Source of the DNA: Herbiconiux ginsengi
GTDB taxonomy: Bacteria; Actinomycetota; Actinomycetes; Actinomycetales; Microbacteriaceae
Direction of reading: 5' to 3'
Length of the DNA: 64,000 bases
NCBI RefSeq assembly: GCF_900107435.1
Contig: NZ_FNPZ01000002.1
Location: 698,979-762,978 of the forward strand
Shown: in pieces, positions 1-64,000 of the stretch
Numbering within the stretch: position 1 is the first letter of the stretch
Layout: each line of letters begins with the position of its first letter
The notes under the pieces: model-generated
Database searches by the model: none
The model's input: the letters and a program-made list of their open reading frames with translations, nothing else
Told to the model about the DNA's origin: nothing
Translations under genes and position numbers: made by a program

Positions 1-977
1 CTCAGACGGCCGAAGAAGCTCGACAACCCGATGAGGAGAAGGCTCGTCGGCACCATCGCGAACCCGGCCCAGGTGGCGCTGTAGCCTGCCACCTGCTGCA
101 GGAACACGGCGACGCTGAAGAAACCGAGCGAGAGCGCGCCGTAGATGAGGAACGTGGAGACGTTGCCCACCGAGAAGTTGCGCACGCGGAAGAGCTCGAG
201 CGGCAGCATCGGCTGAGCGGTGCGCCGTTCCCAGAGCACGAACGCCGCCAGCGCGACGATGCCGACCACCATCGGCACCATCACCACGGGCGACCCCCAG
301 CCGAAGTTCGACTGCTCGATCAGGGCGAAGACGGGGAAGCCGAGCCCGACGATGCCGAGCACGGCGCCGACGTAGTCGATGCGCGCGCCCTCGAGGTGCG
401 CGTGGTCGTGGTCGAGCTTCATCAGGAGGAAGAGGGTGACGGCGATCGGCAGCACGTTGATGCCGAAGACGTAGCGCCAGGAGAGGCTGTCGACCAGCAC
501 CCCGCCGAGGATCGGTCCGGCGATGTTGGCGACGCTCGTGAACGCCGTCCAGGTGCCGATCGCGCGGCCCTGCCCCATGCCGGTGAAGTTCGCGAGGATG
601 AGGGCGAGCGAGCTCGGCACGAGCAGGGCGCCGGCGATGCCCTGTACGCCGCGGGCCACGATGAGGAACTCGATCGTCGGGGCGAAGGCGCAGGCCAGCG
701 AGGCGACGCCGAAGCCGATGAGGCCGACGAGCAGCACCTTCTTGCGGCCGTAGACGTCGGAGAGCGATCCGGCGAGCAGGATGACGGCGCCGAGTGTGAG
801 CAGGTAGGAGTCGACCACCCACTGCTGCGAGGCGAGGCCGCCCCCGAGCTCCTTGCTGATCGCGGGGAGCGCCACGTTGATGACGGTCGCGTCGAGGAAG
901 GAGATGAACGAGGCCAGCACGGCCACGGAGAGTACGAATTTCTGCTGCCTCGTCATCGCCGTCGCGGTCTTCGCCAT
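1..977 (-). CDS. MFS drug/H+ antiporter, DHA2-like (3' end outside window)
   Basis: Reading leftwards from ATG at 977 the frame stays open to the window edge, giving about 325 residues; the C-terminal part lies outside. It is an inner-membrane major facilitator of the EmrB/QacA type. The N-terminus has the family hallmark LDATVINVALPAI in helix 1, followed by the loop motif GSLSDVYGRKKVLL between helices 2 and 3, and at least nine hydrophobic helices. Expected role: proton-coupled export of drugs or other small hydrophobic molecules; the substrate cannot be told. An in-frame ATG at 995 is an alternative start, since a run of six G abuts the 977 codon. It is divergent from the GH76 gene at 1035, with a very short shared upstream region. 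Confidence 0.9.
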   Translation of the reverse strand, partial: MAKTATAMTRQQKFVLSVAVLASFISFLDATVINVALPAISKELGGGLASQQWVVDSYLLTLGAVILLAGSLSDVYGRKKVLLVGLIGFGVASLACAFAPTIEFLIVARGVQGIAGALLVPSSLALILANFTGMGQGRAIGTWTAFTSVANIAGPILGGVLVDSLSWRYVFGINVLPIAVTLFLLMKLDHDHAHLEGARIDYVGAVLGIVGLGFPVFALIEQSNFGWGSPVVMVPMVVGIVALAAFVLWERRTAQPMLPLELFRVRNFSVGNVSTFLIYGALSLGFFSVAVFLQQVAGYSATWAGFAMVPTSLLLIGLSSFFGRL

Positions 978-1034
978 CCCCCCAGTCAAGCCCATCGGAG
1001 CGCTCACCGCGAACAGCGCGAGAATGAGCGGGTG

Positions 1035-2264
1035 ATGGCTGGAACGGATGCGCAGCGGGACGACGGCGACAGCGCCTGGAGCGATCGGGCCGAGAGCGCT
1101 CAGAACGCCCTGACCGCAGCCTTCGGCACCCGTCTCCGCCGCGGCGGATTGCGCAACACCGCACCATGGCGGCTGCGGCAGGCCGTCGCCTTCAACTACT
1201 GGTGGCTGGCCCACGCGATCGAGGTGCGGATCGATGCGTTCGAGCGCAGCGGAGATCCGGATCGGCTGCAGAGTGCGGGCCGACTGCTGGAGCTGCTCCG
1301 CCGGCGCAACCGGGGCACCCTGGTCAACGACTACTTCGACGACATGGGTTGGCTGGCGATCGCCCTGACCCGACTGCACGCCGCCACCGGCGAGCGCCGC
1401 TTCCTCGGCGAAGCGGTGGGCTTGTGGAACCACATCCGGAGCGCCGGATGGAACTCGCAGTGTGGCGCATCCGTCGCCTGGCGCGCGCAGCAGCTCGACT
1501 ACAAGAACGCGCCCACCAACGGCGTCTTCGCCCTGCTCTCGGCGCGGCTTTTCGCGGTGACGGGCGAATCCGCCCATGCCCACGCCGCCCGGGATGCGCT
1601 GGACTGGATCGAGACGACCCTCGTCGACCCCTCCACCGGCATCGTGGCCGACGGTGTGAACCGGCTCGGTGACGGCGGTGTCGACGCCGACTGGGTGTTC
1701 AGCTACAACCAGGGGCTCTATGCGGGGGCGCTCGGCGAGGTGGCGGGGTGGCGCGCCGGCGCGGGAGAGGGGGCAGGAGGTGCAGAGCGCACGGGAGGCG
1801 CCTCGGGCACGGGCGGCGCAGGGGACACGGGAGCGGGAGGCAGCGCGGGTACGGAGGGGCTGCGCGGTGCCCCAGCGTCCGGCGACGCGCTGGCACGCGC
1901 CGAGCGCACGGCAGTGGCGGCCGTCCGGCTCGCGCCGAGGGGCGTGATCACGACCGAGAACTCGCGGCTCGACCAGCGCGGCGGGGGCGACATCGGCCTC
2001 TTCAAAGGCGTCTTCGTGCGCTACCTGGGCGAGCTGATCCCCCGGTTGCCGCAGGAGTCGGCCGGGCGGCGACTCCTCGTGGACTTCGTGCGCACGAGTA
2101 CGGATGTGCTCTGGTCGGGCATCCATCGGTCTCCCGAACTGCGCGCCGGCGACGACTGGAGCCGGCCGGCGCCACCGGTGACCTTCCTCTCGACGCAGCT
2201 GAGCGCCGTGATGGCGCTCGAGACCCGAGCCCGGTTGGACCGCGGCGGACTCGTCGGCGGCTGA
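1035..2264 (+). CDS. Glycoside hydrolase family 76-like protein
   Basis: A 409-residue protein resembling alpha-1,6-mannanases (GH76). The (alpha/alpha) barrel signature is visible: FNYWWLAHAIEVR near 53, the catalytic pair in NDYFDDMGWLAIA (Asp102-Asp103), the GWNSQCG...W segment after it, and FSYNQGLYAGAL later on. No signal peptide is seen, so it may act in the cytoplasm, which is unusual for mannanases. A Gly/Ala/Thr-rich low-complexity insert of about 45 residues (roughly 1755-1890) splits the domain. The open frame continues far upstream to 396, but that part is antisense to the MFS gene; ATG 1035, preceded by GAGCGGG, is a natural start. An in-frame GTG sits directly before it. Confidence 0.82.
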   Translation: MAGTDAQRDDGDSAWSDRAESAQNALTAAFGTRLRRGGLRNTAPWRLRQAVAFNYWWLAHAIEVRIDAFERSGDPDRLQSAGRLLELLRRRNRGTLVNDYFDDMGWLAIALTRLHAATGERRFLGEAVGLWNHIRSAGWNSQCGASVAWRAQQLDYKNAPTNGVFALLSARLFAVTGESAHAHAARDALDWIETTLVDPSTGIVADGVNRLGDGGVDADWVFSYNQGLYAGALGEVAGWRAGAGEGAGGAERTGGASGTGGAGDTGAGGSAGTEGLRGAPASGDALARAERTAVAAVRLAPRGVITTENSRLDQRGGGDIGLFKGVFVRYLGELIPRLPQESAGRRLLVDFVRTSTDVLWSGIHRSPELRAGDDWSRPAPPVTFLSTQLSAVMALETRARLDRGGLVGG

Positions 2265-2312
2265 GCACCGCCCGGTCGCCCGGGGCGCCGCGGCCCCCGG
2301 CTCCGGCACGCG

Positions 2313-2783
2313 CTACTCCGGCACGACCACGGTCACCCGGAAGTCGAGGCGCGCGCCGGGATCGTCGGGTCGCACGCGCACGACGACCCGGCGCGAGCGG
2401 TCGACGCCGGGCGGACCCGCGACCGGGCTGATGCCGTCGACCTCCTCGGCCGTCACCTCGAAGATCCGCTCCCCTGCGTCAACGTTCCCACCCTCGTCGC
2501 GCCCCGCCAGCGGCCCCGGCGAGGAGCGGAAGGCGGGATCGGCGATGCCCGTGTCGACGCTCAGTGCGCCGGCGCGGGTGACGGCGACGGCGGTGAGCTC
2601 GACGGTGCGGCTGAGACCGGAGTGCAGGGGCGCCTCCGCTTCACCGTCCGCGCCTGCGTGCAGGCTCTCGAAGCTCGCGATCACGTCGCGTCGGAACGCG
2701 TCGCCGAGGGTGCCGCGCAGGGTGCGGCCGATCAGGAAGAGCTCGACCGGCTCTTCTGAAGGCTCAACCGGTGACGAGGACAC
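2313..2783 (-). CDS. Hypothetical protein downstream of osmC-like gene
   Basis: A 156-residue acidic protein that I do not recognise. It starts with GTG at 2783 and overlaps the end of the OsmC gene by 20 bases, so it is probably translationally coupled to it. There is no signal peptide or membrane segment. The N-terminal 45 residues look helical and the rest is beta-rich with a Gly/Pro-rich middle; the C-terminal third alternates Val and Arg/Asp as in a beta-sandwich. No strong ribosome binding site precedes the GTG, so the exact start is uncertain. Confidence 0.55.
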   Translation of the reverse strand: MSSSPVEPSEEPVELFLIGRTLRGTLGDAFRRDVIASFESLHAGADGEAEAPLHSGLSRTVELTAVAVTRAGALSVDTGIADPAFRSSPGPLAGRDEGGNVDAGERIFEVTAEEVDGISPVAGPPGVDRSRRVVVRVRPDDPGARLDFRVTVVVPE

Positions 2784-3234
2784 GGGGGTCGTGGTGCACG
2801 GGGAAGTTCACCGAGCTCGCGATGAAGCACACCTGGTTGGCCTCGTGGTGCATGGTGGCGAGCAGCTCGTCATCGACGGGCTCGGTGACGGTGACAACCG
2901 GATGCAGCGTGACACTCGTGAATCGACCGCCATTGCCCTCCTGCTCCATGACGCCCTCCGCGGCATCCGTGTAATCGGTCACGACGACGCCATGCAGCAC
3001 GGCGACGTGCAGGAACGACAGCATGTGGCACTCGCTGAGGGCGGCCAGCAGGAGCTCTTCGGGGTTCCAGCGGTCGGCGTCGCCGTGGAAGGTGCGATCG
3101 GCCGAGGCCTCGAGCGGATGCTTGCCCTCCGCCGTCACGAGGCTCTGCCGGCCATAGTCGCGATAGCCGCTGGTGCCGGTGCCGCGATTGCCAAGCCAGG
3201 CCACATCGACGGTGTAGTGATGCTCACGATTCAC
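2764..3234 (-). CDS. OsmC family peroxiredoxin
   Basis: A 156-residue cytoplasmic protein of the OsmC/Ohr superfamily, thiol peroxidases that reduce organic hydroperoxides. The two redox cysteines expected for the family are present: Cys69 in LSECHMLSFL and Cys136 in QVCFIASSVNFP, along with the NPEELLLAAL helix start that precedes the first cysteine. Length matches the family. The downstream gene overlaps its end. The next gene, gabT, is divergent, and the roughly 50-base gap must carry both promoters. Substrate preference (fatty acid versus small alkyl hydroperoxide) cannot be read from the sequence. Confidence 0.88.
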   Translation of the reverse strand: MNREHHYTVDVAWLGNRGTGTSGYRDYGRQSLVTAEGKHPLEASADRTFHGDADRWNPEELLLAALSECHMLSFLHVAVLHGVVVTDYTDAAEGVMEQEGNGGRFTSVTLHPVVTVTEPVDDELLATMHHEANQVCFIASSVNFPVHHDPRVLVTG

Positions 3235-3286
3235 CTCGCCATGCTATCTCCGGTGCCCGGGATGCCTGGCCTAAACTGGCCGGACT

Positions 3287-4660
3287 ATGACTGACACCAT
3301 CGACGCCTCGGTTGCGGCCCCCGTCTACTCCGTTTCCCAGGAGCGGAGGATCGTGACCGCGATCCCCGGCCCCAAGTCGCAGGAGCTGCACCAACGACGT
3401 CTGGCCGTCGTGCCCCCCGGAGTCTCCAGCGTGCTGCCGGTGTACATCGCCAAGGCCAACGGTGCCGTGCTGGTCGACGTCGACGGCAACCAGTTCATCG
3501 ACCTCGGCGCCGGCATCGGCGTGACCACGATCGGCCACACCGAGACGGCCGTCATCGCCGCCGCGGCCGCGCAGCTGCACGACGTGGTGCACACCCTCTT
3601 CACCGTCACGCCCTACGAGGAGTACGTGCGGGTGGCGGAGCTGCTCGCCGAGCACACTCCCGGCGACTTCGCGAAGCGCACCGTGCTGGTGAACTCCGGC
3701 GCCGAGGCGGTGGAGAACGGCGTGAAGATCGCGCGCAAGTACACCGGGCGCTCCGGTGTCGCGGTGCTCGAGCACGCCTACCACGGCCGCACCAACCTCA
3801 CCATGGCCATGAACTTCAAGGCCGCTCCGTATTCCACCGGGTTCGGGCCGTTCGCGGGCGACATCTACCGGGCCCCGAACTCCTACCCCTACCACGACGG
3901 CCTCTCGGGCGCCGAGGCCGCGGCCCGCACGATCAACTACCTCGAGAAGACCGTCGGCGCCGCTGACCTCGCATGCCTCGTGGTCGAGCCGATCCAGGGC
4001 GAGGGCGGATTCGTCATCCCGGCCGAGGGCTATCTGCCGGCGCTGCAGGAATGGTGCACGGCGCAGGGCGTGGTGTTCATCGCCGACGAGATCCAGAGCG
4101 GCATGGCGCGCACCGGCGAGTACTTCGCCAGCACGCACTTCGGTCTCGTGCCCGACATGGTGCTCACCGCCAAAGGCATCGCCGGGGGTCTGCCGCTCGC
4201 GGGCGTGACCGGCCGTGCGACGATCATGGATGCCGCGCAGCCGGGCGGACTCGGCGGCACCTTCGGCGGCAACCCGGTCGCCGCCGCGGCCGCGGTCGCG
4301 GTGTTCGAGCAGATCGAGAAGGGCGACCTCCTCGGCGAGGCCGCGCGGATCGAGCAGACCCTGATCACCGGGCTGCGCGCCCTGCAGGACAAGTACGACA
4401 TCATCGGCGACGTGCGCGGCATCGGCGCCATGGTCGCGATCGAGCTCGTCGAGCCGGGCACCGGATCGACCACCAAGACGCCGCACGCCGAGGCCGTGAG
4501 CGCGATCGCCGCCTACGCCGCACAGCACGGAGTGCTCATCCTGACGGCGGGAACCTACGGCAACGTGCTGCGCTTCCTGCCGAGCCTCGCGATCTCCGAC
4601 GAACTGCTCGACGATGCCCTGACGGTGCTCGACGAGGCGTTCGCGCAACTCGCGCGATGA
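3287..4660 (+). CDS. gabT: 4-aminobutyrate aminotransferase
   Basis: A 457-residue class III PLP-dependent aminotransferase. It moves the amino group of GABA to 2-oxoglutarate, giving succinate semialdehyde and glutamate. Visible landmarks are NSGAEAVENGVKIAR (PLP phosphate cup, near 136-150), the cofactor-binding Asp267 in FIADEIQSG, and the Schiff-base Lys296 in LTAKGIAGGLPL. These match GabT rather than ornithine or acetylornithine transaminases, although substrate range is inferred. The stop overlaps the start of the following asparaginase-family gene by 4 bases (ATGA), so the two are co-transcribed. A TAAACT box at 3272 close to the ATG suggests a very short leader. The polyamine transporter operon lies just beyond and convergent, which fits putrescine to GABA catabolism. 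Confidence 0.9.
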   Translation: MTDTIDASVAAPVYSVSQERRIVTAIPGPKSQELHQRRLAVVPPGVSSVLPVYIAKANGAVLVDVDGNQFIDLGAGIGVTTIGHTETAVIAAAAAQLHDVVHTLFTVTPYEEYVRVAELLAEHTPGDFAKRTVLVNSGAEAVENGVKIARKYTGRSGVAVLEHAYHGRTNLTMAMNFKAAPYSTGFGPFAGDIYRAPNSYPYHDGLSGAEAAARTINYLEKTVGAADLACLVVEPIQGEGGFVIPAEGYLPALQEWCTAQGVVFIADEIQSGMARTGEYFASTHFGLVPDMVLTAKGIAGGLPLAGVTGRATIMDAAQPGGLGGTFGGNPVAAAAAVAVFEQIEKGDLLGEAARIEQTLITGLRALQDKYDIIGDVRGIGAMVAIELVEPGTGSTTKTPHAEAVSAIAAYAAQHGVLILTAGTYGNVLRFLPSLAISDELLDDALTVLDEAFAQLAR

Positions 4661-5646
4661 GCGGCACAGACGTGCCCGGCACGGCGACACTCGCCGAGTC
4701 GGTCGAGCTCGCCGTCGTGACCCGCAGCGGCTTCGTCGAGTCGCGGCACGCGGGCTCGGCGGTCGTGCTCTCCCCCGGCGGCGAGATCGTCGCGAGCGTC
4801 GGCGCGCCCGACCGTCCGGTCTATCCGCGCTCGAGCCTGAAGCCGTTCCAAGCGCTCACCGTGCTGGAGTCAGGCGTCGAGCTCGGTTCCGTGCAGACCG
4901 CGATGTCCATGGCGAGCCACACCGCCACCCCGGCGCACGTCGCCGTGGTGCGTTCCATGCTCGAGCTCGGTGGCCTCACCCCTGACGCGCTCGGCTGCCC
5001 TGCCGACTGGCCCGCCGATGCGGCGGCACGCACCGAGGTGATCCGCAGCGGCGGCCACCCCGAACGCCTCTTCATGACCTGCTCCGGCAAGCACGCGGCC
5101 ATGCTGCTCGCTTGCGCCGCGAACGACTGGAGCACCACCGACTACCTCGACCTGGCCCATCCGCTGCAGCAGCGCATCCTCGCCACGGTCGAGCGTCTCA
5201 CCGGCGAGCCTGTGGTGCACACCGGGGTCGACGGATGCGGCACACCGGTGCACGCGATGTCGTTGACCGCGCTGGCACGCGGCTACCACCGGCTGCGGCT
5301 CGCGGAGGAGGGGCCGGCTCGGCAACTCGTCGACGCCGCCCTCGCGAACGGCTGGGCGGTGGAGGGCCCTGGGCGCCCGAACACCATCGTGATCGATCGC
5401 CTCGGCGTTCTCGCGAAGTTCGGCGCCGACGGTGTGATGGTGCTCGTGGCCCCCGACGGCACCACCGTGGCGCTCAAGATTCTCGACGGGAACCTGCGCC
5501 CGGCCACGCTCGTGGCGCTCAGCCTGCTCGCCCGACACAGCGCACTCGAGCCGGCTGCGGTCGCCGACGTGGTCTCCGAGCTCGACCTCACCGTGTGGGG
5601 CCGCGGCGAACCGGTGGGCGCCGTCATGGTGTCGCCGAACCTCTGA
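4657..5646 (+). CDS. Asparaginase (AnsA-like, L-asparaginase II family)
   Basis: A 329-residue protein of the thermolabile L-asparaginase / RhAII family, distinct from the E. coli AnsA/AnsB fold. It would hydrolyse asparagine to aspartate and ammonia. Motifs seen are YPRSSLKPFQAL with the catalytic Ser-Leu-Lys near 55, TCSGKHAAML near 147, GVDGCGTPVHAMSL near 187, and a C-terminal LKILDGNLRPA. The open frame extends upstream within gabT, but the ATGA overlap with the gabT stop marks the start at 4657. Pairing with gabT suggests a nitrogen-scavenging operon. The specific activity is inferred from family membership only. Confidence 0.85.
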   Translation: MSGTDVPGTATLAESVELAVVTRSGFVESRHAGSAVVLSPGGEIVASVGAPDRPVYPRSSLKPFQALTVLESGVELGSVQTAMSMASHTATPAHVAVVRSMLELGGLTPDALGCPADWPADAAARTEVIRSGGHPERLFMTCSGKHAAMLLACAANDWSTTDYLDLAHPLQQRILATVERLTGEPVVHTGVDGCGTPVHAMSLTALARGYHRLRLAEEGPARQLVDAALANGWAVEGPGRPNTIVIDRLGVLAKFGADGVMVLVAPDGTTVALKILDGNLRPATLVALSLLARHSALEPAAVADVVSELDLTVWGRGEPVGAVMVSPNL

Positions 5647-5657
5647 CCGGTACGCAC

Positions 5658-5769
5658 TGCCCCGTGGGCTCTACCCGGTGGGCTCTGCCCCGGGGGCACT
5701 GCCCGGTGGGCTCTACCACGTTGACTCTGCCCCGTGGGCACTGCCCCGTCGGCCCTGCCCGCTCAGTTC
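5658..5769 (+). repeat. 14-bp tandem repeat, 8 units
   Basis: Eight back-to-back 14-base units with consensus TGCCCCGTGGGCTC run from 5658 to 5769. Units 1, 4 and 6 are closest to consensus; unit 5 (5714-5727) and unit 8 are most diverged. The array fills the gap between the asparaginase-family gene and the convergent permease gene. Each unit contains a small GCCC/GGGC dyad, so the transcript could fold. No gene is supported inside it. Confidence 0.85.
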
Positions 5770-5797
5770 TCGCCCGTAGCCTGGAGGCCCGCAGGCG

Positions 5798-6664
5798 TCA
5801 ACTCTGGCGCGCCAGCCGCTTGGCCCGCGCCGCGCGACTCACCTGAGCCACCACCACGATCACGATCGCCAGCAGGAAGACGGCGGATGCGATGACGTTC
5901 ACCTGCGCCGGAATGCCGCGAGCGGCCGCGATGTAGATGAATTTCGGGAAGGTGTCGACAGCGCCCGAGTTGAAGTTCGTGATGATGAAGTCGTCGAAGC
6001 TCAGGGCGAAGGAGAGCAGAGCGGCCGCGGCGATGCCAGGCAGGAGCAGCGGGAACGTGATGCGCCAGAAGACCTGTGTGGGCGAGCCGTAGAGATCGCG
6101 ACCGGCTTCTTCGAGCGCTGGGTCGAGGCTCGCCACGCGCGCCTTCACCGTCACCACGACGAAACTGATGCAGAACATCGTGTGCGCCAGGATGATGGTG
6201 ACGAGCCCTTTCTCGGCTCCGATGGTGAGGAACTGAGCCGCCAGACCAGCACCGAGCACAACCTCGGGGGTGGCCATGGGGAGGAACAGCAGCAGGCTGA
6301 TCGCCGAGCGTGCGCGGAACCGGTAGCGCACGAGGGCGATGGCGATGAGGGTGCCGAGCGCCGTGGCGATCACGGTGGCGATGACCCCCACCAGGATGCT
6401 GTTACCGAACGCCTCGCACAGCCCCTGCGTGTTGCAGACCGTGAGCCACTTCTCGAGGGTGAACCCCTGCCAGGCGATGTTGAGCTTGCCCGAGTCGTTG
6501 AACGAGAAGACGAAGGTGTACGCGATCGGGATGAGCAGGAACAGCAAGGCCAGCACGGTGTAGATCGGCAGACCGATGCCGCGCATCCGGAATCGCCGGC
6601 GTGACGCGGGTGAGGGCTCGAATGACGCCTGTTCGAAGGCCTTGGCCGGGACGGCGCTGGTCAT
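5798..6664 (-). CDS. potC: ABC transporter permease, spermidine/putrescine type (PotC-like)
   Basis: A 288-residue inner-membrane permease with six hydrophobic segments. The cytoplasmic EAA loop reads EEAGRDLYGSPTQVFWRITFPLLLPGI, which docks on the ATPase; this sequence and the FDDFIITNF motif in the last third are typical of PotC. The ATG at 6664 overlaps the stop of the upstream permease gene (ATGA); the longer open frame to 7723 is only a shadow of that gene. It is the last gene of the minus-strand operon potD-potA-potB-potC. A 14-bp tandem array follows its stop. Confidence 0.88.
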   Translation of the reverse strand: MTSAVPAKAFEQASFEPSPASRRRFRMRGIGLPIYTVLALLFLLIPIAYTFVFSFNDSGKLNIAWQGFTLEKWLTVCNTQGLCEAFGNSILVGVIATVIATALGTLIAIALVRYRFRARSAISLLLFLPMATPEVVLGAGLAAQFLTIGAEKGLVTIILAHTMFCISFVVVTVKARVASLDPALEEAGRDLYGSPTQVFWRITFPLLLPGIAAAALLSFALSFDDFIITNFNSGAVDTFPKFIYIAAARGIPAQVNVIASAVFLLAIVIVVVAQVSRAARAKRLARQS

Positions 6665-7572
6665 ATCAGGTCCTCCGTTCCGGAGCGGCGCACATAGATG
6701 CCCACGATGATGAGGATCACCGCCATCAGCACGATCGAGAGCGCGGCCGCGATCGGATAGTTCTGCAGCACGAGGAAGTTCGCCTCGATTGCGTTTCCGA
6801 CCATCGCCGTCGACGAACTGCCGAGGAAGTCGCGGCTGGCGTTGATGTAGTCGCCGGCCGCGGGGATGAAGGTCAGCAGCGTTCCGGAGACGATGCCCGG
6901 CATCGAGAGCGGGATCGTGATCTTGCGGAACGTCGTCCACGGGCTCGCGTAGAGATCGGCTCCCGCCTCGATGTACCGGGTGTCGAGGCGTTCGAGCGTC
7001 GCGTAGAGCGGCAAGGTCATGAACGGGATGAAGTTGTAGGTGAGGCCGAAGATCACGGAGAAGGCGGTGCCGGTGAGGTGCCCGTCGGAGGGCAGCACGG
7101 CGATGGATTTGAGGAAGACGACGATCGGCCCCTCGTCGGACATGATCTGCTTCCACGCGAGGGTGCGCAGCAGGAAACTGATGAAGAAGGGGGCGATGAC
7201 CAGGGTGAGCATGAGGCTCTGCAACAACGGCCAGCGCCGGGCCTTCACGCCGATGAAGTAGGCGATCGGGTAACTGATCACGAGCGCGAGCACGGTCGCG
7301 ATGAGGGCGTAGCCGAAGGCTCGCAGCACCAACGGCCAGTACTCGGCCATGGCATCCGCGTAGTTCTGCCATTGGAACCCGGCCGTGTATTCGCCGATGT
7401 CGCCGTCGAGCACCGGCTGCTGGAACGAGGTGATGATGAGCGAGATCAGTGGCGCGAGGAAGAACAGCACCAGGTAGAGGATGCCCGGCAAGAGCAGCAC
7501 GAGCGCGATGACGCTGCGCTTGCGCGGCGCCTGCTCGACGACGGCCTGGGACGAGAACGCGGTGAAGGCCAC
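6661..7572 (-). CDS. potB: ABC transporter permease, spermidine/putrescine type (PotB-like)
   Basis: A 303-residue integral membrane protein with six predicted helices. The first follows a short basic N-terminus (APRKRSVIALVLLLPGILYLVLFF). The EAA loop is IEAGADLYASPWTTFRKITIPLSMPGI. The TFIPAAGDYINASRDFLG stretch resembles the PotB/PotH signature (FIP..GEY). It would form the translocation channel with the PotC-like subunit. It is separated by 9 bases from the ATPase gene upstream and overlaps the PotC-like gene downstream, so stoichiometric co-expression is expected. Confidence 0.88.
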   Translation of the reverse strand: MAFTAFSSQAVVEQAPRKRSVIALVLLLPGILYLVLFFLAPLISLIITSFQQPVLDGDIGEYTAGFQWQNYADAMAEYWPLVLRAFGYALIATVLALVISYPIAYFIGVKARRWPLLQSLMLTLVIAPFFISFLLRTLAWKQIMSDEGPIVVFLKSIAVLPSDGHLTGTAFSVIFGLTYNFIPFMTLPLYATLERLDTRYIEAGADLYASPWTTFRKITIPLSMPGIVSGTLLTFIPAAGDYINASRDFLGSSSTAMVGNAIEANFLVLQNYPIAAALSIVLMAVILIIVGIYVRRSGTEDLI

Positions 7573-7581
7573 GGCGCCGCC

Positions 7582-8781
7582 CTACGCCTGTTCCAGCTCT
7601 TCTTCGAGCGCGATCCGTCGTTGCACGGCGATCGATTCGGTGGAGTCGTCGGGCGCGAAGCGGGGCCCGTCGGCCGGATCGTCTTCCAGACCGAACCCGT
7701 GGTCGGCGTTCCACGAGATCCACACCTCGGCGCCCTCGTGCACGACCGGGCCGAACACCATGTTCTGGGCGAAGACGGTGAGCTCCCCGACGCCCGGAAC
7801 CTGCACCAGGTATTGCGTGCTGACCCCGCTGAACGAGACGTCGGTGACCCGGCCCGGGCCGAGCACGTTACGTGCGGAATCCGGGGCGGGGGCCTCGGTG
7901 AGCAGCGAGACCTTCTCGGGTCGCACGCCGATCGTGACCTCCCCCGCGTGCCGCTTGGCGCGCGTGCGCGGCACCGTGATCGGCACCCCGGCGACGTCGA
8001 CGACGATGGCGTCGGCCGAACTCCCGGTGACCTGGCCCGTGAAGAGGTTCGACTGGCCCAGAAAGTTCGCCACGAACGCCGTGCGCGGCAGCTCGTAGAG
8101 CTCCTCCGGAGCCCCCATCTGCTCGATGCGGCCTTTGTTCATCACGGCGACCGTGTCGGCCATGGTCATGGCCTCCTCCTGGTCGTGCGTGACGTGCAGG
8201 AACGTGAGTCCCACCTCGGTCTGGATGGTCTTCAGTTCGAGCTGCATCTGGCGCCGGAGCTTCAGGTCGAGCGCGCCGAGCGGTTCGTCGAGCAGCAGGA
8301 GGGCCGGCCGGTTGACGATCGCCCGGGCGAGCGCGACGCGCTGCTGCTGGCCGCCCGAGAGCTGTGCGGGCCGCCGCGCCGCGAGATGGTCGAGCTCGAC
8401 GAGTCGCAGGGCTTCGTGCGCCTTCGCCACCGGGTCGCCCACTTTGCGGCGCCGGAGCCCGAACGCCACGTTCTCGAGAATCGTCATGTGCGGGAACAGC
8501 GCATACGACTGGAAGACGGTGTTGACCGGCCGCTGGAACGGCTTCGTCGATGTGACGTCTTTGCCGCCGATCAGGATGCGGCCCGCGGTCGGCTCCTCGA
8601 GGCCGGCCACCAACCGCAGCGTGGTGGTCTTGCCGCACCCCGAAGGGCCGAGCAGGGCGAAGAACGACCCCGCGGGGATCGAGAGATCGAGCGCCTCGAT
8701 GGCGGTGAAGCCCGGGAACCGCTTCGTGATGCCGACCAGTTCGAGGTCGGCGCCCTTGTCGGCGAAGGATGCGATGGCCAT
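7582..8781 (-). CDS. potA: Polyamine ABC transporter ATP-binding protein (PotA-like)
   Basis: A 399-residue ATPase of the CUT1/polyamine class. Walker A is GPSGCGKTT at 45-53, the Q-loop is FQSYALFPHM, the signature is LSGGQQQRVALARA at 141-154, and Walker B is LLLLDEP at 161-167, followed by the H-loop HVTHDQEEA. The C-terminal ~150 residues form a TOBE-type regulatory region (GVRPEKVSL...). The ATG at 8781 shares one base with the stop of the binding-protein gene (TGATG). The much longer open frame towards 9609 overlaps the binding-protein gene in another frame and is rejected. The protein powers uptake through the two downstream permeases. Confidence 0.9.
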   Translation of the reverse strand: MAIASFADKGADLELVGITKRFPGFTAIEALDLSIPAGSFFALLGPSGCGKTTTLRLVAGLEEPTAGRILIGGKDVTSTKPFQRPVNTVFQSYALFPHMTILENVAFGLRRRKVGDPVAKAHEALRLVELDHLAARRPAQLSGGQQQRVALARAIVNRPALLLLDEPLGALDLKLRRQMQLELKTIQTEVGLTFLHVTHDQEEAMTMADTVAVMNKGRIEQMGAPEELYELPRTAFVANFLGQSNLFTGQVTGSSADAIVVDVAGVPITVPRTRAKRHAGEVTIGVRPEKVSLLTEAPAPDSARNVLGPGRVTDVSFSGVSTQYLVQVPGVGELTVFAQNMVFGPVVHEGAEVWISWNADHGFGLEDDPADGPRFAPDDSTESIAVQRRIALEEELEQA

Positions 8782-10016
8782 CAGCTGCCCAGCAGGACCT
8801 TCTGGAACTGCGCCTGGTAGTCGTTCTCCTCTTGCGGAGTCAGGGTGCGGAAGACGTGCACCGTCGAGAGCGTCTCTTCGTCGGGGAAGATCAGCTGATT
8901 CTCGGCGAGTTCGGGGTCGAGCGCGACCGCGGCCTCTTTGGCGCCCACCACCGGCGTGACGTAGTTGACCCAGGCCGCGAGCTCTGCGGCGACCTCCGGC
9001 TCGTAGTAGTAGTTCATGACGGCCTCGGCGTTCTCTTTGTGGGCCGACCCCATCGGCACCACGAAGGTGTCGTTCCAGAGCGTGCCACCCGCATCCGGGA
9101 TCGCGAACTCCCACTTGTCGCCGGCCTGGGCGTTGAGCGAGGTGATGTCGCCCGACCAGCAGATGGCGGCGAACGTGTCTTCGCTCTGCAGATCGTTCAG
9201 ATAGGCGTTGCCCTTGATGTTGCGGATCTGCCCGTCGTCGACCTGCTTGGTGAACGCGTCCATCGCGTTCGCGTACTCGTCGTCGCCCCACTCGCCCGTG
9301 ATGTCGACGCCCTGCGAGAGCATGATGAGACCCATCGTGTCGCGCATCTCGGAGAGCACGCCCACCCGACCCTTGAGCGCGGAATCCCACAGATCGTCGA
9401 CGCTCTTCAATCCGCCCGGCACCTTCTCCTTGTTCCAGCAGATGCCAGCGAAGCCGCCCTGCCAGGGCAATGAGAGGTGACGGCCCTTGTCGAAGTCGGG
9501 ATTCGCGAACGACGGACTCAGGTTCGCGATGTTCGGGATCTTCGCATGATCGAGCTCCTGCACGTACCCGTTGCGCACCAGGCGGGCCACCATCCAGTCG
9601 GTGAGGCACACCGTGTCGGCTCCGATGTCCTGCCCGAGTGCGAGCTGGTCTTTCACCTTCGCGTAGTAGCTGTTGTTGTCGTCGACCGCCACGTTGTAGG
9701 TGACCGTGATGCCCGATTCGTCTTCGAATCCCATGAGCGTCGGGTAGTTGCCGTCGGCGTCTTCATCCATGTAGGCGGGCCAGTTGTCCCAGATGAGCGT
9801 CTTCTCGGTGGCCGAGACGTCTTTCGCCGGCGTCAGTTCTTTCTTCTCGCCCGTCGAACACGCGGCGAGCGCCAAAGCGGTGGCACCGAAACCGGCGGCG
9901 CCGAGGAACCCCCGACGGGACAGCGAGAGGGCACGGGCGCGTTGCAAGGCCTGGGAGTGCCGGATCGCCTGCAGGATCATCGGGTCTTGTGGGGGTCTCA
10001 GGGTCATCCTCTTCAC
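8781..10016 (-). CDS. potD: Polyamine ABC transporter substrate-binding lipoprotein (PotD-like, Tat-exported)
   Basis: A roughly 411-residue extracellular solute-binding protein. The N-terminus carries a twin-arginine motif, SRRGFLGAAGF (Arg34-Arg35), and a lipobox ALAAC with Cys53, so it is probably exported folded by Tat and lipid-anchored. The mature part has the PotD/PotF pattern: LIWDNWPAYMDED near the start, VTYNVAVDDNNSYYAK, DTVCLTDWMVARL and CWSGDITSLNAQ. I chose GTG 10016 because AGAGGAA lies 5 bases upstream; ATG 10007 is the alternative. It is the first gene of the transporter operon. The 140 bases upstream (10017-10159) are unusually AT-rich and probably hold the promoter. Confidence 0.87.
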   Translation of the reverse strand: MKRMTLRPPQDPMILQAIRHSQALQRARALSLSRRGFLGAAGFGATALALAACSTGEKKELTPAKDVSATEKTLIWDNWPAYMDEDADGNYPTLMGFEDESGITVTYNVAVDDNNSYYAKVKDQLALGQDIGADTVCLTDWMVARLVRNGYVQELDHAKIPNIANLSPSFANPDFDKGRHLSLPWQGGFAGICWNKEKVPGGLKSVDDLWDSALKGRVGVLSEMRDTMGLIMLSQGVDITGEWGDDEYANAMDAFTKQVDDGQIRNIKGNAYLNDLQSEDTFAAICWSGDITSLNAQAGDKWEFAIPDAGGTLWNDTFVVPMGSAHKENAEAVMNYYYEPEVAAELAAWVNYVTPVVGAKEAAVALDPELAENQLIFPDEETLSTVHVFRTLTPQEENDYQAQFQKVLLGS

Positions 10017-10159
10017 GCTTTCCTCTTGGGGGCCAGGTCGTGTGCGAGCCACCTTCCGGAGTGCTGTGGAGCTCGGAAAATGGTAGGTCTGATATTGGCA
10101 CACGAGGTGCTTTCTTCGACAGCATCCACGACGAAAAACCGCACATCGAAACATACTCT

Positions 10160-10639
10160 TTACGAAATCAGTGCCGAAGCCGCGAATAGACCTCCGTTTT
10201 CGTCTGCCCGGGCGTGCCGACCGCGCACGCCGCGAGCACGGATCCGGGCGGCCTCGAGGCGCGCCGGAAACTCGGCGCGCGACACCAGCTGACAGCGGAG
10301 GCGCACGGCCGCCTCGGCCTCGAGACGCGCCCACGGGACGTCGTCGATCGTGAGGCGCGGCACGTCACCGTTCGGCGGGGGCCGGTCGGAGCCGGCGGCA
10401 CCGACGAGGGTGACCACGGGCACCCCGTCGACGGTGATGCGGCCGTCGGCCCGCAGGAGCACCGGACCGGCACTCCGCGACGCCAGCTGCACCATCAGCG
10501 ACCGTGCGACGGCCAATACCGGCGCCTGGTCACCCGCCACGAGCAGTCCCACTCCGGAGCGGTCGAGCTCGAGCGGCACGGGCTCGCCCACGGCGGTGAC
10601 ACCGAGGAGGACGGGGTAGGAGCGGGGCTGGTGGGTCAT
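10160..10639 (-). CDS. Hypothetical protein at the tail of the FHA/kinase locus
   Basis: A 159-residue protein of unknown function, 87 bases downstream of the zinc-ribbon FHA gene and on the same strand. The stretch VPLELDRSGVGLLVAGDQAPVLAVARSLMVQLA resembles the beta-strand and helix around a P-loop of FtsK-type ATPases (LLVAG...), but the Gly-Lys-Ser/Thr is missing, so no nucleotide binding is claimed. The C-terminus is Arg/Ala-rich. ATG 10639 is preferred over the in-frame TTG 10651. Its place suggests an accessory role in the neighbouring signalling operon. It might instead have its own promoter, since a 75-base gap holds two TCTCCACA-type motifs. Confidence 0.6.
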   Translation of the reverse strand: MTHQPRSYPVLLGVTAVGEPVPLELDRSGVGLLVAGDQAPVLAVARSLMVQLASRSAGPVLLRADGRITVDGVPVVTLVGAAGSDRPPPNGDVPRLTIDDVPWARLEAEAAVRLRCQLVSRAEFPARLEAARIRARGVRGRHARADENGGLFAASALIS

Positions 10640-10726
10640 GCGCCCAGTCAACGCGATGAGTCAGCAGCCGCGGTGTCGTGCACCGAATCTGTGGAGAAAA
10701 ACCGCGGCCACGCGATTGTGGAGAGG

Positions 10727-11344
10727 TCAGTGCACGTCGAGGTACTGGTCGCCGATGCCGATCCGGGTGCCACGGGGCACGCGCATCCGCTCGCCCGGAA
10801 CCAGATCGATCGGATCGACCAGGTCGAGCCCGAGCCGGGTTCCGTTCGCCGACCCGCGATCGGCGATCCAGAGCCGGTCGCCGTCGACGCCGAACTCGAA
10901 ATGCGTCTTCGAGACGCTGCGCTCGGGGTCGACGATCTGCACCAGGTAGTCGAAGGTCTCACCCTCGCGGGGCGCAGGATTCCGCCCGACGAGACCACTT
11001 CCCGAGACCCGCACGCTCTCGCCCGTGCTGAAGACCAGGCTGAAGAGCGGACCGCCGCGGGCGACGTCGGCCTCGGCCGGAGTACCGGGTTCGGCCGGAA
11101 GGGGCGACACGCCGTCGACATCGTCGACGTCGTCGTCGTCGACCAGCGGCCTCGCATGGGCGCCCGTGTGCGAGGGAACACCTGCACGCGCCGGCGCCTC
11201 CCGGGCGATCGCCTCGAGCAGAGCCCGGCGGTCGTGCCGCTCGGTGTCACCGAGGGTCGGCCGCGGCGCGATGGCGGAGGTGCCGCACTCACCACAGAGC
11301 AGAGCCCCCGCGGTCAAGGTCGTGCCGCACGTTCTGCACTTCAC
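10727..11344 (-). CDS. FHA domain protein with N-terminal zinc ribbon
   Basis: A 205-residue cytoplasmic protein. The first 25 residues form a zinc ribbon with two CxxC knuckles (CRTCGT and CGECGT). After a disordered linker rich in Pro, Asp and Ala, the last ~95 residues form a forkhead-associated domain: GRNP, SVSKTHFEF (the phospho-threonine-contacting Ser and the following His), DRGSANGTRLG, and RIGIGDQYL. FHA domains bind phosphothreonine, so this is a plausible reader of the kinase encoded upstream in the same operon. Its ATG overlaps the stop of the transglutaminase-fold gene (11341-11344). Confidence 0.88.
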   Translation of the reverse strand: MKCRTCGTTLTAGALLCGECGTSAIAPRPTLGDTERHDRRALLEAIAREAPARAGVPSHTGAHARPLVDDDDVDDVDGVSPLPAEPGTPAEADVARGGPLFSLVFSTGESVRVSGSGLVGRNPAPREGETFDYLVQIVDPERSVSKTHFEFGVDGDRLWIADRGSANGTRLGLDLVDPIDLVPGERMRVPRGTRIGIGDQYLDVH

Positions 11345-13644
11345 CGGATGTCCCGCCTCTTCTCTTCCCTGCCATGATACGTGCGCAACGACCGGGTCGA
11401 CAGCCGCGCCAGCAGGCGCTCGAACCGCCCGCGCGACCCGAGCAGCCGCCGCCGTTCCGCGTCGGCTGCCGCCCAGATCTCCTCGATCTCGTGCTCGGCG
11501 GGATCGGTGGGCGCGTAGACCGCGCCGTCGATCCGCTCGGCGAGCAGCACCGCCGAATCACCGCCGATCGAGTGCGCGGCCTCGCGCCGGGTCGCATTCG
11601 CCGGTGGCGGCTCCGCGACATCGCGCGCCATGTCGACCAGTTCGGCCCAGCCTCCGGCCGCGCGCGCCCGGGCGGAGCCTTCCGTGCGACGGCGGATGCG
11701 CCGCCGACGCTTGAGCGCGAGAACGATCAGGAAGGGTGCGAGGAGGATCGCCAGAACGGCCAGCGAGACACCCGCGACCGCCGCGATCCGCAACACCGTC
11801 CCCAGCACGTCGTCGGGCGCGCCGGGCTCGTCGTCGTCTTGCTGCACCGGCGCCGCCTCCACGGGATCGTCGAGGTCGTCGGCGGCGGGCGGGACGACGT
11901 CGGGCGGCTGCACGGCGGTCGAGCTGTCGTCGAGCGCGGTGTCGGGGATGGGGCGGGGTTCGGGGGTGGCGTCGACGGGCACCCAACCCGATTCGGCGGT
12001 GTAGACCTCGGTCCAGGCACCCGCGTCCTGCCCCCGGATGTCGACCGGGCCCGAGGCGGCCCCCGCGGGCACCGTGAACCCCATCGCCACCCGGGCGGGG
12101 AAGCCGGCGGATTCGGCCAGCAAGGCGCCCGCCACCGCATACTGCTCGTCGTCACCGAGCATCGGCGACGCAGTGAGGAGTTCCTCGATGCGGTCGGCCC
12201 CGTGCCCGGAGCGACTGAAGACCTCACCGTCGCCCGTACCCGAGAGGTAACCCGCGTGGAGCCCTTCGACGATGCCGGCCAGCCGCTCCCCCGGAGAATC
12301 CGAGGCGGGCGCCCACTCGGCCGAGCGCACGGCGACCGCATCCGGAACCGCGCTGTTCTGCACCGACGGCGCGCCCCCCGGAGTCAATTCGGTGAGATCG
12401 ACGGATGCCGGCCCGCCCGTCGAGGGCGACGCATCCCGCGTGGTGACGGTGTACGAATCGCCGTCTCCGAGGCCCACCGTGTCGGCCACCGTGGCGAGCG
12501 CGGGGCTGAAGTAGAGAGCGTTCTGCAAGGCGTCGGCATTCTTCCCGCCGAACGTGACGGCGACCGGATCGCCGGTCGTCGGCACCCAGACCGAGTCGTA
12601 TCGCCCGACCCGCACCTCGACGGTGCTCGTCGACCCACCGCTCGCGGGCTCTCCGGAAGACGCACCGGATGCCGCACCGCCGAGCCGCTCGGGCACCCGG
12701 GAGAACAGCGCGCTCCCGTCGCCTGCTCCCCCGATGTTGTAGACGACACCGTCGTAGTCGTTCATCCGTGCCATCACGATCTTCTCGCCCGGCTCCGCGC
12801 CGGTGACGGTCAGCACCACGGCGTCGGCGAGCGGCTGCTTCGTGAAAGCGCGGAATCCGGAGAGGGGGCTCGGGTAGTCGCGCGCGTCGAACGGCTGCTC
12901 GACCGCATCCCGCGCCACCACGCGGTCGGGAGCCGGAAGCGCGACCGTCACGGCGACGGCCACGACGAGTCCCGCTGCTACCACGCCGGCCGCAGCAGCC
13001 AGCGCTCGGCCGGGCACCCGGATGCGGGAGACGACCAGCCAGGCGACGGCGACGACCGCGAACAAGGCTCCGACCGCGATCGGCGCGAAGGCCACCGCGC
13101 CGCCGAAGACGATGCCGCCGATCAGCACGAGAGCGGGCACCGCGATCGCGAACGCGGGCCGGGGCGTGCGGAGGGCCAGCGAGACGCCGAGCACGGAGGC
13201 TACGAGGAGGGTGACGAACACCGGCACCGACAGCGCCTGGTAGTCGCCCACCGGGAGCTCGATGGTGAGCAGTTGGCGCCAGCCGGAAGCCGTGGTGACC
13301 ACGAGGTCGGCGAGTCCGGCCGGCGTCGGAAGAAGGCCCCCGAGTGCTTTCGCGGGAACGGCCAGAGGCACGCCGAGCAGCAACCAGGTGAGCGCTGTCG
13401 CCAGGAGCACGAGATGACTCGGCCACGACCAGCGCGCGCCGGCGGCGCCGATCGCGATTCCGACGGTCACGGTCACGAGCGCGAGCAGCACGAACGCCGC
13501 CGACTCGTAGATCGGCCACCAGGCCGCCGCGGCCACCAGGGTGAGCACCTCGAACACGAGCGCGGCCACCAGGATGCGGCCGGCCGGCATCCGCCCGGCG
13601 CGCCCGGTGCGCCCCGTGCGGGTCTCCCGGGCCGACCCGCTCAC
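11341..13644 (-). CDS. Membrane protein with transglutaminase-like fold, catalytic residues lost
   Basis: A 767-residue TgpA/DUF3488-type protein. There are several N-terminal membrane helices (about 22-240), an extracytoplasmic region with a transglutaminase-like core (about 450-565), a Pro/Asp-rich linker, one more membrane helix (AAVAGVSLAVLAILLAPFLIVLAL) and a cytoplasmic tail. In active family members the core reads G-x-Cys-Glu-Gln-Phe and later Ala-His-Ala-Trp. Here the same places are GDDEQY (Asp499 for Cys) and AGAW (Gly542 for His); only the Asp (WVPVDATP, Asp558) remains. The surrounding fold residues (FPARVAMGFT) are intact. GTG 13644 overlaps the DUF58 stop. It belongs to the conserved MoxR-DUF58-transglutaminase trio. 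Confidence 0.87.
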   Translation of the reverse strand: MSGSARETRTGRTGRAGRMPAGRILVAALVFEVLTLVAAAAWWPIYESAAFVLLALVTVTVGIAIGAAGARWSWPSHLVLLATALTWLLLGVPLAVPAKALGGLLPTPAGLADLVVTTASGWRQLLTIELPVGDYQALSVPVFVTLLVASVLGVSLALRTPRPAFAIAVPALVLIGGIVFGGAVAFAPIAVGALFAVVAVAWLVVSRIRVPGRALAAAAGVVAAGLVVAVAVTVALPAPDRVVARDAVEQPFDARDYPSPLSGFRAFTKQPLADAVVLTVTGAEPGEKIVMARMNDYDGVVYNIGGAGDGSALFSRVPERLGGAASGASSGEPASGGSTSTVEVRVGRYDSVWVPTTGDPVAVTFGGKNADALQNALYFSPALATVADTVGLGDGDSYTVTTRDASPSTGGPASVDLTELTPGGAPSVQNSAVPDAVAVRSAEWAPASDSPGERLAGIVEGLHAGYLSGTGDGEVFSRSGHGADRIEELLTASPMLGDDEQYAVAGALLAESAGFPARVAMGFTVPAGAASGPVDIRGQDAGAWTEVYTAESGWVPVDATPEPRPIPDTALDDSSTAVQPPDVVPPAADDLDDPVEAAPVQQDDDEPGAPDDVLGTVLRIAAVAGVSLAVLAILLAPFLIVLALKRRRRIRRRTEGSARARAAGGWAELVDMARDVAEPPPANATRREAAHSIGGDSAVLLAERIDGAVYAPTDPAEHEIEEIWAAADAERRRLLGSRGRFERLLARLSTRSLRTYHGREEKRRDIR

Positions 13645-14840
13645 ACGCCCACCGCCCGGGTCAGGGTTCGTAGGAGGTCGTCGAGGTAGCCGATCCGCGT
13701 GATGCGGAGCGAGTCGATGCGCACCAGGGTCGCCTCCGCCTCGGGCTCGGCGACCACCGCGACGACCTCGACACCGGTCGCGAAGTGCGACGCGGCCGCA
13801 CGCAGCTGGCGAGCGGTGACCGTCGATCCGCACGCCAGGAAGACGACCGAGGCATCCGGTGCCGATTCGCCCACCGCCCGGGCCACGGCGGGCAGGCGAG
13901 CCGCTCGGGGCGTCGTGGACTCCTCGATCCCGCTCAGGTCGTCGAGCAATTCGCGCGGCGTGCGCACCCGCAGGCGCGCGCCGCCCTGGGCACGACGCCG
14001 GGTGCCCTCGCCCGCGAACACCGAGACCGTGATGCCGTCGGCGACGGCGCGCACTCCGATCGAGGCGACCACGCTCACGGCGAGCTCGAACTCCTCCTCG
14101 GAGGCGTAGTCGGCCGCGCTCAGCGACTGCAGCACGATGAGGTGACTGCGTCGGGTCTGCTCGAACTGACGAACCAGGAACGCCCCGGTCTTCGCCGTGC
14201 TCTTCCAATGGATGTGGCGGCGGTCATCGCCCGCGACATAGGGCCGAAGAGCGTGGAACGACATGTCGCTGTCGGTGAGATCGGCGGTCGGGATGCCTTC
14301 GAGATCGCGCAGCAGGCCGGTCGTGCTCACCGGGAGCGACACGATCGTGGGGTGCACGTAGAGCTCGACCGTTCCCGATCGAACGGATTCGCGCCGGGCC
14401 AGGCCGATCGGATCGCGCCGCACGATGGTCACCGGCCCGAGCGTGATCACTCCGCGCCGCACCGTCGGCGCCGACACGAGCACCTCGCGCGACTCCCCCG
14501 CAGCGAGGGCCGGCAGGTGGATCAGCTCCGTGCGCCCGCCCACCACGAACTCGGCCTGGTGCGCCCGCCGTCGTCGTGCGCCGTCGTTCGTGACCCGCAC
14601 GGCGACCGTGGCCGCGTGCCCCGCCACCACCCGCCGGTCGAGCACGTCGATCTCGATCCGTCCGCTCGACCGGCCCACCAGGAACCCGGCCGCCGCGACG
14701 GCGACGACGAGCGCCACCAGGCCGACGACCAGGAGTTCGGTCCAGCCGAAGGCGATCCCGCAGCCCAGGCCGACGAGGGCCATTCCCAGCACGACCCATC
14801 CGCTCGACGCGACCGCGACCGGGAGCCGGCGCCCGCTCAT
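13641..14840 (-). CDS. DUF58 domain protein
   Basis: A 399-residue protein with two hydrophobic segments near the N-terminus (WVVLGMALVGLGCGIAFG and ELLVVGLVALVVAVAAAGFLVG), followed by a beta-rich region and a von Willebrand A-like DUF58 domain. The DUF58 signature is clear in YVAGDDRRHIHWKSTAKTG. The family is encoded next to MoxR AAA+ ATPases, which are thought to remodel or activate these VWA-type partners. ATGA overlaps exist at both ends, with moxR upstream and the transglutaminase-fold gene downstream, so the three are tightly coupled. Function beyond partnership with MoxR is not established. Confidence 0.88.
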   Translation of the reverse strand: MSGRRLPVAVASSGWVVLGMALVGLGCGIAFGWTELLVVGLVALVVAVAAAGFLVGRSSGRIEIDVLDRRVVAGHAATVAVRVTNDGARRRRAHQAEFVVGGRTELIHLPALAAGESREVLVSAPTVRRGVITLGPVTIVRRDPIGLARRESVRSGTVELYVHPTIVSLPVSTTGLLRDLEGIPTADLTDSDMSFHALRPYVAGDDRRHIHWKSTAKTGAFLVRQFEQTRRSHLIVLQSLSAADYASEEEFELAVSVVASIGVRAVADGITVSVFAGEGTRRRAQGGARLRVRTPRELLDDLSGIEESTTPRAARLPAVARAVGESAPDASVVFLACGSTVTARQLRAAASHFATGVEVVAVVAEPEAEATLVRIDSLRITRIGYLDDLLRTLTRAVGV

Positions 14841-15808
14841 GCGGCCGAGACGTCCCCGGGCGGCGGGACGTCGAGCAGGACCTGCGAGATGACGCCGAGC
14901 GAGGTGACCCCGTCGAACTCGGCCTCCGGGTCGAGCACCAGGCGGTGGGCGAGCACCGGGCCGGCCAGCGACTTCACGTCGTCGGGCACGACGTAGTGCC
15001 TCCCGTCGGACGCCGCGTAGGTCTTCGCCGTGCGGATGAGCGCCAGTGCAGCTCGCACGCTGGCGCCGAGCCGGGTCTCGGAGGCGTCTCGGGTGGCCTG
15101 CACGAGCCGCGAGACGTAGTCGTTGATCGTGGCGTCGACGTGCACCGTGCGGGCCTCGGCGGCCAGCAGCGTCACGCCCTCCGCGGTGATGACGGGCGGC
15201 AGCGGATCGCCGTGCGCCTTGTGCGTCGCCCCTTCGAGGATGCGCAGCGTGGTGGCGTGGTCGGGGTAGCCGATCGAGGTCTTGATGAGGAAACGGTCGA
15301 GCTGCGCCTCGGGCAGCCGGTAGGTGCCGGCCTGCTCGATCGGGTTCTGCGTGGCCACCACCATGAAGGGTTCGCCCACCGGATGCCCGCGGCCGTCGAC
15401 CGTGACCCGCCCCTCTTCCATCACTTCGAGCAGCGCCGACTGCGTCTTCGGCGACGCCCGGTTGATCTCGTCGGCGAGCACCACGTTCGCGAAGATCGGC
15501 CCGGGGTGGAACGTGAAGGCTCCGCTGTTCTGGTCGTAGACGCTGACGCCGGTGATGTCGCCCGGCAACAGGTCGGGGGTGAACTGGATGCGGCTGCTGG
15601 TGCCCCGCACGCTGTCGGCCAGGGCTCGGGCGAGCGACGTCTTTCCCGTGCCCGGGGCGTCCTCGAGCAGCAGATGACCCTCGCTGAACAAGGCCGTGAG
15701 CGCGAGGCGGATCACGTGCGACTTGCCGTGCAGCGTGCGCTCGACGTTGGTGGTCAGGCGATCGAAGACGTCGGCGAACCGCGCCGCCTGTTCGGTCGTC
15801 ATCGTCAT
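14837..15808 (-). CDS. moxR: MoxR family AAA+ ATPase
   Basis: A 323-residue cytoplasmic AAA+ chaperone-like ATPase. Walker A is in LLLEDAPGTGKTSLARALA, Walker B in VVLADEINRASPKTQSALLEVM, sensor 1 in FMVVATQNPIEQAGTY, and the arginine finger region is EAQLDRFLIKT. MoxR proteins act as chaperones for the assembly of VWA-domain partners, here presumably the DUF58 protein whose gene overlaps by 4 bases. The ATG at 15808 is preceded by GGAGAGG at a good distance. It follows the giant Ig-like gene by 15 bases in the same operon, so phospho-signalling, a giant surface protein and the MoxR module are expressed together. Confidence 0.93.
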   Translation of the reverse strand: MTMTTEQAARFADVFDRLTTNVERTLHGKSHVIRLALTALFSEGHLLLEDAPGTGKTSLARALADSVRGTSSRIQFTPDLLPGDITGVSVYDQNSGAFTFHPGPIFANVVLADEINRASPKTQSALLEVMEEGRVTVDGRGHPVGEPFMVVATQNPIEQAGTYRLPEAQLDRFLIKTSIGYPDHATTLRILEGATHKAHGDPLPPVITAEGVTLLAAEARTVHVDATINDYVSRLVQATRDASETRLGASVRAALALIRTAKTYAASDGRHYVVPDDVKSLAGPVLAHRLVLDPEAEFDGVTSLGVISQVLLDVPPPGDVSAA

Positions 15809-15823
15809 GTGGGCACCTCTCCG

Positions 15824-18800
15824 CTAGCCAACGTACACATAGCCATACCCGCCGATCTGCACATACAGGGCCGCGTCGCCCGCGACCGGTGGTGTGCCCG
15901 GGGTGCACGACGTCGGCCCGACCACCTGGTCGTGCGGCAGATTCTCGGGGTGATCCCGGTTCGCGAGGTAGACCGCGTGCGAGCCGCACCAGTACTGCGG
16001 CTGGAGGGAGCCGTTCTGCGGTCCGGCGACCCAGGTCCAGGCGCCGCCGCTCCAGCTCGGCGCGGTGGTCGGCGTGAATTCGAACGTGATCGACGGATCG
16101 GGTGCGGTGACCGGCGCCGAGTACGGACCGCAGACCTCGACGCCGCTCCACACGTTGCAGGCGCGGATGACGAAACGGTAGTTCTGGCCGAATGCGCCGC
16201 CGGTCAACTCGCGCGGGAAGTTGCCGAGCTGGAAGCCCACGGCCGGGCCGCTGGGGTCGCTGCCGTCGACCGGGCGCACGTAGTAACGGGGGTTCGAGAC
16301 AGGATTCGGGGTGGGCGCCGTGGTCACCCGCACGTCGACGACGCGATCGCCGTCGCGTCGCTGCATCGACATCGTCACGCCCAGGGCGTCGACCTGGCCC
16401 GGACTCGGATAGGCGACCGTCGTCACCACGGCGGATGCCACGCAGCCGGCCGCGTTGTATCCCCAGACCACGAAGGCGTAGGTCGAATCGACCTCGGTGA
16501 GTCCGTCGAACGTGGCGCTGCGGGCATCCCCGCCCAGATTCTGCTGAGCCACGACATCGCCGCCGGCGCGTGGCGGATCGACCGTGCCGGGCGCGGGCGA
16601 GGAGACCGAGCAGGATTGCGCGCCGCCCGGCACCGAGTTCACGCCCTGGGCGAGCAGCTGCGCGAAGTAGCCCGTCACTCGGTCGCCGTTGCCGGCGAAC
16701 TCGGGCCATGACACGGTGACGGAGCCCGGACCGCTGTCGAGGTTCGCCACCGCCGACACGGTCGACGCCGAGGGCGGGCCGAACGGAGTACCGCTCGCCG
16801 ACCCCGACGGCCACACGGCCAGCGCCGGATAGGCGCCGTTGCGCGCGGTCACGGTGACCGTGCTCGATTGACCGTTCGCGAGCCCCGTGACCGTCGTCTG
16901 ACAGTGCGAGGTGTCGCATCCGGGGCCCGCCGCGTCGAGCGTCGCGACCGACCGCCCGTCTGCGGTGACCTCGTATGCGCGCACCGCGGAACCTCCCGGG
17001 CCGACCGTGGAGGTGTTCCAGCGCACGTCGAGAGCGCCGTCGCGCGGGGAGACGGTGACGGTGCCCGGGGCCGAGGGCAGCAGATCCGACCAGACGGGCG
17101 TCGCGTAGTTCGCCGCGTCGGAGCTGCCGATGGCGTTCTTCGCCGCCACGCTCACGATGACGGCGTTGCCCGGACCGTTGCCGGGGGTTCCGACCACACA
17201 GCTGGTGCTGGCGCACGAACTCACGATCGCCGACCCCGAGTCGGTGCGGGTCACGACGTCGAAGCCGACGATGGGCGAGTTGTTCGCCGGCCCGGCGGCG
17301 AACGAGACCGTGACGGTGCGGTCGCCGAAGCCGGTGACGGTGAGTCCGGTGACCGGGCCCGGCCGGTCTTGCACCGCGATGCGCACGGTGCCCCAGGTGG
17401 CGCGATCGGGGTCTCCCGTGCCGTCGAGCACCTGATATTGCAGGGTGAGGTCGCTGGGCGGCGCATCCTGGGCCACCGTCACCTGCAGCACCCTCTTGTC
17501 GGAGCTCGGCACGACGGTGACGCCGGCCGGCAGCGAGCCGGCATCGGCGCCGCGCACCGCCGCGACGGTGAGCGGTTGCTGCGGGAACGGGTTCGTGGCG
17601 TCGTCGTTGGCGAGCACGTCGACCGTCGTGGTCTGCCCACGCGGTGCGATCACAGTGTCGGTGGCGGGCACCGCCAGCGGTTTCGTGGAGGGCACCACCG
17701 TCATCTCGATGCGGCCGGTGGTTCCGGCACTCACCCCGTCGCCGACCCCGATCGCGAGCGCGCCTTGCGCGCCCTTCTTCGCTCCCACGTCGGCGGTGAC
17801 CGTGAGCGTCGACCCCAACAGCAGCGCGGTGAAGCCGGGGGGCTTCGGATCGAGAAGCTGGTAGCGGAACGACGACGACGGCGCACCCGAGGGCGAAGTG
17901 GTGAGCCGACTCAGATCGAGCACCTTCTGCTGGCCGGGCTCGACGTCGATCGTGGCGCCGGAGAACACGGGCGGCTGGTCGTCGCGGGGCGTGACGGTGA
18001 TCGGGAGCACGAGTGTCGCCGTGCGAGCGCCCGCACCCCTCCCGTCGGAGACCTCGAACGAGATCGATGCCGGACCGAAGTACTTGTCCGCGCTGCGGAA
18101 CACGAGCGAGCGGTCATCGGCTACCAGGGGCGACCCGTCGGCGTGCGTGGCCCGCACCGCGTTCGGATCGGTGATCGTGACCTGCCTCCCGCCCACGGCG
18201 ACGACGTAGTCATTCACGGCGATCGTCAGGGCACTGCCGCTCTGCACCGTGAGCTTCGGGGCATCCGGGCGTAGCTGGGGCAACGCGTCGTCGGTGCCGG
18301 GCACCCAGATGAATCCGCTGGAGCGCACGTTCGGATCGTCGGGATGGGCCACGGAGAACGGGATGACCTGCCGCTGCGGCTTCACGGTCACCCGCACCCG
18401 GGCGCCGTCGACCTTGGCCACGGGGGCATAGGCGGGGAGAACCGAGAGCCAGAGCTCACTGGCCGGCCCCTCGGCGAAGAACACGTTGTCGAGCACGTCG
18501 ACCTCGACGCTGCTCTTGTCGAGGATGTCGGTGAGCGAGAGCACCGTGTCGCTCACCTGCGGACGGGCCAACGGCGCATCGGCGCTGACGTCGACGGTGG
18601 CGAAGCTCGAGCTCGTGCCCCCGCGTGCGTTCCCGATCGTGTAGATGAACCCGTAGCGGCCGGGGGTCTCGGGCGTGACGATCGAGAGCATGTCATCGAC
18701 GATCGTTGCGGTCGCCCCTTCGGTGACGGGTGACACATCCGTCACCGCCAGCGCGCCGCCGTCGGGATCGGAGTCGTTCTCGAGCACGCGCACCAGCACT

Positions 18801-21772
18801 GTCTTGCCGGGGCGCACCAGCACCTCGTCGGGCGTCGCCACGGGGTTGCGGGCGCCGTCGCGACGCGCGCTGACGCCCACGCGGATGGTGCCGGTGGCTC
18901 GTGCGCCGAGGCGATCGACGACGCTGTAGCGGAAGTCGTCGGTGCCGGTCGAGTAGTCACCGGCGGTGTAGTCGATCCAGTCGGAACCGGTGTCGGACAC
19001 GGTGCCCTTGTCGGGCACCGAGTCGATCCCGAGGAACTGCACGGAGTCGCCGTCGGGATCGATGCCGGTGAGCGGGATGGGGATGCGCACCGTCTCCCCG
19101 GCGATCACCCGAGCCGTGATCTGCTGCGGCACCGGTGCGGCGTTCGCCGTCGCATCCGCCTCGCGCACGTTGATCGTGACGGGCGCGGTCGCCCACTGCC
19201 CGTCGGGGGCTTCGACGCGATAGACCGCGGTGAAGTCGCCCGGGGTGTCGGGCGCGAGATAGCGCAGCCGGGATCCGGAGGTGAAGAGGAGTCCGGAGTC
19301 GGCCCCCAGCGTCTGCACGAGCTCGGGGGCCAGGGTGAGCGTGTCGCCGTCGGGCTGCACGTCGTTCGCGAGCACGGGGATGTCGACCACGTCGCCCACC
19401 CGCACCGCTGCGGTGTCGGGCACCGCCACCGGGGGCTGGCGCTGGGCCGGTTCGGGGATCTCGACGACGGTCACCGAGCCCTGCGCATCCGCGAGCCCGT
19501 TGGTGACCGTGTAGGTCAAGGCGGTGCTGCCGCTCTCCAGCGGTCTCGTGAGGGTGACCCTGATCATCCGCTGATCGATGATCTCCACCCGCAGCCCGTC
19601 GACGGCGGAGACCCCGTCGACTCCGCTGACGATGAGCACTCCCCCGGCGGGGTCGAAGTCGGTGGCCAGCACGTCGACCAGCACGCTGGTGTTCTGACGC
19701 GCGAAAGCGGAATGCGGCACGGTGACGGGACGGGTGTTGGCATCCGGCGGGAGCGTGGCGATGACGCGGATGACTCCGGATGCGGTCTTCGCCCCGTCGG
19801 AGACCGCATAGTCGATGGTGTCGGAGCCCGCCGCCTGCGCGGCGATCCGCACGGTGCCGCCCGCGTAGTCGGGCGTGATCTCGAATCCTTCGTGGGCGGG
19901 CGCGTTCGCGAGCCGAAGAGCCGTCGATCCTCCGCGCACGTGCTCGAGGGGGCTCAGCTGCACCGGTTGCCCGACCTTGGCGAGCACCACGAACCCCTCG
20001 GCCACGAGCGGCACGTCGGCCGGCTCGTGCACGGACACGCCGAGCGTTCCGGTGGTCGCGGCCTGACCGTCGCTCACACTGAGCGAGACCTCCTTCGTGC
20101 CGGTCGACTGCCCGGCATCGGTGAACGTGACGACGCCTTCGGGGGTGAAGGTGACGACGTCCGGCGCCGCCGCCGCGGCCGACTGCACGTAGAACGCGTC
20201 GCCGTCGGGGTCGTACCAGTCGCTGCGGATGTCGGATTCCGCGCGGCCACCGATGGCCACGTCGACACCGGCCCAATTGCTCTGCACGGGCGGGGAGTTC
20301 TCGGTGGGTGCGCGCACCGCGACGCGCACCGTGGCGTCGGCCGTTCCACCGCGGCCGTCGGAGATCGTGTAGCCGAAGGAGATCTCACCGCTCGCCGCGG
20401 GCGGGAGGGTGAGCTGCAGCTGCTGATCGTCGGTGATCCGGTCGACCGTCCAGTCGGCGCCGTCGGGCAACCGCACCTCGTCGATCACGATGACGTCGCC
20501 GTTGGGGTCGTAGTCGTTGAGCAGCACCGGCAGTACCGTCGAGCGACCGGGTCGTGCGCCCAGCTCGTCGTCGACGGCGACCGGTGGTCGCTGCGTCGGA
20601 TCGACGGTGACGGGTTGGTCGGTGACGGTCTCGCTCGACTGATCCTCGGCCGCCGTGTCGGGCAGCAGATCGCTCCAGTTGTCGATCGGCGCGTTGTCGC
20701 GCGTGACGTCCCAGGAGCGGCCGCTGACCGTGTCGCTCAGCAGCACGCCGCCCCGGCCGTCGGTGCGGAAAGCGAGTCCGTCGGCACCCGCTGCGCCTTC
20801 CAGTGTGCCCTCCACCGGCTCGCCGCCGGCGCAGCGCTGCCACGATCGGCCGTCGGACCAGCCGGCGTACCAGCATCCGCCCACCTCGACGGGCGACGCC
20901 GAACCTCCCGTGTGGCCCGATGACAGCGCGCTCGCCGACCCGTCGGCGAGCGAGAACTCGAGCAGGGCCTCAGAGGTCGCCACGAACACACCCGGGGCGT
21001 CGGCCGACGCATCCTGCAGCCACGACTCGTCGGCTCCGGTCGGGAGCTCGATCGGGAACGAGCCGCCGGAGGTGATGAGGCGCCCGGCGGTGCGGTCGAG
21101 CACCACCCAACGATCGCCGACCGCGGTGATCGACAGGTCGTCGGACGGCTCGACGTCGATCGCGGTCGAGGGGGCATCGACCCCGTCTGCCGCGGGGTCG
21201 ACCGCGAACACCGATCCGGTCGCGGCCGAGACCGCGAAGACCGTGCCGTCTCCGGCCACGACCGTGTCGCCGCCGGCCCCGAGGGTGAGGTCGGCCGGGG
21301 CGGCCGAGTCGAAGACAGCCAGCGCTTCGGGGGTGGTGAGCCAGACATCGCCCGTGGTGCGGGAGGTGACCACGGCGACGGATGCGGTCAGTGCGATCCG
21401 CACGTCTCCCACCGGGAGGGAGACCGTGTCGGCCACGACGGCGCCCGAAGTGTCGAGGATGCGTGCCTCTCCTCCGCCGAGATCGCTCACCACCACGGTC
21501 TGGCCGTATTGACTCACCGAGAGCGAACCCGACTCCATCCGGATGGCGGTGTTGAGTTCGCCCACCTGCGGATTGGCGCGGCCCACGGCCTGATGCTGAT
21601 CGCTCGTGACCCACACCGTCGCGTCGTCGAGATCGACCTTCTGCGCCGTGTAACCGGTCGACGCGACGGCCACCACGGCCACCAGCGCCGCGACCACGGT
21701 GCCGCTGGTGAGGGTCGCAGCGAGTGACTTGTGCGAGACGACCCAGGCCGCCACACCGGAGCGGGTGATCAT
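15824..21772 (-). CDS. Giant membrane-anchored Ig-like / fibronectin type III protein
   Basis: A 1982-residue protein. The cytoplasmic N-terminus is very short, followed by one membrane helix (LTSGTVVAALVAVVAVASTGY). Residues ~45-370 are a repetitive beta region resembling a propeller (TVVAGDGTVFAVSAATGSVFAVD). Then come about ten Ig/cadherin-like units that each begin near PPVAVDDELGARPGRSTVLP and contain LLNDYDPNGD or VLENDSDPDGG calcium-binding-like turns. At least three FnIII units follow (PGPVTGLTVTGF, APGTVTVSPRDGALDVRW, PGSVTVSWPEFAG), and last a cysteine-containing C-terminal domain. It is probably an extracellular rod. ATG 21772 overlaps the kinase stop (ATGA); a GTG at 21787 is an alternative. 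No LPXTG motif was seen. Confidence 0.88.
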   Translation of the reverse strand: MITRSGVAAWVVSHKSLAATLTSGTVVAALVAVVAVASTGYTAQKVDLDDATVWVTSDQHQAVGRANPQVGELNTAIRMESGSLSVSQYGQTVVVSDLGGGEARILDTSGAVVADTVSLPVGDVRIALTASVAVVTSRTTGDVWLTTPEALAVFDSAAPADLTLGAGGDTVVAGDGTVFAVSAATGSVFAVDPAADGVDAPSTAIDVEPSDDLSITAVGDRWVVLDRTAGRLITSGGSFPIELPTGADESWLQDASADAPGVFVATSEALLEFSLADGSASALSSGHTGGSASPVEVGGCWYAGWSDGRSWQRCAGGEPVEGTLEGAAGADGLAFRTDGRGGVLLSDTVSGRSWDVTRDNAPIDNWSDLLPDTAAEDQSSETVTDQPVTVDPTQRPPVAVDDELGARPGRSTVLPVLLNDYDPNGDVIVIDEVRLPDGADWTVDRITDDQQLQLTLPPAASGEISFGYTISDGRGGTADATVRVAVRAPTENSPPVQSNWAGVDVAIGGRAESDIRSDWYDPDGDAFYVQSAAAAAPDVVTFTPEGVVTFTDAGQSTGTKEVSLSVSDGQAATTGTLGVSVHEPADVPLVAEGFVVLAKVGQPVQLSPLEHVRGGSTALRLANAPAHEGFEITPDYAGGTVRIAAQAAGSDTIDYAVSDGAKTASGVIRVIATLPPDANTRPVTVPHSAFARQNTSVLVDVLATDFDPAGGVLIVSGVDGVSAVDGLRVEIIDQRMIRVTLTRPLESGSTALTYTVTNGLADAQGSVTVVEIPEPAQRQPPVAVPDTAAVRVGDVVDIPVLANDVQPDGDTLTLAPELVQTLGADSGLLFTSGSRLRYLAPDTPGDFTAVYRVEAPDGQWATAPVTINVREADATANAAPVPQQITARVIAGETVRIPIPLTGIDPDGDSVQFLGIDSVPDKGTVSDTGSDWIDYTAGDYSTGTDDFRYSVVDRLGARATGTIRVGVSARRDGARNPVATPDEVLVRPGKTVLVRVLENDSDPDGGALAVTDVSPVTEGATATIVDDMLSIVTPETPGRYGFIYTIGNARGGTSSSFATVDVSADAPLARPQVSDTVLSLTDILDKSSVEVDVLDNVFFAEGPASELWLSVLPAYAPVAKVDGARVRVTVKPQRQVIPFSVAHPDDPNVRSSGFIWVPGTDDALPQLRPDAPKLTVQSGSALTIAVNDYVVAVGGRQVTITDPNAVRATHADGSPLVADDRSLVFRSADKYFGPASISFEVSDGRGAGARTATLVLPITVTPRDDQPPVFSGATIDVEPGQQKVLDLSRLTTSPSGAPSSSFRYQLLDPKPPGFTALLLGSTLTVTADVGAKKGAQGALAIGVGDGVSAGTTGRIEMTVVPSTKPLAVPATDTVIAPRGQTTTVDVLANDDATNPFPQQPLTVAAVRGADAGSLPAGVTVVPSSDKRVLQVTVAQDAPPSDLTLQYQVLDGTGDPDRATWGTVRIAVQDRPGPVTGLTVTGFGDRTVTVSFAAGPANNSPIVGFDVVTRTDSGSAIVSSCASTSCVVGTPGNGPGNAVIVSVAAKNAIGSSDAANYATPVWSDLLPSAPGTVTVSPRDGALDVRWNTSTVGPGGSAVRAYEVTADGRSVATLDAAGPGCDTSHCQTTVTGLANGQSSTVTVTARNGAYPALAVWPSGSASGTPFGPPSASTVSAVANLDSGPGSVTVSWPEFAGNGDRVTGYFAQLLAQGVNSVPGGAQSCSVSSPAPGTVDPPRAGGDVVAQQNLGGDARSATFDGLTEVDSTYAFVVWGYNAAGCVASAVVTTVAYPSPGQVDALGVTMSMQRRDGDRVVDVRVTTAPTPNPVSNPRYYVRPVDGSDPSGPAVGFQLGNFPRELTGGAFGQNYRFVIRACNVWSGVEVCGPYSAPVTAPDPSITFEFTPTTAPSWSGGAWTWVAGPQNGSLQPQYWCGSHAVYLANRDHPENLPHDQVVGPTSCTPGTPPVAGDAALYVQIGGYGYVYVG

Positions 21773-23271
21773 TCCAACGCTGCGCACTTCTCTGAACTGG
21801 CCGGCCCGGATTTGCCCGCGCGCACGACGGCGACCGAGATGCAGACCGAGGAGTCGTCGGTGGGGAACGCCGCGAACTCGTTGCCGCGCTGCACGGAGCT
21901 CTGGCCGGTGGCGGTGGTGACACGGTAGCTGTCTCCGTCGCGCAGACCCGGATCGTTCCAGGAGAAGAGGATGCGGCCGTCGGTCGTCGTGGCGCTGATC
22001 TCACCGACGCTCGGAATCGAACGCCCGGCATCCTGCTGCGAGAGCGCGATGCCGCCGGCGGCGAGCCCGCCCACGACGACGACGGATGCCGCCGCGATCA
22101 CGGCGATCCGGATGCCACGGCCGCCCGATCCGTGGTCGGACCGCCCGCTCCCCGCACTGCTCCCCCACCGCTCGCCGGTGTCGACTCGCGACGTGCGCGA
22201 TTTGTGACGATCGGCCGATCCGCTCGACGGGCTTCCCGCACCGCCCGATCCGGACGACCCGCCGGCACGCGCCGCGGTCGAGGCGCTCGCCCGGCGCCGT
22301 CGGCCCGGCCCCGATCCGGCTCCGTGGCCGGTGCCGGTCGCCGCGCCGGCATGCAGCACGGTGCGGTCGCTGGGATCCCGGGCGTAGTCGCCCGCCCACT
22401 CGGCCATCGCGATCTCGGCGCTGGTCTGCGCGAGGCCGAGCTCGGTCTCGACCGCCTGCAGCTCCCGCAGGAGTTCGAGCGCCGAGGCCGGCCGGCGCGC
22501 CGGGTCTTTCGCCATTCCCCGCGCGAGCACGCGTTCGAGCGAGGCCGGCACGTCACTGCGCCCGATCGGGGCGAGCTTCGCCTTCGTGATCCGGCGCGCG
22601 AGATCGCCCGGCGCGGAGCTGCCGCCCGGCTGCTCGAAGGGTGAGCGGCCGGCGAGCAGGGAGTAGAGCGTGGCGGCGAGCGCCCACACCTCGGAGGCCA
22701 CCGTGCCCTGGGTGGCTTCGGAGAGCACCTCGGGTGCCGACCAGGGGATCGACAACCCCACCGCGTCGATCGCCGCGTTGCCGCGGGTCGACGCCGAGAT
22801 GCCGAAGTCGGAGAGCACCGGGGCGCCGTAGGCCGTGAGGAGGATGTTCGACGGTTTCACGTCGCGGTGCAGGATGCCCTGCTCGTGCGCGGTGTGCAGC
22901 GCCCCTGCGATCTTCACGCCGATCCGCAGCACCTCGGCCACGGGAAGCGGCTCGCTGCGGTAGCGCTGGCCCAGCGACGACGAGCAGAGCTCCATGACGA
23001 GGTAGGGCCGCCCGTCGGAGGACACCCCGGCCTCGTAGACGGTGAGGATCGACGGATGCGCGCTCAGCTTGGCCATGAGATCGGCCTCGACCTGGAACAT
23101 CCGCCGCACCTGCTCGTTCACCACCTCCGGCAGCATCACCTTCACGGCCACCTGGCGGCGCGGCATGTTCTGCTCGAACAGGAAGACGTCGGCGAAACCT
23201 CCGGAGCCCAGCACGCGCACCGAGGTGAACCCGGGGAGCGATGGGGGTGGAGAAGGCAGACGCCGGACCAT
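21769..23271 (-). CDS. Transmembrane Ser/Thr protein kinase with FnIII-like ectodomain
   Basis: A 500-residue Hanks-type kinase. Seen are the Gly loop GSGGFADVF at 22-30, catalytic Lys44 (VAVKVML), HRDVKPSN with Asp137, DFG at 155-157 and the SAPE motif near 178-181. The usual DxW of helix F reads EVW. After the kinase domain come a Ser/Gly/Arg-rich linker, one membrane helix (AVIAAASVVVVGGLAAGGIAL) and a ~80-residue beta domain ending in two cysteines that resembles fibronectin III (ILFSWNDPGLRDGDSYRV). No PASTA repeats are present, so it differs from PknB. Its stop overlaps the Ig-like giant gene; the PP2C gene upstream is 7 bases away. Confidence 0.92.
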   Translation of the reverse strand: MVRRLPSPPPSLPGFTSVRVLGSGGFADVFLFEQNMPRRQVAVKVMLPEVVNEQVRRMFQVEADLMAKLSAHPSILTVYEAGVSSDGRPYLVMELCSSSLGQRYRSEPLPVAEVLRIGVKIAGALHTAHEQGILHRDVKPSNILLTAYGAPVLSDFGISASTRGNAAIDAVGLSIPWSAPEVLSEATQGTVASEVWALAATLYSLLAGRSPFEQPGGSSAPGDLARRITKAKLAPIGRSDVPASLERVLARGMAKDPARRPASALELLRELQAVETELGLAQTSAEIAMAEWAGDYARDPSDRTVLHAGAATGTGHGAGSGPGRRRRASASTAARAGGSSGSGGAGSPSSGSADRHKSRTSRVDTGERWGSSAGSGRSDHGSGGRGIRIAVIAAASVVVVGGLAAGGIALSQQDAGRSIPSVGEISATTTDGRILFSWNDPGLRDGDSYRVTTATGQSSVQRGNEFAAFPTDDSSVCISVAVVRAGKSGPASSEKCAALE

Positions 23272-23278
23272 CGGAACC

Positions 23279-24115
23279 TCAGTTCCGCCCGGAACCGCGA
23301 CGCAGACCGTGCGATTCCACCGGCTCGGTGATCGCTTCGTCGGACTCGACGTCGACCACGACCACGGTCACATTGTCGCGACCACCGTTCGCCAGCGCCG
23401 CGGTGACGAGCTCGTTGGCTGCGCGCTCGGCCGTGGGCGTGGTGGAGAGGTAGTGGCGGATGCCGTAGTCGGTGAGCTCTTTCGTCAACCCGTCGGAGCA
23501 GATCAGGATGCGCTGACCGGCCACCAGGGGAAGCGTCGAGTAGTCGGGCACGGGCTTCTCATGGAAACCGACCGCGCGCGTGATCACGTTGCTGTCGGGG
23601 TGGTGCTCGGCCTGCTCCTTGGTGATCAGCCCGGCATCGATCAGCTCTTGGACCACGGAATGATCGACGGTGAGCTGACGGAGCTCTCCGTCGGAGAAGA
23701 GGTAGACCCGCGAGTCGCCGATGTTGAAGACCATCCAGGCCAGCTCGTCGTCGATCTCGCTGAGAGCGACGCCGGTGACCGTCGTTCCCGTGCCCAGCAC
23801 CGATTCGTCGCCCACCCGGTCGATGTCGGTGAGCGCCCGGGCCAATGCCTCTTCGATGGAGCCGGCGTCGGTGACCGCCGAGGAGATCTCCCCCAGCCGG
23901 TCGACCACGGCCGCGCTCGCCACGTCGCCCGCGGAGTGCCCGCCCATCCCGTCGGCCACGGCGAACACCGGCACCTCGGAGATCGCGCTGTCTTCGTTGG
24001 CGGCGCGCTTGTTGCCCTTGTCGGTGAGCGAGGCCCACGACAGGGTGATGCGGCGCGGATGCTCTCCCGCGCGAGTCACGCTGACGCGCGCGCTCGTTCG
24101 ACCGATCTGGGTCAC
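23279..24115 (-). CDS. PP2C-type Ser/Thr protein phosphatase
   Basis: About 278 residues, cytoplasmic. PPM/PP2C metal-binding motifs are complete: NEDSA near 40, ADGMGGHSAGDVAS, GTGTTVTGVAL, FNIGDSRVYLF, ILICSDGLTKEL and the C-terminal GGRDNVTVVVV. It would reverse phosphorylation by the kinase encoded immediately downstream. I chose GTG 24115, about 10 bases after a GGAG; an in-frame TTG at 24124 directly abuts that GGAG and is less likely. An intact active site and operon position support a kinase-phosphatase pair. Confidence 0.93.
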   Translation of the reverse strand: MTQIGRTSARVSVTRAGEHPRRITLSWASLTDKGNKRAANEDSAISEVPVFAVADGMGGHSAGDVASAAVVDRLGEISSAVTDAGSIEEALARALTDIDRVGDESVLGTGTTVTGVALSEIDDELAWMVFNIGDSRVYLFSDGELRQLTVDHSVVQELIDAGLITKEQAEHHPDSNVITRAVGFHEKPVPDYSTLPLVAGQRILICSDGLTKELTDYGIRHYLSTTPTAERAANELVTAALANGGRDNVTVVVVDVESDEAITEPVESHGLRRGSGRN

Positions 24116-24147
24116 GATGTCCAACTCCTGACAGCTATCCGGGAATC

Positions 24148-25239
24148 CTAAACGGTGATCCCGGTGTTTCCCCGGTCTCGCGACGAGATGTGGATAACGT
24201 TTCCGTCGCCGATTTCGACGATAGCCGACCCGGATGCGACCACCGAATCTCCCTGACGCAACCGCACCGCCGGCCGGCCGGGGAGGCGCACGGTCGTTCC
24301 GTTGGTCGACCGCAGATCGGTCACCACGACCGTGCGTCCGCTGAGCGCGATCTCGACGTGGTTCGCCGACACCTCCTGAGCCGGAGAATCGACCGCGATC
24401 AGGGCTTGTGCCGGAGCGCGGGTGAACGGGCGATCGGCCGATCGACGGGGCTGGGGCCGACGCCCGACGACGACCGCGCCGGTCAGCTCGAGCGGGGGCT
24501 GGTCGCCGACCCGGATCTCGTAGACCGGGACGGGCTCATCGGCCGGACCGTCGAAGACACCCTCCGCGCCCTCGTCCGTCCTCTCCTCCACAGCCTCGAG
24601 GCCCACGCCCTCGACGGCACGGCGACCGAGGATCGTCTCGCCGTCGGCCGTGTCGGGATCGTGACTCGGGCGCTCCGCCGTGTCGCCGTCGGCGCCGGGC
24701 CCGGCAGCGGGCCCACGCTCGCCCACGATGCTCTCCGGCGAGGCGGCCCAGAGCACGCGCGAGGCGTAGGCGATGCCGTGGTCGAGCCGGCGAGCATCCG
24801 TCGGCAGGCGAAGGAGCGATTCGGGCACGGGAGGCAGGTCTCCGGTGGAGATGCCGATGACGGACGGGAACTCCGCGAGCGCCCACGGCTGCATGCCCGC
24901 CGAGCCGAAGCGTCGCGAGCCGCCGACCGAGAGCAGATCGACGGCGGCCGAGCCGCGGGCGACGACCGTCGCCGACCAGTCGCGGGGCGGATGCGCGGGG
25001 TCGAGCGGAACGCCGCCGCCGGGCTCGAAGCGAACCACCGTGAACGAGGAATCGGCCGCGGTGTCACGGATCGGGATGCTCGAGACGACCGACTCGATCG
25101 AAGCGTCCGGAGCGCCGAGCGCCGACCAGATCGCCTCGACCACGTCGTCGGGCACGTCGGCCGAGATGGTGACCACCGTCGGCCAGGCCGCCAGCACCGT
25201 CCATTCTTGCTCGGCCGGCACGAAACGAAGACTCCCCAT
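24148..25239 (-). CDS. FHA domain protein, first gene of the signalling operon
   Basis: A 363-residue cytoplasmic protein. The N-terminal ~160 residues are a beta/alpha region I do not recognise (TVLAAWPTVVTISADVPDDVV; WALAEFPSVIGISTGDLPPVPE). A Glu/Gly-rich linker follows, then a C-terminal FHA domain with VVVGRRPQPRR, EVSANHVEI, DLRSTNGTTVRLPG and QGDSVV. It should bind phosphothreonine peptides, possibly from the kinase two genes downstream. It opens the minus-strand operon that runs without a large gap to 10727. The 156-base region upstream is shared with the divergent Lrp regulator. Confidence 0.87.
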   Translation of the reverse strand: MGSLRFVPAEQEWTVLAAWPTVVTISADVPDDVVEAIWSALGAPDASIESVVSSIPIRDTAADSSFTVVRFEPGGGVPLDPAHPPRDWSATVVARGSAAVDLLSVGGSRRFGSAGMQPWALAEFPSVIGISTGDLPPVPESLLRLPTDARRLDHGIAYASRVLWAASPESIVGERGPAAGPGADGDTAERPSHDPDTADGETILGRRAVEGVGLEAVEERTDEGAEGVFDGPADEPVPVYEIRVGDQPPLELTGAVVVGRRPQPRRSADRPFTRAPAQALIAVDSPAQEVSANHVEIALSGRTVVVTDLRSTNGTTVRLPGRPAVRLRQGDSVVASGSAIVEIGDGNVIHISSRDRGNTGITV

Positions 25240-25360
25240 GCCGTCACGGTACTACCGCGACGGTCTCGCGGGCCGATGCCGGACATGCCCTCCCACGACG
25301 TATGGGCCACCGACTACTGTTGATTTCCTCGGTCGAGTCTTCGATTTGCTGCGGATTCGC

Positions 25361-25389
25361 TTGCCGACACCCCATTTACCTGACAGTAT
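25361..25389 (+). promoter_or_regulatory. Probable promoter of the Lrp regulator gene, leaderless
   Basis: TTGCCG at 25361-25366, a 17-base spacer, and CAGTAT at 25384-25389. The ATG follows only 6 bases later, so transcription would start at or next to the start codon and the mRNA would be leaderless. No ribosome binding site is present upstream of the ATG, which agrees. The promoter is predicted by eye only. Confidence 0.45.
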
Positions 25390-25395
25390 CGAGCC

Positions 25396-25863
25396 ATGGG
25401 CCCCAAGCCGCGACCGTCTCAACTCGACGACACCTCCAAGGCGATCATCGAGCAGTTGCAAGACGACGGCCGCCGCTCCTACGCCGAGATCGGCAAGGCC
25501 GTGGGGCTCAGCGAAGCCGCCGTGCGGCAGCGTGTGCAGAAGCTCACGGAGTCGGGCGTGATGCAGATCGTGGCCGTCACCGATCCATTGCAGCTCGGCT
25601 TCTACCGGCAGGCGATGATCGGGCTGAAGGTCTCCGGCGACACGCGAGTGGTGGCCGACGCGCTCGCCAAGATGCCCTCGGTCGACTACGTGGTCTTGAC
25701 AGCCGGCACCTTCGACATCCTGGCCGAAGTGGTCTGTGAAGACGACGACGACCTGATCGCCCTGCTGAATTCCGAGATCCGGCAGCTCAAGGGCGTTCAA
25801 TCCACCGAAACATTCGTCTATCTGAAGCTGCACAAGCAGCTCTACAACTGGGGCACACGATGA
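25396..25863 (+). CDS. Lrp/AsnC family transcriptional regulator
   Basis: A 155-residue DNA-binding protein. The N-terminal winged helix-turn-helix reads LDDTSKAIIEQLQDDGRRSY then AEIGKAVGLSEAAVRQRVQKL; the C-terminal RAM/AsnC effector domain covers about 70-150 (QAMIGLKVSGDTRVVADAL, YVVLTAGTFDILAEVVC). Such regulators respond to amino acids. Its stop overlaps the start of the aminotransferase gene (ATGA at 25860), so it is the first gene of an amine catabolic operon and very likely regulates it and itself. The divergent partner is the FHA gene of the signalling operon. Confidence 0.93.
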   Translation: MGPKPRPSQLDDTSKAIIEQLQDDGRRSYAEIGKAVGLSEAAVRQRVQKLTESGVMQIVAVTDPLQLGFYRQAMIGLKVSGDTRVVADALAKMPSVDYVVLTAGTFDILAEVVCEDDDDLIALLNSEIRQLKGVQSTETFVYLKLHKQLYNWGTR

Positions 25864-27281
25864 CAACCACCGAACAACCCATCTCCTCCGCCCAGGCGCG
25901 CGCCACCCGCAGCGACGCCGAGTTGCAGCGGATGGCGAAAGACCACCTGTGGATGCACTTCGCCCGCCAGTCCGTCATGGAGTCGGGCGCTGGGGTGCCG
26001 ATCATCACCCGCGGCGAGGGCCACCACATCTGGGACTCGACGGGGAAGCGCTACATCGACGGGCTCGCGGGCCTGTTCACCGTGAACGCGGGGCACGGCC
26101 GCAAACGGCTCGCCGAGGTGGCGGCCAAGCAGGCCGAGGAGCTGGCCTTCTTCCCGATCTGGTCGTATGCGCACCCTTCCGCCATCGAACTCGCCGACCG
26201 GTTGGCGCACCTCGCTCCCGGGTCGCTCAACCGCGTGTTCTTCTCCACCGGCGGAGGCGAGGCGGTGGAGACCGCGTTCAAGCTCGCCAAGCACTATTGG
26301 AAACTGCAGGGCCGGCCCACCAAGCACAAGGTCATCTCGCGCGCCGTCGCCTACCACGGCACTCCGCAGGGCGCGTTGGCCATCACCGGCATCCCGGCGA
26401 TGAAGGAGATGTTCGAGCCCGTGACCCCGGGTGGCTTCCGGGTGCCGAACACGAACTACTACCGGGCGCACGAGATGGGCTTCGACGGCACCGAGGAGGC
26501 TTTCGGGCTGTGGGCCGCGAACCGCATCGAAGAGATGATCCAATTCGAAGGCCCTGAGACGGTGGCCGCGATCTTCCTCGAACCCGTGCAGAACTCCGGT
26601 GGCTGCTTCCCTCCTCCCCCTGGCTACTTCCAGCGCGTTCGCGAGATCTGCGACAAGTACGACGTGCTCCTGGTCAGCGATGAGGTGATCTGCGCCTTCG
26701 GCCGCATCGGCAACTACTTCGCCTGCGACACCTACGGTTTCGAGCCCGACATGATCACCTGCGCCAAGGCGATGACGAGCGGCTACTCCCCCATCGGCGC
26801 GACCATCGTGAACGAACGGGTCTACGAGCCCTTCAAGCACGGCCAGACCGCGTTCTACCACGGCTACACCTTCGGCGGGCATCCGGTGTCGGCCGCCGTG
26901 GCTCTCGAGAACCTCGACATCTTCGAGGAAGAAGGGCTCAACGAGCACGTGCGCGAGAACTCGCCGATCTTCCGGCAGACCCTCGAGAAACTCACCGACC
27001 TGCCCATCGTGGGCGACGTGCGCGGAGACGGCTTCTTCTTCGGCATCGAACTGGTGAAGGACAAGACCACCCGCGAGACCTTCGACGACGACGAGTCGGA
27101 GCGCCTGCTGCGCGGATTCCTCTCCAAGGCCCTCTTCGACGCCGGCCTCTACTGCCGGGCCGACGACCGAGGAGACCCCGTCATCCAGCTATCCCCGCCG
27201 TTGACGGTGGGGCCGGCGGAGTTCGACGAGATCGAGCAGATCCTCCGGAGCGTGCTCACCGAAGCTTGGTCGCGACTGTAG
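25860..27281 (+). CDS. Class III omega-aminotransferase (amine or beta-alanine:pyruvate type)
   Basis: A 473-residue PLP enzyme of fold type I. Motifs are FFSTGGGEAVETAFKLA near 127, LLVSDEVICAFGR with Asp274, and the Schiff-base Lys303 in MITCAKAMTSGYSPIGA. The N-terminal WMHFARQSVM and LFTVNAGHGR resemble aspartate aminotransferase family proteins that act on terminal amines (putrescine, GABA, beta-alanine) with pyruvate, but the substrate is inferred. It sits between an Lrp regulator (4-base overlap) and an FAD amine oxidase, as in polyamine-utilisation operons. With gabT and the polyamine transporter elsewhere in the window, a putrescine or polyamine role is the simplest reading. Confidence 0.87.
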   Translation: MTTTEQPISSAQARATRSDAELQRMAKDHLWMHFARQSVMESGAGVPIITRGEGHHIWDSTGKRYIDGLAGLFTVNAGHGRKRLAEVAAKQAEELAFFPIWSYAHPSAIELADRLAHLAPGSLNRVFFSTGGGEAVETAFKLAKHYWKLQGRPTKHKVISRAVAYHGTPQGALAITGIPAMKEMFEPVTPGGFRVPNTNYYRAHEMGFDGTEEAFGLWAANRIEEMIQFEGPETVAAIFLEPVQNSGGCFPPPPGYFQRVREICDKYDVLLVSDEVICAFGRIGNYFACDTYGFEPDMITCAKAMTSGYSPIGATIVNERVYEPFKHGQTAFYHGYTFGGHPVSAAVALENLDIFEEEGLNEHVRENSPIFRQTLEKLTDLPIVGDVRGDGFFFGIELVKDKTTRETFDDDESERLLRGFLSKALFDAGLYCRADDRGDPVIQLSPPLTVGPAEFDEIEQILRSVLTEAWSRL

Positions 27282-27292
27282 CCGCGCGCCCG

Positions 27293-28699
27293 ATGCGCGA
27301 CTATCGCGACGTATCGTTCTGGTTCGATTCCCTCGCGGAATCGAACCAGGACGAATTCACCCCTCGAGCGCCGCTGTCGGGCGATGTCTCGACCGGCGTG
27401 TGCATCGTCGGCGGCGGCCTCACCGGCCTCTGGACCGCCTACTACCTCAAGAAGGCCGACCCGTCGCTCTCGATCACCGTGGTCGAGAAGGAGGTCGTGG
27501 GCTTCGGAGCCTCGGGTCGCAACGGCGGGTGGTGCTCGGCGCTGTTCCCGCGGTCGACGGATGCGCTCCGCCGCGCCTACGGAGACGACGCCGCCCGCGC
27601 GATGCGGCAGGCGATGATCGACACGGTCGACGAGGTGGGCCAGGTGGTCGAGGCAGAGGGCATCGACTGCGATTACCGCAAGGGCGGCACGATCGTGTTC
27701 GCCCGCGACGGGGTGCAGCGCACTGCGGCCCTGGCCGACGTCGATTCCGCGCGCGAGTTCGGGGTCGATCATCTCGAACTCGTGACCAGCGGCTCCCACG
27801 ACGACCCTCGCGCACGCTCTCTGCGCGCCACCTCGTCTCTCGCCGCGTCGTTCGACCCGTCGTGCGCCCGAGTGCATCCGGCGAAGCTGGTGCGAGCCCT
27901 GGCGCGGGTGGTTGAAGACCTCGGCGTCGTGATCGCCGAACACACCGAGATCGTCGAGTGGGCGCCGCATCGCGCGCTGTACACCGGCGACGGCGGCGAG
28001 GGCCTGATCTCGTGCGATGACCTGGTCATCGCCACCGAGGCATACGGATCGCAGCTTCCCGGCGTCGGACGCCGGATCATGCCGCTGTACTCGCTGATGA
28101 TCGCGACCGAACCCCTGCCCGACGAGGTGTGGGACGAGATCGGGATCGAACACGGCATGACCTTCAGCGACTACCGGCATCTGCTCATCTACGGTCAGCG
28201 CACGGCCGACAACCGTTTCGCCTTCGGGGGCCGCGGCGCCCGTTACCACTGGGGCAGCTCGATCAAGCCCGAGCACGACCGGGTGGATCGTGTGTTCGAC
28301 CACCTCGAACACACCCTGGGCGAGCTCTTCCCCGCCGCCCGCGGCGCGGCAGTGACGCATCGGTGGGGCGGACCGCTCGGGGTGCCGCGCGACTGGCACG
28401 CGACGGCGAGCTTCAACCCGCGCACCGGTGTCGCCTTCGCAGGCGGCTACGTGGGCGACGGATTGAGCACCACGAATCTGGCCGGCCGCACCCTCGCCGA
28501 CCTCATCGGCCGCCGCTCGACAGCCCTGACCGCGTTGCCGTGGGTGAACCACCTCTCGCCCAAATGGGAGCCGGAACCCTTCCGCTTCGTGGGAGCGAAT
28601 CTCGGACTGGTGGGCACCGGCGCCGCCGACGTGGAGGAGTCGGTCACCGGCCGTCGCTCGCTCGCCGCGCGCATCCTGGGCCCGCTCACCGGCCACTGA
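27293..28699 (+). CDS. FAD-dependent oxidoreductase, DAO family (PuuB/OrdL-like)
   Basis: A 468-residue flavoprotein of the D-amino acid oxidase superfamily. The dinucleotide-binding motif is VCIVGGGLTGLWTAYYLKK near 35, followed by GFGASGRNGGWCSALFP, which in this family lies at the flavin. The C-terminal motif is GVAFAGGYVGDGLSTTNLAGRTLADL. PuuB-like enzymes oxidise gamma-glutamylputrescine or other secondary amines. ATG 27293 is chosen over an in-frame TTG at 27266 that lies inside the aminotransferase gene; the gap is 11 bases and no clear ribosome site is seen. The gene ends the Lrp-aminotransferase-oxidase operon. Confidence 0.87.
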   Translation: MRDYRDVSFWFDSLAESNQDEFTPRAPLSGDVSTGVCIVGGGLTGLWTAYYLKKADPSLSITVVEKEVVGFGASGRNGGWCSALFPRSTDALRRAYGDDAARAMRQAMIDTVDEVGQVVEAEGIDCDYRKGGTIVFARDGVQRTAALADVDSAREFGVDHLELVTSGSHDDPRARSLRATSSLAASFDPSCARVHPAKLVRALARVVEDLGVVIAEHTEIVEWAPHRALYTGDGGEGLISCDDLVIATEAYGSQLPGVGRRIMPLYSLMIATEPLPDEVWDEIGIEHGMTFSDYRHLLIYGQRTADNRFAFGGRGARYHWGSSIKPEHDRVDRVFDHLEHTLGELFPAARGAAVTHRWGGPLGVPRDWHATASFNPRTGVAFAGGYVGDGLSTTNLAGRTLADLIGRRSTALTALPWVNHLSPKWEPEPFRFVGANLGLVGTGAADVEESVTGRRSLAARILGPLTGH

Positions 28700-28725
28700 G
28701 TGGCACCCAGGCCCCGACCGCACGA

Positions 28726-29949
28726 TCATTGCGGCCGGCAGAGCGTGGGTGCCGAGTCGGCACCCATCCACTCGGGAACGAAGCCGTGCCCGATCATCGC
28801 CTGCAGCAGGAGCGCCAGCCGGTAGTCGGGATCGAGCCGCCGGCACTCCTCCAGATAGGCGTCGGCCACCGAGCCGCGTCCGCGCGCCCACTCCAGCCAC
28901 GCCAGCATGGTGAGGGCGGGCGTTGCCATCGACTCGGGCGCACAGGACACCAGGTGCCGGAGCAGATCGATCGCCGAACGCAGCGCGCCCGGGGTCGGCG
29001 GACGCCGCCCGACGCCGAGGAAGGTGTCGTACACCGCCGGGGCGCCGATGGCGGACTCGTCGGGCTCCGTGGCCTCGTGCAGCGCGATCACACCGGCATC
29101 GAACCCCCAGGCGCACATCATGAGCACGCAATCCCGGACCACCCGATGGCGGAGCGACCACAGCAGAGCGACGGACCGGGCGTCTGACGGCGGCGGCGAC
29201 CCGGGCTCGACCGTGAGCACCGCGTTCCAGCGCAGGAGCGTCTCGACGATGTCGACCTCCGACGGGTGGGCGAGCGAGTCATCGCCGCCGGGCACGTCGC
29301 GACCTCCGGCGGCCTCTTCGGAATGGTCGAGCCCCAACGCGTTCGTGAGCACACCGAGCGCCGCCATCGATCGTGCGCGCCGAGCCTCCGACGCCGGCGC
29401 GATGGGAACGAACGGACCATGGTGCGCGTCGGGCGGATGCCCAGCCAGCTCGCTCGGCGCGACACCGCCGCCCGACGCGGCGACCGGCAGACGACGCCAC
29501 GAGCCGCGCGCACCGGCAACGGCATCCGCATCCGCATCTGCATCTGCATCTGCATCTGCATCTGCATCTGCCCAATGGCCTCCGACGACGAAATGCGCTC
29601 GCGGCACCTCGAACCCCGCGGCCGCCAGCCGCGCACGGATCGCCCGCACCAGCGGCGCATAGCGCCGCATCGACGCCCGATCGTCGGACTCACGCCCGAA
29701 GACGGCGATCTCGGCCGACCCCGCGCCGGGCACGCGCGCCACCAGCCCGGTCAGGGCCCGCGCGAGCTCTTCGCCGTCGGGCGAGGGCCCCAGCGGCAGA
29801 TCGACCCGCAACGCCGCGGGTGGCTTTCGCCGTCGCCGGAGATAGAGCGCGACACTCGCCACCGGCCGGTACCCCAGTAGGGCCTCGACGTCGAGCAAGG
29901 ATGCGGATGATGCGTGGGCCGCCCGAAGCGGCGCGGAGAGCGTTGTCAT
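28726..29949 (-). CDS. DUF4192 domain protein with Ala-Asp dipeptide repeat
   Basis: A 407-residue protein of the actinobacterial DUF4192 family, function unknown. Typical features are the opening LLDVEALLGYRPVASVALYL and the C-terminal ALTMLAWLEWARGRGSVADAYLEECRRLDPDYRLALLLQAMI. In place of a usual loop it carries a run of Ala-Asp dipeptides encoded by a hexanucleotide repeat (29522-29569). No signal peptide or membrane segment. ATG 29949 is used; the frame stays open upstream to 30093, but that part has no family similarity. The gene is convergent with the FAD oxidase gene, 26 bases apart. Confidence 0.82.
   Translation of the reverse strand: MTTLSAPLRAAHASSASLLDVEALLGYRPVASVALYLRRRRKPPAALRVDLPLGPSPDGEELARALTGLVARVPGAGSAEIAVFGRESDDRASMRRYAPLVRAIRARLAAAGFEVPRAHFVVGGHWADADADADADADADADAVAGARGSWRRLPVAASGGGVAPSELAGHPPDAHHGPFVPIAPASEARRARSMAALGVLTNALGLDHSEEAAGGRDVPGGDDSLAHPSEVDIVETLLRWNAVLTVEPGSPPPSDARSVALLWSLRHRVVRDCVLMMCAWGFDAGVIALHEATEPDESAIGAPAVYDTFLGVGRRPPTPGALRSAIDLLRHLVSCAPESMATPALTMLAWLEWARGRGSVADAYLEECRRLDPDYRLALLLQAMIGHGFVPEWMGADSAPTLCRPQ
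29522..29569 (+). repeat. Hexanucleotide tandem repeat (GCATCT/GCATCC)x8 inside a CDS
   Basis: Two GCATCC units followed by six GCATCT units, exactly tandem. It is read on the minus strand as alternating Ala and Asp in the DUF4192 protein. Because the unit is 6 bases, changes in copy number would lengthen or shorten the loop without a frameshift. Confidence 0.95.
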
Positions 29950-30054
29950 TCCGTCAGTGTCGCGATCCGGGCGCCCGCCGGGACGGCTCACGCCGGATCT
30001 GTGGAGGAGTCGGCGCGGTGCCCCGATTGTGGAGAACTGCCCCGCAGACAGCGA

Positions 30055-30091
30055 GACGCCGCCGGCGGGACGGATCCCGACCGGCGGCGTC
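30055..30091 (-). terminator. Stem-loop downstream of the YceI gene
   Basis: GACGCCGCCGG at 30055-30065 pairs perfectly with CCGGCGGCGTC at 30081-30091 around a 15-base loop, about 50 bases after the YceI stop on the same strand. No T-tract follows, so intrinsic termination is uncertain. Confidence 0.4.
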
Positions 30092-30141
30092 ACGCATCCG
30101 GAGCCCTGCGGAGGATCATCGATCCGCAGCGGCGAGGTGGA

Positions 30142-30696
30142 TTACGGCTGCAGAACGGCCTGCACCTCGATGGTGATGGTGACCTTGTCGCCCACCAGCA
30201 CGCCGCCGGTCTCGAGAGCCGCGTTCCAGTTCACGCCGAACTCGTTGCGGTCGATCTCGGCCTTGGCGCTGAAGCCGGCCTTGTAGTTGCCGTAGGGGTC
30301 GGTGCCGAAGCCGCCGAACTCGAAGTCGAAGGTGACCGGCTTGGTGACGCCCTTGATGGTGAGGTCGCCGTCGATCTTGAAGTCGTCGCCCTGCTGACGG
30401 ACACCCGTGGAGACGAAGCTCAGCTGGGGGTAGGTGGGGGCGTCGAAGAAGTCGTTGGTGCGGAGGTGCCCGTCGCGGTTCTCGTCGTTCGTGTTGACGG
30501 AGGCGACCTCGGCCGTCGCGGTGACGGAGGTCTCCAGCGGGTTCGGCGCGGTGACGAACGTGGCGTCGAACTTCTCGAACTTGCCGCGCACCTTGCTGAT
30601 GAGCATGTGGCGAACGCTGAACGAGACCTCACTGTGCGCGGGGTCGATGGTCCAGCTGCCGACCTTGTATCCGGGGATCTCGATGGTGTCTGTCAT
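30142..30696 (-). CDS. YceI family lipid-binding protein
   Basis: A 184-residue lipocalin-like protein of the YceI family, which binds isoprenoids or other amphiphiles. It opens with YKVGSWTIDPAHSEVSFSVRHMLISKVRGKFEKFD, and DLTIKGVTKPVTFDFEFGG and ALETGGVLVGDKVTITIEVQA follow; these three blocks define the family. It has no signal peptide, like most actinobacterial members, so it is probably cytoplasmic. AGAGAG lies just before the ATG. Length matches the family. Confidence 0.93.
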   Translation of the reverse strand: MTDTIEIPGYKVGSWTIDPAHSEVSFSVRHMLISKVRGKFEKFDATFVTAPNPLETSVTATAEVASVNTNDENRDGHLRTNDFFDAPTYPQLSFVSTGVRQQGDDFKIDGDLTIKGVTKPVTFDFEFGGFGTDPYGNYKAGFSAKAEIDRNEFGVNWNAALETGGVLVGDKVTITIEVQAVLQP

Positions 30697-30807
30697 TGTG
30701 TCTCTCTTCGTGGATCGTCGTTTTCAGGCGCGAAGATGGCCCGCATCAATACAAATGCATAGACCTGAGTGTTTATTCCCACGCGACTTCGCGCGAAGGA
30801 GAAGACG

Positions 30808-31305
30808 TCAGCGGAGGATCTCCACCATCAGCACCCAGGCGTTCACGATCGACACGATGAAGATCAGGATGAATCCGGCCGCCACGAAGAGCAGGCCCGC
30901 CGGAACCCCGGACGCCACGAGCACTCCGCCGATGAGCACGGGGAGGAGCTGGCCGACGCCGAGCACCGCGTCACCGATCTTGGCGCGCCGCGTGCCGCCC
31001 TCGGTCGTGGCGAACATCTGGCGCAGTGCGACCCATTGCAGCACCAGGGCTCCGCAGGCGAACACGGCCAGTTCGAGCCCGAGAGCGATCGCGATCTGGT
31101 CGGGGATGAGCATGGCCACCGAGGCGACCACAATGACCACCACCGAGCCGATCGTCGCGCCTGAGCGGGCCGGCAGCGCCGAGCCCTCGACGATCTCCTT
31201 GATGTTGACCGACATGGCGACGATGATCAGTCCCGCGAGCGCGCCCGCGGCGCCCGCCGACGCCACCGCGAAGTCGTGCCAGCCCTCCATGGCAAGGGGA
31301 TCCAT
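30808..31305 (-). CDS. Small integral membrane protein, four helices
   Basis: A 165-residue hydrophobic protein with four predicted helices: AGAAGALAGLIIVAMSV, IGSVVVIVVASVAMLI, IALGLELAVFACGALVLQWV, and a longer C-terminal pair from GQLLPVLIGGVLVASGV to FIVSIVNAWVLM. I do not recognise a family with a known function. ATG 31305 is used; ATG 31290 is an alternative. It stands between the YceI gene (same strand) and the divergent secreted coiled-coil gene. Confidence 0.72.
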   Translation of the reverse strand: MDPLAMEGWHDFAVASAGAAGALAGLIIVAMSVNIKEIVEGSALPARSGATIGSVVVIVVASVAMLIPDQIAIALGLELAVFACGALVLQWVALRQMFATTEGGTRRAKIGDAVLGVGQLLPVLIGGVLVASGVPAGLLFVAAGFILIFIVSIVNAWVLMVEILR

Positions 31306-31377
31306 GCCCGAATCGTATCGGGAGACGCGCGCGAGCGCTCAGTTCATCTTTCACTTTCGTCACATAGCCTGGGGCCC

Positions 31378-32583
31378 ATGTGGAAGTCCCCTGCCCGCGC
31401 CCTGGGCGTGGTCGCAGCCCTCGTGGCCCTCGTCGCCACGCCGAACCTGGCCGCGTCGGCGAGCCCCTCGGCAAGCCAGGGGCCGGGGGCCTGGCTGCCC
31501 GCATCGGTCGTCACCATCGATGACACGCTCCCGACGTGGGACGAGGTGAACGCCGCAAAAGCGAACGAGCAGACCAAGCAGGCGGAGATCGACAAGATCA
31601 ACAGCGTGGTCTCGAACCTCGAGGCGCGGGTCCAGGAACTTCAGAATCAGGCATTCCAGCGTGGCCAGGAGTACCTGCAAGCTTCCTACGATCTGCAAGC
31701 CGCCGCCACGTACGCGGAGACGATCGACGCCCAGGCAACCGCAGCCACCGACAAAGCCAGCACTGCGAAGACGCAGGTGGGTCAGATCGCCGCGCAGCTG
31801 TACCGCGCAGGCGGCGATTCGAACCTCAACCTGATCCTCAATCAGAACGATGCTGATTCCCTGCTCTACCAGCTCGGCACTATGTCGAAGCTCACCGAAC
31901 AGACCGCGGGAATCCGTGACGCCGCCGTCGCCGCTCAGAACACGGCGGATGCTCTCACGAAGCAGGCCGACGTCGCCAAGGCGGACCGCGAACGGCTCGC
32001 CCAGGAGGCGAACGACCGCCTCGCGGCGGCACAGCAGGCGCAAGACGATGCCGACGCCGAGCTGGCCCAGCAGAAGCAAGCGCAAGGCCAGCTCGACGCT
32101 CAGCTCGCCTCGTTGAAGGGGACAACTGCTGAGCTCGAAGCCGGTGCGCGTGCGCGCGACCAGCAGATCGCCGAGGAAAACGCAAGAAAGGCCGCAGCGG
32201 CCATCGCTGCCGCAGAGGAGGGTGGTGGCGATCCCGGCAGCGCGTGGGTGCCCGGCGACGGATCGATCATGTCGCCCGCCGAGGCGCAGGCCTACGCCTC
32301 CAGCATCATGGGCTCCTACGGGTGGGACGACGCGCAGTTCAACTGCCTGGTGCGGCTGTGGATCGGCGAATCCGGATGGCGGGCCAACGCGCTCAACGAG
32401 TCGAGCGGTGCGTACGGCATCCCGCAGTCGCTGCCCGCGAACAAGATGGCGTCGGTGGCAGATGACTACCTCACCAACGCCGCCACCCAGATCATCTGGG
32501 GCATGAACTACATCGCCGGACGCTACGGCACACCCTGCTCGGCCCTCTCCACCTGGACCGCGCGCGACCCGCACTGGTACTAG
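31378..32583 (+). CDS. Secreted coiled-coil protein with lytic transglycosylase-like domain
   Basis: A 401-residue exported protein. The signal peptide runs over MWKSPARALGVVAALVALVA... with cleavage likely after ASA near 27. Residues ~55-290 are a long coiled coil rich in Ala, Gln and Glu, as in hydrolase-activating or NlpC/P60-type secreted proteins. The last ~95 residues look like a lysozyme-fold domain: LWIGESGWRANALNESSGAYGIPQSLP (candidate catalytic Glu in GESGW) and ATQIIWGMNYIAGRYGTPCSAL. It likely acts on peptidoglycan. The upstream CACATAGCCT region close to ATG suggests a very short leader. The start at 31378 gives the complete signal peptide. Confidence 0.83.
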   Translation: MWKSPARALGVVAALVALVATPNLAASASPSASQGPGAWLPASVVTIDDTLPTWDEVNAAKANEQTKQAEIDKINSVVSNLEARVQELQNQAFQRGQEYLQASYDLQAAATYAETIDAQATAATDKASTAKTQVGQIAAQLYRAGGDSNLNLILNQNDADSLLYQLGTMSKLTEQTAGIRDAAVAAQNTADALTKQADVAKADRERLAQEANDRLAAAQQAQDDADAELAQQKQAQGQLDAQLASLKGTTAELEAGARARDQQIAEENARKAAAAIAAAEEGGGDPGSAWVPGDGSIMSPAEAQAYASSIMGSYGWDDAQFNCLVRLWIGESGWRANALNESSGAYGIPQSLPANKMASVADDYLTNAATQIIWGMNYIAGRYGTPCSALSTWTARDPHWY

Positions 32584-32786
32584 GGGACCCCTGAATCCAC
32601 GCGGCGTGCGCCGCCCCGTCGGCCGTCCGTGGACCAGGCCGGAAAGAGGAGCGCGCGGCGGTCATCGCTTGCGCTGCTATGGTGTGGGTATCCGCGGTCT
32701 GACTGGATATTCCACCCTGCCTTCGTGGGTCTCAGCGGAGCGACGCGCCGTGCTCGTTTGTTGAACATCCCTTGGGGGATCCAGTT
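32584..32786 (+). other. 203-bp intergenic leader
   Basis: No gene is visible between the transglycosylase-like gene and the Tat-exported protein gene. There are AT-richer boxes around 32676-32690 (TATGGTGTGGGTATCC) and GGATATTCCACC near 32705 that could hold a promoter, leaving an untranslated leader of about 100 bases. I recognise no riboswitch class. Confidence 0.4.
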
Positions 32787-33491
32787 ATGCCAGAAGACGA
32801 CGTCCCGCCTGCTGATCGAGCGGCAGAGCCCTCGCGGCGAGGTGTTCTGCTCGGTGCGGCATGGATCGCTCCTGTCATCGCCGTGGCAGTCGCCGCGCCG
32901 ACGGCCGCTGCATCGGGCGGCAGCACCCCAGGAACCATCTCTTTCGACTCGGCGAGTTACTCGACCTTCTCGCTGGCTGTTCAGATGCCGATCACCGGGC
33001 GTGTTTCTGCCGTCTCGGGCGTGTGGCCGGCATCGGTCGCCATCCTCCCTTCCGCAACCTTTGGTAGCCTGCGCACGGCGGCGGTCGATCAGTCCAGCGG
33101 AACGTTCTCCGTCACGGCGTGGGGCACTGCTCAGCCGAAGGTGGGAACGATCATCGCCTCCGCGGTGGGGTACACCAGCGCAGTAGCAACGTTGACCGTG
33201 CTGCCGCTGGGTGAGATCACGTTCGACTCCTCCAGCTACTCCGTCAACACGGCGAGCGCCACGTTCACCGTTTCGGGCCGGATCAGTCTGCGAAGCTCCA
33301 CGATGCCCACGAACGTCCTGCTTCTCTTTCCGAGCGGGTTCACGGGCACTGTCGTCGCCCCCGTCGACCATGCCACGGGCGGGTTCAGCGCTTCGGTCAC
33401 CGGGCCTGCGACCTCTGCGACGGGCACCCTCCGCGCGATGCAATCCGGATTCGCGACCGGTGAGACGACGCTGACCGCTTCCGTCGCCTAG
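32787..33491 (+). CDS. Tat-exported protein with two Ig-like repeats
   Basis: A 234-residue secreted protein. A twin-arginine signal (PSRRGVLLGAAWIAPVIAVAVA) ends near residue 38. The mature part consists of two homologous ~90-residue beta-sandwich units: the first begins PGTISFDSASYST, the second GEITFDSSSYSVNTASATFTVSGRI; both end in a GY/GF...TLTV/TLTA strand. No catalytic motif and no sorting signal are seen. ATG 32787 is used; an in-frame TTG at 32772 is weaker. Function unknown; the two repeats suggest adhesion or surface binding. Confidence 0.75.
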   Translation: MPEDDVPPADRAAEPSRRGVLLGAAWIAPVIAVAVAAPTAAASGGSTPGTISFDSASYSTFSLAVQMPITGRVSAVSGVWPASVAILPSATFGSLRTAAVDQSSGTFSVTAWGTAQPKVGTIIASAVGYTSAVATLTVLPLGEITFDSSSYSVNTASATFTVSGRISLRSSTMPTNVLLLFPSGFTGTVVAPVDHATGGFSASVTGPATSATGTLRAMQSGFATGETTLTASVA

Positions 33492-33522
33492 ACCCCTGAG
33501 GGTCGGGGCCAGGCTCCGCGGC

Positions 33523-34506
33523 TCAGTGCCGGCGGTGGTCTTGGATCGTCATGCGCGGGCCGTGCCGCGGTGCGCGGAATCCGCTCGCGAACACGAGCCG
33601 GACGATCCGCTGCCGGTGCCCGGCCCACGGTTCGAGCAGCTCCGCCAGAGCGTCGTCGTCGATCGCCTCACCCACCAGCGCCCAGCCGATCTGAGCGGCC
33701 AGGTGGTAGTCGCCGAAACTGACGGCATCGGGATCGCCGTGCGAGCGCTGCGAGGTCTCCGCCGCCGTCCACACACCGACGCCCGGCACCGTGCGCAGCA
33801 GGCGTTGCACGTCGGCCCCGCCGCGCTCGTGCACGGTGGTGCGCTCGAGGCCGCGCGCGACCGTCGCCGCGGCGATGACCGTGCGGGAGCGACGCGGGTC
33901 GACCCCGGCGCGATGCCACTCCCACGACGGGATGCGCCGCCACTGCTCCGGCGTGAGGGGCACCCGCAGCTGCGGCGGCACGGGGCCCGGCGGCCGCTCG
34001 CCATGGGCCGTCACGAGCACCCGCCAGGCCCGGAACGCCTCGGTGGAGGTGACCTTCTGCTCGATGATCGCGGCGGCGAGCGAGTCGAGCACCCGCCCGG
34101 TGCGGGTCAGCCGCAACCCCGGATTGCGGTGCAGCGCCGTGGCGAGCAGTTCGTGCCCCGACGCGTCGAGCCCGCTCCAGTCGTCGCCGGCGCCCAGCAG
34201 CTGCGGCGCGGTCTCCAGAGCAGCGGATGCGCCACTCCCCCACGCGCGCACCAGCACCCGCCCGCGCGTGCCCGAGACATGCAGGCTCGCAGTGCCTTCG
34301 GGCGTGCGGAGGGCGATCCAGATTCCGCCACCCGACTCCTCGAACCGCACGCACGGATCACCCGGGCCGCGACGCAGCGGGGCGAGGGTCGCGCGGAAGT
34401 CGACCGGATCACGCGGCTCGTAGACCAGCTCGAGCGGCTCACGGGCGACGGGGGGCGCATCCGGCCGCGCCGGCGTCGCCGGGCTCTGCTCCCTCGTGAT
34501 CGTCAT
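33523..34506 (-). CDS. HhH-GPD DNA glycosylase (AlkA/3-methyladenine type)
   Basis: A 327-residue base-excision repair glycosylase. The helix-hairpin-helix reads LLRTVPGVGVWTAAETSQRSHGDPDAVSFGDYHLA, in which PGVGVWTA is the DNA-backbone contact and the Asp of FGDYH is in the place of the catalytic Asp of AlkA. An IIEQKVTSTEAFRAWRVLV helix precedes it. There is no Fe-S cysteine cluster. It would excise alkylated purines. The N-terminus has a disordered Pro-rich leader. A second alkylation-repair enzyme, Tag-like, is found at 55659. Confidence 0.85.
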   Translation of the reverse strand: MTITREQSPATPARPDAPPVAREPLELVYEPRDPVDFRATLAPLRRGPGDPCVRFEESGGGIWIALRTPEGTASLHVSGTRGRVLVRAWGSGASAALETAPQLLGAGDDWSGLDASGHELLATALHRNPGLRLTRTGRVLDSLAAAIIEQKVTSTEAFRAWRVLVTAHGERPPGPVPPQLRVPLTPEQWRRIPSWEWHRAGVDPRRSRTVIAAATVARGLERTTVHERGGADVQRLLRTVPGVGVWTAAETSQRSHGDPDAVSFGDYHLAAQIGWALVGEAIDDDALAELLEPWAGHRQRIVRLVFASGFRAPRHGPRMTIQDHRRH

Positions 34507-34710
34507 GTCGCAAGAAGACTACGGGAGGGCCCGGACATCGCGGAGTCGGCCGCGCGCGAGCCGCGCGCGGCGAGCGCTTCGAGAGCGGCGCGGAGAACCC
34601 TGATCCTGCGCGATCCGCACCCGTCAGGAGCCGAGCCCGCCGTTTGGTCGGGAGAAGTCCGCGGATGAAGAGACGCGCGGCGCAGCCGCCGCAGACGTCT
34701 CAGACTGTGC

Positions 34711-35661
34711 CTAGTCGAGCAGGTCGAGGAGCCAGCGAGGGCCACGCACCTCGGCACCGGCCTTGGCCACGCGGCCAGCGAGCTCACGGTCGGCCGTGAT
34801 CACCACCGTGGTGGCCGGCGCGCCCCACGAGAGGCTGGTGAGCCGCTCTGTCTCGGCCACGATCGTGTCGTCTCCCGATCCTTCGGAGCGCACCACGTTC
34901 ACCTCGGGCGTCACCGCCGAGCCCGCGCTCGCGTCGCCGTCGGCTCGCGGGCCGCCGCCGCGAGCGCTACTCGTCCCCGCGCCGCGCGCCTGCCCCTCCA
35001 GAACCACCGAGTACTCCGGCCAGATCCGCCCGGCCGGCAGCCCGAACTCCCTCGCCGCCACCCCTGCGGCGCTCAGCGCGCCCACGCGCTCCAGCAGTCG
35101 CGACGCCGCGCCCGCTCGATCCTTCCACCACCCGTCAGGCCGCGAACCCACGACGTTCGCGGCGTCGACCACGATCCGCACCGTCTCGCCGAGCCGTTCC
35201 CGCAGCCGCGGCCACGACGAGCCGAAGCCCGGATGCAGCGGCAGCGCCTCCACCTCGTCGAGCGGAACCCAGCGCAACTCGAGGCTCTCGGCATCGCCGA
35301 TGCTCGGTTCGAAGGGCCGCGCCGCCCGGGCGACCACCGTCTCGTACGACCAGAAGCCGACGTCGAACACCGACGTGAACGCGATCGCCAGGGCATCCGC
35401 CGGCACACCGGCTTCTTCACCGGCCTCCCGGATGGCGCCGGCCACCGCCGACTCGCCCGCGTGCCGCGCGCCGCCCGGTAGACCCCAGGTTCCCCCGAAA
35501 TGACTCCACTCGGCCCGGTGCTGCAACAGGATGCCCGCGACCCGGTCGTGCACGAGCAGACCGGCCGCGCCGTAGCGGCCCCAGTAGCGCCGGCCGTCCG
35601 GCCCCTCGACCCAGGCGTCGCCGCTGTCGCGCGGCGGAAGGCGGGGCGGGACTTCGGACAT
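34711..35661 (-). CDS. Nudix hydrolase fused to NYN/PIN-like domain
   Basis: A 316-residue two-domain protein. Residues ~28-150 are a Nudix hydrolase with the full box GGARHAGESAVAGAIREAGEEAG (split here: G63 to G85; REAGEEAG carries the metal-binding Glu residues). Residues ~160-316 look like a NYN/PIN-type RNase fold: VRIVVDAANVVGSRPDGWWK with Asp166 at the first strand, and a C-terminal TTVVITADRELAGRVAKAGAEV typical of the last conserved Asp region. A Gly/Ala/Ser-rich insert of about 50 residues interrupts the second domain. Nucleotide pyrophosphatase plus nuclease suggests RNA or nucleotide housecleaning; no substrate is known. Confidence 0.82.
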   Translation of the reverse strand: MSEVPPRLPPRDSGDAWVEGPDGRRYWGRYGAAGLLVHDRVAGILLQHRAEWSHFGGTWGLPGGARHAGESAVAGAIREAGEEAGVPADALAIAFTSVFDVGFWSYETVVARAARPFEPSIGDAESLELRWVPLDEVEALPLHPGFGSSWPRLRERLGETVRIVVDAANVVGSRPDGWWKDRAGAASRLLERVGALSAAGVAAREFGLPAGRIWPEYSVVLEGQARGAGTSSARGGGPRADGDASAGSAVTPEVNVVRSEGSGDDTIVAETERLTSLSWGAPATTVVITADRELAGRVAKAGAEVRGPRWLLDLLD

Positions 35662-35713
35662 GCTCCCAGCTTCTCACGGCGTGCCGCGCGGTCCGAACGG
35701 CCATGATGGAGGA

Positions 35714-36616
35714 ATGCACGAAGCTCCTGGCGCGCCGTATCTGCCCCCTCTGGCGCATCCGGAGCGGCAGCTGGGCGCACGGCGCTTCGACTTCGACCGC
35801 CAGGTGGCCGTGATGGCGATCGTGAACCGCACGCCCGACTCCTTCTTCGACCAGGGCGCGACCTTCGCTCTCGATCGAGCCGTCGATGCCGCCATCGCCG
35901 CCGCCGAGGCAGGCGCCGACTGGGTCGACATCGGGGGCGCCAAGTTCGCGCCGGGGCCGGAGATCTCGGCCTCCGAAGAACTCGATCGGGTTCTCCCCGT
36001 GGTCGAAGCCGTCGCCGCGCAGAGCGATGTCGTGATCTCGGTCGACACCTTCCGCGCATCCGTCGCCGCCGCCTGCGTGGCCGCGGGCGCCCATGTGGTG
36101 AACGACACCACGGGGCTGAGCGACCCCGAGATGGCTGGAGTGATCGCGGCATCCGGAGCCTCGCTCGTCATCACCCACAGCCTCGCCGAGCCGCGGAAGC
36201 CCTACCCGCACCCCCACTACGACGACATCGCCTCCGAGGTACGGGCGTTCCTCGAGGAGCGGATCGGGCGAGCGGTGGCGGCGGGCGTTCCCGCCGAGCG
36301 GCTCTTCGTCGACCCCGGCCACGACCTCAACAAGAACACGGTGCAGAGCCTGGAGCTGACGAGGCGCTTGGCCGAGATCACGAGCATCGGACTCCCGACA
36401 CTGGCCGCCGTGTCGAACAAGGACTTCGTGGGCGAGAGCCTCGGCGCCGAGAAGCACGACCGCCTGGAGGGCTCGATCGTGGCCGCCACCGCGTGCGTGC
36501 TCCTGGGCGCCCGGATCGTGCGGATGCACGACGTGCAGGCCTCCGTGGCGGCGATGCGGATGCTCGAAGCGATCCTCGGTTTCCGCGAGCCCGTGTGGGC
36601 TGCGCACAACGTCTGA
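35714..36616 (+). CDS. folP: Dihydropteroate synthase
   Basis: A 300-residue TIM-barrel enzyme that joins p-aminobenzoate and dihydropterin pyrophosphate in folate synthesis. The first signature is AVMAIVNRTPDSFFDQGATF; the second is GADWVDIGGAKFAPGPE, where classical enzymes have GAxxIDIGGESTRPG, so the SxR of the usual pocket is replaced. VFVDPGHDLNKN also differs from the usual DPGIGFGKT. These changes match the actinobacterial FolP2-like group, which may not be a true synthase. ATG 35714 is set by GGAGGA directly upstream. It is followed 16 bases later by a RibD-type reductase gene, probably in one operon. Confidence 0.8.
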   Translation: MHEAPGAPYLPPLAHPERQLGARRFDFDRQVAVMAIVNRTPDSFFDQGATFALDRAVDAAIAAAEAGADWVDIGGAKFAPGPEISASEELDRVLPVVEAVAAQSDVVISVDTFRASVAAACVAAGAHVVNDTTGLSDPEMAGVIAASGASLVITHSLAEPRKPYPHPHYDDIASEVRAFLEERIGRAVAAGVPAERLFVDPGHDLNKNTVQSLELTRRLAEITSIGLPTLAAVSNKDFVGESLGAEKHDRLEGSIVAATACVLLGARIVRMHDVQASVAAMRMLEAILGFREPVWAAHNV

Positions 36617-36632
36617 GCCGGGAGGCCCCGAG

Positions 36633-37397
36633 ATGACCGAGATCGTCGAACTCTTTCCGGAGGCGAGCGGAGCGCTCGGCCCCGCTGCACTGCTCGCTCG
36701 CTACGCACCGGCCGATCGCAGCGAGCCGCGCCTGCGGGTCAACTTCATTCAGAGCGTCGACGGATCGGCCACCCTCGAAGGACGCTCGGGCGGTCTGGGC
36801 GGTCCGGCCGACAAGGCCGTCTTCGACATCCTGCGCGGTGTCTCCGACGTCGTGCTCGTGGGTGCGGGCACCGCTCGCGCCGAGGGCTACGGAGCGCTCG
36901 TGGTCACCGACGACCTGGTGGAGTGGAGGCTCGGCCAGGGCCTTCCGGCGCATCCGGCCATGGCACTCGTGAGCAGCAGCCTCGACCTCGACCCGGCGAG
37001 CGATCTGTTCGCGAAAGCGTTCTCGCCCCCGATCGTCTTCACCGTGCCGTCGGCGCCGGCGGATGCGCGGGCTCGCCTCGCCGAGGTCGCCACGGTCATC
37101 GACGCCGGCGGCGCCGGGCCCGCGTCGGGCCGCGTCGATCCCGTGCTCGTGCGGCGCGAACTGCTCGACCGCGGCCTGTCGCAGGTGCTCTGCGAGGGCG
37201 GCCCGCGCTTGTTCGGCGACCTGATCGCCGCCGATCTCGTCGACGAGCTCTGCCTCACACTGAGCCCGGTGCTCGAGGGCGGTGGCGGACCACGGATCGC
37301 GCTGCCCGCTCGCGACGGGGTGGTTCCCCGCGGGCTCGAGCTCGTGTCGCTGCTGCGCAGCGGCAGCATGCTGCTCTCGCGCTGGGCGCGCACCTGA
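36633..37397 (+). CDS. Pyrimidine reductase family protein (RibD C-terminal / DHFR-like fold)
   Basis: A 254-residue NADPH-dependent reductase-like protein. Residues LRVNFIQSVDGSATLEGRSGGLGGPADKAVF and VVLVGAGTARAEGYGAL form the substrate and cofactor regions of RibD_C proteins; SQVLCEGGPRLFGDLIAADLVDELCLTLSPVL completes the domain. It lacks the RibD deaminase domain. It lies 16 bases after the folP-like gene; together they may act on a pterin or flavin precursor, but this is inferred from context only. Confidence 0.87.
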   Translation: MTEIVELFPEASGALGPAALLARYAPADRSEPRLRVNFIQSVDGSATLEGRSGGLGGPADKAVFDILRGVSDVVLVGAGTARAEGYGALVVTDDLVEWRLGQGLPAHPAMALVSSSLDLDPASDLFAKAFSPPIVFTVPSAPADARARLAEVATVIDAGGAGPASGRVDPVLVRRELLDRGLSQVLCEGGPRLFGDLIAADLVDELCLTLSPVLEGGGGPRIALPARDGVVPRGLELVSLLRSGSMLLSRWART

Positions 37398-37441
37398 CGT
37401 CCGAGGCGCGAAGGAGCGCGGCGAGCCGCTAATCTCGTCGC

Positions 37442-38170
37442 ATGGGGAGCCCTTCGACCGCGAGCGACAGCGCGGGTGACAGCGGCGTGGGCGCCGCCAC
37501 CAGGCCGGCCGTAGCCGCCCCCGCCGGCGACGGCTGGTCGCGCCACAGCACCCGCGCCGCCCTCGCGTTCACGGCGGCCGACATCCTCGCCACCCTGCTC
37601 TTCGCCTTCGAGGGGGCGCGCCTGGCCGCGGAGGGCGGGCTTGACGTGTTCGGAATCGTGGTGGTGGGCTGCGCCTCGTCGCTGGTGGGCGGCATCCTGC
37701 GCGATCTGCTGCTCGGAGACACCCCGCCGTTCGCGTTCCGCTCCCCCTCGCGCATCCTGGTGGCCCTGCTCGGCTCGCTGATCGCGTTCGCCGTGGTCGC
37801 CGGCAACGCCTCGGCCCCCGACGATCTGTTCGCGGTGCTGGATGCGCTCGGCCTCGCCCTGTTCGCGATCACCGGCGCCGAGAAAGCCCTCGACCACGGT
37901 TCGAACGGATGGGTGGTCGTCATCCTCGGCACCCTCACGGCGGTCGGCGGAGGGGTCACCCGCGACGTGCTGTTGGCCGGTGTCCCCTCAGTCCTCACCT
38001 CGAGCGTCTACGCGTCAGCAGCCGCGGCAGGCTCCCTGGCGGTGTTCCTGGCGGCTCGAGCCCGTCTCACTCCGCCGATGGCGATGACGATCGGATTCGT
38101 CGTCTGCGCATCGCTCCGCATCCTGGCGATCGTCTTCGACTGGCAGTTGCCCCACCTCGTCGCCCGCTAG
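37442..38170 (+). CDS. Trimeric intracellular cation channel (TRIC/UPF0126) family protein
   Basis: A 242-residue membrane protein with about seven helices and internal duplication of the TRIC half-repeat. Two Gly-rich turns are diagnostic: [19 protein letters not shown] in the first half and [18 protein letters not shown] in the second. Bacterial members conduct monovalent cations. The N-terminal 35 residues are a disordered Ala/Gly/Ser leader. Its end overlaps the convergent helicase gene by 4 bases. Confidence 0.92.
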
Positions 38171-40707
38171 AGCTGGTCGACCGCCACCACGCGCACCACC
38201 GCCACACCCGCCTCGTTCGAGGCCGCGAGGTCGATCTCGGCCGAGATGCCCCAGTCGTGGTCGCCGGCCGGGTCGTCGAAGATCTGCCGGGCGCGCCAGA
38301 CCGTGGGCGTCTCGTCGAGGATGAGCAGGGCCGCACTCCGGGCGTGCGGGCCGATGCCCACCGAGTCGTGCACGTCGTAGTAGTCGTCCATCGCGGAGGC
38401 CCAGCGGTCGGCCGAGAAGCCCGACGCGGCATCCAGTTCACCGAGCTCCGTCCAGGCCTCGCGTGCCGCCAGCGTGACCCGCCGGAACAGCTCGTTGCGC
38501 ACCAGGATGCGGAACGCCCGCGGATTCGAGGTGAGCAACCGCGGGGCGGGCGGCACGATCGCCTCTTCCGAATCCTCACGAGCGGCCGCCGCGGCCACCG
38601 CCTCGGGGTTGATCAACGCCTCCCACTCGTCGAGCACGCTGGAGTCGGTCTGCCGCACCAGCTCGCCGAGCCACTCGATCAGGTCGAGCAGGTCGTCGTT
38701 CTTGTATTCGTCGGGAACCGTGGTACGGAGCGTGCGGTAGGCGTCCGAGAGGTACCGGAGCACGAGACCCTCCGAGCGCGCGAGCCGGTAGAAGGCGGTG
38801 TACTCGCCGAACGACATCGCCCGCTCGTACATGTCGCGGATCACCGACTTCGGCGAGATGTCGAAGTCGCCGATCCAGGGCTGTGTGGCCCTGTAGGTAT
38901 CGAAGGCCTCGCCGAGCAACCCCGCGAGCGGCTTCGGGTAGGTGACCTCGTCGAGCAGCTCCATGCGCTGCTCGTACTCGATGCCCTCGGCCTTCATCGC
39001 CTGCACGGCCTCGCCGCGGGCCACGAACTGCTGCGCCGAGAGCACGGGACGCGGGTCGTCGAGGATGGCCTCGGTCACCGACACCACGTCGAGCGCGAAG
39101 GTGGGCGACTCCTCGTCGAGCAGGTCGTAGACGGCGAGCGCGAACGGCGACAGCGGTTGGTTGAGCGCGAAGTTCGGCTGCAGGTCGACCGTGAGCCGGA
39201 TGAGGGTCTGCCCGGTCGTCGCATCCGTCACCTCCTCCACCACCCCGGCGGTGCGCAGGGTGCGGTAGATGGCGAGGGCCTGACGGATGAGGTCGCGCTG
39301 CCGGGGCCTCGGCTCATGGTTGTCTTCGAGCAGTTCGCGCATCGACGTGAACACGTCGCCCCCGCGCGCGATGGTATTGAGCACCATGGCGTGCGTCACG
39401 GTGAGGTGCGAGGTGAGCCGCTCGGGCTGCGCCGCGATGAGCTTCTCGAAGCTCGGCTCGCCCCAGGAGACGAAGCCCTCCGGCGCCTTCTTGCGGATGA
39501 ACTTGCGCCGCTTCTTCGGGTCGTCGCCCATCTTCGCGAGCGCCTTGAGGTTCTCGGTCTCGTGCTCGGGCGCCTGCACCACCACGGTTCCCGCGGTGTC
39601 GAAGCCCGCACGGCCGGCCCGCCCGGCGATCTGGTGGAACTCGCGCGCGGTGAGCTGGCGCATCCGGGTGCCGTCGAATTTCGTCAGTGCCGACAGCAGC
39701 ACGGTGCGGATCGGCACGTTGATGCCCACGCCCAGCGTGTCGGTGCCGCAGATCACGCGGAGGAGACCCCGCTGAGCCAGTCGCTCGACCAGGCGCCGGT
39801 ACTTCGGCAGCATGCCCGCGTGGTGCACGCCGATGCCGAGGCGCAGCAGGCGCGAGAGGGTCTTGCCGAATGCCGTGGTGAAGCGGAACGGCCCGATCAG
39901 CTCGGCGATCTCGTCGCGCATCGCCCGTGTGGCGACCGTGATGCTGGAGAGCGCCTGCGCCCGCTCGACCGCGGCGAGCTGCGCGAAGTGCACGATGTAG
40001 ATCGGAGCGCGCTGAGTGGCGAGCAGCTCTTCGACGGTCTCCTGGATCGGGGTGGTCGCGTAGCTGTAACTGAGCGGCACCGGGCGGTCGACGCCGGTGA
40101 TCACCGTGGTCTCGCGGCCCGTTCGGCGGGACAGGTCTTCGGCCAGCCAGTCGACCTCGCCGAGCGTCGCCGACATCAGCACGAACTGCACGCCCGGGAG
40201 CGTGAGGATCGGCACCTGCCAGGCCCAGCCGCGATCGGGGTCGGAGTAGAAGTGGAACTCGTCCATCACGACCTGGCCCACCTCGGTGCCCTCGCCGTGC
40301 CGCAGGGCCAGGTTCGCGAGGATCTCGGCGGTCGCGCAGATGATCGGCGCATCCGGGTTCACGGAGGAGTCGCCCGTGACCATGCCCACGTTCTCGGCGC
40401 CGAAGATCTCGACCAGGTCGAAGAACTTCTCCGACACCAGGGCCTTGATCGGTGCCGTGTAGTAGGTGCGGATGCCCTGCGCCAGAGCGACGGCGTGCGC
40501 GCCGACCGCGACGAGCGACTTGCCGGTGCCGGTGGGGGTGGAGAGGATGACGTTCTCGCCCGAGACGATTGCGACGATCGACTCGTCCTGCGCCGGGTAG
40601 AGCGGGGTGCCGCGGTCGGCGGCCCAGCTCGCGAAGGCGTCGTAGGCGGCATCCGCGTCGTAGGGGTCCGGCATGTCCGGACGGGACGGGAACGCGGATG
40701 TCGGCAC
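38167..40707 (-). CDS. DEAD/DEAH-box (Ski2-like) helicase with DUF3516 domain
   Basis: An 846-residue superfamily 2 RNA helicase. Walker A is [12 protein letters not shown] near 57, motif Ia [12 protein letters not shown], motif [10 protein letters not shown] (DEFH in place of DEVH), motif [12 protein letters not shown], motif [17 protein letters not shown], motif [14 protein letters not shown]. The C-terminal ~350 residues are DUF3516, found on actinobacterial Ski2/Mtr4-like helicases thought to act in RNA turnover. ATG 40707 is used; a Met eleven codons in is an alternative. Divergent from the S4-domain gene; a long hairpin lies between. Confidence 0.92.
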
Positions 40708-40760
40708 CCGCCCAGCCTAGGCGGTGGGTGCCGAGTGCCGGACGCGACGATGGTTCCTCC

Positions 40761-40828
40761 GTTTCGGGAGGAGGAGACGCGAACCGGGGCCGAAATCGAC
40801 CGAGGTTTGCGTCTCCTCCTCCCGAAAC
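40761..40828. repeat. 20-bp perfect inverted repeat, GGGAGGAGGAG hairpin (copy 1)
   Basis: GTTTCGGGAGGAGGAGACGC at 40761-40780 is the exact reverse complement of 40809-40828; pairing continues for about 5 more bases with one mismatch, leaving an ~18-base loop. It lies between two divergent genes, so it is not an ordinary terminator. The core TTTCGGGAGGAGGAG and its complement recur at 56685-56750. Confidence 0.85.
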
Positions 40829-40881
40829 GACGGCACCGGGCCTCCCGGCGCGCATCCGGAGTGATGTGCGAGGCTGTCGGC

Positions 40882-41265
40882 ATGGTTTCGGAAGGCTCCG
40901 TGCGCGTCGACAGCTGGCTCTGGGCGGTGCGCGTCTACAAGACGCGGTCCGCCGCCACCGCTGCGTGCCGCGCCGGGCATGTGCGCCTCAACGGCGAGCG
41001 CGTGAAGGCCGCCCAGAACGTGCGGGTGGGCGACGAGGTGCGGGCCAGGATCAGCGGCTTCGACCGCATCCTCACGGTGCGCGCGCTCGCCGTGAAACGC
41101 GGATCGGCGGCCGTCGCGGCCACCTGCTTCACCGACCTCACGCCGCCTCCCCCGCCTCGCGAATCCGTGGCCTTCGTGCCGGTGCGCGACCGCGGCACCG
41201 GGCGCCCGACCAAGCGCGACCGTCGTGAGATCGAACGGCTGCGCGGTGTCAGGGACGACTACTAA
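40882..41265 (+). CDS. S4-domain RNA-binding protein (Hsp15-like)
   Basis: A 127-residue protein. The S4 domain covers ~5-65: VRVDSWLWAVRVYKTRSAATAACRAGHVRLNGERVKAAQNVRVGDEV, the pattern of E. coli Hsp15, which binds stalled 50S subunits carrying peptidyl-tRNA. A basic C-terminal tail (GRPTKRDRREIERLRG) fits RNA binding. ATG 40882 has GAGG 8 bases upstream and matches family length; ATG 40864 is an alternative six codons earlier. The long coiled-coil protein gene follows 69 bases later. Confidence 0.88.
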   Translation: MVSEGSVRVDSWLWAVRVYKTRSAATAACRAGHVRLNGERVKAAQNVRVGDEVRARISGFDRILTVRALAVKRGSAAVAATCFTDLTPPPPPRESVAFVPVRDRGTGRPTKRDRREIERLRGVRDDY

Positions 41266-41334
41266 CCTTGACTCTGACGAGCCGCAGCGACGAGCGCTCG
41301 CCATCCCCTTCTCAGCGAGGCCAGTAGGAGCATC

Positions 41335-43614
41335 ATGTCTGACGCACCCCCGACCGAATACCAGCTCACCGGACGCGATCGCACCGCGCTGAAGTTCGTG
41401 GGGGCATCGCTGGCGATCGGCAGCCCCGAGTTCCGACAGCGCTACGAGACCATCGTCGACGAGCTCTACCGCCACCACTTCATCGATCCCACCGCCCGGC
41501 CGGCCTACGAACCGCCGGTCGTCGTGCCGGTCGAAGAGGTCGAGACCGAAGACCCGCTGGAGATCATCCGCGAGCAGCTCGGCCTCGTCTTCGACGACCG
41601 CCGCGCCCGCGACACGGCGCGATCGGATGCGGAGGCCCGGCTCGCCGAGACGTCGGCCCAGCTCGCTGAGATGACCGCTCGCTACGAGGACACACAGGCG
41701 CGACTGGATGCGACGGCCGCCACCCTCGCGGCGCGCGAAGGCGAACTGGCCGCCCTGCACCAGCAGTACGCCGTCGACACGGCGGCGCTGCAACAGCAGC
41801 TCGCCGACGAGACGGCACGGCACGGCGCCCAGCTCGCCGACGAGACCGGTCGGCTGCAGGCCGAACTGGCCGCGACGACCACACGGCTCACCGAGGAGCA
41901 GCAGGCGTCGACGGCCGGATACGAGGCGCAGATCGCCGGCCTGCTCGCCGCCCACGCGACCCAGCTCGAAGAGCTGCACGCCGCGCACACCACCCAGGTG
42001 ACGCAGCTCACCGCATCGCATGACGCGCAGATCGCGCAGCTGACCGGCGCCCATGCCGCTCAGCTCGAGGAGTTGCAGCAAGCCCACGACACCGAGAGCT
42101 CGCAGCTGCGCGCCGGGCACGCGTCCGAGGCCGAGGAGTTGCGACTGCACGACGAGCAGCTGCGGGCGGCCCACGCGGCCCAGCTCGAAGAGCTCGCAGC
42201 CCAGCACGCCGCGGAGACCACGCAGCTGCGGGAGCAGTCCGCGGCCGAGATCGCCGAACTCCGGGCCGAGCACGCGGCCGAGACCGACCGCCTGCGCGCC
42301 GAAGCCGCCGCAGCAGCGGAGCAGGCGCGTGGCGACTACGAAGCCACGGTCGCCGAGCTGCAGCGCACCCGAGCCGACGCCGCCGCCGAGGCCGAACGGG
42401 TGCAGGCCGAGGCCGCCGCCGAGGCCGAACGGGTGCGAAGCGAGGCTGCCGCGGCGGCCGCTCTGCTCACCACCGAGCACGCCGCCGAGGCCGAGCGGCT
42501 GCGCGCCGAGGCCACGGATGCCGCGGCTCGGCTCCAGGCCGAGGTGGACGCCGCGCGGGCTGAGGCCGAGGAGCTGCGCGCCGGCCACGCGACCGAGACC
42601 GAGGGGCTGCGCAGTGAGGCGCAAGCGGAAGCCGAGCGCATCCGCGCCGAGGCGCAGGCCGAAGCTGAGGCCGCACGGGCCGAGGCGGAAGCAGAAGGTG
42701 AAGCCGCCCGGGCAGAGGCGCAGGCCGAAGCGGATGCCGCGCGCGCCGAGGCCGAGCGCATCCGCGCCGAGGCGGAAGCCGAAACCGAGCGCCTGCGCGC
42801 CGAGACCGCAGCCGCGCTCGAGCAGCTCGCCGCCGAGACCGAGCAGCTCCGGGCCGAGCACGCCGCCACGCTGGCGGGCCTCGCCTCACAGGGCGAAGGC
42901 GCAGAAGCGCAGGCAGCGCAGACCGCCGCCGACCTCGACGACGCCCGCGCCCGCATCAGTGTGCTGGAGAGCGAACTCGCCGACGCTCGCGACGAGACCG
43001 AGTCCGCCCGAGCAGCCGTGTTCGCCGAGGAGATCCCCTCGGAGGCCGACGCGGCCGCCCTCGACGAGGCTCGCGCCCGGGTCGCCGAGCTCGAGGAGCA
43101 GCTTGCCGAAGCCCAGGCCACGGCGGATGCGGCGACCGCGGCCGCAGCGACCGCATCCGCCGCCGCTGCCGCTGCGGCCGCCGAGCGCGAGGCTGAGGCC
43201 GCCGGAGCCGCCGCGAGCGCCGCGGCTGCGGTGGCCGTCGCTGCACCGGCCGCCGACCCGGCCGAGCTGGAAGAAGCCCGCGCCCTGGTCGCCGACCTCG
43301 AGAACGAATTGACGGCGGCGCGCACCGAGATCGGCATCCTCGCCGACGAGCGCGACCGGGCGCTCTCCGATTCGGCCATCTCGCTCGAAGACCGCGAGAA
43401 GCTGAGCGACGCCCTCACCGAGCTGCAAGCAAGCCGCAGCGTCTCGGTCGCCGCCATCGAGGCCGAGCTGCGGTCGGCGCGTGCCCTCGTCGACGAGATC
43501 GAGGAGATCGCCACCGGCCAGCTCTGCGCCGAAGACGAGACGAGCGAGTACGCGATCGGCGCGAACGACGCCGCCGTGCTGGTGCTCAACGCGATCGCGG
43601 GCGAGACCGACTGA
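41335..43614 (+). CDS. Large cytoplasmic coiled-coil protein
   Basis: A 759-residue protein dominated by Ala, Glu, Arg and Gln. Residues 1-75 form a small head (TEYQLTGRDRTALKFVGASLAIGS; FRQRYETIVDELYRHHF). Residues ~80-710 are almost uninterrupted coiled coil, with a quasi-repeat of about eleven residues in the middle (AEAERIRAEAQ, EAARAEAEAE). A short Ala-rich break occurs near 600-640, and the last ~40 residues are again globular (ATGQLCAEDETSEYAIGANDAAVLVLNAIAG). No signal peptide or membrane segment. The architecture recalls filament-forming cytoskeletal proteins such as Streptomyces FilP/Scy, but no homology can be claimed by eye. Confidence 0.82.
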   Translation: MSDAPPTEYQLTGRDRTALKFVGASLAIGSPEFRQRYETIVDELYRHHFIDPTARPAYEPPVVVPVEEVETEDPLEIIREQLGLVFDDRRARDTARSDAEARLAETSAQLAEMTARYEDTQARLDATAATLAAREGELAALHQQYAVDTAALQQQLADETARHGAQLADETGRLQAELAATTTRLTEEQQASTAGYEAQIAGLLAAHATQLEELHAAHTTQVTQLTASHDAQIAQLTGAHAAQLEELQQAHDTESSQLRAGHASEAEELRLHDEQLRAAHAAQLEELAAQHAAETTQLREQSAAEIAELRAEHAAETDRLRAEAAAAAEQARGDYEATVAELQRTRADAAAEAERVQAEAAAEAERVRSEAAAAAALLTTEHAAEAERLRAEATDAAARLQAEVDAARAEAEELRAGHATETEGLRSEAQAEAERIRAEAQAEAEAARAEAEAEGEAARAEAQAEADAARAEAERIRAEAEAETERLRAETAAALEQLAAETEQLRAEHAATLAGLASQGEGAEAQAAQTAADLDDARARISVLESELADARDETESARAAVFAEEIPSEADAAALDEARARVAELEEQLAEAQATADAATAAAATASAAAAAAAAEREAEAAGAAASAAAAVAVAAPAADPAELEEARALVADLENELTAARTEIGILADERDRALSDSAISLEDREKLSDALTELQASRSVSVAAIEAELRSARALVDEIEEIATGQLCAEDETSEYAIGANDAAVLVLNAIAGETD

Positions 43615-43654
43615 GCCGCCACGGTGGGCGATCCGCGAGCATCCGGCTTCTCGA

Positions 43655-43671
43655 TGTGTACACTGCCCACA
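43655..43671. promoter_or_regulatory. Operator-like palindrome upstream of TetR gene
   Basis: TGTGTACACTGCCCACA, an imperfect 17-base dyad about 90 bases before the TetR start. It shares GATGTGTACAnTGnCCACAA with the site at 57176-57192 upstream of a VOC-family gene. A TACACT box inside could be a -10 element, which would place the operator over the promoter. Confidence 0.55.
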
Positions 43672-43760
43672 ACAGCGCGTGTCCTGCTGACGACCGGATG
43701 CGTGCGTGAACACATCGAACACGCCGCCTGGCGGCCCGATCCACCGGTCAGAGAACTCCG

Positions 43761-44402
43761 ATGAGCGACGATCCCGAAAACCCCGGTCGCACCACCTACC
43801 GGCACGGCGACCTCCGCGGCGCCCTCATCGCCGCCGGCGTGGAGATGGCGCGGGAAGGCGGCCCGAGGGCCGTCGTGCTCCGCGAGGCCACCCGGCGGGC
43901 CGGTGTCTCCCCCAATGCCGCCTATCGCCATTTCGCCGACCGCGCCGCGTTGCTGCACGCGGTCTCCGACACCTGTCTCGGTTTCGCGGCCGATCGCATC
44001 CAGCAGGCGCTCGACGAGCATCCGCCTACTGGAGACGCCGAGGCCGATGCCCGGATGGCCCTGCGCGCGGTCGGTCTCGGATACATCGCGTTCGCCCGCG
44101 AGGAGCCGGGGCTGTTCCGCACCGCGTTCTCGGTGCCCGACGACTTGCGCCAGGCGATGTCTCCTGCCAAGGCGGGGCGCAACGGACTGACGCCGTTCCA
44201 GCTTGTGGGCGGCGCGCTCGACGCTCTGGTCGCGGCGGGTGTCATCCCGCCCGAACGCCGGGAGAACGCGGAATTCCTCGCCTGGGCGGCGGTGCACGGC
44301 CTCGGCATGCTCGTGATCGACGGCCCCCTCCGCGGCCTCGACGACCGCATGATCGACTACTCGACGGACCGCCTCCTCGACATGGTCGACCGCGGCCTGT
44401 AA
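43761..44402 (+). CDS. TetR/AcrR family regulator
   Basis: A 213-residue repressor-type protein. The N-terminal helix-turn-helix is YRHGDLRGALIAAGVEMAREGG, then VVLREATRRAGVSPNAAYRHFADRAALLHAV. The C-terminal ligand-binding part has the WHG-type ending (EFLAWAAVHGLGMLVIDGPL). The palindrome at 43655-43671 is a likely autoregulatory site. The same motif in front of the distant VOC gene suggests a small regulon. It is followed by a 613-base gene-free repeat region. Confidence 0.9.
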   Translation: MSDDPENPGRTTYRHGDLRGALIAAGVEMAREGGPRAVVLREATRRAGVSPNAAYRHFADRAALLHAVSDTCLGFAADRIQQALDEHPPTGDAEADARMALRAVGLGYIAFAREEPGLFRTAFSVPDDLRQAMSPAKAGRNGLTPFQLVGGALDALVAAGVIPPERRENAEFLAWAAVHGLGMLVIDGPLRGLDDRMIDYSTDRLLDMVDRGL

Positions 44403-44433
44403 GACGGTCCCCCACCCCAAGCTGCCGTACGAG

Positions 44434-44811
44434 CCCGCAGGCCACGGGCCGCGCTCAGCGATCCGAGGTGAACGCCCCGCCGCACCACCCAAACAGCGCG
44501 ACACGAGACCGCAGGCCACGGGCCCCGCTCAGACGACCCACGGCTAACACGAGGCCGCACCACCGAAATAGGGCGCCATGAGACCGCAGGCCACGGGCCC
44601 CGCTCAGACGACCCAGAGTGAGCGCCCCGCCGCACCACCCAAACAGCGCGACACGAGACCGCACGCCACGGGCCCCGCTCAGACGACCCAGAGTGAGCGC
44701 CCCGCCGCACCACCCAAACAGCGCGACACGAGACCGCACGCCACGGGCCCCGCTCAACGACCCAGAGTGAGCGCCCCGCCGCACCACCCAAACAGCGCGA
44801 CACGAGAAGGC
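44434..44811. repeat. 75-bp tandem repeat array, about five units
   Basis: Units starting at the shared GCCACGGG word are found at 44441, 44515, 44590, 44665 and 44740, i.e. every 74-75 bases; a sixth diverged unit begins at 44814. Each contains CTCAGACGACCCAGAGTGAG or a variant, then CCGCACCACCCAAACAGCG. The period is a multiple of three, so repetitive open frames appear on both strands. Unit composition rather than codon use dictates those peptides, so I treat the array as non-coding. It occupies most of the gene-free stretch 44403-45015. Confidence 0.85.
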
Positions 44812-44945
44812 GGGCCGCGGGCAGCGCTCGACGACCCAGGGTGAGCGCGAGGCCGCGAAGCGACCTCACGCGAACATGTCGCCCGGCGCCGCAGAAGCGG
44901 CGGCGCCGGCAACGAGCGCCCGCCCAGCCGAAGGCCGGGCGAGCG
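44812..44945 (+). repeat. Interspersed repeat, copy R1
   Basis: Module A, GCTCGACGACCCAGGGTGAG within 44826-44848, is followed by module B, CGAACATGTCGCC then a GGCGCCGC / GCGGCGGCGCC stem (44860-44919), and a third short stem (CGCCCAGCC...GGCCGGGCG). The same order occurs at 55262-55440 and 63103-63280. It directly continues the 75-bp array, whose units are degenerate copies of module A. Confidence 0.85.
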
Positions 44946-45015
44946 CGGGAAAGCATGACCCGCTACCCAGCCCCCTCCCACGCGGCACATCACACCCGGA
45001 AACTAGACTGGACCC

Positions 45016-45594
45016 ATGACCGACCGCGAAGTCGACACCGCCCACGCGGGGGCTGACGCGCGGATCGTCGCCGCCACACTGGCGTTGCTGCGCGATCGGG
45101 GGCCGGGCGGGGTGAACGTCGAGGCGGTCGCCGCGACATCCGGTGTGGCGAAGACCACGATCTACCGCCGCTACGAAGACCGCGAGGCGCTGCTCGCCGC
45201 CGCCATCGACGCGGCCACCACCGAGGTCACTCTGCCGAGCGGCATGTCGACCTACGACACCTTGCATTGGCTGCTCGGCGCGGCGCGCATCCGGGTGCAG
45301 GACATCGTGGGTCGCGGCACGGTCGCCGCCATCCTCATCGACGACGGCGCCCCGTTCACCGAGCAGCTGCGCGACATGATCCGGATGCGCAGCCACCAGC
45401 TGGTCGCGTTCCTCGACGAGGCCGTTGCGCGCGGAGACCTTCGCGCCGGTCTCGACGTGAAGCTCGTGGTGAGCGTGCTGCTGGGTTCGGCGGTCGGCCA
45501 GGTCATCCGCGGCGGCGAACCCGACGAGGAGTGGGCCGACCGCCTGCTCACCTTGCTCTGGCCGGCCCTCACCCCGCCGGAGACGACGACCTGA
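45016..45594 (+). CDS. TetR/AcrR family regulator, candidate regulator of the lipid cluster
   Basis: A 192-residue protein. The DNA-binding domain is ARIVAATLALLRDRGPGGVNVEAVAATSGVAKTTIYRRYEDREALLAAAI; the helical C-terminal domain contains DDGAPFTEQLRDMIRMRSHQLVAFLDEAVARGDL, as in TetR_C_11-like proteins. It is convergent with the alkyl-DHAP synthase gene and is the nearest regulator to the ether-lipid-like cluster, which has a TetR-style palindrome in its divergent promoter. Regulation of that cluster is an inference. A 25-bp stem follows its stop. Confidence 0.9.
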   Translation: MTDREVDTAHAGADARIVAATLALLRDRGPGGVNVEAVAATSGVAKTTIYRRYEDREALLAAAIDAATTEVTLPSGMSTYDTLHWLLGAARIRVQDIVGRGTVAAILIDDGAPFTEQLRDMIRMRSHQLVAFLDEAVARGDLRAGLDVKLVVSVLLGSAVGQVIRGGEPDEEWADRLLTLLWPALTPPETTT

Positions 45595-45599
45595 GCCGC

Positions 45600-45656
45600 C
45601 GATCCGTCACTTCTGGTCGCTTTGAGCGCTCCAAAGCGACCAGAAGTGACGGATCG
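45600..45656. terminator. 25-bp perfect stem-loop between convergent genes
   Basis: Positions 45600-45624 are the exact reverse complement of 45632-45656, with a 7-base loop AGCGCTC. The stem starts CGATCCGTCACTTC. It sits 5 bases after the TetR stop and 26 bases before the stop of the convergent FAD enzyme gene, so it could terminate both transcripts. No T-tract is present; such length and perfection also suit a mobile palindromic element. Confidence 0.55.
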
Positions 45657-45682
45657 AGGTGGGGCGGGTGGGGTGAGAGGAA

Positions 45683-47422
45683 CTAGGGGGCCGGAGCGGG
45701 CGCGGGAGCCTTTGGGGCGTTCGCCACGATCTCGGCCACGTCGTCGGCTGTGACCTGCAGGGTGCCGAGCACCTTGCCGGGGTTGAAGAGGTGCTGCGGA
45801 TCGGCCGAGTCGAACAGGCCCTGGATGAGCGCCACGCCGCCTTCGGAGATGTCCTGCTCCATCCACGGCGAGTGCTCGACGCCCACACCGTGGTGGTGCG
45901 ACAGGGTGCCGCCGGCGTCCTGGAACGCCTGCTGGATGGAGTACTTCACCACCTCGTACTGCGCGATCGGGTCGTCGCCGTGCACGAACGCGAAGGTGAA
46001 GTAGAGGCACGCCCCCGAATGGTAGGAGTGCGAGAGGTGGCACATGATCCAGCCGTGCACGCCCAGCGCCTCATAGGCCTTGTCGGCGGCAGCGACGGTG
46101 GTGTCGTACACCTCCTGCAGCTTCGACCAGGGCGCGGCCGTCTCCGACACGTCGGCCGCGGCACCGCGATCGAGGAGGAAGTCGCGGAGGTAGGGGGTGT
46201 CGAACTTCTTCTGGTCGTAGAGGGCGCCGGGGCCCTTGCCGACGCCGAGACCGCCGTGCTTCTTCACGATCGCGCCCACGAGCTTCTTCTCGTACGACAC
46301 GTGCGACGCGGAGCCCTCGTAGCCGATGAAGGAGAGGCACATGTCCTCGAGCACCCAGCCGCGGCGCTTCAGCACCGACATCAGCACGCTCTGCGCCGCG
46401 CCCGAGATGCCCTTCGACGCCTTGCGGGTGGCCAGCGAGAAGCCGCTCTCCCGCGCATCCGACACCCGGGTGATCGACGGCGACGCATCCGATTCCGAGA
46501 TCTCGTGCATCGCGGCGAGGCCGGCCTTCCAGTTCGGGAAGAAGTAGGCCTGCACCTCACGCACCTCGGGCACACGGTGAACCTGCACGGTGACCTCGGT
46601 GATGACGCCGAGTCGCCCCTCCGAACCGATGATCATCTCGCGAACGGATGGCCCGGTGGAGGTGGACGGCAGGGGCCGCAGTTCCACGATCGTGCCGGGG
46701 CGCACCATCCGGAGCCCGCGGGCGATGTCGGCGATGTCGCCGTACTTGTCCGACTGCATGCCGGAGGAGCGGGTGGCGACCCAGCCGCCGAGCGTGGAGT
46801 GCGTGAAGCTGTCGGGGAAGTGCCCCAGGGTCCAGCCCTTGGCACCCAGCTGCGCTTCGATGTCGGGGCCCTGGGCACCGGCCTGGATGCGGGCGAGACC
46901 CGATCCTTCGTCGATCTCGAGCACGCGGTCGAGGCGCCCGAGGTCGAGCGACACGATGGTGCGGGTCTCGTCGGGCAGCGGCTCGAGGCTGCCGGCGATG
47001 TTGCTGCCGCCGCCGAAGGGGATGATCACGGCGCCCTCGGCGACCGCCGCGTCGACGATCTGCTGCACGTCCCACTCGTCGGCCGGGTAGACCACGATGT
47101 CGGGAACGCGCGCGATCTCGTTGCGGCGGATGCGCAGCAGGTCGCGGATGCTCTTGCCGTAGGTGTGCACCACGCGCACCATGTCGTCGGTGTGCGCGTT
47201 CTCCTCGCCCACGATGGCCACCAGGGTCGCCTCGAACGACGGCGAGAGGCGGGGCGGCGCGATGGTGAGCTGGTCGAAGTCGAGCGGCGGAACCGGCGGG
47301 GTGCGCACATCGAGGGCCACGGCCTTCTGCACGAAGGGCACGAAGTCGGGCTTGTCCTCGAAGTGGAAGCCGACGCCCTCGAGACCCCAGCCCCACCACT
47401 TCATGTGCTTGACGTCGGTCAT
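45683..47422 (-). CDS. Alkyl-dihydroxyacetonephosphate synthase homologue (AGPS-like)
   Basis: A 579-residue FAD enzyme of the VAO/PCMH fold. AGPS swaps the acyl chain of acyl-DHAP for a fatty alcohol, making the ether bond of ether lipids. The PP-loop reads IIPFGGGSNIAG near 135; TLGHFPDSFTHSTLGGWVATRSSGMQSDKYGD is the typical FAD-binding block; IIGSEGRLGVITEVT follows. The C-terminal active-site landmarks match human AGPS: YHSGACLYFTFAF (Tyr) and SHHHGVG with the His triad near 509-511. Other VAO members such as D-lactate dehydrogenase lack the triad. The C-terminus ends in Ala-Pro repeats. The ATG overlaps the PlsC stop; it is third in the SDR-PlsC-AGPS operon. Confidence 0.88.
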   Translation of the reverse strand: MTDVKHMKWWGWGLEGVGFHFEDKPDFVPFVQKAVALDVRTPPVPPLDFDQLTIAPPRLSPSFEATLVAIVGEENAHTDDMVRVVHTYGKSIRDLLRIRRNEIARVPDIVVYPADEWDVQQIVDAAVAEGAVIIPFGGGSNIAGSLEPLPDETRTIVSLDLGRLDRVLEIDEGSGLARIQAGAQGPDIEAQLGAKGWTLGHFPDSFTHSTLGGWVATRSSGMQSDKYGDIADIARGLRMVRPGTIVELRPLPSTSTGPSVREMIIGSEGRLGVITEVTVQVHRVPEVREVQAYFFPNWKAGLAAMHEISESDASPSITRVSDARESGFSLATRKASKGISGAAQSVLMSVLKRRGWVLEDMCLSFIGYEGSASHVSYEKKLVGAIVKKHGGLGVGKGPGALYDQKKFDTPYLRDFLLDRGAAADVSETAAPWSKLQEVYDTTVAAADKAYEALGVHGWIMCHLSHSYHSGACLYFTFAFVHGDDPIAQYEVVKYSIQQAFQDAGGTLSHHHGVGVEHSPWMEQDISEGGVALIQGLFDSADPQHLFNPGKVLGTLQVTADDVAEIVANAPKAPAPAPAP

Positions 47423-48174
47423 GCTGCCCCTTTCTCGGAGTTTCGGGTGTCAGCCGAGCTGATCGGCAACGCGGGGATGGCAGCGGTGCCCGCCCCGGTG
47501 GAATGCAGTCGGCGCACTTCGCGCTCGATGCGGGTCGAGAACTGGTCGGGCGTCTCGCCCGGAAGCGCGAGCATCGGCTGCCCGAAGACCACCGCGACCG
47601 GCGGGCGGCCCGGGATCGGCCAGTTGCGTCCGCGCGGCATGGCGAGGCTCGCGCCCACGATGGCCACCGGAACGCAGGGCACGTCGCACGACATCGACAG
47701 CGCGGCGGCGCCGGGCTTGAAACCGGCCATCGCGCCGGTCTTCGAACGGGTGCCCTCGGGGAAGACGAGCAGCGGAACCCCGCGGTTCAGCAGCTTCTTC
47801 GACACGCCCGGCTTGGCGGCCGTTCCGGTGCGGTCGATCGGGAAGGCGTTGAAGAACAAGGAGGTGAGGATGCGCCGCCACCAGATGTCGAAGAAGTAGT
47901 CGGCCGCGGCACCGGCGGCGAGGTAGCGCCCGAGTCGCCGGGGCAGCGCGCACATGATGAGCGGGGCATCCAGGTGGCTGGAATGGTTCGCCACCGCGAT
48001 GAACGCGCCGTGCACGCCCTTCACGGCGTCGTGCCCGCGCACACTGACGCGGGTGATCGACCAGACCACGGGTTTCAGCACCATGCGCTGGGCGACGAAG
48101 CGCATCCCGGCCATCACGCCCGAGGTGAAGCGGTCTTTGGGAGCCCGGATCAGGTGCGGATGCTTGTCGGTCAT
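47419..48174 (-). CDS. 1-acylglycerol-3-phosphate acyltransferase family (PlsC)
   Basis: A 251-residue membrane-associated acyltransferase. The HX4D motif is NHSSHLD near 70; LLVFPEGTRSKTG is the second motif, followed by PCVPVAIVGAS. The N-terminal MVLKPVVWSITRVSV helix may bind the membrane. It would acylate glycerol-3-phosphate derivatives, in this context probably 1-alkyl-glycerol-3-phosphate or DHAP. ATGA overlaps are found on both sides, with the SDR gene upstream and the AGPS-like gene downstream. ATG 48174 rather than the longer open frame is chosen because of the overlap. Confidence 0.9.
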   Translation of the reverse strand: MTDKHPHLIRAPKDRFTSGVMAGMRFVAQRMVLKPVVWSITRVSVRGHDAVKGVHGAFIAVANHSSHLDAPLIMCALPRRLGRYLAAGAAADYFFDIWWRRILTSLFFNAFPIDRTGTAAKPGVSKKLLNRGVPLLVFPEGTRSKTGAMAGFKPGAAALSMSCDVPCVPVAIVGASLAMPRGRNWPIPGRPPVAVVFGQPMLALPGETPDQFSTRIEREVRRLHSTGAGTAAIPALPISSADTRNSEKGAA

Positions 48175-48965
48175 GGAGTCACCGTCACTTCTGCCGGTTT
48201 GTTCCGGCTCGAGGAGATGCGGCCCGAGACCCAGCGGATGACGCGCCGCGGGAGATGACGGGTGAAGAAGAGGAGCACCTTGAAGCGTGCCGACGGCACC
48301 GAGAGCACCTTGCCGCGGGCGACGTCGCGCAGGCACTCCTCGACGAGTTCGTCGGCGTCGAGCCAGAGGAAGCTCGGGATCGACCTGGTGCGGATGCCCG
48401 CGCGGTCGTGGAATTCGGTGCGCACCCAGCCGGGCAGCACCGCGGAGACCTGCACGTTCGTCGAGCGGAGTTCGACGGCGAGCGACTCGGTGTATGCCGT
48501 CGTCCAGGCCTTCACCGCGGAGTAGTTGCCGGTGGCGATCGTGCCCGCCACGCTCGAGACGTTGAGGATGGTGCCCTTGTGCCGTGCGGTCATCGCCCGG
48601 CCTGCTGCGCCGCCCAGGATGAGCACCGCGAGGCACATCACCGTGAGCGCGCGCTCCTGCACGCTCACGTCGCGTTCGAGCAGCGACCCGTGGATGCCGA
48701 AACCCGCGTTGTTCACGAGGAAGTCGATCGGCTCGTCGGTGCTCTCCAGCCGAGCGGCCACGCGATCGATGTCGGCGCGCACCGCGAGATCGGCCGAGAT
48801 CGTCTCCACGCGCGTCGCACCGTCACGGCCGAGTTCTTCGGCCATGCTCTGGAGCCGGGATTCGTCGCGAGCGACCAGCACGAGGTCGTAGCCTCGCAGC
48901 GAGAGCGCTCGGGCGAATGCGGCACCGATACCGGATGTGCCACCGGTCACCAGAGCCGTCGCCAT
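48171..48965 (-). CDS. Short-chain dehydrogenase/reductase, candidate alkyl-DHAP reductase
   Basis: A 264-residue classical SDR. The cofactor motif is TGGTSGIG at 7-14, NNAG at 85-88, catalytic Ser near 137-138 (NVSSVAG), Tyr148 and Lys152 (YSAVKA). The C-terminal FKVLLFFTRHLPRRVIRWVSG is amphipathic and may touch the membrane, as in SDR enzymes acting on lipids. In mammals the alkyl-DHAP reductase (DHRS7B) is an SDR, so with AGPS and PlsC downstream this is its natural counterpart; the substrate is inferred. It is the first gene of the minus-strand operon. ATG 48965 lies next to a perfect palindrome. Confidence 0.86.
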   Translation of the reverse strand: MATALVTGGTSGIGAAFARALSLRGYDLVLVARDESRLQSMAEELGRDGATRVETISADLAVRADIDRVAARLESTDEPIDFLVNNAGFGIHGSLLERDVSVQERALTVMCLAVLILGGAAGRAMTARHKGTILNVSSVAGTIATGNYSAVKAWTTAYTESLAVELRSTNVQVSAVLPGWVRTEFHDRAGIRTRSIPSFLWLDADELVEECLRDVARGKVLSVPSARFKVLLFFTRHLPRRVIRWVSGRISSSRNKPAEVTVTP

Positions 48966-48976
48966 CTGCTTAGGAT

Positions 48977-48997
48977 ACGCTACGGAGTGCGTAGCGT
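48977..48997. promoter_or_regulatory. Perfect palindromic operator in divergent promoter
   Basis: ACGCTACG-GAGTG-CGTAGCGT: 8-base perfect arms with a 5-base centre. It starts 11 bases upstream of the SDR start codon and about 75 bases before the start at 49072, in the only promoter region shared by the two lipid operons. Length and symmetry fit a TetR-family dimer site. TAGGAT at 48971 could be part of a promoter element. Confidence 0.65.
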
Positions 48998-49071
48998 CAG
49001 ACGTGCGCACCCGAAATCCACCCCACGTACGCCGCCCACGCGGAGGGATCCCGTTGTCCGGAGAGCAGACG

Positions 49072-50106
49072 ATGTCCGTCGAAGAAGAAGCACCCCTTCC
49101 CTTCGACGTGCGCGATTTCGCCCGGACGGCGGTCGGCAGCCACCGCGACTCGATCGACCTGGCCGCCTTCGCCGAGCATCCGCTCGACCCCGGCACCGTG
49201 CGCATCCTCGCCTACATGCGCGAGCTCGAGCGCTCGACCATGACCTACCTCCGCAACGTGCTGGTGACGCCCACCCACAAAGACGCGCGGGTCACCGCCT
49301 TTCTCACCACCTGGGCGTTCGAGAAGTACTGGATCGCCGACGCCTTCGAGGTGATCGTGCAGGCGCACGGATACGACGCCGCCGGAATCCAGGATCTCCC
49401 GCGCCTGCGCGCCCTCGGCCTCGAGATCGCGGAGCGTGCGACCCCCATCGTGGAGTCGTTCCGCGCCAACTCGATCGGGGCCGACGTCATCGGCCTGCAC
49501 CTCGCCTCGGTGACGATCGACGAGTGGATCACCGAGGCCGCCCACCTCCGCCTCGCCGCTCTCGACCCGCACCCTGAGCTCGTGAAGCTGCTCGCCACGG
49601 TGCAGACCGTGAAGGCACGGCACCGCCGGTTCGTGGAACCCGACGCGGTGCGCCGACTCACCGACTCGAAGCGGGCGCGCTCGCTCGCCCGGCGCGCTCT
49701 GCCGCGCACCAGCTGGCCGATCGGCGCCTCGAGTCTGCGCCGGTCGGAGACGGCCTTCTTCTACCGCACGCTCGTCAGCGAGGCACTCGCGACGGAGATC
49801 GACGAGCACGTGCGGAGCACGCTGCCGGGTCTCAGCACGCTCACGCTGGTGAGCACTGCTCGACGCCGCGCGCTGGCCAGGGGCGGTGCCTCGAACGAGG
49901 TGGCACGCCGATTGGGTCGCGCGGCATCGCTGCTCCGGCACCCGCGCGCTGCGACCGCCGCCGGCGGATCCACCGGATCGGCCGCCGCCGACACCACTGG
50001 CGCAACACAGACGACCGGCACCACCGACACCACTGGCGCAACACAGACGACCGGCACCACCTCCACCGACACGCACACCGAACAGAAAGGCGGAGCGCCA
50101 GGATGA
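49072..50106 (+). CDS. Ferritin-like (diiron-fold) protein that has lost metal ligands
   Basis: A 344-residue protein clearly paralogous to the one at 52497: both share AEHPL/REHPL, YLRNVLVTPTHKD / YLRDMLVTPSHKD, and EW then ARH later. In the intact paralogue ligands are Glu45, Glu77xxHis80, Glu141 and Glu171xxHis174; here the equivalents are Glu53, Lys85xxIle88, Glu151 and Lys181xxHis184, so three of six are gone and a diiron centre is unlikely. A Thr/Gly-rich C-terminal tail of about 55 residues carries two exact 36-base repeats. ATG 49072 is used. Its stop overlaps the reductase gene (ATGA). It is perhaps a regulatory or structural partner of the intact paralogue. Confidence 0.82.
   Translation: MSVEEEAPLPFDVRDFARTAVGSHRDSIDLAAFAEHPLDPGTVRILAYMRELERSTMTYLRNVLVTPTHKDARVTAFLTTWAFEKYWIADAFEVIVQAHGYDAAGIQDLPRLRALGLEIAERATPIVESFRANSIGADVIGLHLASVTIDEWITEAAHLRLAALDPHPELVKLLATVQTVKARHRRFVEPDAVRRLTDSKRARSLARRALPRTSWPIGASSLRRSETAFFYRTLVSEALATEIDEHVRSTLPGLSTLTLVSTARRRALARGGASNEVARRLGRAASLLRHPRAATAAGGSTGSAAADTTGATQTTGTTDTTGATQTTGTTSTDTHTEQKGGAPG
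49990..50061 (+). repeat. 36-bp tandem duplication inside a CDS
   Basis: Two exact copies, 49990-50025 and 50026-50061, beginning GACACCACTGGCG. They encode two 12-residue units rich in Thr and Gly (TTGATQTTGTTD-like) in the disordered tail of the ferritin-like protein; the frame is kept. Confidence 0.95.
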
Positions 50107-52484
50107 CCGACGCCTCCCCGACCGACCCCACCACGCCGCACGCGGCCCCGAACCCCGGCTTCACCCTGGGCTCGTCGCACGTGCTGCTCACAGGGGCCAC
50201 CGGCTTCGTGGGGCAGGCCGTTCTCGAGCGACTGCTGTCGTCGCATCCGGACACCCGGATCTCGCTGCTCATCCGCCCGAAGTCGACCACCAGCGGCGAA
50301 TCGCGGCTCACCACGCTGCTCAAGAAGCCCGTGTTCCGCACCTGGCGCGAGGCCGTCGGCGAAGCCGAGGTCGAGCGGGCCGTGCGCGAGCGCATCACGG
50401 TCATCCAGGGCGACCTCGCCAACCCGGGCGAGCTGCCCGGCGACCTCGACGTCGTGATCCACGGCGCCTCCACCGTGAGCTTCGACCCGCCCATCGACGA
50501 GGCGTTCCAGACCAACGTCGACGGCGCGACCGGCATCTACGGCGCCCTGCTCGCCTCGGGCAGCGACCCGCACGTCGTGCACGTCTCCACCGCCTACGTG
50601 GGCGGGATGCGCAAGGGCGTGCGCCTCGAGGCCTCGCTCGAGCACGACATCGACTGGCGCATCGAGAACGCCGCCGCGAAATCGGCCCGCCTCCGTGTGG
50701 AGATGGCCTCGCGCCAGCCCGAGGTGCTCAGCAGTCTGCTCGCCGCCTCGCGGGCGAAGCTCGGCAAGGTGGGGCCGCAGGCCGTCGCCGCCGACGCCGA
50801 GGCCGCTCGCATCGAGTGGGTCACCAAGCGGCTCGTCGAGAGCGGCCGCATCCGCGCCGAGTCGCTCGGCTGGACGGATGTGTACACGCTCACGAAGGCC
50901 TTCGCCGAGCGGGCCGCCGAAGAGCTCTGGGGCACCGCCGGGCACCGCCTGTCGATCGTGCGCCCCTCCATCATCGAGAGCGCTCTGCGGCATCCGTTCC
51001 CCGGCTGGCTCGACGGCTTCAAGGTGGCCGATCCGCTGATCATGGCCTACGGGCGCGGACAGCTGCCCGAGTTCCCGGGCGTGCCCGACTCGATCCTCGA
51101 CGTCATCCCGGTCGACTTCGTGGTGAACGCCATCCTCGCCGCCGCGGTGACGCCCGCGAAGGTCGACGAGCCGAACTACTACCAGGTGGTCTCCGGCGCT
51201 CGCAATCCGCTGCCGTTCCACACGATGTACGAGAACGTCAAGGAGTTCTTCACCACCAACCCGATGCCGCACGTCGACGGCCCGATCCAGGTGCCCTCGT
51301 GGCGCTTCCCGGGCGGCCGTTCGGTCGAGCGCACCCTGAAGCTGCAGGAGCGCCTCGCCTCGGCCGCCGACGACGTGGTGGGCCGGATGCCGTCGACCAC
51401 CCGCACCCGACGGTGGACCCAGGCGCTGCACCGCCGCCAGTCGGGCCTCACCCAGTTGCGCTACTTCGCCGAGCTCTACCGGGCCTACGTGCAAACCGAG
51501 CTGATCTTCGACGACCGCAACACCCGGGCTCTGGACGCGACCGTTCCCGAGGAGCTGCGCGCCGACGTCTCCTTCAACGTTGTCGACATCGACTGGCACG
51601 ACTACTTCCAGAACGTGCACTTCCCCTCGATCACGGGGCTCACGAAGGCCTACGCCTCGCGGCCGGCCGGCAAGGCCCGCGCCAAGCGCGCCCTGCCGGT
51701 GCGGAGCGACGTGCTCGCGGTCTTCGACTTCGAGGGCACGGTGGTGGAGTCGAACCTCGTTGAGCAGTACCTCTGGGTGCGGCTCGGCCTCATCCCGAAG
51801 GCGCAATGGCCGCAGGAGTTCGCGTCGCTGATGCTCTCGGTGCCGAAGTACCTGCGGGTCGATCACCGCGACCGGGGTGAGTTCATCCGCACCCTGGTGC
51901 GCCGCTACCGCGGCATCAAGGTCGCCGACCTCGAGCAGCTGGTACAGGGGCGTTTCGGCGCCGCGATGCTCTCGCGGGCCATCCCGGATGCGCTCGATCG
52001 GGTCGCGCAGCACCGCGCCGCCGGTCACCGCACCGTTCTCGTCACCGGCGCCACGTCGTCGGCCGCGGAACCGTTCGCGCAGTTCTTCGACGACGTGGTG
52101 GCCGGCGAGATGCACGCCAACAAGGGCGTGCTCACCGGCTACCTCGCCACTCCCCCGCTGGTCGACGAGGCGCGCGCCGCCTGGCTGCGCGAATACGCCA
52201 CCCAGCACGGGGCGAACCTCACCCAGTCCTACGGCTACGGCGACAGCCTGGCCGACGTGGCCTGGCTGCAGTTGCTGGGAAACGCCACCGTGGTCAATCC
52301 CGACACCGAACTGTATCGGCACGCGCAACGAACCAAGTGGACGGTCGAGGACTGGACCAGACGTTCATCCGAAAGTCAGCTGGTTCCCGGTAACCTGAGC
52401 CTGCTGCCCGACGCCCAACGGCCGACCGCCGCGAAGCCCGCACCCGAGGAAGGAGACCGGTCGAACGCGAACGACGCGCGCTGA
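50103..52484 (+). CDS. Fatty acyl reductase (FAR, SDR-type) fused to HAD-IB domain
   Basis: A 793-residue fusion. Residues ~24-350 are an extended NAD-binding domain of male-sterility/FAR type: GATGFVG at 31-37, HVSTAYVGG near 160, YTLTK with Tyr261 and Lys265. Residues ~360-515 resemble the FAR C-terminal domain (DIDWHDYFQNVHFPSITG). Residues ~535-760 are a SerB-like HAD domain: VFDFEGTVVES with nucleophile Asp542, but Glu544 where the second Asp is usual, then VLVTGATSS and GYGDSLADVAWL. The FAR part should reduce acyl-CoA or acyl-ACP to aldehyde or alcohol, the substrate AGPS needs. Overlaps with the upstream gene and a 12-base gap downstream show one operon. Confidence 0.88.
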   Translation: MTDASPTDPTTPHAAPNPGFTLGSSHVLLTGATGFVGQAVLERLLSSHPDTRISLLIRPKSTTSGESRLTTLLKKPVFRTWREAVGEAEVERAVRERITVIQGDLANPGELPGDLDVVIHGASTVSFDPPIDEAFQTNVDGATGIYGALLASGSDPHVVHVSTAYVGGMRKGVRLEASLEHDIDWRIENAAAKSARLRVEMASRQPEVLSSLLAASRAKLGKVGPQAVAADAEAARIEWVTKRLVESGRIRAESLGWTDVYTLTKAFAERAAEELWGTAGHRLSIVRPSIIESALRHPFPGWLDGFKVADPLIMAYGRGQLPEFPGVPDSILDVIPVDFVVNAILAAAVTPAKVDEPNYYQVVSGARNPLPFHTMYENVKEFFTTNPMPHVDGPIQVPSWRFPGGRSVERTLKLQERLASAADDVVGRMPSTTRTRRWTQALHRRQSGLTQLRYFAELYRAYVQTELIFDDRNTRALDATVPEELRADVSFNVVDIDWHDYFQNVHFPSITGLTKAYASRPAGKARAKRALPVRSDVLAVFDFEGTVVESNLVEQYLWVRLGLIPKAQWPQEFASLMLSVPKYLRVDHRDRGEFIRTLVRRYRGIKVADLEQLVQGRFGAAMLSRAIPDALDRVAQHRAAGHRTVLVTGATSSAAEPFAQFFDDVVAGEMHANKGVLTGYLATPPLVDEARAAWLREYATQHGANLTQSYGYGDSLADVAWLQLLGNATVVNPDTELYRHAQRTKWTVEDWTRRSSESQLVPGNLSLLPDAQRPTAAKPAPEEGDRSNANDAR

Positions 52485-52496
52485 CCGACATCTCTC

Positions 52497-53291
52497 ATGG
52501 CATTCGACATCGACAAGTACACGGAGACCTCGCAGAAGGTCGCGTGGCAGGATCTCGACTTCTCCGACTTCCGCGAGCATCCGCTGCCCGAGGGCACGCT
52601 GCGGTCGCTGCGCTACATGTGCGACATCGAATACCACACGGTCTGCTACCTGCGCGACATGCTGGTGACTCCCTCGCACAAGGATGAAGACGTCACGGCG
52701 TTCATGACGATGTGGAACCGCGAGGAGTTCTGGCACGGCGAGGCCCTCGCCGCCGTTCTCGCCGAGCACGACGTGATCGTCGACTTCGACGAGCTCAAGG
52801 CCACGCGCCTGAAGCTGGGCTGGAAAGACCGCCTCGATCCGGTGAAGCAGTCACTGCTCGGCAACATCGTGGGCTCGGGCTTCATCGCCGTGCACATGGT
52901 GTGGGGAGCGGCCAACGAGTGGTCGGCGGTCGCCGCCTACAACCGGCTCGCCGATCTCGAGGCGCATCCGGTGCTCGCGGAGCTCTTGCGCCGCATCGCG
53001 AAGCAGGAGGCACGGCACGTGGCGTTCTACGCCACGCAGGCGCGCGAGCGTCTCGCCAAGAGCAAGAAGGCTCAGGTGCTGGCGCGCTTCGCGCTGAAGA
53101 ACTTCTGGGGCCCGGTGGGCTCGGGTGTGATGACCGACGCCGAGGTCAAGCACGTGATGGGCCACCTCATGGGCGGCCCCGACGGCCGTCGCGAGGCCGC
53201 CAAGATCGACGCCCACATCGCCCGCATGCCCGGCCTCGACGGCCTCACCATCGTGCAAGACGCGCTCGACGCCCGAGGCATCGCCGCCTGA
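52497..53291 (+). CDS. Ferritin-like diiron protein, candidate lipid oxidase/desaturase
   Basis: A 264-residue helical protein with a complete set of carboxylate-bridged diiron ligands in the four-helix order: Glu45 (DIEYH), Glu77xxHis80 (EEFWH), Glu141 (ANEWS), Glu171xxHis174 (QEARH). The E / ExxH / E / ExxH pattern is that of acyl-ACP desaturases and related oxygenases. No membrane helix or transit signal. It ends the operon with a fatty acyl reductase and a ligand-poor paralogue. In an ether-lipid pathway the expected oxidative step is vinyl-ether desaturation or chain desaturation; that is hypothesis. A 26-bp stem-loop follows the stop. Confidence 0.82.
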   Translation: MAFDIDKYTETSQKVAWQDLDFSDFREHPLPEGTLRSLRYMCDIEYHTVCYLRDMLVTPSHKDEDVTAFMTMWNREEFWHGEALAAVLAEHDVIVDFDELKATRLKLGWKDRLDPVKQSLLGNIVGSGFIAVHMVWGAANEWSAVAAYNRLADLEAHPVLAELLRRIAKQEARHVAFYATQARERLAKSKKAQVLARFALKNFWGPVGSGVMTDAEVKHVMGHLMGGPDGRREAAKIDAHIARMPGLDGLTIVQDALDARGIAA

Positions 53292-53294
53292 CCT

Positions 53295-53361
53295 CATCGC
53301 GACCCGCCAAAATCCGCCCCATTCCGCCTGGATTCGGGGCGGATTTTGGCGGGTCGCGGTG
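53295..53361. terminator. Long stem-loop between convergent genes
   Basis: 23 perfectly paired bases (53298-53320 with 53336-53358), extended to 26 with one G-T pair, around a 15-base loop. The stem core is CCGCCAAAATCCGCCCC. It fills the gap between the diiron gene and the convergent aldo/keto reductase gene, so it may terminate both; no T-tract is obvious apart from the internal TTTT of the stem. Confidence 0.55.
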
Positions 53362-53365
53362 AGTG

Positions 53366-54342
<977 letters not shown>

Positions 54343-54346
<4 letters not shown>

Positions 54347-54726
54347 CGTGTTTCGGTCCTTTCTCGGTAGCCCGCGATCTTGTAGTCGATCGCGGCCAGG
54401 CTCTTGGTCATCTCGTCGAGTTGGGCGACCACCGACATCCGGTGGCGCAACAGCAGCTCGAGGCGCGCCTCCTCGGTGTCGTCGCCGCTGCGCGCGAGCG
54501 CCGCGTACTCCTTGATGCGCGCGATCGGCATCGCCGTGAGCCTCAATTTGGTGAGGAAGCGCAGCCAGCCCACGTCGGCGTCGGTGTAGCGGCGGTGCGT
54601 CGACGAGGCGCGGCCGACCGGGCGCAGCAGCAGGCCCTCACGCTCGTAGTAGCGCAGGGTGTGCGTGGAGACTCCGACCCGCTCGGCGACCTCGGCGATA
54701 GAGAGGAGGTGGTCGGTGACGGTCAT
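54343..54726 (-). CDS. MerR family regulator of the aldo/keto reductase operon
   Basis: A 127-residue regulator. The winged helix-turn-helix begins [32 protein letters not shown]-like ([26 protein letters not shown]), followed by a dimerisation helix ([29 protein letters not shown]). No cysteine sensor cluster is present, so it is not SoxR or a metal sensor; an organic or oxidised ligand is more likely. ATG 54726 is chosen because the promoter at 54734-54764 would start transcription right next to it. The longer frame to 54795 crosses that promoter and is rejected. Confidence 0.92.
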
Positions 54727-54733
54727 GATCTTC

Positions 54734-54764
54734 ACGATAGGACTTCGAGTGCGCTCGAAGTCAA
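54734..54764 (-). promoter_or_regulatory. MerR-type promoter with 19-bp spacer and palindrome
   Basis: On the minus strand TTGACT (54764-54759) and TATCGT (54739-54734) are separated by 19 bases, the over-long spacer typical of MerR-activated promoters. The spacer region carries the perfect dyad GACTTCGAG-N4-CTCGAAGTC (54741-54762). Transcription would begin about at the ATG at 54726, giving a leaderless mRNA. Confidence 0.75.
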
Positions 54765-54804
54765 AACGGTGGCAGGGTTCAGATCGAACGTCCATACTTC
54801 AGTC

Positions 54805-55239
54805 ATGAAGTTCACGAGCACGATCCTGGCCAGCGGCAAGACGGCGACCGGCATCCCGGTTCCCGAGAGTGTCGTCGAGGCGCTGGATGCCGGCAAGCGC
54901 ATCCCCGTCGTCGTCACGATCAACGGGTACAGCTACCGCAGTTCGATCGTGTTCTACTCGGGACAGTTTCTCATCGCGCTGAGCGCCGAGAACCGCACCG
55001 GGGCCGGAGTCGCGGCCGGCGACGAGATCGAGGTCGACGTCGAGATCGACGACCAGCCCCGCGAGGTCGACGTGCCGGCCGACCTGGCGGCGGCCCTCTC
55101 GCAGGATTCCGACGCGGCGTCCGCTTTCGCGGCCCTCTCCTACTCGAAGAAACGAGCGATCGTGCTGAACGTCGAGGCCGCGAAAACCCCCGAGACCCGC
55201 CAACGTCGGGTCACAAAGGCACTAGCCGACCTGGTCTGA
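54805..55239 (+). CDS. DUF1905 / YdeI-like protein
   Basis: A 144-residue cytoplasmic protein. The N-terminal ~90 residues match DUF1905 (FTSTILASGKTATGIPVPESVVEAL; VVVTINGYSYRSSIVFYSGQFLIALSAENR), and the C-terminal YSKKRAIVLNVEAAKTPETRQRRVTKALADL matches the bacteriocin-protection YdeI/OmpD-associated module. Function unknown. Divergent from the MerR gene; the start codon lies 40 bases from the MerR-type promoter, which may influence it too. Confidence 0.87.
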   Translation: MKFTSTILASGKTATGIPVPESVVEALDAGKRIPVVVTINGYSYRSSIVFYSGQFLIALSAENRTGAGVAAGDEIEVDVEIDDQPREVDVPADLAAALSQDSDAASAFAALSYSKKRAIVLNVEAAKTPETRQRRVTKALADLV

Positions 55240-55261
55240 CGACCACCCGAAGGCGCAGCCG

Positions 55262-55440
55262 AGATGGCAAGCTGCGGGCCGCGCTCGACGACCCAGGGTG
55301 AGCGCGTGGCCGGAGGGCTCGACCGCAGGCCGGGCCCTCCGACCGCACGCGAACATGTCGCCTCGCGCCGCAGAAGCGGCGGCGCGAGCAACGAGCGCCT
55401 GACCGGCCTCCGGCCGGCCGGGCGCGGAGTAGTGACGGAG
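55262..55440 (+). repeat. Interspersed repeat, copy R2
   Basis: Module A (GCGGGCCGCGCTCGACGACC at 55274-55293, then CAGGGTGAGCGCG) followed by module B with CGAACATGTCGCC and the CGCGCCGC / GCGGCGGCGCG stem (55341-55399), and a third stem (CCGGCC...GGCCGG). Only one module A copy here. It lies between convergent genes; no gene is seen in it. Confidence 0.85.
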
Positions 55441-55453
55441 CGGAGCCTATGGC

Positions 55454-55615
55454 TCAGTGTCTGCGCTGGCTCGGCAGCACCGAGAACACGATGAACAGCG
55501 ACGCCGAGACGCAGAGGATGCCGCCGAAGAACACCCAGGCGTTGGAGAACTGGCCGAAGAGGAAAAGTCCGACGAGGAACAGCAGAATCGCTCCGATTGC
55601 AGCGAGCACGTTCAT
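55454..55615 (-). CDS. Small two-helix membrane protein (53 aa)
   Basis: A short open frame starting at ATG 55615 with GGAGG seven bases upstream; ATG 55621 lies too close to that site. It encodes LAAIGAILLFLVGLFLFG and WVFFGGILCVSASLFIVFSVL, two membrane helices joined by QFSNA, ending in a basic SQRRH tail. It has no recognised family. The good ribosome site and clean hydrophobic pattern support a real gene despite its size. Confidence 0.7.
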   Translation of the reverse strand: MNVLAAIGAILLFLVGLFLFGQFSNAWVFFGGILCVSASLFIVFSVLPSQRRH

Positions 55616-55658
55616 TGTCATTCCTCCGTCGTCAGTGGCTTCCTCAATACTAGAGGGT

Positions 55659-56285
55659 GTGAGCGATCGAGCCGACGAGGTGCCGGGTGTGGTGGTGGGA
55701 GACGACGGACTCGCCCGGCCGGTCTGGGCATCCGTCGATCCGCTGCTGCGGGAGTACTACGACACCGAGTGGGGAATGCCGGTGCGCGATGAACAGGGCC
55801 TGTTCGAGCGGGTGAGCCTGGAGGCGTTCCAATCGGGTCTGTCGTGGGCCACCATCCTGCGCAAGCGCCCGGCTTTTCGGGCGGCTTTCGACGGCTTCGA
55901 TCCGGATGTCGTCGCGGCATACGGCGACGACGACGTGGCGCGCCTGCTCCAGGATGCCGGGATCATCCGCAACCGTGCGAAGATCACGGCCACGATCCAC
56001 AACGCCCGGGCCACGGTCGCGCTGCGCGACGACCCCGACGTGGAGGGCGGCCTGGCCGGCCTGATCTGGTCGTTCCAGCCCGCCGAGACGCCTGAGCCCG
56101 TGGCCTTCGCCGACATCCCCACCACCTCGCCCGAGTCGGTGGCCTTGTCGACGGCGCTGAAGATCAAGGGATTCCGCTTCGTCGGACCCACCACCATGTT
56201 CGCGCTCATGGAGGCCGCGGGCATCGTCGACACCCACCTCGTGGGCAGCCATCGCCGGGGCAGCTCGGGGGTCTGGGCGCGTTGA
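55659..56285 (+). CDS. tag: DNA-3-methyladenine glycosylase I (Tag-like, zinc ligands mostly lost)
   Basis: A 208-residue repair glycosylase. PVWASVDPLLREYYDTEWGMP, SLEAFQSGLSWATILRKRPAFR, LLQDAGIIRNRAKI and FRFVGPTTMFALMEAAGIVDTHLVG align block by block with E. coli Tag; the base-pocket Glu is kept (Glu55). The E. coli zinc ligands Cys4, His17, His175, Cys179 correspond to Pro21, Tyr34, His193 and Ser197, so three of four are missing. GTG 55659 is the start; an AATACT box just before it suggests a leaderless transcript. Confidence 0.87.
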   Translation: MSDRADEVPGVVVGDDGLARPVWASVDPLLREYYDTEWGMPVRDEQGLFERVSLEAFQSGLSWATILRKRPAFRAAFDGFDPDVVAAYGDDDVARLLQDAGIIRNRAKITATIHNARATVALRDDPDVEGGLAGLIWSFQPAETPEPVAFADIPTTSPESVALSTALKIKGFRFVGPTTMFALMEAAGIVDTHLVGSHRRGSSGVWAR

Positions 56286-56354
56286 TCGGCACGTTCTCCG
56301 GCGCTGTGCGTCCCGGGGCTCGCGATTCGCGCGCGGGTCTGGTTCGCTAGAGCC

Positions 56355-56684
56355 ATGAGCGACGAGAAGCAGCCGGAGATCGTCATCCGGAACGAACCCG
56401 ACAAGCACCGCTACACCATCGAGGCCGACGGCCACCAGGTCGGCTTCACGCAGTACACCGACCGCGGCCAGCAGCGGGTGTTCCTGCACACCGAGATCGA
56501 CCCGGCCGAGGAGGGGCGCGGCTATGGCAGCGCCCTCATGGCCGGCGTGCTCGGCCAGGTTCGCGAGGCGGGCCTCCGGGCGGTGCCGATCTGCCCGTTC
56601 ATGGCGGGCTACCTCGAGCGCCATCACGAGTTCGACGACGTGGTCGACCCGGCCACCATCGAGTTGCGCGCCTCATTGCGCTGA
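56355..56684 (+). CDS. GNAT-like N-acetyltransferase (COG2388 type)
   Basis: A 109-residue minimal GNAT domain. RYTIEADGHQVGFTQYTDR forms the first strands, HTEIDPAEEGRGYGSALMAGVL carries the acetyl-CoA pyrophosphate loop (EGRGYGSALM; the classical Q/RxxGxG/A), and VPICPFMAGYLERHHEF is the C-terminal block. This short subfamily has no established substrate. It follows tag by 69 bases on the same strand. Confidence 0.88.
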   Translation: MSDEKQPEIVIRNEPDKHRYTIEADGHQVGFTQYTDRGQQRVFLHTEIDPAEEGRGYGSALMAGVLGQVREAGLRAVPICPFMAGYLERHHEFDDVVDPATIELRASLR

Positions 56685-56750
56685 TTTCGGGAGGAGGAGA
56701 ACACGACGACGCGCTTGCACGCGGGTCGTTCGACGTAGCTCCTCCCGAAA
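56685..56750. repeat. GGGAGGAGGAG hairpin (copy 2)
   Basis: TTTCGGGAGGAG at 56685-56696 pairs exactly with CTCCTCCCGAAA at 56739-56750; the ~42-base interior can form a second imperfect stem (ACGACGCGC...GCGGGTCGT). The outer arms are the same sequence as the hairpin at 40761-40828. It lies between convergent genes (GNAT and VOC). Confidence 0.8.
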
Positions 56751-56756
56751 CGGCCG

Positions 56757-57140
56757 TCAGTCGGAGAGCGCGCTGAGGATGTTGCCCGACGGATCGAGGA
56801 ACCACACGATGTCGGGCCCCCTGTTCGCAGCCTTGCCCCGCAGCACGCCCTTCTCGTCGTGCGGCATCCCCTCGTAGCGCTCCATCGTGACCCCAGCAGC
56901 GGTGAGTTCGTCGACCGCGACGTCGATGTCGTCGACTGCGAAATTGAGGATGGTGAAGGTCGCGGGCACGTGGTCGTCTTTCGGGTAGGCGATCGCCGCC
57001 GCTCCTCCGGGCAAGGTGATCTCGAGGATGCCCATGCCGTTCAGCTTCACGTCGAACCCGAGGGTCTCGCCGTAGAAGACCCGGGCCGCCTCGATGTCGT
57101 CGACGCTGAATCCGCTGAAAGCGTGCTTCGTGGTGAGCAT
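56757..57140 (-). CDS. VOC family (glyoxalase/bleomycin-resistance fold) protein
   Basis: A 127-residue protein of two beta-alpha-beta-beta-beta units. FSGFSVDDIEAARVFYGETLGFDV opens the domain, ILNFAVDDIDVAVDELTAAGV the second half, and IVWFLDPSGNILSAL closes it with the usual metal-side D-P-x-G-N. The substrate cannot be told. ATG 57140 has a GGAGA site; the longer frame to 57191 would run into the operator at 57176-57192. Confidence 0.9.
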   Translation of the reverse strand: MLTTKHAFSGFSVDDIEAARVFYGETLGFDVKLNGMGILEITLPGGAAAIAYPKDDHVPATFTILNFAVDDIDVAVDELTAAGVTMERYEGMPHDEKGVLRGKAANRGPDIVWFLDPSGNILSALSD

Positions 57141-57175
57141 GATCGTCTCTCCTGTGTCTGTCGCCGTGGCCTTGA

Positions 57176-57192
57176 TGTGTACAGTGTCCACA
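57176..57192. promoter_or_regulatory. Operator-like palindrome upstream of VOC gene
   Basis: TGTGTACAGTGTCCACA: a 17-base dyad with one mismatched pair, 36 bases upstream of the VOC start codon. It matches the site in front of the TetR gene at 43761 in all but two of its 17 positions, and the shared bases extend to flanking GA and A. Confidence 0.6.
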
Positions 57193-57222
57193 ATGTCACG
57201 GACGAGGCCGCGCGTCCACCGC

Positions 57223-58821
57223 TCAGCCGACGGCCGCGTGCCGCCCCACTTTCGAACGCAGGTCCTTCCGCAAGATCTTGCCCGAGGTCGACTTCGGGAT
57301 CACCTCGATGAATTCCACCATGCGCACCTTCTCGTGCCCGGCGACCCGCTCGGCCACGTAGGCCATCACGATCTCTTCGTCGATCTCCGCCTCGGAGCGG
57401 CGCACCACGAAGGCCTTCGGTACCTCCTGGCCGTCGTCGTCGTCGATGCCGATCACGGCGGCGTCGACGACATCCGGATGCGTCAGCAGCACCGCCTCGA
57501 GCACCGCGGGCGCCACCTGGTAGCCCTTGTACTTGATGAGTTCCTTCAGCCGGTCGACGATGGCGTACACCCCGTCGCGGTCGACGGTCGCGATGTCACC
57601 CGTGTGCAACCAGCCGTCACGGTCGAGGGCGTGCGCGGTCGACTCCTCGTCGCGCAGGTAGCCGCGCATGACCTGCGGCCCGCGAACGAGGAGCTCGCCG
57701 GGCGCACTCGGCCCCTTTCGCGGCACCCGCACGGCGAGACCCGAAGCGGGGTCGACGACCCGGCACTCGGTGTTCGGCAGCGCCAACCCGATCGACGACC
57801 GGTCGATGTCGGGCCGGTCGACCGGAATGGCGTGCGTCACCGGGCTCGCCTCGGTCATGCCGTAGCCCTGACAGACGGTGCAGCCGATCCGATCCGCCAC
57901 CGCCCGGGCGAGCTCCCCGTCGAGCGGGGCGGCACCGGAGAAGATGACGTCGACTCCCGAGAGGTCGTAGTCGTCGACGAGCGGATGCTTGGCCAGGGCG
58001 ACCGCGATCGGCGGCGCGATGAACAGCCACGTGCAGCCGTGCGTGCTCGCGATTCTGAGGAACTCGGCCAGGTCGAACTTCGGCATGGTGACGAGGGCCG
58101 CCCGTTTCATCAACGCGAAGTTCAGCAGCACCGTGAGCCCGTAGATGTGGAAGAACGGGAGCACGGCGAGCGCCCGGTCGTCGCGCCCGAGCGGGATGAC
58201 CTGCTCGCTCTGCAGCACGTTGGCAACGAGGTTGCGGTGCGTCAGCATCACGCCCTTCGGATGCCCGGTCGTGCCCGAGGAGTACGGCAGCACGGCGAGG
58301 TGGGTGGCCGGGTCGAAATGCACCTCGGGCGGTGCCGCCCGGTCGAACAGGAGGTCGCGGAGCGAGGGGTGACCCTCGGCGCCGTCGATCACCACGAGGT
58401 GGTCGTCGGCGATGCCCACGGCCCGAGCGGCCTCGGCCGCCTGCGGCAGCAGGGGCGAGAGGGTGAACAACCAGTGCGCATCGGCGCTCGTCAACTGGTT
58501 GGCGATCTCGCCGACGGTGTAGAGCGAGTTGATGGTGGTGGCGGTGCCGCCGGCGCGCAGCACGCCATGGAAGACCGTGGCGAAGTCGGGCACATTGGGG
58601 CAGAGGATGCCGACGGTGTCTCCCACCGCGAGGCCGCGCGCGGCGAGCGCGCCCGCCAGGGCGTCGATCTGGGCGATCAGCTGCCGGTAGCTGGTCTCGT
58701 CGCCCGAGGTGCCGTCGACCAAGGCGATGCGGTCGAGGTCGGCCTCGTCGAGGTCGGCGAACAGCAGTTCGTAGACGCTCTCCGCGGGGATCTCCACGTC
58801 GGGATATGTCGATCGGGTCAT
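57223..58821 (-). CDS. Acyl-CoA synthetase (AMP-binding, 4-coumarate/fatty acid CoA ligase type)
   Basis: A 532-residue adenylate-forming enzyme. The P-loop is YSSGTTGHPKGVML, motif A3/A5 is QGYGMTEASPV, A7 DGWLHTGDIATVD, A8 RLKELIKYKGYQVAPAVLE, and the catalytic Lys is in STSGKILRKDL near the end. It activates a carboxylic acid to acyl-CoA; the binding pocket suggests an aromatic or medium-chain acid, but this is not decisive. GGAG precedes the ATG. ATAGC-N6-GCTAT between 58838 and 58853 upstream may be an operator. It could feed acyl-CoA to the reductase at 50103; there is no direct genetic link. Confidence 0.92.
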   Translation of the reverse strand: MTRSTYPDVEIPAESVYELLFADLDEADLDRIALVDGTSGDETSYRQLIAQIDALAGALAARGLAVGDTVGILCPNVPDFATVFHGVLRAGGTATTINSLYTVGEIANQLTSADAHWLFTLSPLLPQAAEAARAVGIADDHLVVIDGAEGHPSLRDLLFDRAAPPEVHFDPATHLAVLPYSSGTTGHPKGVMLTHRNLVANVLQSEQVIPLGRDDRALAVLPFFHIYGLTVLLNFALMKRAALVTMPKFDLAEFLRIASTHGCTWLFIAPPIAVALAKHPLVDDYDLSGVDVIFSGAAPLDGELARAVADRIGCTVCQGYGMTEASPVTHAIPVDRPDIDRSSIGLALPNTECRVVDPASGLAVRVPRKGPSAPGELLVRGPQVMRGYLRDEESTAHALDRDGWLHTGDIATVDRDGVYAIVDRLKELIKYKGYQVAPAVLEAVLLTHPDVVDAAVIGIDDDDGQEVPKAFVVRRSEAEIDEEIVMAYVAERVAGHEKVRMVEFIEVIPKSTSGKILRKDLRSKVGRHAAVG

Positions 58822-58937
58822 GATCTATCTCCTTCGATAGCGATTGAGCTATTTGACTACCCCTCACCCTTTCTCCGCAACTGTGTTGTTGCCGGGGGCC
58901 CGCGCGGCGCGGGAGCCAGCGCGGTACCGTCATCACC

Positions 58938-59915
58938 ATGAAAGCAGTCGTGATCCGCGAACCCGGCGACGCATCCGTTCTGGAGATCGGCGAGGTGCCC
59001 GATCCGGTGCCCGGCGAGGGCGAGGTGCTGATCGACGTGGTCGCCGCCGGGGTGAACCGGGCGGACGTGTCGCAGCGGCAAGGCCACTACCCGCCGCCAC
59101 CCGGATCTCCGGCGTGGCCGGGACTCGAGGTGTCGGGAGTGATCGCCGAACTCGGGCCCGGCGCCGCAGACGGCGGGTTCGCGGTCGGCGACCGGGTGTG
59201 CGCGCTGCTCGGCGGCGGCGGGTACGCCGAGCGGGTCGCGGTGCCGGCCGGTCAAGTGCTCCCCGTGCCGAAGAGCGTCGACCTGGTCGAGGCCGCCGGG
59301 CTGCCCGAGGTGGTGGCCACCGTGTGGTCGAACGTCTTCCTGCTCGCCGACCTCCGCGCTGGGGAAACGCTGCTCGTGCACGGCGGATCGAGCGGGATCG
59401 GCACCATGGCCGTGCAGCTCGGACGAGCCTTCGGGGCCCGCGTGGCGGTGACCGCGCGGTCGGCCGAGAAACTCGAGGCGTGCCGCGAGCTCGGCGCCGA
59501 CATCCTGATCGATTACACGCAGGACGACTTCGTACGGCGGATCAAGGACGAAGCGGGTGGTGCCGACGTCATCCTCGACGTGGTGGGTGGCGACTACCTC
59601 GACCGCAACGTGCGGGCCCTGAACGTGAACGGGCGCATCGCCAACATCTCCAGCCTCGGCGGCGGTCAGGCGAGTCTCGACCTCAACGCGCTGATGATGA
59701 AGCGGGGCACCATCCGCTCCACCAGTCTCCGGGCCCGGCCGGCGGCGGAGAAGGCCGAGATCATCGCGAGCGTGCGCGAGAACGTGTGGCCCCTGGTCGA
59801 GAACGGCGGCGTGCGCCCGGTGATCGGTGCGCGCTTCCCGCTCGCGCAGGCATCCGGAGCGCACCGCCTGATGGAGTCGTCGGAGCACGTGGGCAAGATC
59901 CTGCTGGTGGTGTAG
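58938..59915 (+). CDS. NAD(P)H:quinone oxidoreductase (zinc-independent MDR, PIG3-like)
   Basis: A 325-residue medium-chain dehydrogenase. AAGVNRADVSQRQGHYPPPPG is the PIG3/quinone oxidoreductase signature; the Rossmann motif is HGGSSGIGTMAVQLGRAFGARV. No structural-zinc cysteines are seen. It reduces quinones or activated alkenes with NADPH. Divergent from the acyl-CoA ligase gene, 116 bases apart. Confidence 0.92.
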   Translation: MKAVVIREPGDASVLEIGEVPDPVPGEGEVLIDVVAAGVNRADVSQRQGHYPPPPGSPAWPGLEVSGVIAELGPGAADGGFAVGDRVCALLGGGGYAERVAVPAGQVLPVPKSVDLVEAAGLPEVVATVWSNVFLLADLRAGETLLVHGGSSGIGTMAVQLGRAFGARVAVTARSAEKLEACRELGADILIDYTQDDFVRRIKDEAGGADVILDVVGGDYLDRNVRALNVNGRIANISSLGGGQASLDLNALMMKRGTIRSTSLRARPAAEKAEIIASVRENVWPLVENGGVRPVIGARFPLAQASGAHRLMESSEHVGKILLVV

Positions 59916-59917
59916 AG

Positions 59918-61819
59918 CTAGTTCTCCGCCAGCACGATGATGCGGTCCCCCGCGGTGAAGGCGATGCGCGCGGTCTTCGGCGGGTTCACGTGCACGCCGT
60001 AGGCTCGGGTGGCGTCGTGCGCGTCGGCAGCGATGCGGTAACCGATCGCGGTCTCTCCGCGGAGGAGTGCGGCCTCGGCCACCGTGTAGAAGTCGACCGC
60101 GATGCCGGGCTCGATGTAGGAATCCGCCGGTCGCAGGTAGATCTCGCTGCCCTCGCTCGAGAAGAGGGTGGCGAAGACCTCGGCCAGCAGCCGGTTCTCG
60201 CTCACCTGGGAGAGCATCAGGCTCACGAGCTTCTCGCTCACGATGAAATCGTCGGCGTTCGTGACCTCGGCGAGTTCGCGGTTGCGGTCGTCGAGCATCT
60301 CGCTCACCACGTTCAGGTCGACGTCGTTCCGTTCGGCGATGTCGCGCAGGTGCAACAGGGTGATCAGGGTGCGGGCGTCGGCGCGCTGGGCGGGCAGCGC
60401 ATCCTTCTCGGCCAGCACGATGATGTGGTCGTAGCGGTAGACCTCCAGGGCGTCGAGCGTGCGCCGACTGGTGGGATCGGCGCGTTCCACCGTGACGTCG
60501 AGACCCCCGAGCACCGGCAGCTCGGGGCATTCACCGGTCGCGACCACGCGCACCGTGGAACCGGCCGCCACGTAGTCGCGCAGTTCGCGGAGCATCATCG
60601 CCAGGCCCGTGTTGCACCCGAGCACGAGCGTGTGCTCAGGGCTCGCCTCGGTCGGTCGCGGCGCGACGATGGCGGATCGCTCGGGCGCCACGGGAGCGGC
60701 GAGCACGATGGTGCTGTCGTCTTCGGCGATCACGATGAGCTGGTCACCGGGCGCCAGCACCGTGTCGGCGGGCGGGTTGACGGCGACGGATGGCGCGGGC
60801 GCACCCGGGGCGGCGTCGACTCCGCTCGCGACGCCGATGACGGTCGAGGTGGCGAACGCCGACTGCACCTCGCCGTAGGTGCGGCCGACGAGCGAGGGCT
60901 GCTCGGTGAAGTAGATCTCGTCGCCGCCGAAGTCGAGCAGCTCGGTGTAGACCACGCTGAGGCCGCTCTGCCGGCAGGTCTGCACCGTGACCCGGCTGAT
61001 CAGGTCGCTCGCCAGCACCCAGTGCGTCTCGTCGCGGCCCACGAGCCGGGCTGCTTCGAGGTTGGCCGGGTCGTCGAGTTCGGCCACGATGTGGAAGTCG
61101 CCGTCGCGGCGGTGCGGGTTGTTGGTGAGGGCGAGGGCGGTCTTGATGACGGTGGAATCCGGGTCGTCGTCGCCCTCGGAGGCGAGGATGACGATGCTGC
61201 GGGCGTCGTGCGGGCTGCCGAGCTCGAGGTCGTTGAGATTCATCGGGTCGCCGGATCGGCAGATCACCCGGGTGCGACCGGTCTTTCCCGCTTCGGCGCG
61301 GATCGCATCCTCCATCTCGACCTTGTCGCGGTCGGCGAGCACCACGATGGCGCTGCGGCCGCGCGACTCGTTCGCGATGGCGAGTTCGCTCACGATCGAG
61401 AAGACCTTCGGGCTCCAGCCGAGGATGAGGGTGTGACCGGATTCCAGCACCCGGGAGCGGCCCTTGCGGAGCTCCTCGACCTTGCTGTCGAAGGCGCCGG
61501 AGATGATGCCGATGAGGCTGGCCACGATGATCAGGCCACCGATGGTGACCACGAGCATGAGGGCGCGGAAACCCCACCCCGAGTCGCCGCCCATCGTGCC
61601 GGGATCGAGGGTGCGCATCAGGTTGCCCCAGAGCACGTCGAGGAAGTCGGCCGAGGAGGCGTCGTCGGGGTAGGCGTGCACGACGTAGACCACGACGGCG
61701 AGGATGATGACGAAGACGGCGGTGGCGGCACCCAGGAGGAGCATGAGGGCGACGGTGCCGCGCGACATCCAGTCGTCGAAGCGGTAGCGCAGGCGTTCGC
61801 GCAGGGCGGGCTTGTCCAT
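59918..61819 (-). CDS. CASTOR/POLLUX-like ion channel with RCK domains
   Basis: A 633-residue membrane protein. Two N-terminal helices (GTVALMLLLGAATAVFVIILAVVVYVV and ALMLVVTIGGLIIVASLIGIISGAF) flank a short pore-like loop (DVLWGNLMRTLDPGTMGGDSG). The remainder contains two RCK/TrkA-N-like Rossmann domains: HTLILGWSPKVFSIVSELAIAN and HTLVLGCNTGLAMMLRELRDY. This matches the CASTOR/POLLUX family of plant nuclear cation channels and their bacterial relatives. It would conduct monovalent or divalent cations under ligand control. ATG 61819 has AAGGAG; the ORF upstream of it is a shadow. Confidence 0.88.
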   Translation of the reverse strand: MDKPALRERLRYRFDDWMSRGTVALMLLLGAATAVFVIILAVVVYVVHAYPDDASSADFLDVLWGNLMRTLDPGTMGGDSGWGFRALMLVVTIGGLIIVASLIGIISGAFDSKVEELRKGRSRVLESGHTLILGWSPKVFSIVSELAIANESRGRSAIVVLADRDKVEMEDAIRAEAGKTGRTRVICRSGDPMNLNDLELGSPHDARSIVILASEGDDDPDSTVIKTALALTNNPHRRDGDFHIVAELDDPANLEAARLVGRDETHWVLASDLISRVTVQTCRQSGLSVVYTELLDFGGDEIYFTEQPSLVGRTYGEVQSAFATSTVIGVASGVDAAPGAPAPSVAVNPPADTVLAPGDQLIVIAEDDSTIVLAAPVAPERSAIVAPRPTEASPEHTLVLGCNTGLAMMLRELRDYVAAGSTVRVVATGECPELPVLGGLDVTVERADPTSRRTLDALEVYRYDHIIVLAEKDALPAQRADARTLITLLHLRDIAERNDVDLNVVSEMLDDRNRELAEVTNADDFIVSEKLVSLMLSQVSENRLLAEVFATLFSSEGSEIYLRPADSYIEPGIAVDFYTVAEAALLRGETAIGYRIAADAHDATRAYGVHVNPPKTARIAFTAGDRIIVLAEN

Positions 61820-61930
61820 GGGGCTCCTTCGGCCGGGCTGCTCGAACCCTAGTGCCTGAGAACCGCTCACGTCTCGCCCCTCGTTCGGGGGCTGGCTGGT
61901 TGCTGCGCGGGCGCTGCGCCGTGCATCGAA

Positions 61931-61980
61931 TCGCCAAGACACGCCGCAACGCAAGCCCCCATACCGACAATTCTTGGCGA
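61931..61980. repeat. Inverted repeat TCGCCAAGA/TCTTGGCGA
   Basis: Nine-base perfect arms at 61931-61939 and 61972-61980 with a 32-base loop, in the 200-base gap between two minus-strand genes. It might be the end of the DnaJ-NERD transcript; otherwise nothing is seen in this gap. Confidence 0.4.
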
Positions 61981-62021
61981 ATGGGTGGCGGAACCCTTGA
62001 CGGCCGGGCACCAAACACAGC

Positions 62022-63017
62022 TCACGCCAGACGGATGCCGCTCTGCAAGCGCGGCCGCAGCTCGAACGCCCGATCGATGCTGGCGCGGTCAGCGGTGCCC
62101 ACGCCGTTGCGCAGCAGCTGCGGGAGCAGCGATCGGCGCACCACGATCGCGCCGGCCAGCCGCCCGCGTTGCACGACGTGCATCGGTTCGGCGAGGGCCG
62201 CATCCGGAACCACCACGACGAGATTCGTGAACTTCACGCCCAGCGAACGACCGAGCGAGCGCGCCCCGCGGCTCAGTTCGTGCAGGGGCTCCTCGTCACG
62301 GTGCACGCCGTCACCCACGATCTCGCCCTTGTGCAGACGAACCTCGCCGCCCCAGTCCTCGGACTGGATGGCGAACAGGCCGGCCGGACCGAGCACGACG
62401 TGATCGATGGTCTCGGCCACGCCGCCGGCGGTGCGGCCGGTGAGCACGTTGTTCCAGATGGTGTAGCCGATGCCGAGCGTGCCGACGATGCCCGCCGTCG
62501 CCTCCTCGGCGATCGCCTTGGCCAGCCAGCCGCGGATCTCCCGCGGTGCCGACCGCACGAGAGCCGGGTCGTAGGGATCGGGGATGCTCGCGCCGCGGCC
62601 CACCCATTCGCGCAGCAGCGTGAGGTAGTGCTCGCGTTCCTGCCCGCCCGGATGCCCGTAGCTGCGCGCCCGCACCGAGGAACTCGCGGCGCGGCCGGTG
62701 CGGAAACCCGACTGGAAGCCACCGCCGGGCGTCGACGCCGACCCGGATGCGCCCGCCGCGTGCGCCTCGCCGCTCCCGTAGCCGCCGGGCGCCATCGTGC
62801 GGGCGCCCTGGCCACGGTCGTAGGCAGCACGGTCTTCGGGCGTGCCGACCCGCTCCCAGGCGTGCTGCAGCTGCACGAAGAGCGCAGCGTCTCCCCCGGT
62901 GTCGGGATGCGTCTGCCGCAGCAGCCGCCGGTACGCCCGCTTCAGCTCGTCGTCGCCCGCGGCGGGGTCGACCCCCAGCACCTCGTAGGGGGTGCGGGCG
63001 GCGGGGCTGTCGGACAC
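62022..63017 (-). CDS. DnaJ (J-domain)-NERD fusion protein
   Basis: A 331-residue protein. The N-terminal J-domain (YEVLGVDPAAGDDELKRAYRRLLRQTHPDTGGD, His-Pro-Asp at 37-39) would stimulate Hsp70. A Gly/Ser/Ala-rich linker (~70-125) leads to a nuclease-related NERD domain (~190-300: ETIDHVVLGPAGLFAIQSEDWGGEV, TNLVVVVPDA). In active NERD proteins the strand reads I-E-x-K-N; here it is IQSED (Gln218, Glu220), so the metal-binding Glu and Lys are replaced. GTG 63017 is the start. It may be a regulator or adaptor of Hsp70 rather than a nuclease. Confidence 0.8.
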   Translation of the reverse strand: MSDSPAARTPYEVLGVDPAAGDDELKRAYRRLLRQTHPDTGGDAALFVQLQHAWERVGTPEDRAAYDRGQGARTMAPGGYGSGEAHAAGASGSASTPGGGFQSGFRTGRAASSSVRARSYGHPGGQEREHYLTLLREWVGRGASIPDPYDPALVRSAPREIRGWLAKAIAEEATAGIVGTLGIGYTIWNNVLTGRTAGGVAETIDHVVLGPAGLFAIQSEDWGGEVRLHKGEIVGDGVHRDEEPLHELSRGARSLGRSLGVKFTNLVVVVPDAALAEPMHVVQRGRLAGAIVVRRSLLPQLLRNGVGTADRASIDRAFELRPRLQSGIRLA

Positions 63018-63102
63018 CCGACAACGATATCGGGCCAAGACTGGAGCCCTACCCGAGGCCGGCTGGTTATTCGCCCACAGCGCACAAACGAGACGGACAG
63101 CC

Positions 63103-63280
63103 GCGGGCCGCGCTCGACGACCCAGGGTGAGGAACACGAGATCGAAAGCCGCGGGCCGCGCTCGACGACCCAGGGTGAGGGCGAGGCCGCGACAGCGACC
63201 TCGCCCGAACATGTCGCCTCGCGCCGCAGCAGCGGCGGCGCGAGCAAAAAGCGATGCGCGACCGCAGGCCGCGCATCGCG
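63103..63280 (+). repeat. Interspersed repeat, copy R3
   Basis: Two module A copies (63103-63131 and 63151-63179, 48 bases apart) followed by module B with CGAACATGTCGCC and the CGCGCCGC / GCGGCGGCGCG stem (63195-63253), then a third stem (GATGCGCG...CGCGCATC). It lies between the DnaJ-NERD gene start and the UspA stop. No gene is seen in it. Confidence 0.85.
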
Positions 63281-63284
63281 GGAA

Positions 63285-64000
63285 TCACTGCACCCGCAGC
63301 ACGATGACGGGACACGGGGCGTTGAGGAGGACGTCGTGGGAGACCGAGCCGAGCAGGAAGCGGCTGAGGCCGCGACGGCCGTGGCTGCCGATCACCAGCA
63401 GCGACGCCTCCTTCGAGGACTTGATGAGGGCAGCGGCGGGCGCATCCAGTTCGATCCTGGTGTCGATCTCGACGTCGGGATGATCGGGGTCGACCTGCGC
63501 GAGCGTCGTCTCGACACGATGACGCGCCTGCTCCTCGAGCGCGTCGTAGAGCTCCGAGCCGTCGGTGAAGTCGGGCATCGAGAGCGGCGGCACGGTCCAG
63601 GCGCTCACGACGTGCAGCGGTTCGCCGAGCCGCGCGGCTTCGGCGATGGCCGTCTCGAGCACGTGAGCGGCTGCATCCGATCCGTCGATTCCGACGATCA
63701 CCCCCGCGCGATGCACCACCGGCAGATCGGGCACGACGGCCACGGGCACCTTCGCCGCGGCAGCCACCCTGATGCTCACGGCACTCGTGGTGAGCCGCTC
63801 GTAGGCGTCTTTGCGGTAGGTGCCGACCACGAGCAGGTCGGCCCCGATGCGCTCCGCCTCGGCGCAGAGCACGTCGACCGGTTTGCCCGAGAGCACCCGC
63901 GACGTGACCGTCACGTGCGGCGCCTTCGTATCGGCGTTGAACGCGGCCTTGCCGAGCACGAGTTCGCCGTGCTGCTCGAGCAGGGGTCCTGCCGTGAACG
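63285..64000 (-). CDS. Universal stress protein (UspA), 5' end outside window
   Basis: The frame is open to the right edge, giving at least 238 residues of a tandem UspA protein. The second, complete domain runs from GVIVGIDGSDAAAHVLETAIAEAARL to the C-terminus; its ATP-binding motif G-2x-G-9x-G(S/T) is seen in VIGSHGRRGLSRFLLGSVSHDVLLNAPCPVIV. The first domain is cut by the window; its tail includes GADLLVVGTYRKDAYERLTTSAVS, a degenerate form of the same motif. It is cytoplasmic and linked to stress survival. The true start cannot be given. Confidence 0.88.
   Translation of the reverse strand, partial: FTAGPLLEQHGELVLGKAAFNADTKAPHVTVTSRVLSGKPVDVLCAEAERIGADLLVVGTYRKDAYERLTTSAVSIRVAAAAKVPVAVVPDLPVVHRAGVIVGIDGSDAAAHVLETAIAEAARLGEPLHVVSAWTVPPLSMPDFTDGSELYDALEEQARHRVETTLAQVDPDHPDVEIDTRIELDAPAAALIKSSKEASLLVIGSHGRRGLSRFLLGSVSHDVLLNAPCPVIVLRVQ

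Follow-up and report, generated by a model that had tools for sequence, protein, structure and literature searches.

A candidate O2-dependent route to plasmalogen-type ether lipids in Herbiconiux ginsengi, with a soluble ferritin-like diiron pair as putative vinyl-ether desaturase

Does an aerobic actinobacterium encode a pathway for plasmalogen-type ether lipids and, if so, which protein would introduce the vinyl-ether bond? The question is raised by two divergent operons in a 64,000-nucleotide stretch of the Herbiconiux ginsengi genome (the window), with the AGPS, PlsC and SDR genes on the minus strand and the diironB, FAR-HAD and diironA genes on the plus strand. A preliminary description had placed the AGPS-like, PlsC, SDR, FAR and diiron genes here, and all five were located at the coordinates it gave when checked on the window sequence. 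The close packing it reported on each side also held: SDR and PlsC, PlsC and AGPS, and diironB and FAR overlap by 4 bp, and FAR and diironA are spaced by 12 bp (start codons refined from the sequence: ATG at 48174 for PlsC and at 48965 for SDR). The inventory of five genes was correct as far as it went, the ligand-less diiron paralogue (49072–50106), the HAD domain and the TetR gene with its palindrome having been overlooked. As argued below from AGPS homology, gene co-location, a desaturase-like predicted fold and dimethyl acetals in Subtercola, the locus probably makes plasmalogen-type ether lipids by an O2-dependent route, in which a novel soluble protein is the candidate vinyl-ether desaturase and is paired with an inactive partner. 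Thus, the candidate pathway of the preliminary description stands, but the qualifier 'complete' is not yet supported, because no dedicated (GNPAT-like) DHAP acyltransferase was identified, PlsC being the only acyltransferase in the cluster.

The AGPS gene (45683–47422, minus strand; 579 amino acids, Pfam FAD_binding_4 and FAD-oxidase_C) encodes a full-length homologue of the FAD-dependent alkyl-DHAP synthase that scores above other FAD oxidases (404.6 bits for the best match, Dictyostelium ADPS 2uuu, and 287 bits for guinea-pig 4bby vs. 81 bits for the best lactate dehydrogenase, the next family). On these scores, a plain glycolate/lactate oxidase was rejected. The SHHHGVG motif noted previously is present at residues 508–514. 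In an alignment of 63 rows including the window protein (5 of 67 relatives, shorter than 500 amino acids, were excluded), the positions aligned with guinea-pig T309, R419, R515, Y578 and H615–617, which we take to be the AGPS active-site residues, are conserved in all 63 rows, except for the T309 equivalent, which is Thr in 61 rows and Ser in 2.

The PlsC-type acyltransferase (47419–48174, minus strand; PF01553, 76.9 bits) retains the NHxSHLD and FPEG blocks in 68 of 68 rows, and the SDR ketoreductase (48171–48965, minus strand; PF00106), a candidate alkyl-DHAP reductase, retains YxxxK in 70 of 70. The best NCBIfam model for the SDR is mycolate_SDR (165 bits, under its cutoff of 380); this match prompted us to consider a mycolate-type or wax pathway, which was not adopted as the main reading in view of the much stronger and specific homology to AGPS. 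On the plus strand, a fatty acyl reductase (50103–52484; PF07993, 165 bits; sub-cutoff PF03015 match of 28.9 bits) is fused to a C-terminal HAD-IB phosphatase-like domain (51717–52268; PF12710, 103 bits) with motif I of the form DxEGT, in which D and E are present in 69 of 69 rows.

Among the best 80 of 167 loci fetched with the diiron protein itself, AGPS, PlsC, SDR, diironB, FAR, HAD and diironA were all present in 67, and 66 of these 67 complete loci share one gene order and orientation, so that the clustering is not due to chance. In a survey that did not select for the diiron protein, comprising 249 Microbacteriaceae genomes (AGPS orthologue cut-off E ≤ 1e-150), AGPS was found in 69 genomes, a match to the diiron pair in 76 and both in 68 (Fisher p ~ 1e-50, a value that overstates independence because the genomes are related); 67 of the 68 have diironA, and one (G550) shows a diironB-like copy only. 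Among order-level relatives, L163 carries all six genes as a single co-directional overlapping operon, and in two others (L164 and L165) the ~10 kb around diironA contain no AGPS. In one derived clade (Agromyces, two Leifsonia, Glaciibacter flavus and two others), diironA and diironB are encoded apart from the cluster genes; 7 of 7 Agromyces and Leifsonia genomes with this arrangement yielded no AGPS at E ≤ 1e-60, and G324, of the same clade as Agromyces, has a distant AGPS (36%). Because this clade keeps the pair apart from the cluster, mostly without AGPS, the pair can act without it, which counts against the proposed pathway role. For distant diironA homologues outside the class (38–48%, 10 loci), tblastn with the cluster proteins found no AGPS, FAR or PlsC neighbours, and reading the ORFs of 8 of the 10 loci by eye gave no lead.

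The diironA protein (52497–53291, plus strand) has the ligand pattern E45, E77xxH80, E141, E171xxH174 in 81 of 81 rows, and its model (AF2 pLDDT 88.6) predicts a ferritin-like fold bearing this E, EXXH, E, EXXH pattern of putative metal ligands. The 16 best solved matches to the predicted fold are plant acyl-ACP desaturases, although the matches are distant (best E 3e-4, 15–18% identity, TM ~0.6, rmsd 6–9 Å). PF03405 scores 18.8 bits on diironA against a cutoff of 22.7, and matches 40 of 59 rows of the diiron alignment (19 of the 59 being diironB) at E ≤ 0.01; searching the sequences in the PDB with a profile of the diiron alignment gave weak matches only. The diironB protein (49072–50106, plus strand, ATG at 49072; pLDDT 87.5) is a diverged paralogue of diironA in which both EXXH motifs are lost, with Lys or Arg in place of Glu. 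Thus, diironA shares the predicted fold and the two EXXH motifs and two Glu with soluble acyl-ACP desaturases such as the plant stearoyl-ACP desaturase and Mycobacterium tuberculosis DesA2, but differs from them in its low identity, its sub-cutoff PF03405 score and its nearly constant pairing, in Microbacteriaceae, with a ligand-less paralogue. Metal-less partner subunits of diiron enzymes include yeast Rnr4 and the beta subunits of bacterial multicomponent monooxygenases; by analogy with these systems, although the families differ, diironA would be the catalytic subunit and diironB its candidate partner in a putative complex.

Known vinyl-ether enzymes do not appear to fill this role. A profile search shows that diironA is not a PF10520 (CarF/PEDS1 family) protein, and no PF10520 protein was found in the host genome or in those of 12 relatives (10 cluster carriers, and 2 that have just the diiron pair), whereas the same search was positive in 18 of 396 genomes of the phylum. 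PF09989 (DUF2229), presumably the marker of PlsA in the anaerobic plasmalogen system, was likewise found in neither the host genome nor the same 12 relatives, and was detected in 4 of 14 control genomes. On the basis of these genomes, CarF and PlsA were rejected as the vinyl-ether enzyme. The end-product class would be shared with the anaerobic PlsA/PlsR reductases, but the chemistry and the genes differ.

In the mammalian peroxisomal pathway (FAR1, GNPAT, AGPS, PexRAP/DHRS7B, AGPAT, PEDS1/TMEM189), as outlined in a review (PMC9131029), a fatty alcohol and then alkyl-DHAP are formed, followed by ketone reduction, sn-2 acylation and O2-dependent desaturation, and the reaction set that we infer for the cluster is the same. 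FAR would convert an iso or anteiso acyl chain to the fatty alcohol, which AGPS, judging from its sequence, would exchange for the acyl group of acyl-DHAP; SDR would reduce the resulting alkyl-DHAP to alkyl-glycerol-3-phosphate, and PlsC would acylate sn-2, or possibly DHAP as well. A possible role of HAD is to remove phosphate from an intermediate on the way to glycolipids. Finally, diironA, held with metal-less diironB, would remove two hydrogens with O2 to yield the 1'-alkenyl bond, thus doing the job of CarF/PEDS1 with an unrelated soluble fold. In contrast to the mammalian pathway, a single bacterial cluster is involved, with a HAD domain, no GNPAT identified, and a soluble ferritin-like pair where no PF10520 desaturase was found. 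The substrate, too, is unlikely to be PE, because the polar lipids listed for Subtercola vilae include PG, DPG and glycolipids but not PE. Myxococcus xanthus, which makes plasmalogens aerobically, has, according to the same review (PMC9131029), an operon (MXAN_1674-1676) for AGPS, a FAR-acyltransferase and an NAD-dependent epimerase/dehydratase, and an elb operon (ElbD and the HAD protein ElbB) along with CarF. The grouping of AGPS, FAR, acyltransferase and reductase, and a HAD protein, are thus common to both systems; however, FAR is fused to HAD here and to the acyltransferase there, and the candidate desaturase here is not CarF but a diiron pair within the cluster. That review (PMC9131029) assigns aerobic plasmalogen desaturation to CarF/PEDS1 and lists true bacterial CarF only for one myxobacterial suborder and Leptospira. 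On balance, we lean toward the diiron pair being a third, evolutionarily independent route to the vinyl-ether bond. In this view, an ether-lipid operon of aerobic actinobacteria encodes an O2-dependent desaturase that is soluble and ferritin-like and depends on a pseudoenzyme partner lacking metal. No such cluster in Microbacteriaceae or aerobic actinobacteria is named in the titles and abstract openings of the papers retrieved on the subject, which is weak evidence of novelty because the search covered open-licence papers only.

Dimethyl acetals are the usual sign of vinyl ethers. The cluster is carried by S. vilae DB165, S. lobariae and S. boreus strains (L072, L064 and L074/L076/L091), and ~21–29% dimethyl acetals are reported for four Subtercola species, S. 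vilae DB165 among them, whose iso/anteiso chains are saturated, with no more than traces of in-chain unsaturation (PMC5945732). Dimethyl acetals in aerobic Subtercola have been reported since 2000, as cited in later papers, and the cluster could account at the gene level for such lipids in some aerobic actinobacteria, an explanation amenable to testing in strains that can be cultivated. Agreia has the cluster, yet dimethyl acetals do not exceed 4% in published data; in Frigoribacterium they are reported in some species and not in others, Frondihabitans is reported to lack them, and the literature searched contained no lipid data for Herbiconiux. In a Kineococcus strain, dimethyl acetals were termed surprising, and '14:0 2-OH' in the fatty-acid profile turned out to hide plasmalogens (PMC7472656), so this entry may sometimes conceal plasmalogens in the profiles of other aerobes.

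These data bear directly on the alternatives. The cluster might produce alkyl ethers, with the diiron pair acting in-chain or before ether formation, as a desaturase or hydroxylase of acyl-ACP or acyl-CoA, and another enzyme making the vinyl ether. The acyl-ACP desaturases as nearest predicted folds and the clade with the pair outside the cluster are compatible with this possibility, but we consider it unlikely given that neither known vinyl-ether enzyme was found in the genomes searched and that Table 2 of PMC5945732 lists saturated fatty acids for Subtercola, with a-15:1 in S. boreus as a trace exception; an in-chain product is thus not abundant there, unlike the acetals. It is far less probable that the AGPS-like protein acts as a flavin oxidase on some other lipid, the cluster having a different product, for example a wax or keto-lipid: PF02913 is a broad family with three matches in the host genome and the SDR recalls mycolate reductase, albeit far under the cutoff, whereas the AGPS score, the conserved residues and the dimethyl acetals published for cluster carriers all argue otherwise.

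Aldehydes likewise yield acetals under acid methanolysis, and the acetals might in principle derive from fatty aldehydes that FAR releases, whether free or bound to protein. We regard this as very improbable: a share of at least 20% of chains would be hard to square with free aldehyde, and the retention of AGPS, SDR and PlsC together with FAR would be left unexplained. Vinyl ethers made by the cluster, with diironA as the candidate desaturase, are the preferred explanation.

The promoter shared by both operons contains a perfect 21-bp palindrome, ACGCTACG-N5-CGTAGCGT (48977–48997), a candidate operator for the TetR-family regulator (45016–45594, plus strand; PF00440, PF16859) whose gene adjoins AGPS in many loci, not all. 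Of the 67 all-gene loci, 52 were counted (L067 was left out for spacing and 14 for short coverage). With cut-offs chosen after a first inspection of the sites, an operator-like site scoring at least 13 of 16 was present in 27 of 27 loci with a linked TetR (>120 bits, within 2.5 kb), all 27 reaching at least 15, compared to 1 of 25 loci without one (L085, score exactly 13) and 10 of 1040 composition-shuffled controls reaching 13, and a chance origin was rejected. This pattern suggests that TetR binds the site, and a single operator would let it control both operons. Of the 14 short-coverage loci, L034, L038 and L047 carry the site, but it is missing from L048 and L072, where the neighbouring TetR is more distant (34% and 41%).

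The minus-strand operon begins with SDR, the candidate alkyl-DHAP reductase (48965-48171), followed by PlsC (48174-47419) and AGPS, the alkyl-DHAP synthase homologue (47422-45683), each overlapping its predecessor by 4 bp; a TetR gene (45016-45594) lies directly past AGPS. The plus-strand operon begins with diironB (49072-50106), which overlaps by 4 bp the fatty acyl reductase gene FAR-HAD (50103-52484; HAD domain, 51717-52268), and diironA, the ferritin-like candidate vinyl-ether desaturase (52497-53291), follows after 12 bp. All five genes named in the preliminary description were found where it placed them; the first gene of the plus-strand operon, diironB, it had left unnamed. The host is a member of the Microbacteriaceae, and its diironA shares 95-99% identity with the proteins of named Herbiconiux strains and is an exact match (100%) to that of a record titled Corynebacterium-like bacterium B27 (L034), which looks like a mislabelled Herbiconiux relative. 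Near the cluster (41335-43614), a long alanine/glutamate-rich coiled-coil protein is encoded, and related pieces occur in other Herbiconiux loci.

The preliminary description had proposed looking in other Microbacteriaceae for the six genes kept together, and such conservation was indeed observed: among the 80 named loci fetched with diironA (the best 80 of 167), AGPS, PlsC, SDR, diironB, FAR, HAD and diironA are all present in 67, with the same order and orientation in 66; in the Phytoactinopolyspora locus (L070), AGPS-PlsC lies on the opposite side. Among the other 13, L062 and L111 come from short contigs, and the contig of L094 begins within PlsC; L111 shows the beginning of the gene order of L163, a locus from another family of the same order in which all six genes follow a TetR gene on one strand, with overlapping ends. 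The diiron pair (diironA and diironB) alone is nearby in L068, L084, L087, L089, L090, L093, L099, L106 and L110; in the first of these, from Naasia, AGPS, PlsC, SDR and FAR-HAD are grouped at another genome site (L147). One locus (L098) has diironA without the rest, but a separate contig of the same MAG contains the complete cluster (L100, L148). In Subtercola and Labedella, about 2.5 kb separates FAR-HAD from diironA; in L072 (7402-9102), a lactate-racemase N-domain protein (PF09861) and a second PlsC lie between them, and an extra PlsC is also present in L064, L074 and L048.

The AGPS protein contains two FAD-oxidase domains, and its residues 44-551 align with the alkyl-DHAP synthase of Dictyostelium (2uuu, 404.6 bits) and residues 78-548 with guinea-pig AGPS (4bby, 287 bits), vs. 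81 bits for the next family, D-lactate dehydrogenase. Among 63 AGPS rows (including the window; 5 of 67 relatives with fewer than 500 aa were excluded), the positions matching guinea-pig R419, R515, Y578 and H615-617, which we take to be active-site residues, are kept in all, and the position matching T309 in 61. Two loci outside the class (L149, L150) encode an AGPS 58% identical to this one beside PlsC, with no diironA match. In the proposed pathway, FAR would supply the fatty alcohol, AGPS, SDR and PlsC would yield 1-O-alkyl-2-acyl-glycerol-3-phosphate, and diironA, with diironB and O2, would form the vinyl ether; HAD may dephosphorylate the alkyl-acyl intermediate, feeding glycolipids. The HAD motif I reads DxEGT, with Glu in 69 of 69 rows; the usual motif is DxD, and Glu is unusual as the second acid of a phosphatase.

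The ether-lipid pathway suggested in the preliminary description holds up, with independent support from the published lipid chemistry of relatives, and the product of the cluster is very probably an ether lipid. In Subtercola, dimethyl acetals (DMA), the usual sign of vinyl ethers, are most abundant in S. boreus (~29%), followed by S. frigoramans (26-27%), S. vilae DB165 (~22%) and S. lobariae (~21%) (our sums from Table 2 of PMC5945732); the chains are chiefly iso-16:0 and anteiso-15:0, and that table lists a single unsaturated acid, a-15:1, at trace level in S. boreus. The cluster is present in S. vilae DB165 itself (L072), in S. lobariae (L064) and in S. boreus (L074, L076, L091; strains other than the DMA-measured one). 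The same source gives Agreia no more than 4% of a single DMA, and the cluster is present there too (L088, L097, L101, L103); for Frondihabitans it reports 14:0 2-OH and no DMA. In Kineococcus rubinsiae, GC-MS found anteiso-15:0 DMA under the peak that MIDI named 14:0 2-OH, and the authors read DMA as a plasmalogen sign (PMC7472656). Anteiso-15:0 aldehyde/DMA is reported for F. adelgis D8 and F. faeni and not for two other Frigoribacterium species (PMC12823222); two Frigoribacterium MAGs (L077, L082) have the cluster.

The assignment of a vinyl-ether role to diironA is less firm, and we favour it by a modest margin. E45, E77xxH80, E141 and E171xxH174 are present in all 81 diironA rows (80 loci and the window). 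Both EXXH motifs are disrupted in diironB, with Lys/Arg at 77, non-His at 80 and Lys/Arg at 171 in 77 of 81 rows; the remaining four show diironA letters because the best match of the diironB query there is diironA itself (three were removed before tree construction, and L089 was retained as a copy of its diironA). The lysines replacing the diironB ligands may stand in for metal charges, and diironB branches are far longer than those of diironA. Both AlphaFold models are confident (pLDDT 88.6 for diironA, from 40 diironA and 19 diironB rows, and 87.5 for diironB). The solved folds nearest to predicted diironA are plant acyl-ACP desaturases (ranks 1-16), an R2-like oxidase (17) and DesA2 (18), only three matches having E ≤ 0.001, with rmsd of 6-8 Å; the best match of predicted diironB is a plant desaturase (E = 0.016), followed by R2-like oxidases. 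The PF03405 sequence model gives diironA 18.8 bits, under the 22.7 cutoff.

PF10520 (the CarF/PEDS1 family) was not found in the host genome or in any of 12 named genomes, ten of which have the cluster and two the pair alone; the search works, given matches in 18 of 396 phylum genomes, none among the six Microbacteriaceae of that sample. The PlsA marker PF09989 was not found in the host or the same 12 genomes, with positive controls. Another desaturase could still exist in these genomes. The 18 Actinomycetota with PF10520, a family broader than CarF, include those of family f34 (L167-L169) and G185, which also has an AGPS homologue. The polar lipids given for S. vilae in PMC5945732 are PG, DPG, glycolipids and unidentified lipids, without PE, so that PE, the substrate of PEDS1, is probably not that of the candidate desaturase. 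The closest known gene sets are the Myxococcus operons MXAN_1674-1676 and elb, with CarF (PMC9131029); the type of pathway is already known, and the candidate desaturase is possibly of a new kind.

Among 249 Microbacteriaceae genomes, not picked via diironA, 69 have an AGPS orthologue (E ≤ 1e-150), 76 a diiron-pair match (E ≤ 1e-10) and 68 both, although the relatedness of these genomes means that the Fisher p-value overstates independence. G539 alone has AGPS without a diiron match; eight genomes show the reverse, one (G544) near a contig end, and in G550, one of the 68, a diironB-like copy alone was seen. The 396-genome phylum sample contains 30 genomes with diironA matches (E ≤ 1e-3, several being weak) and 80 with AGPS homologues (E ≤ 1e-60). 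In the stretches examined, AGPS, FAR and PlsC were not found beside 10 diironA homologues outside the class (38-48% identity; one, L153, with a second, partial copy), nor was AGPS in the order-level loci L164 (pair) and L165 (diironA). What speaks most strongly against the simple reading is that standalone pairs from Agromyces, two Leifsonia, Glaciibacter flavus and two further relatives (L084, L087, L089, L090, L093, L099, L106, L110, also L161 and L162) form one clade inside the cluster-type proteins (11 rows including a duplicate L089 row; SH-aLRT 99, quick method). AGPS (E ≤ 1e-60) was found in none of the seven Agromyces/Leifsonia genomes searched, a set outside which L093 falls, nor in G281 in the 396-genome search; the G324 homologue is distant (36% identity, E = 1e-95). 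Nested in this way and without AGPS in seven of seven, the pair has departed from the cluster, probably in a single event, and has kept or changed a function independent of this AGPS.

A perfect 21-bp palindrome, ACGCTACG-5-CGTAGCGT (48977-48997), lies in the divergent promoter, 11 bp upstream of the SDR start. Coverage was sufficient in 52 loci (14 short-coverage loci were set aside and one skipped); a palindrome-type site is present in all 27 of these that have a linked TetR (>120 bits, no more than 2.5 kb away) vs. 1 of the 25 that do not, that one being borderline. The site was not found in L048 and L072, two of the loci set aside, whose TetR is more distantly related. The best reading of these sequences is that TetR governs both operons through one candidate operator.
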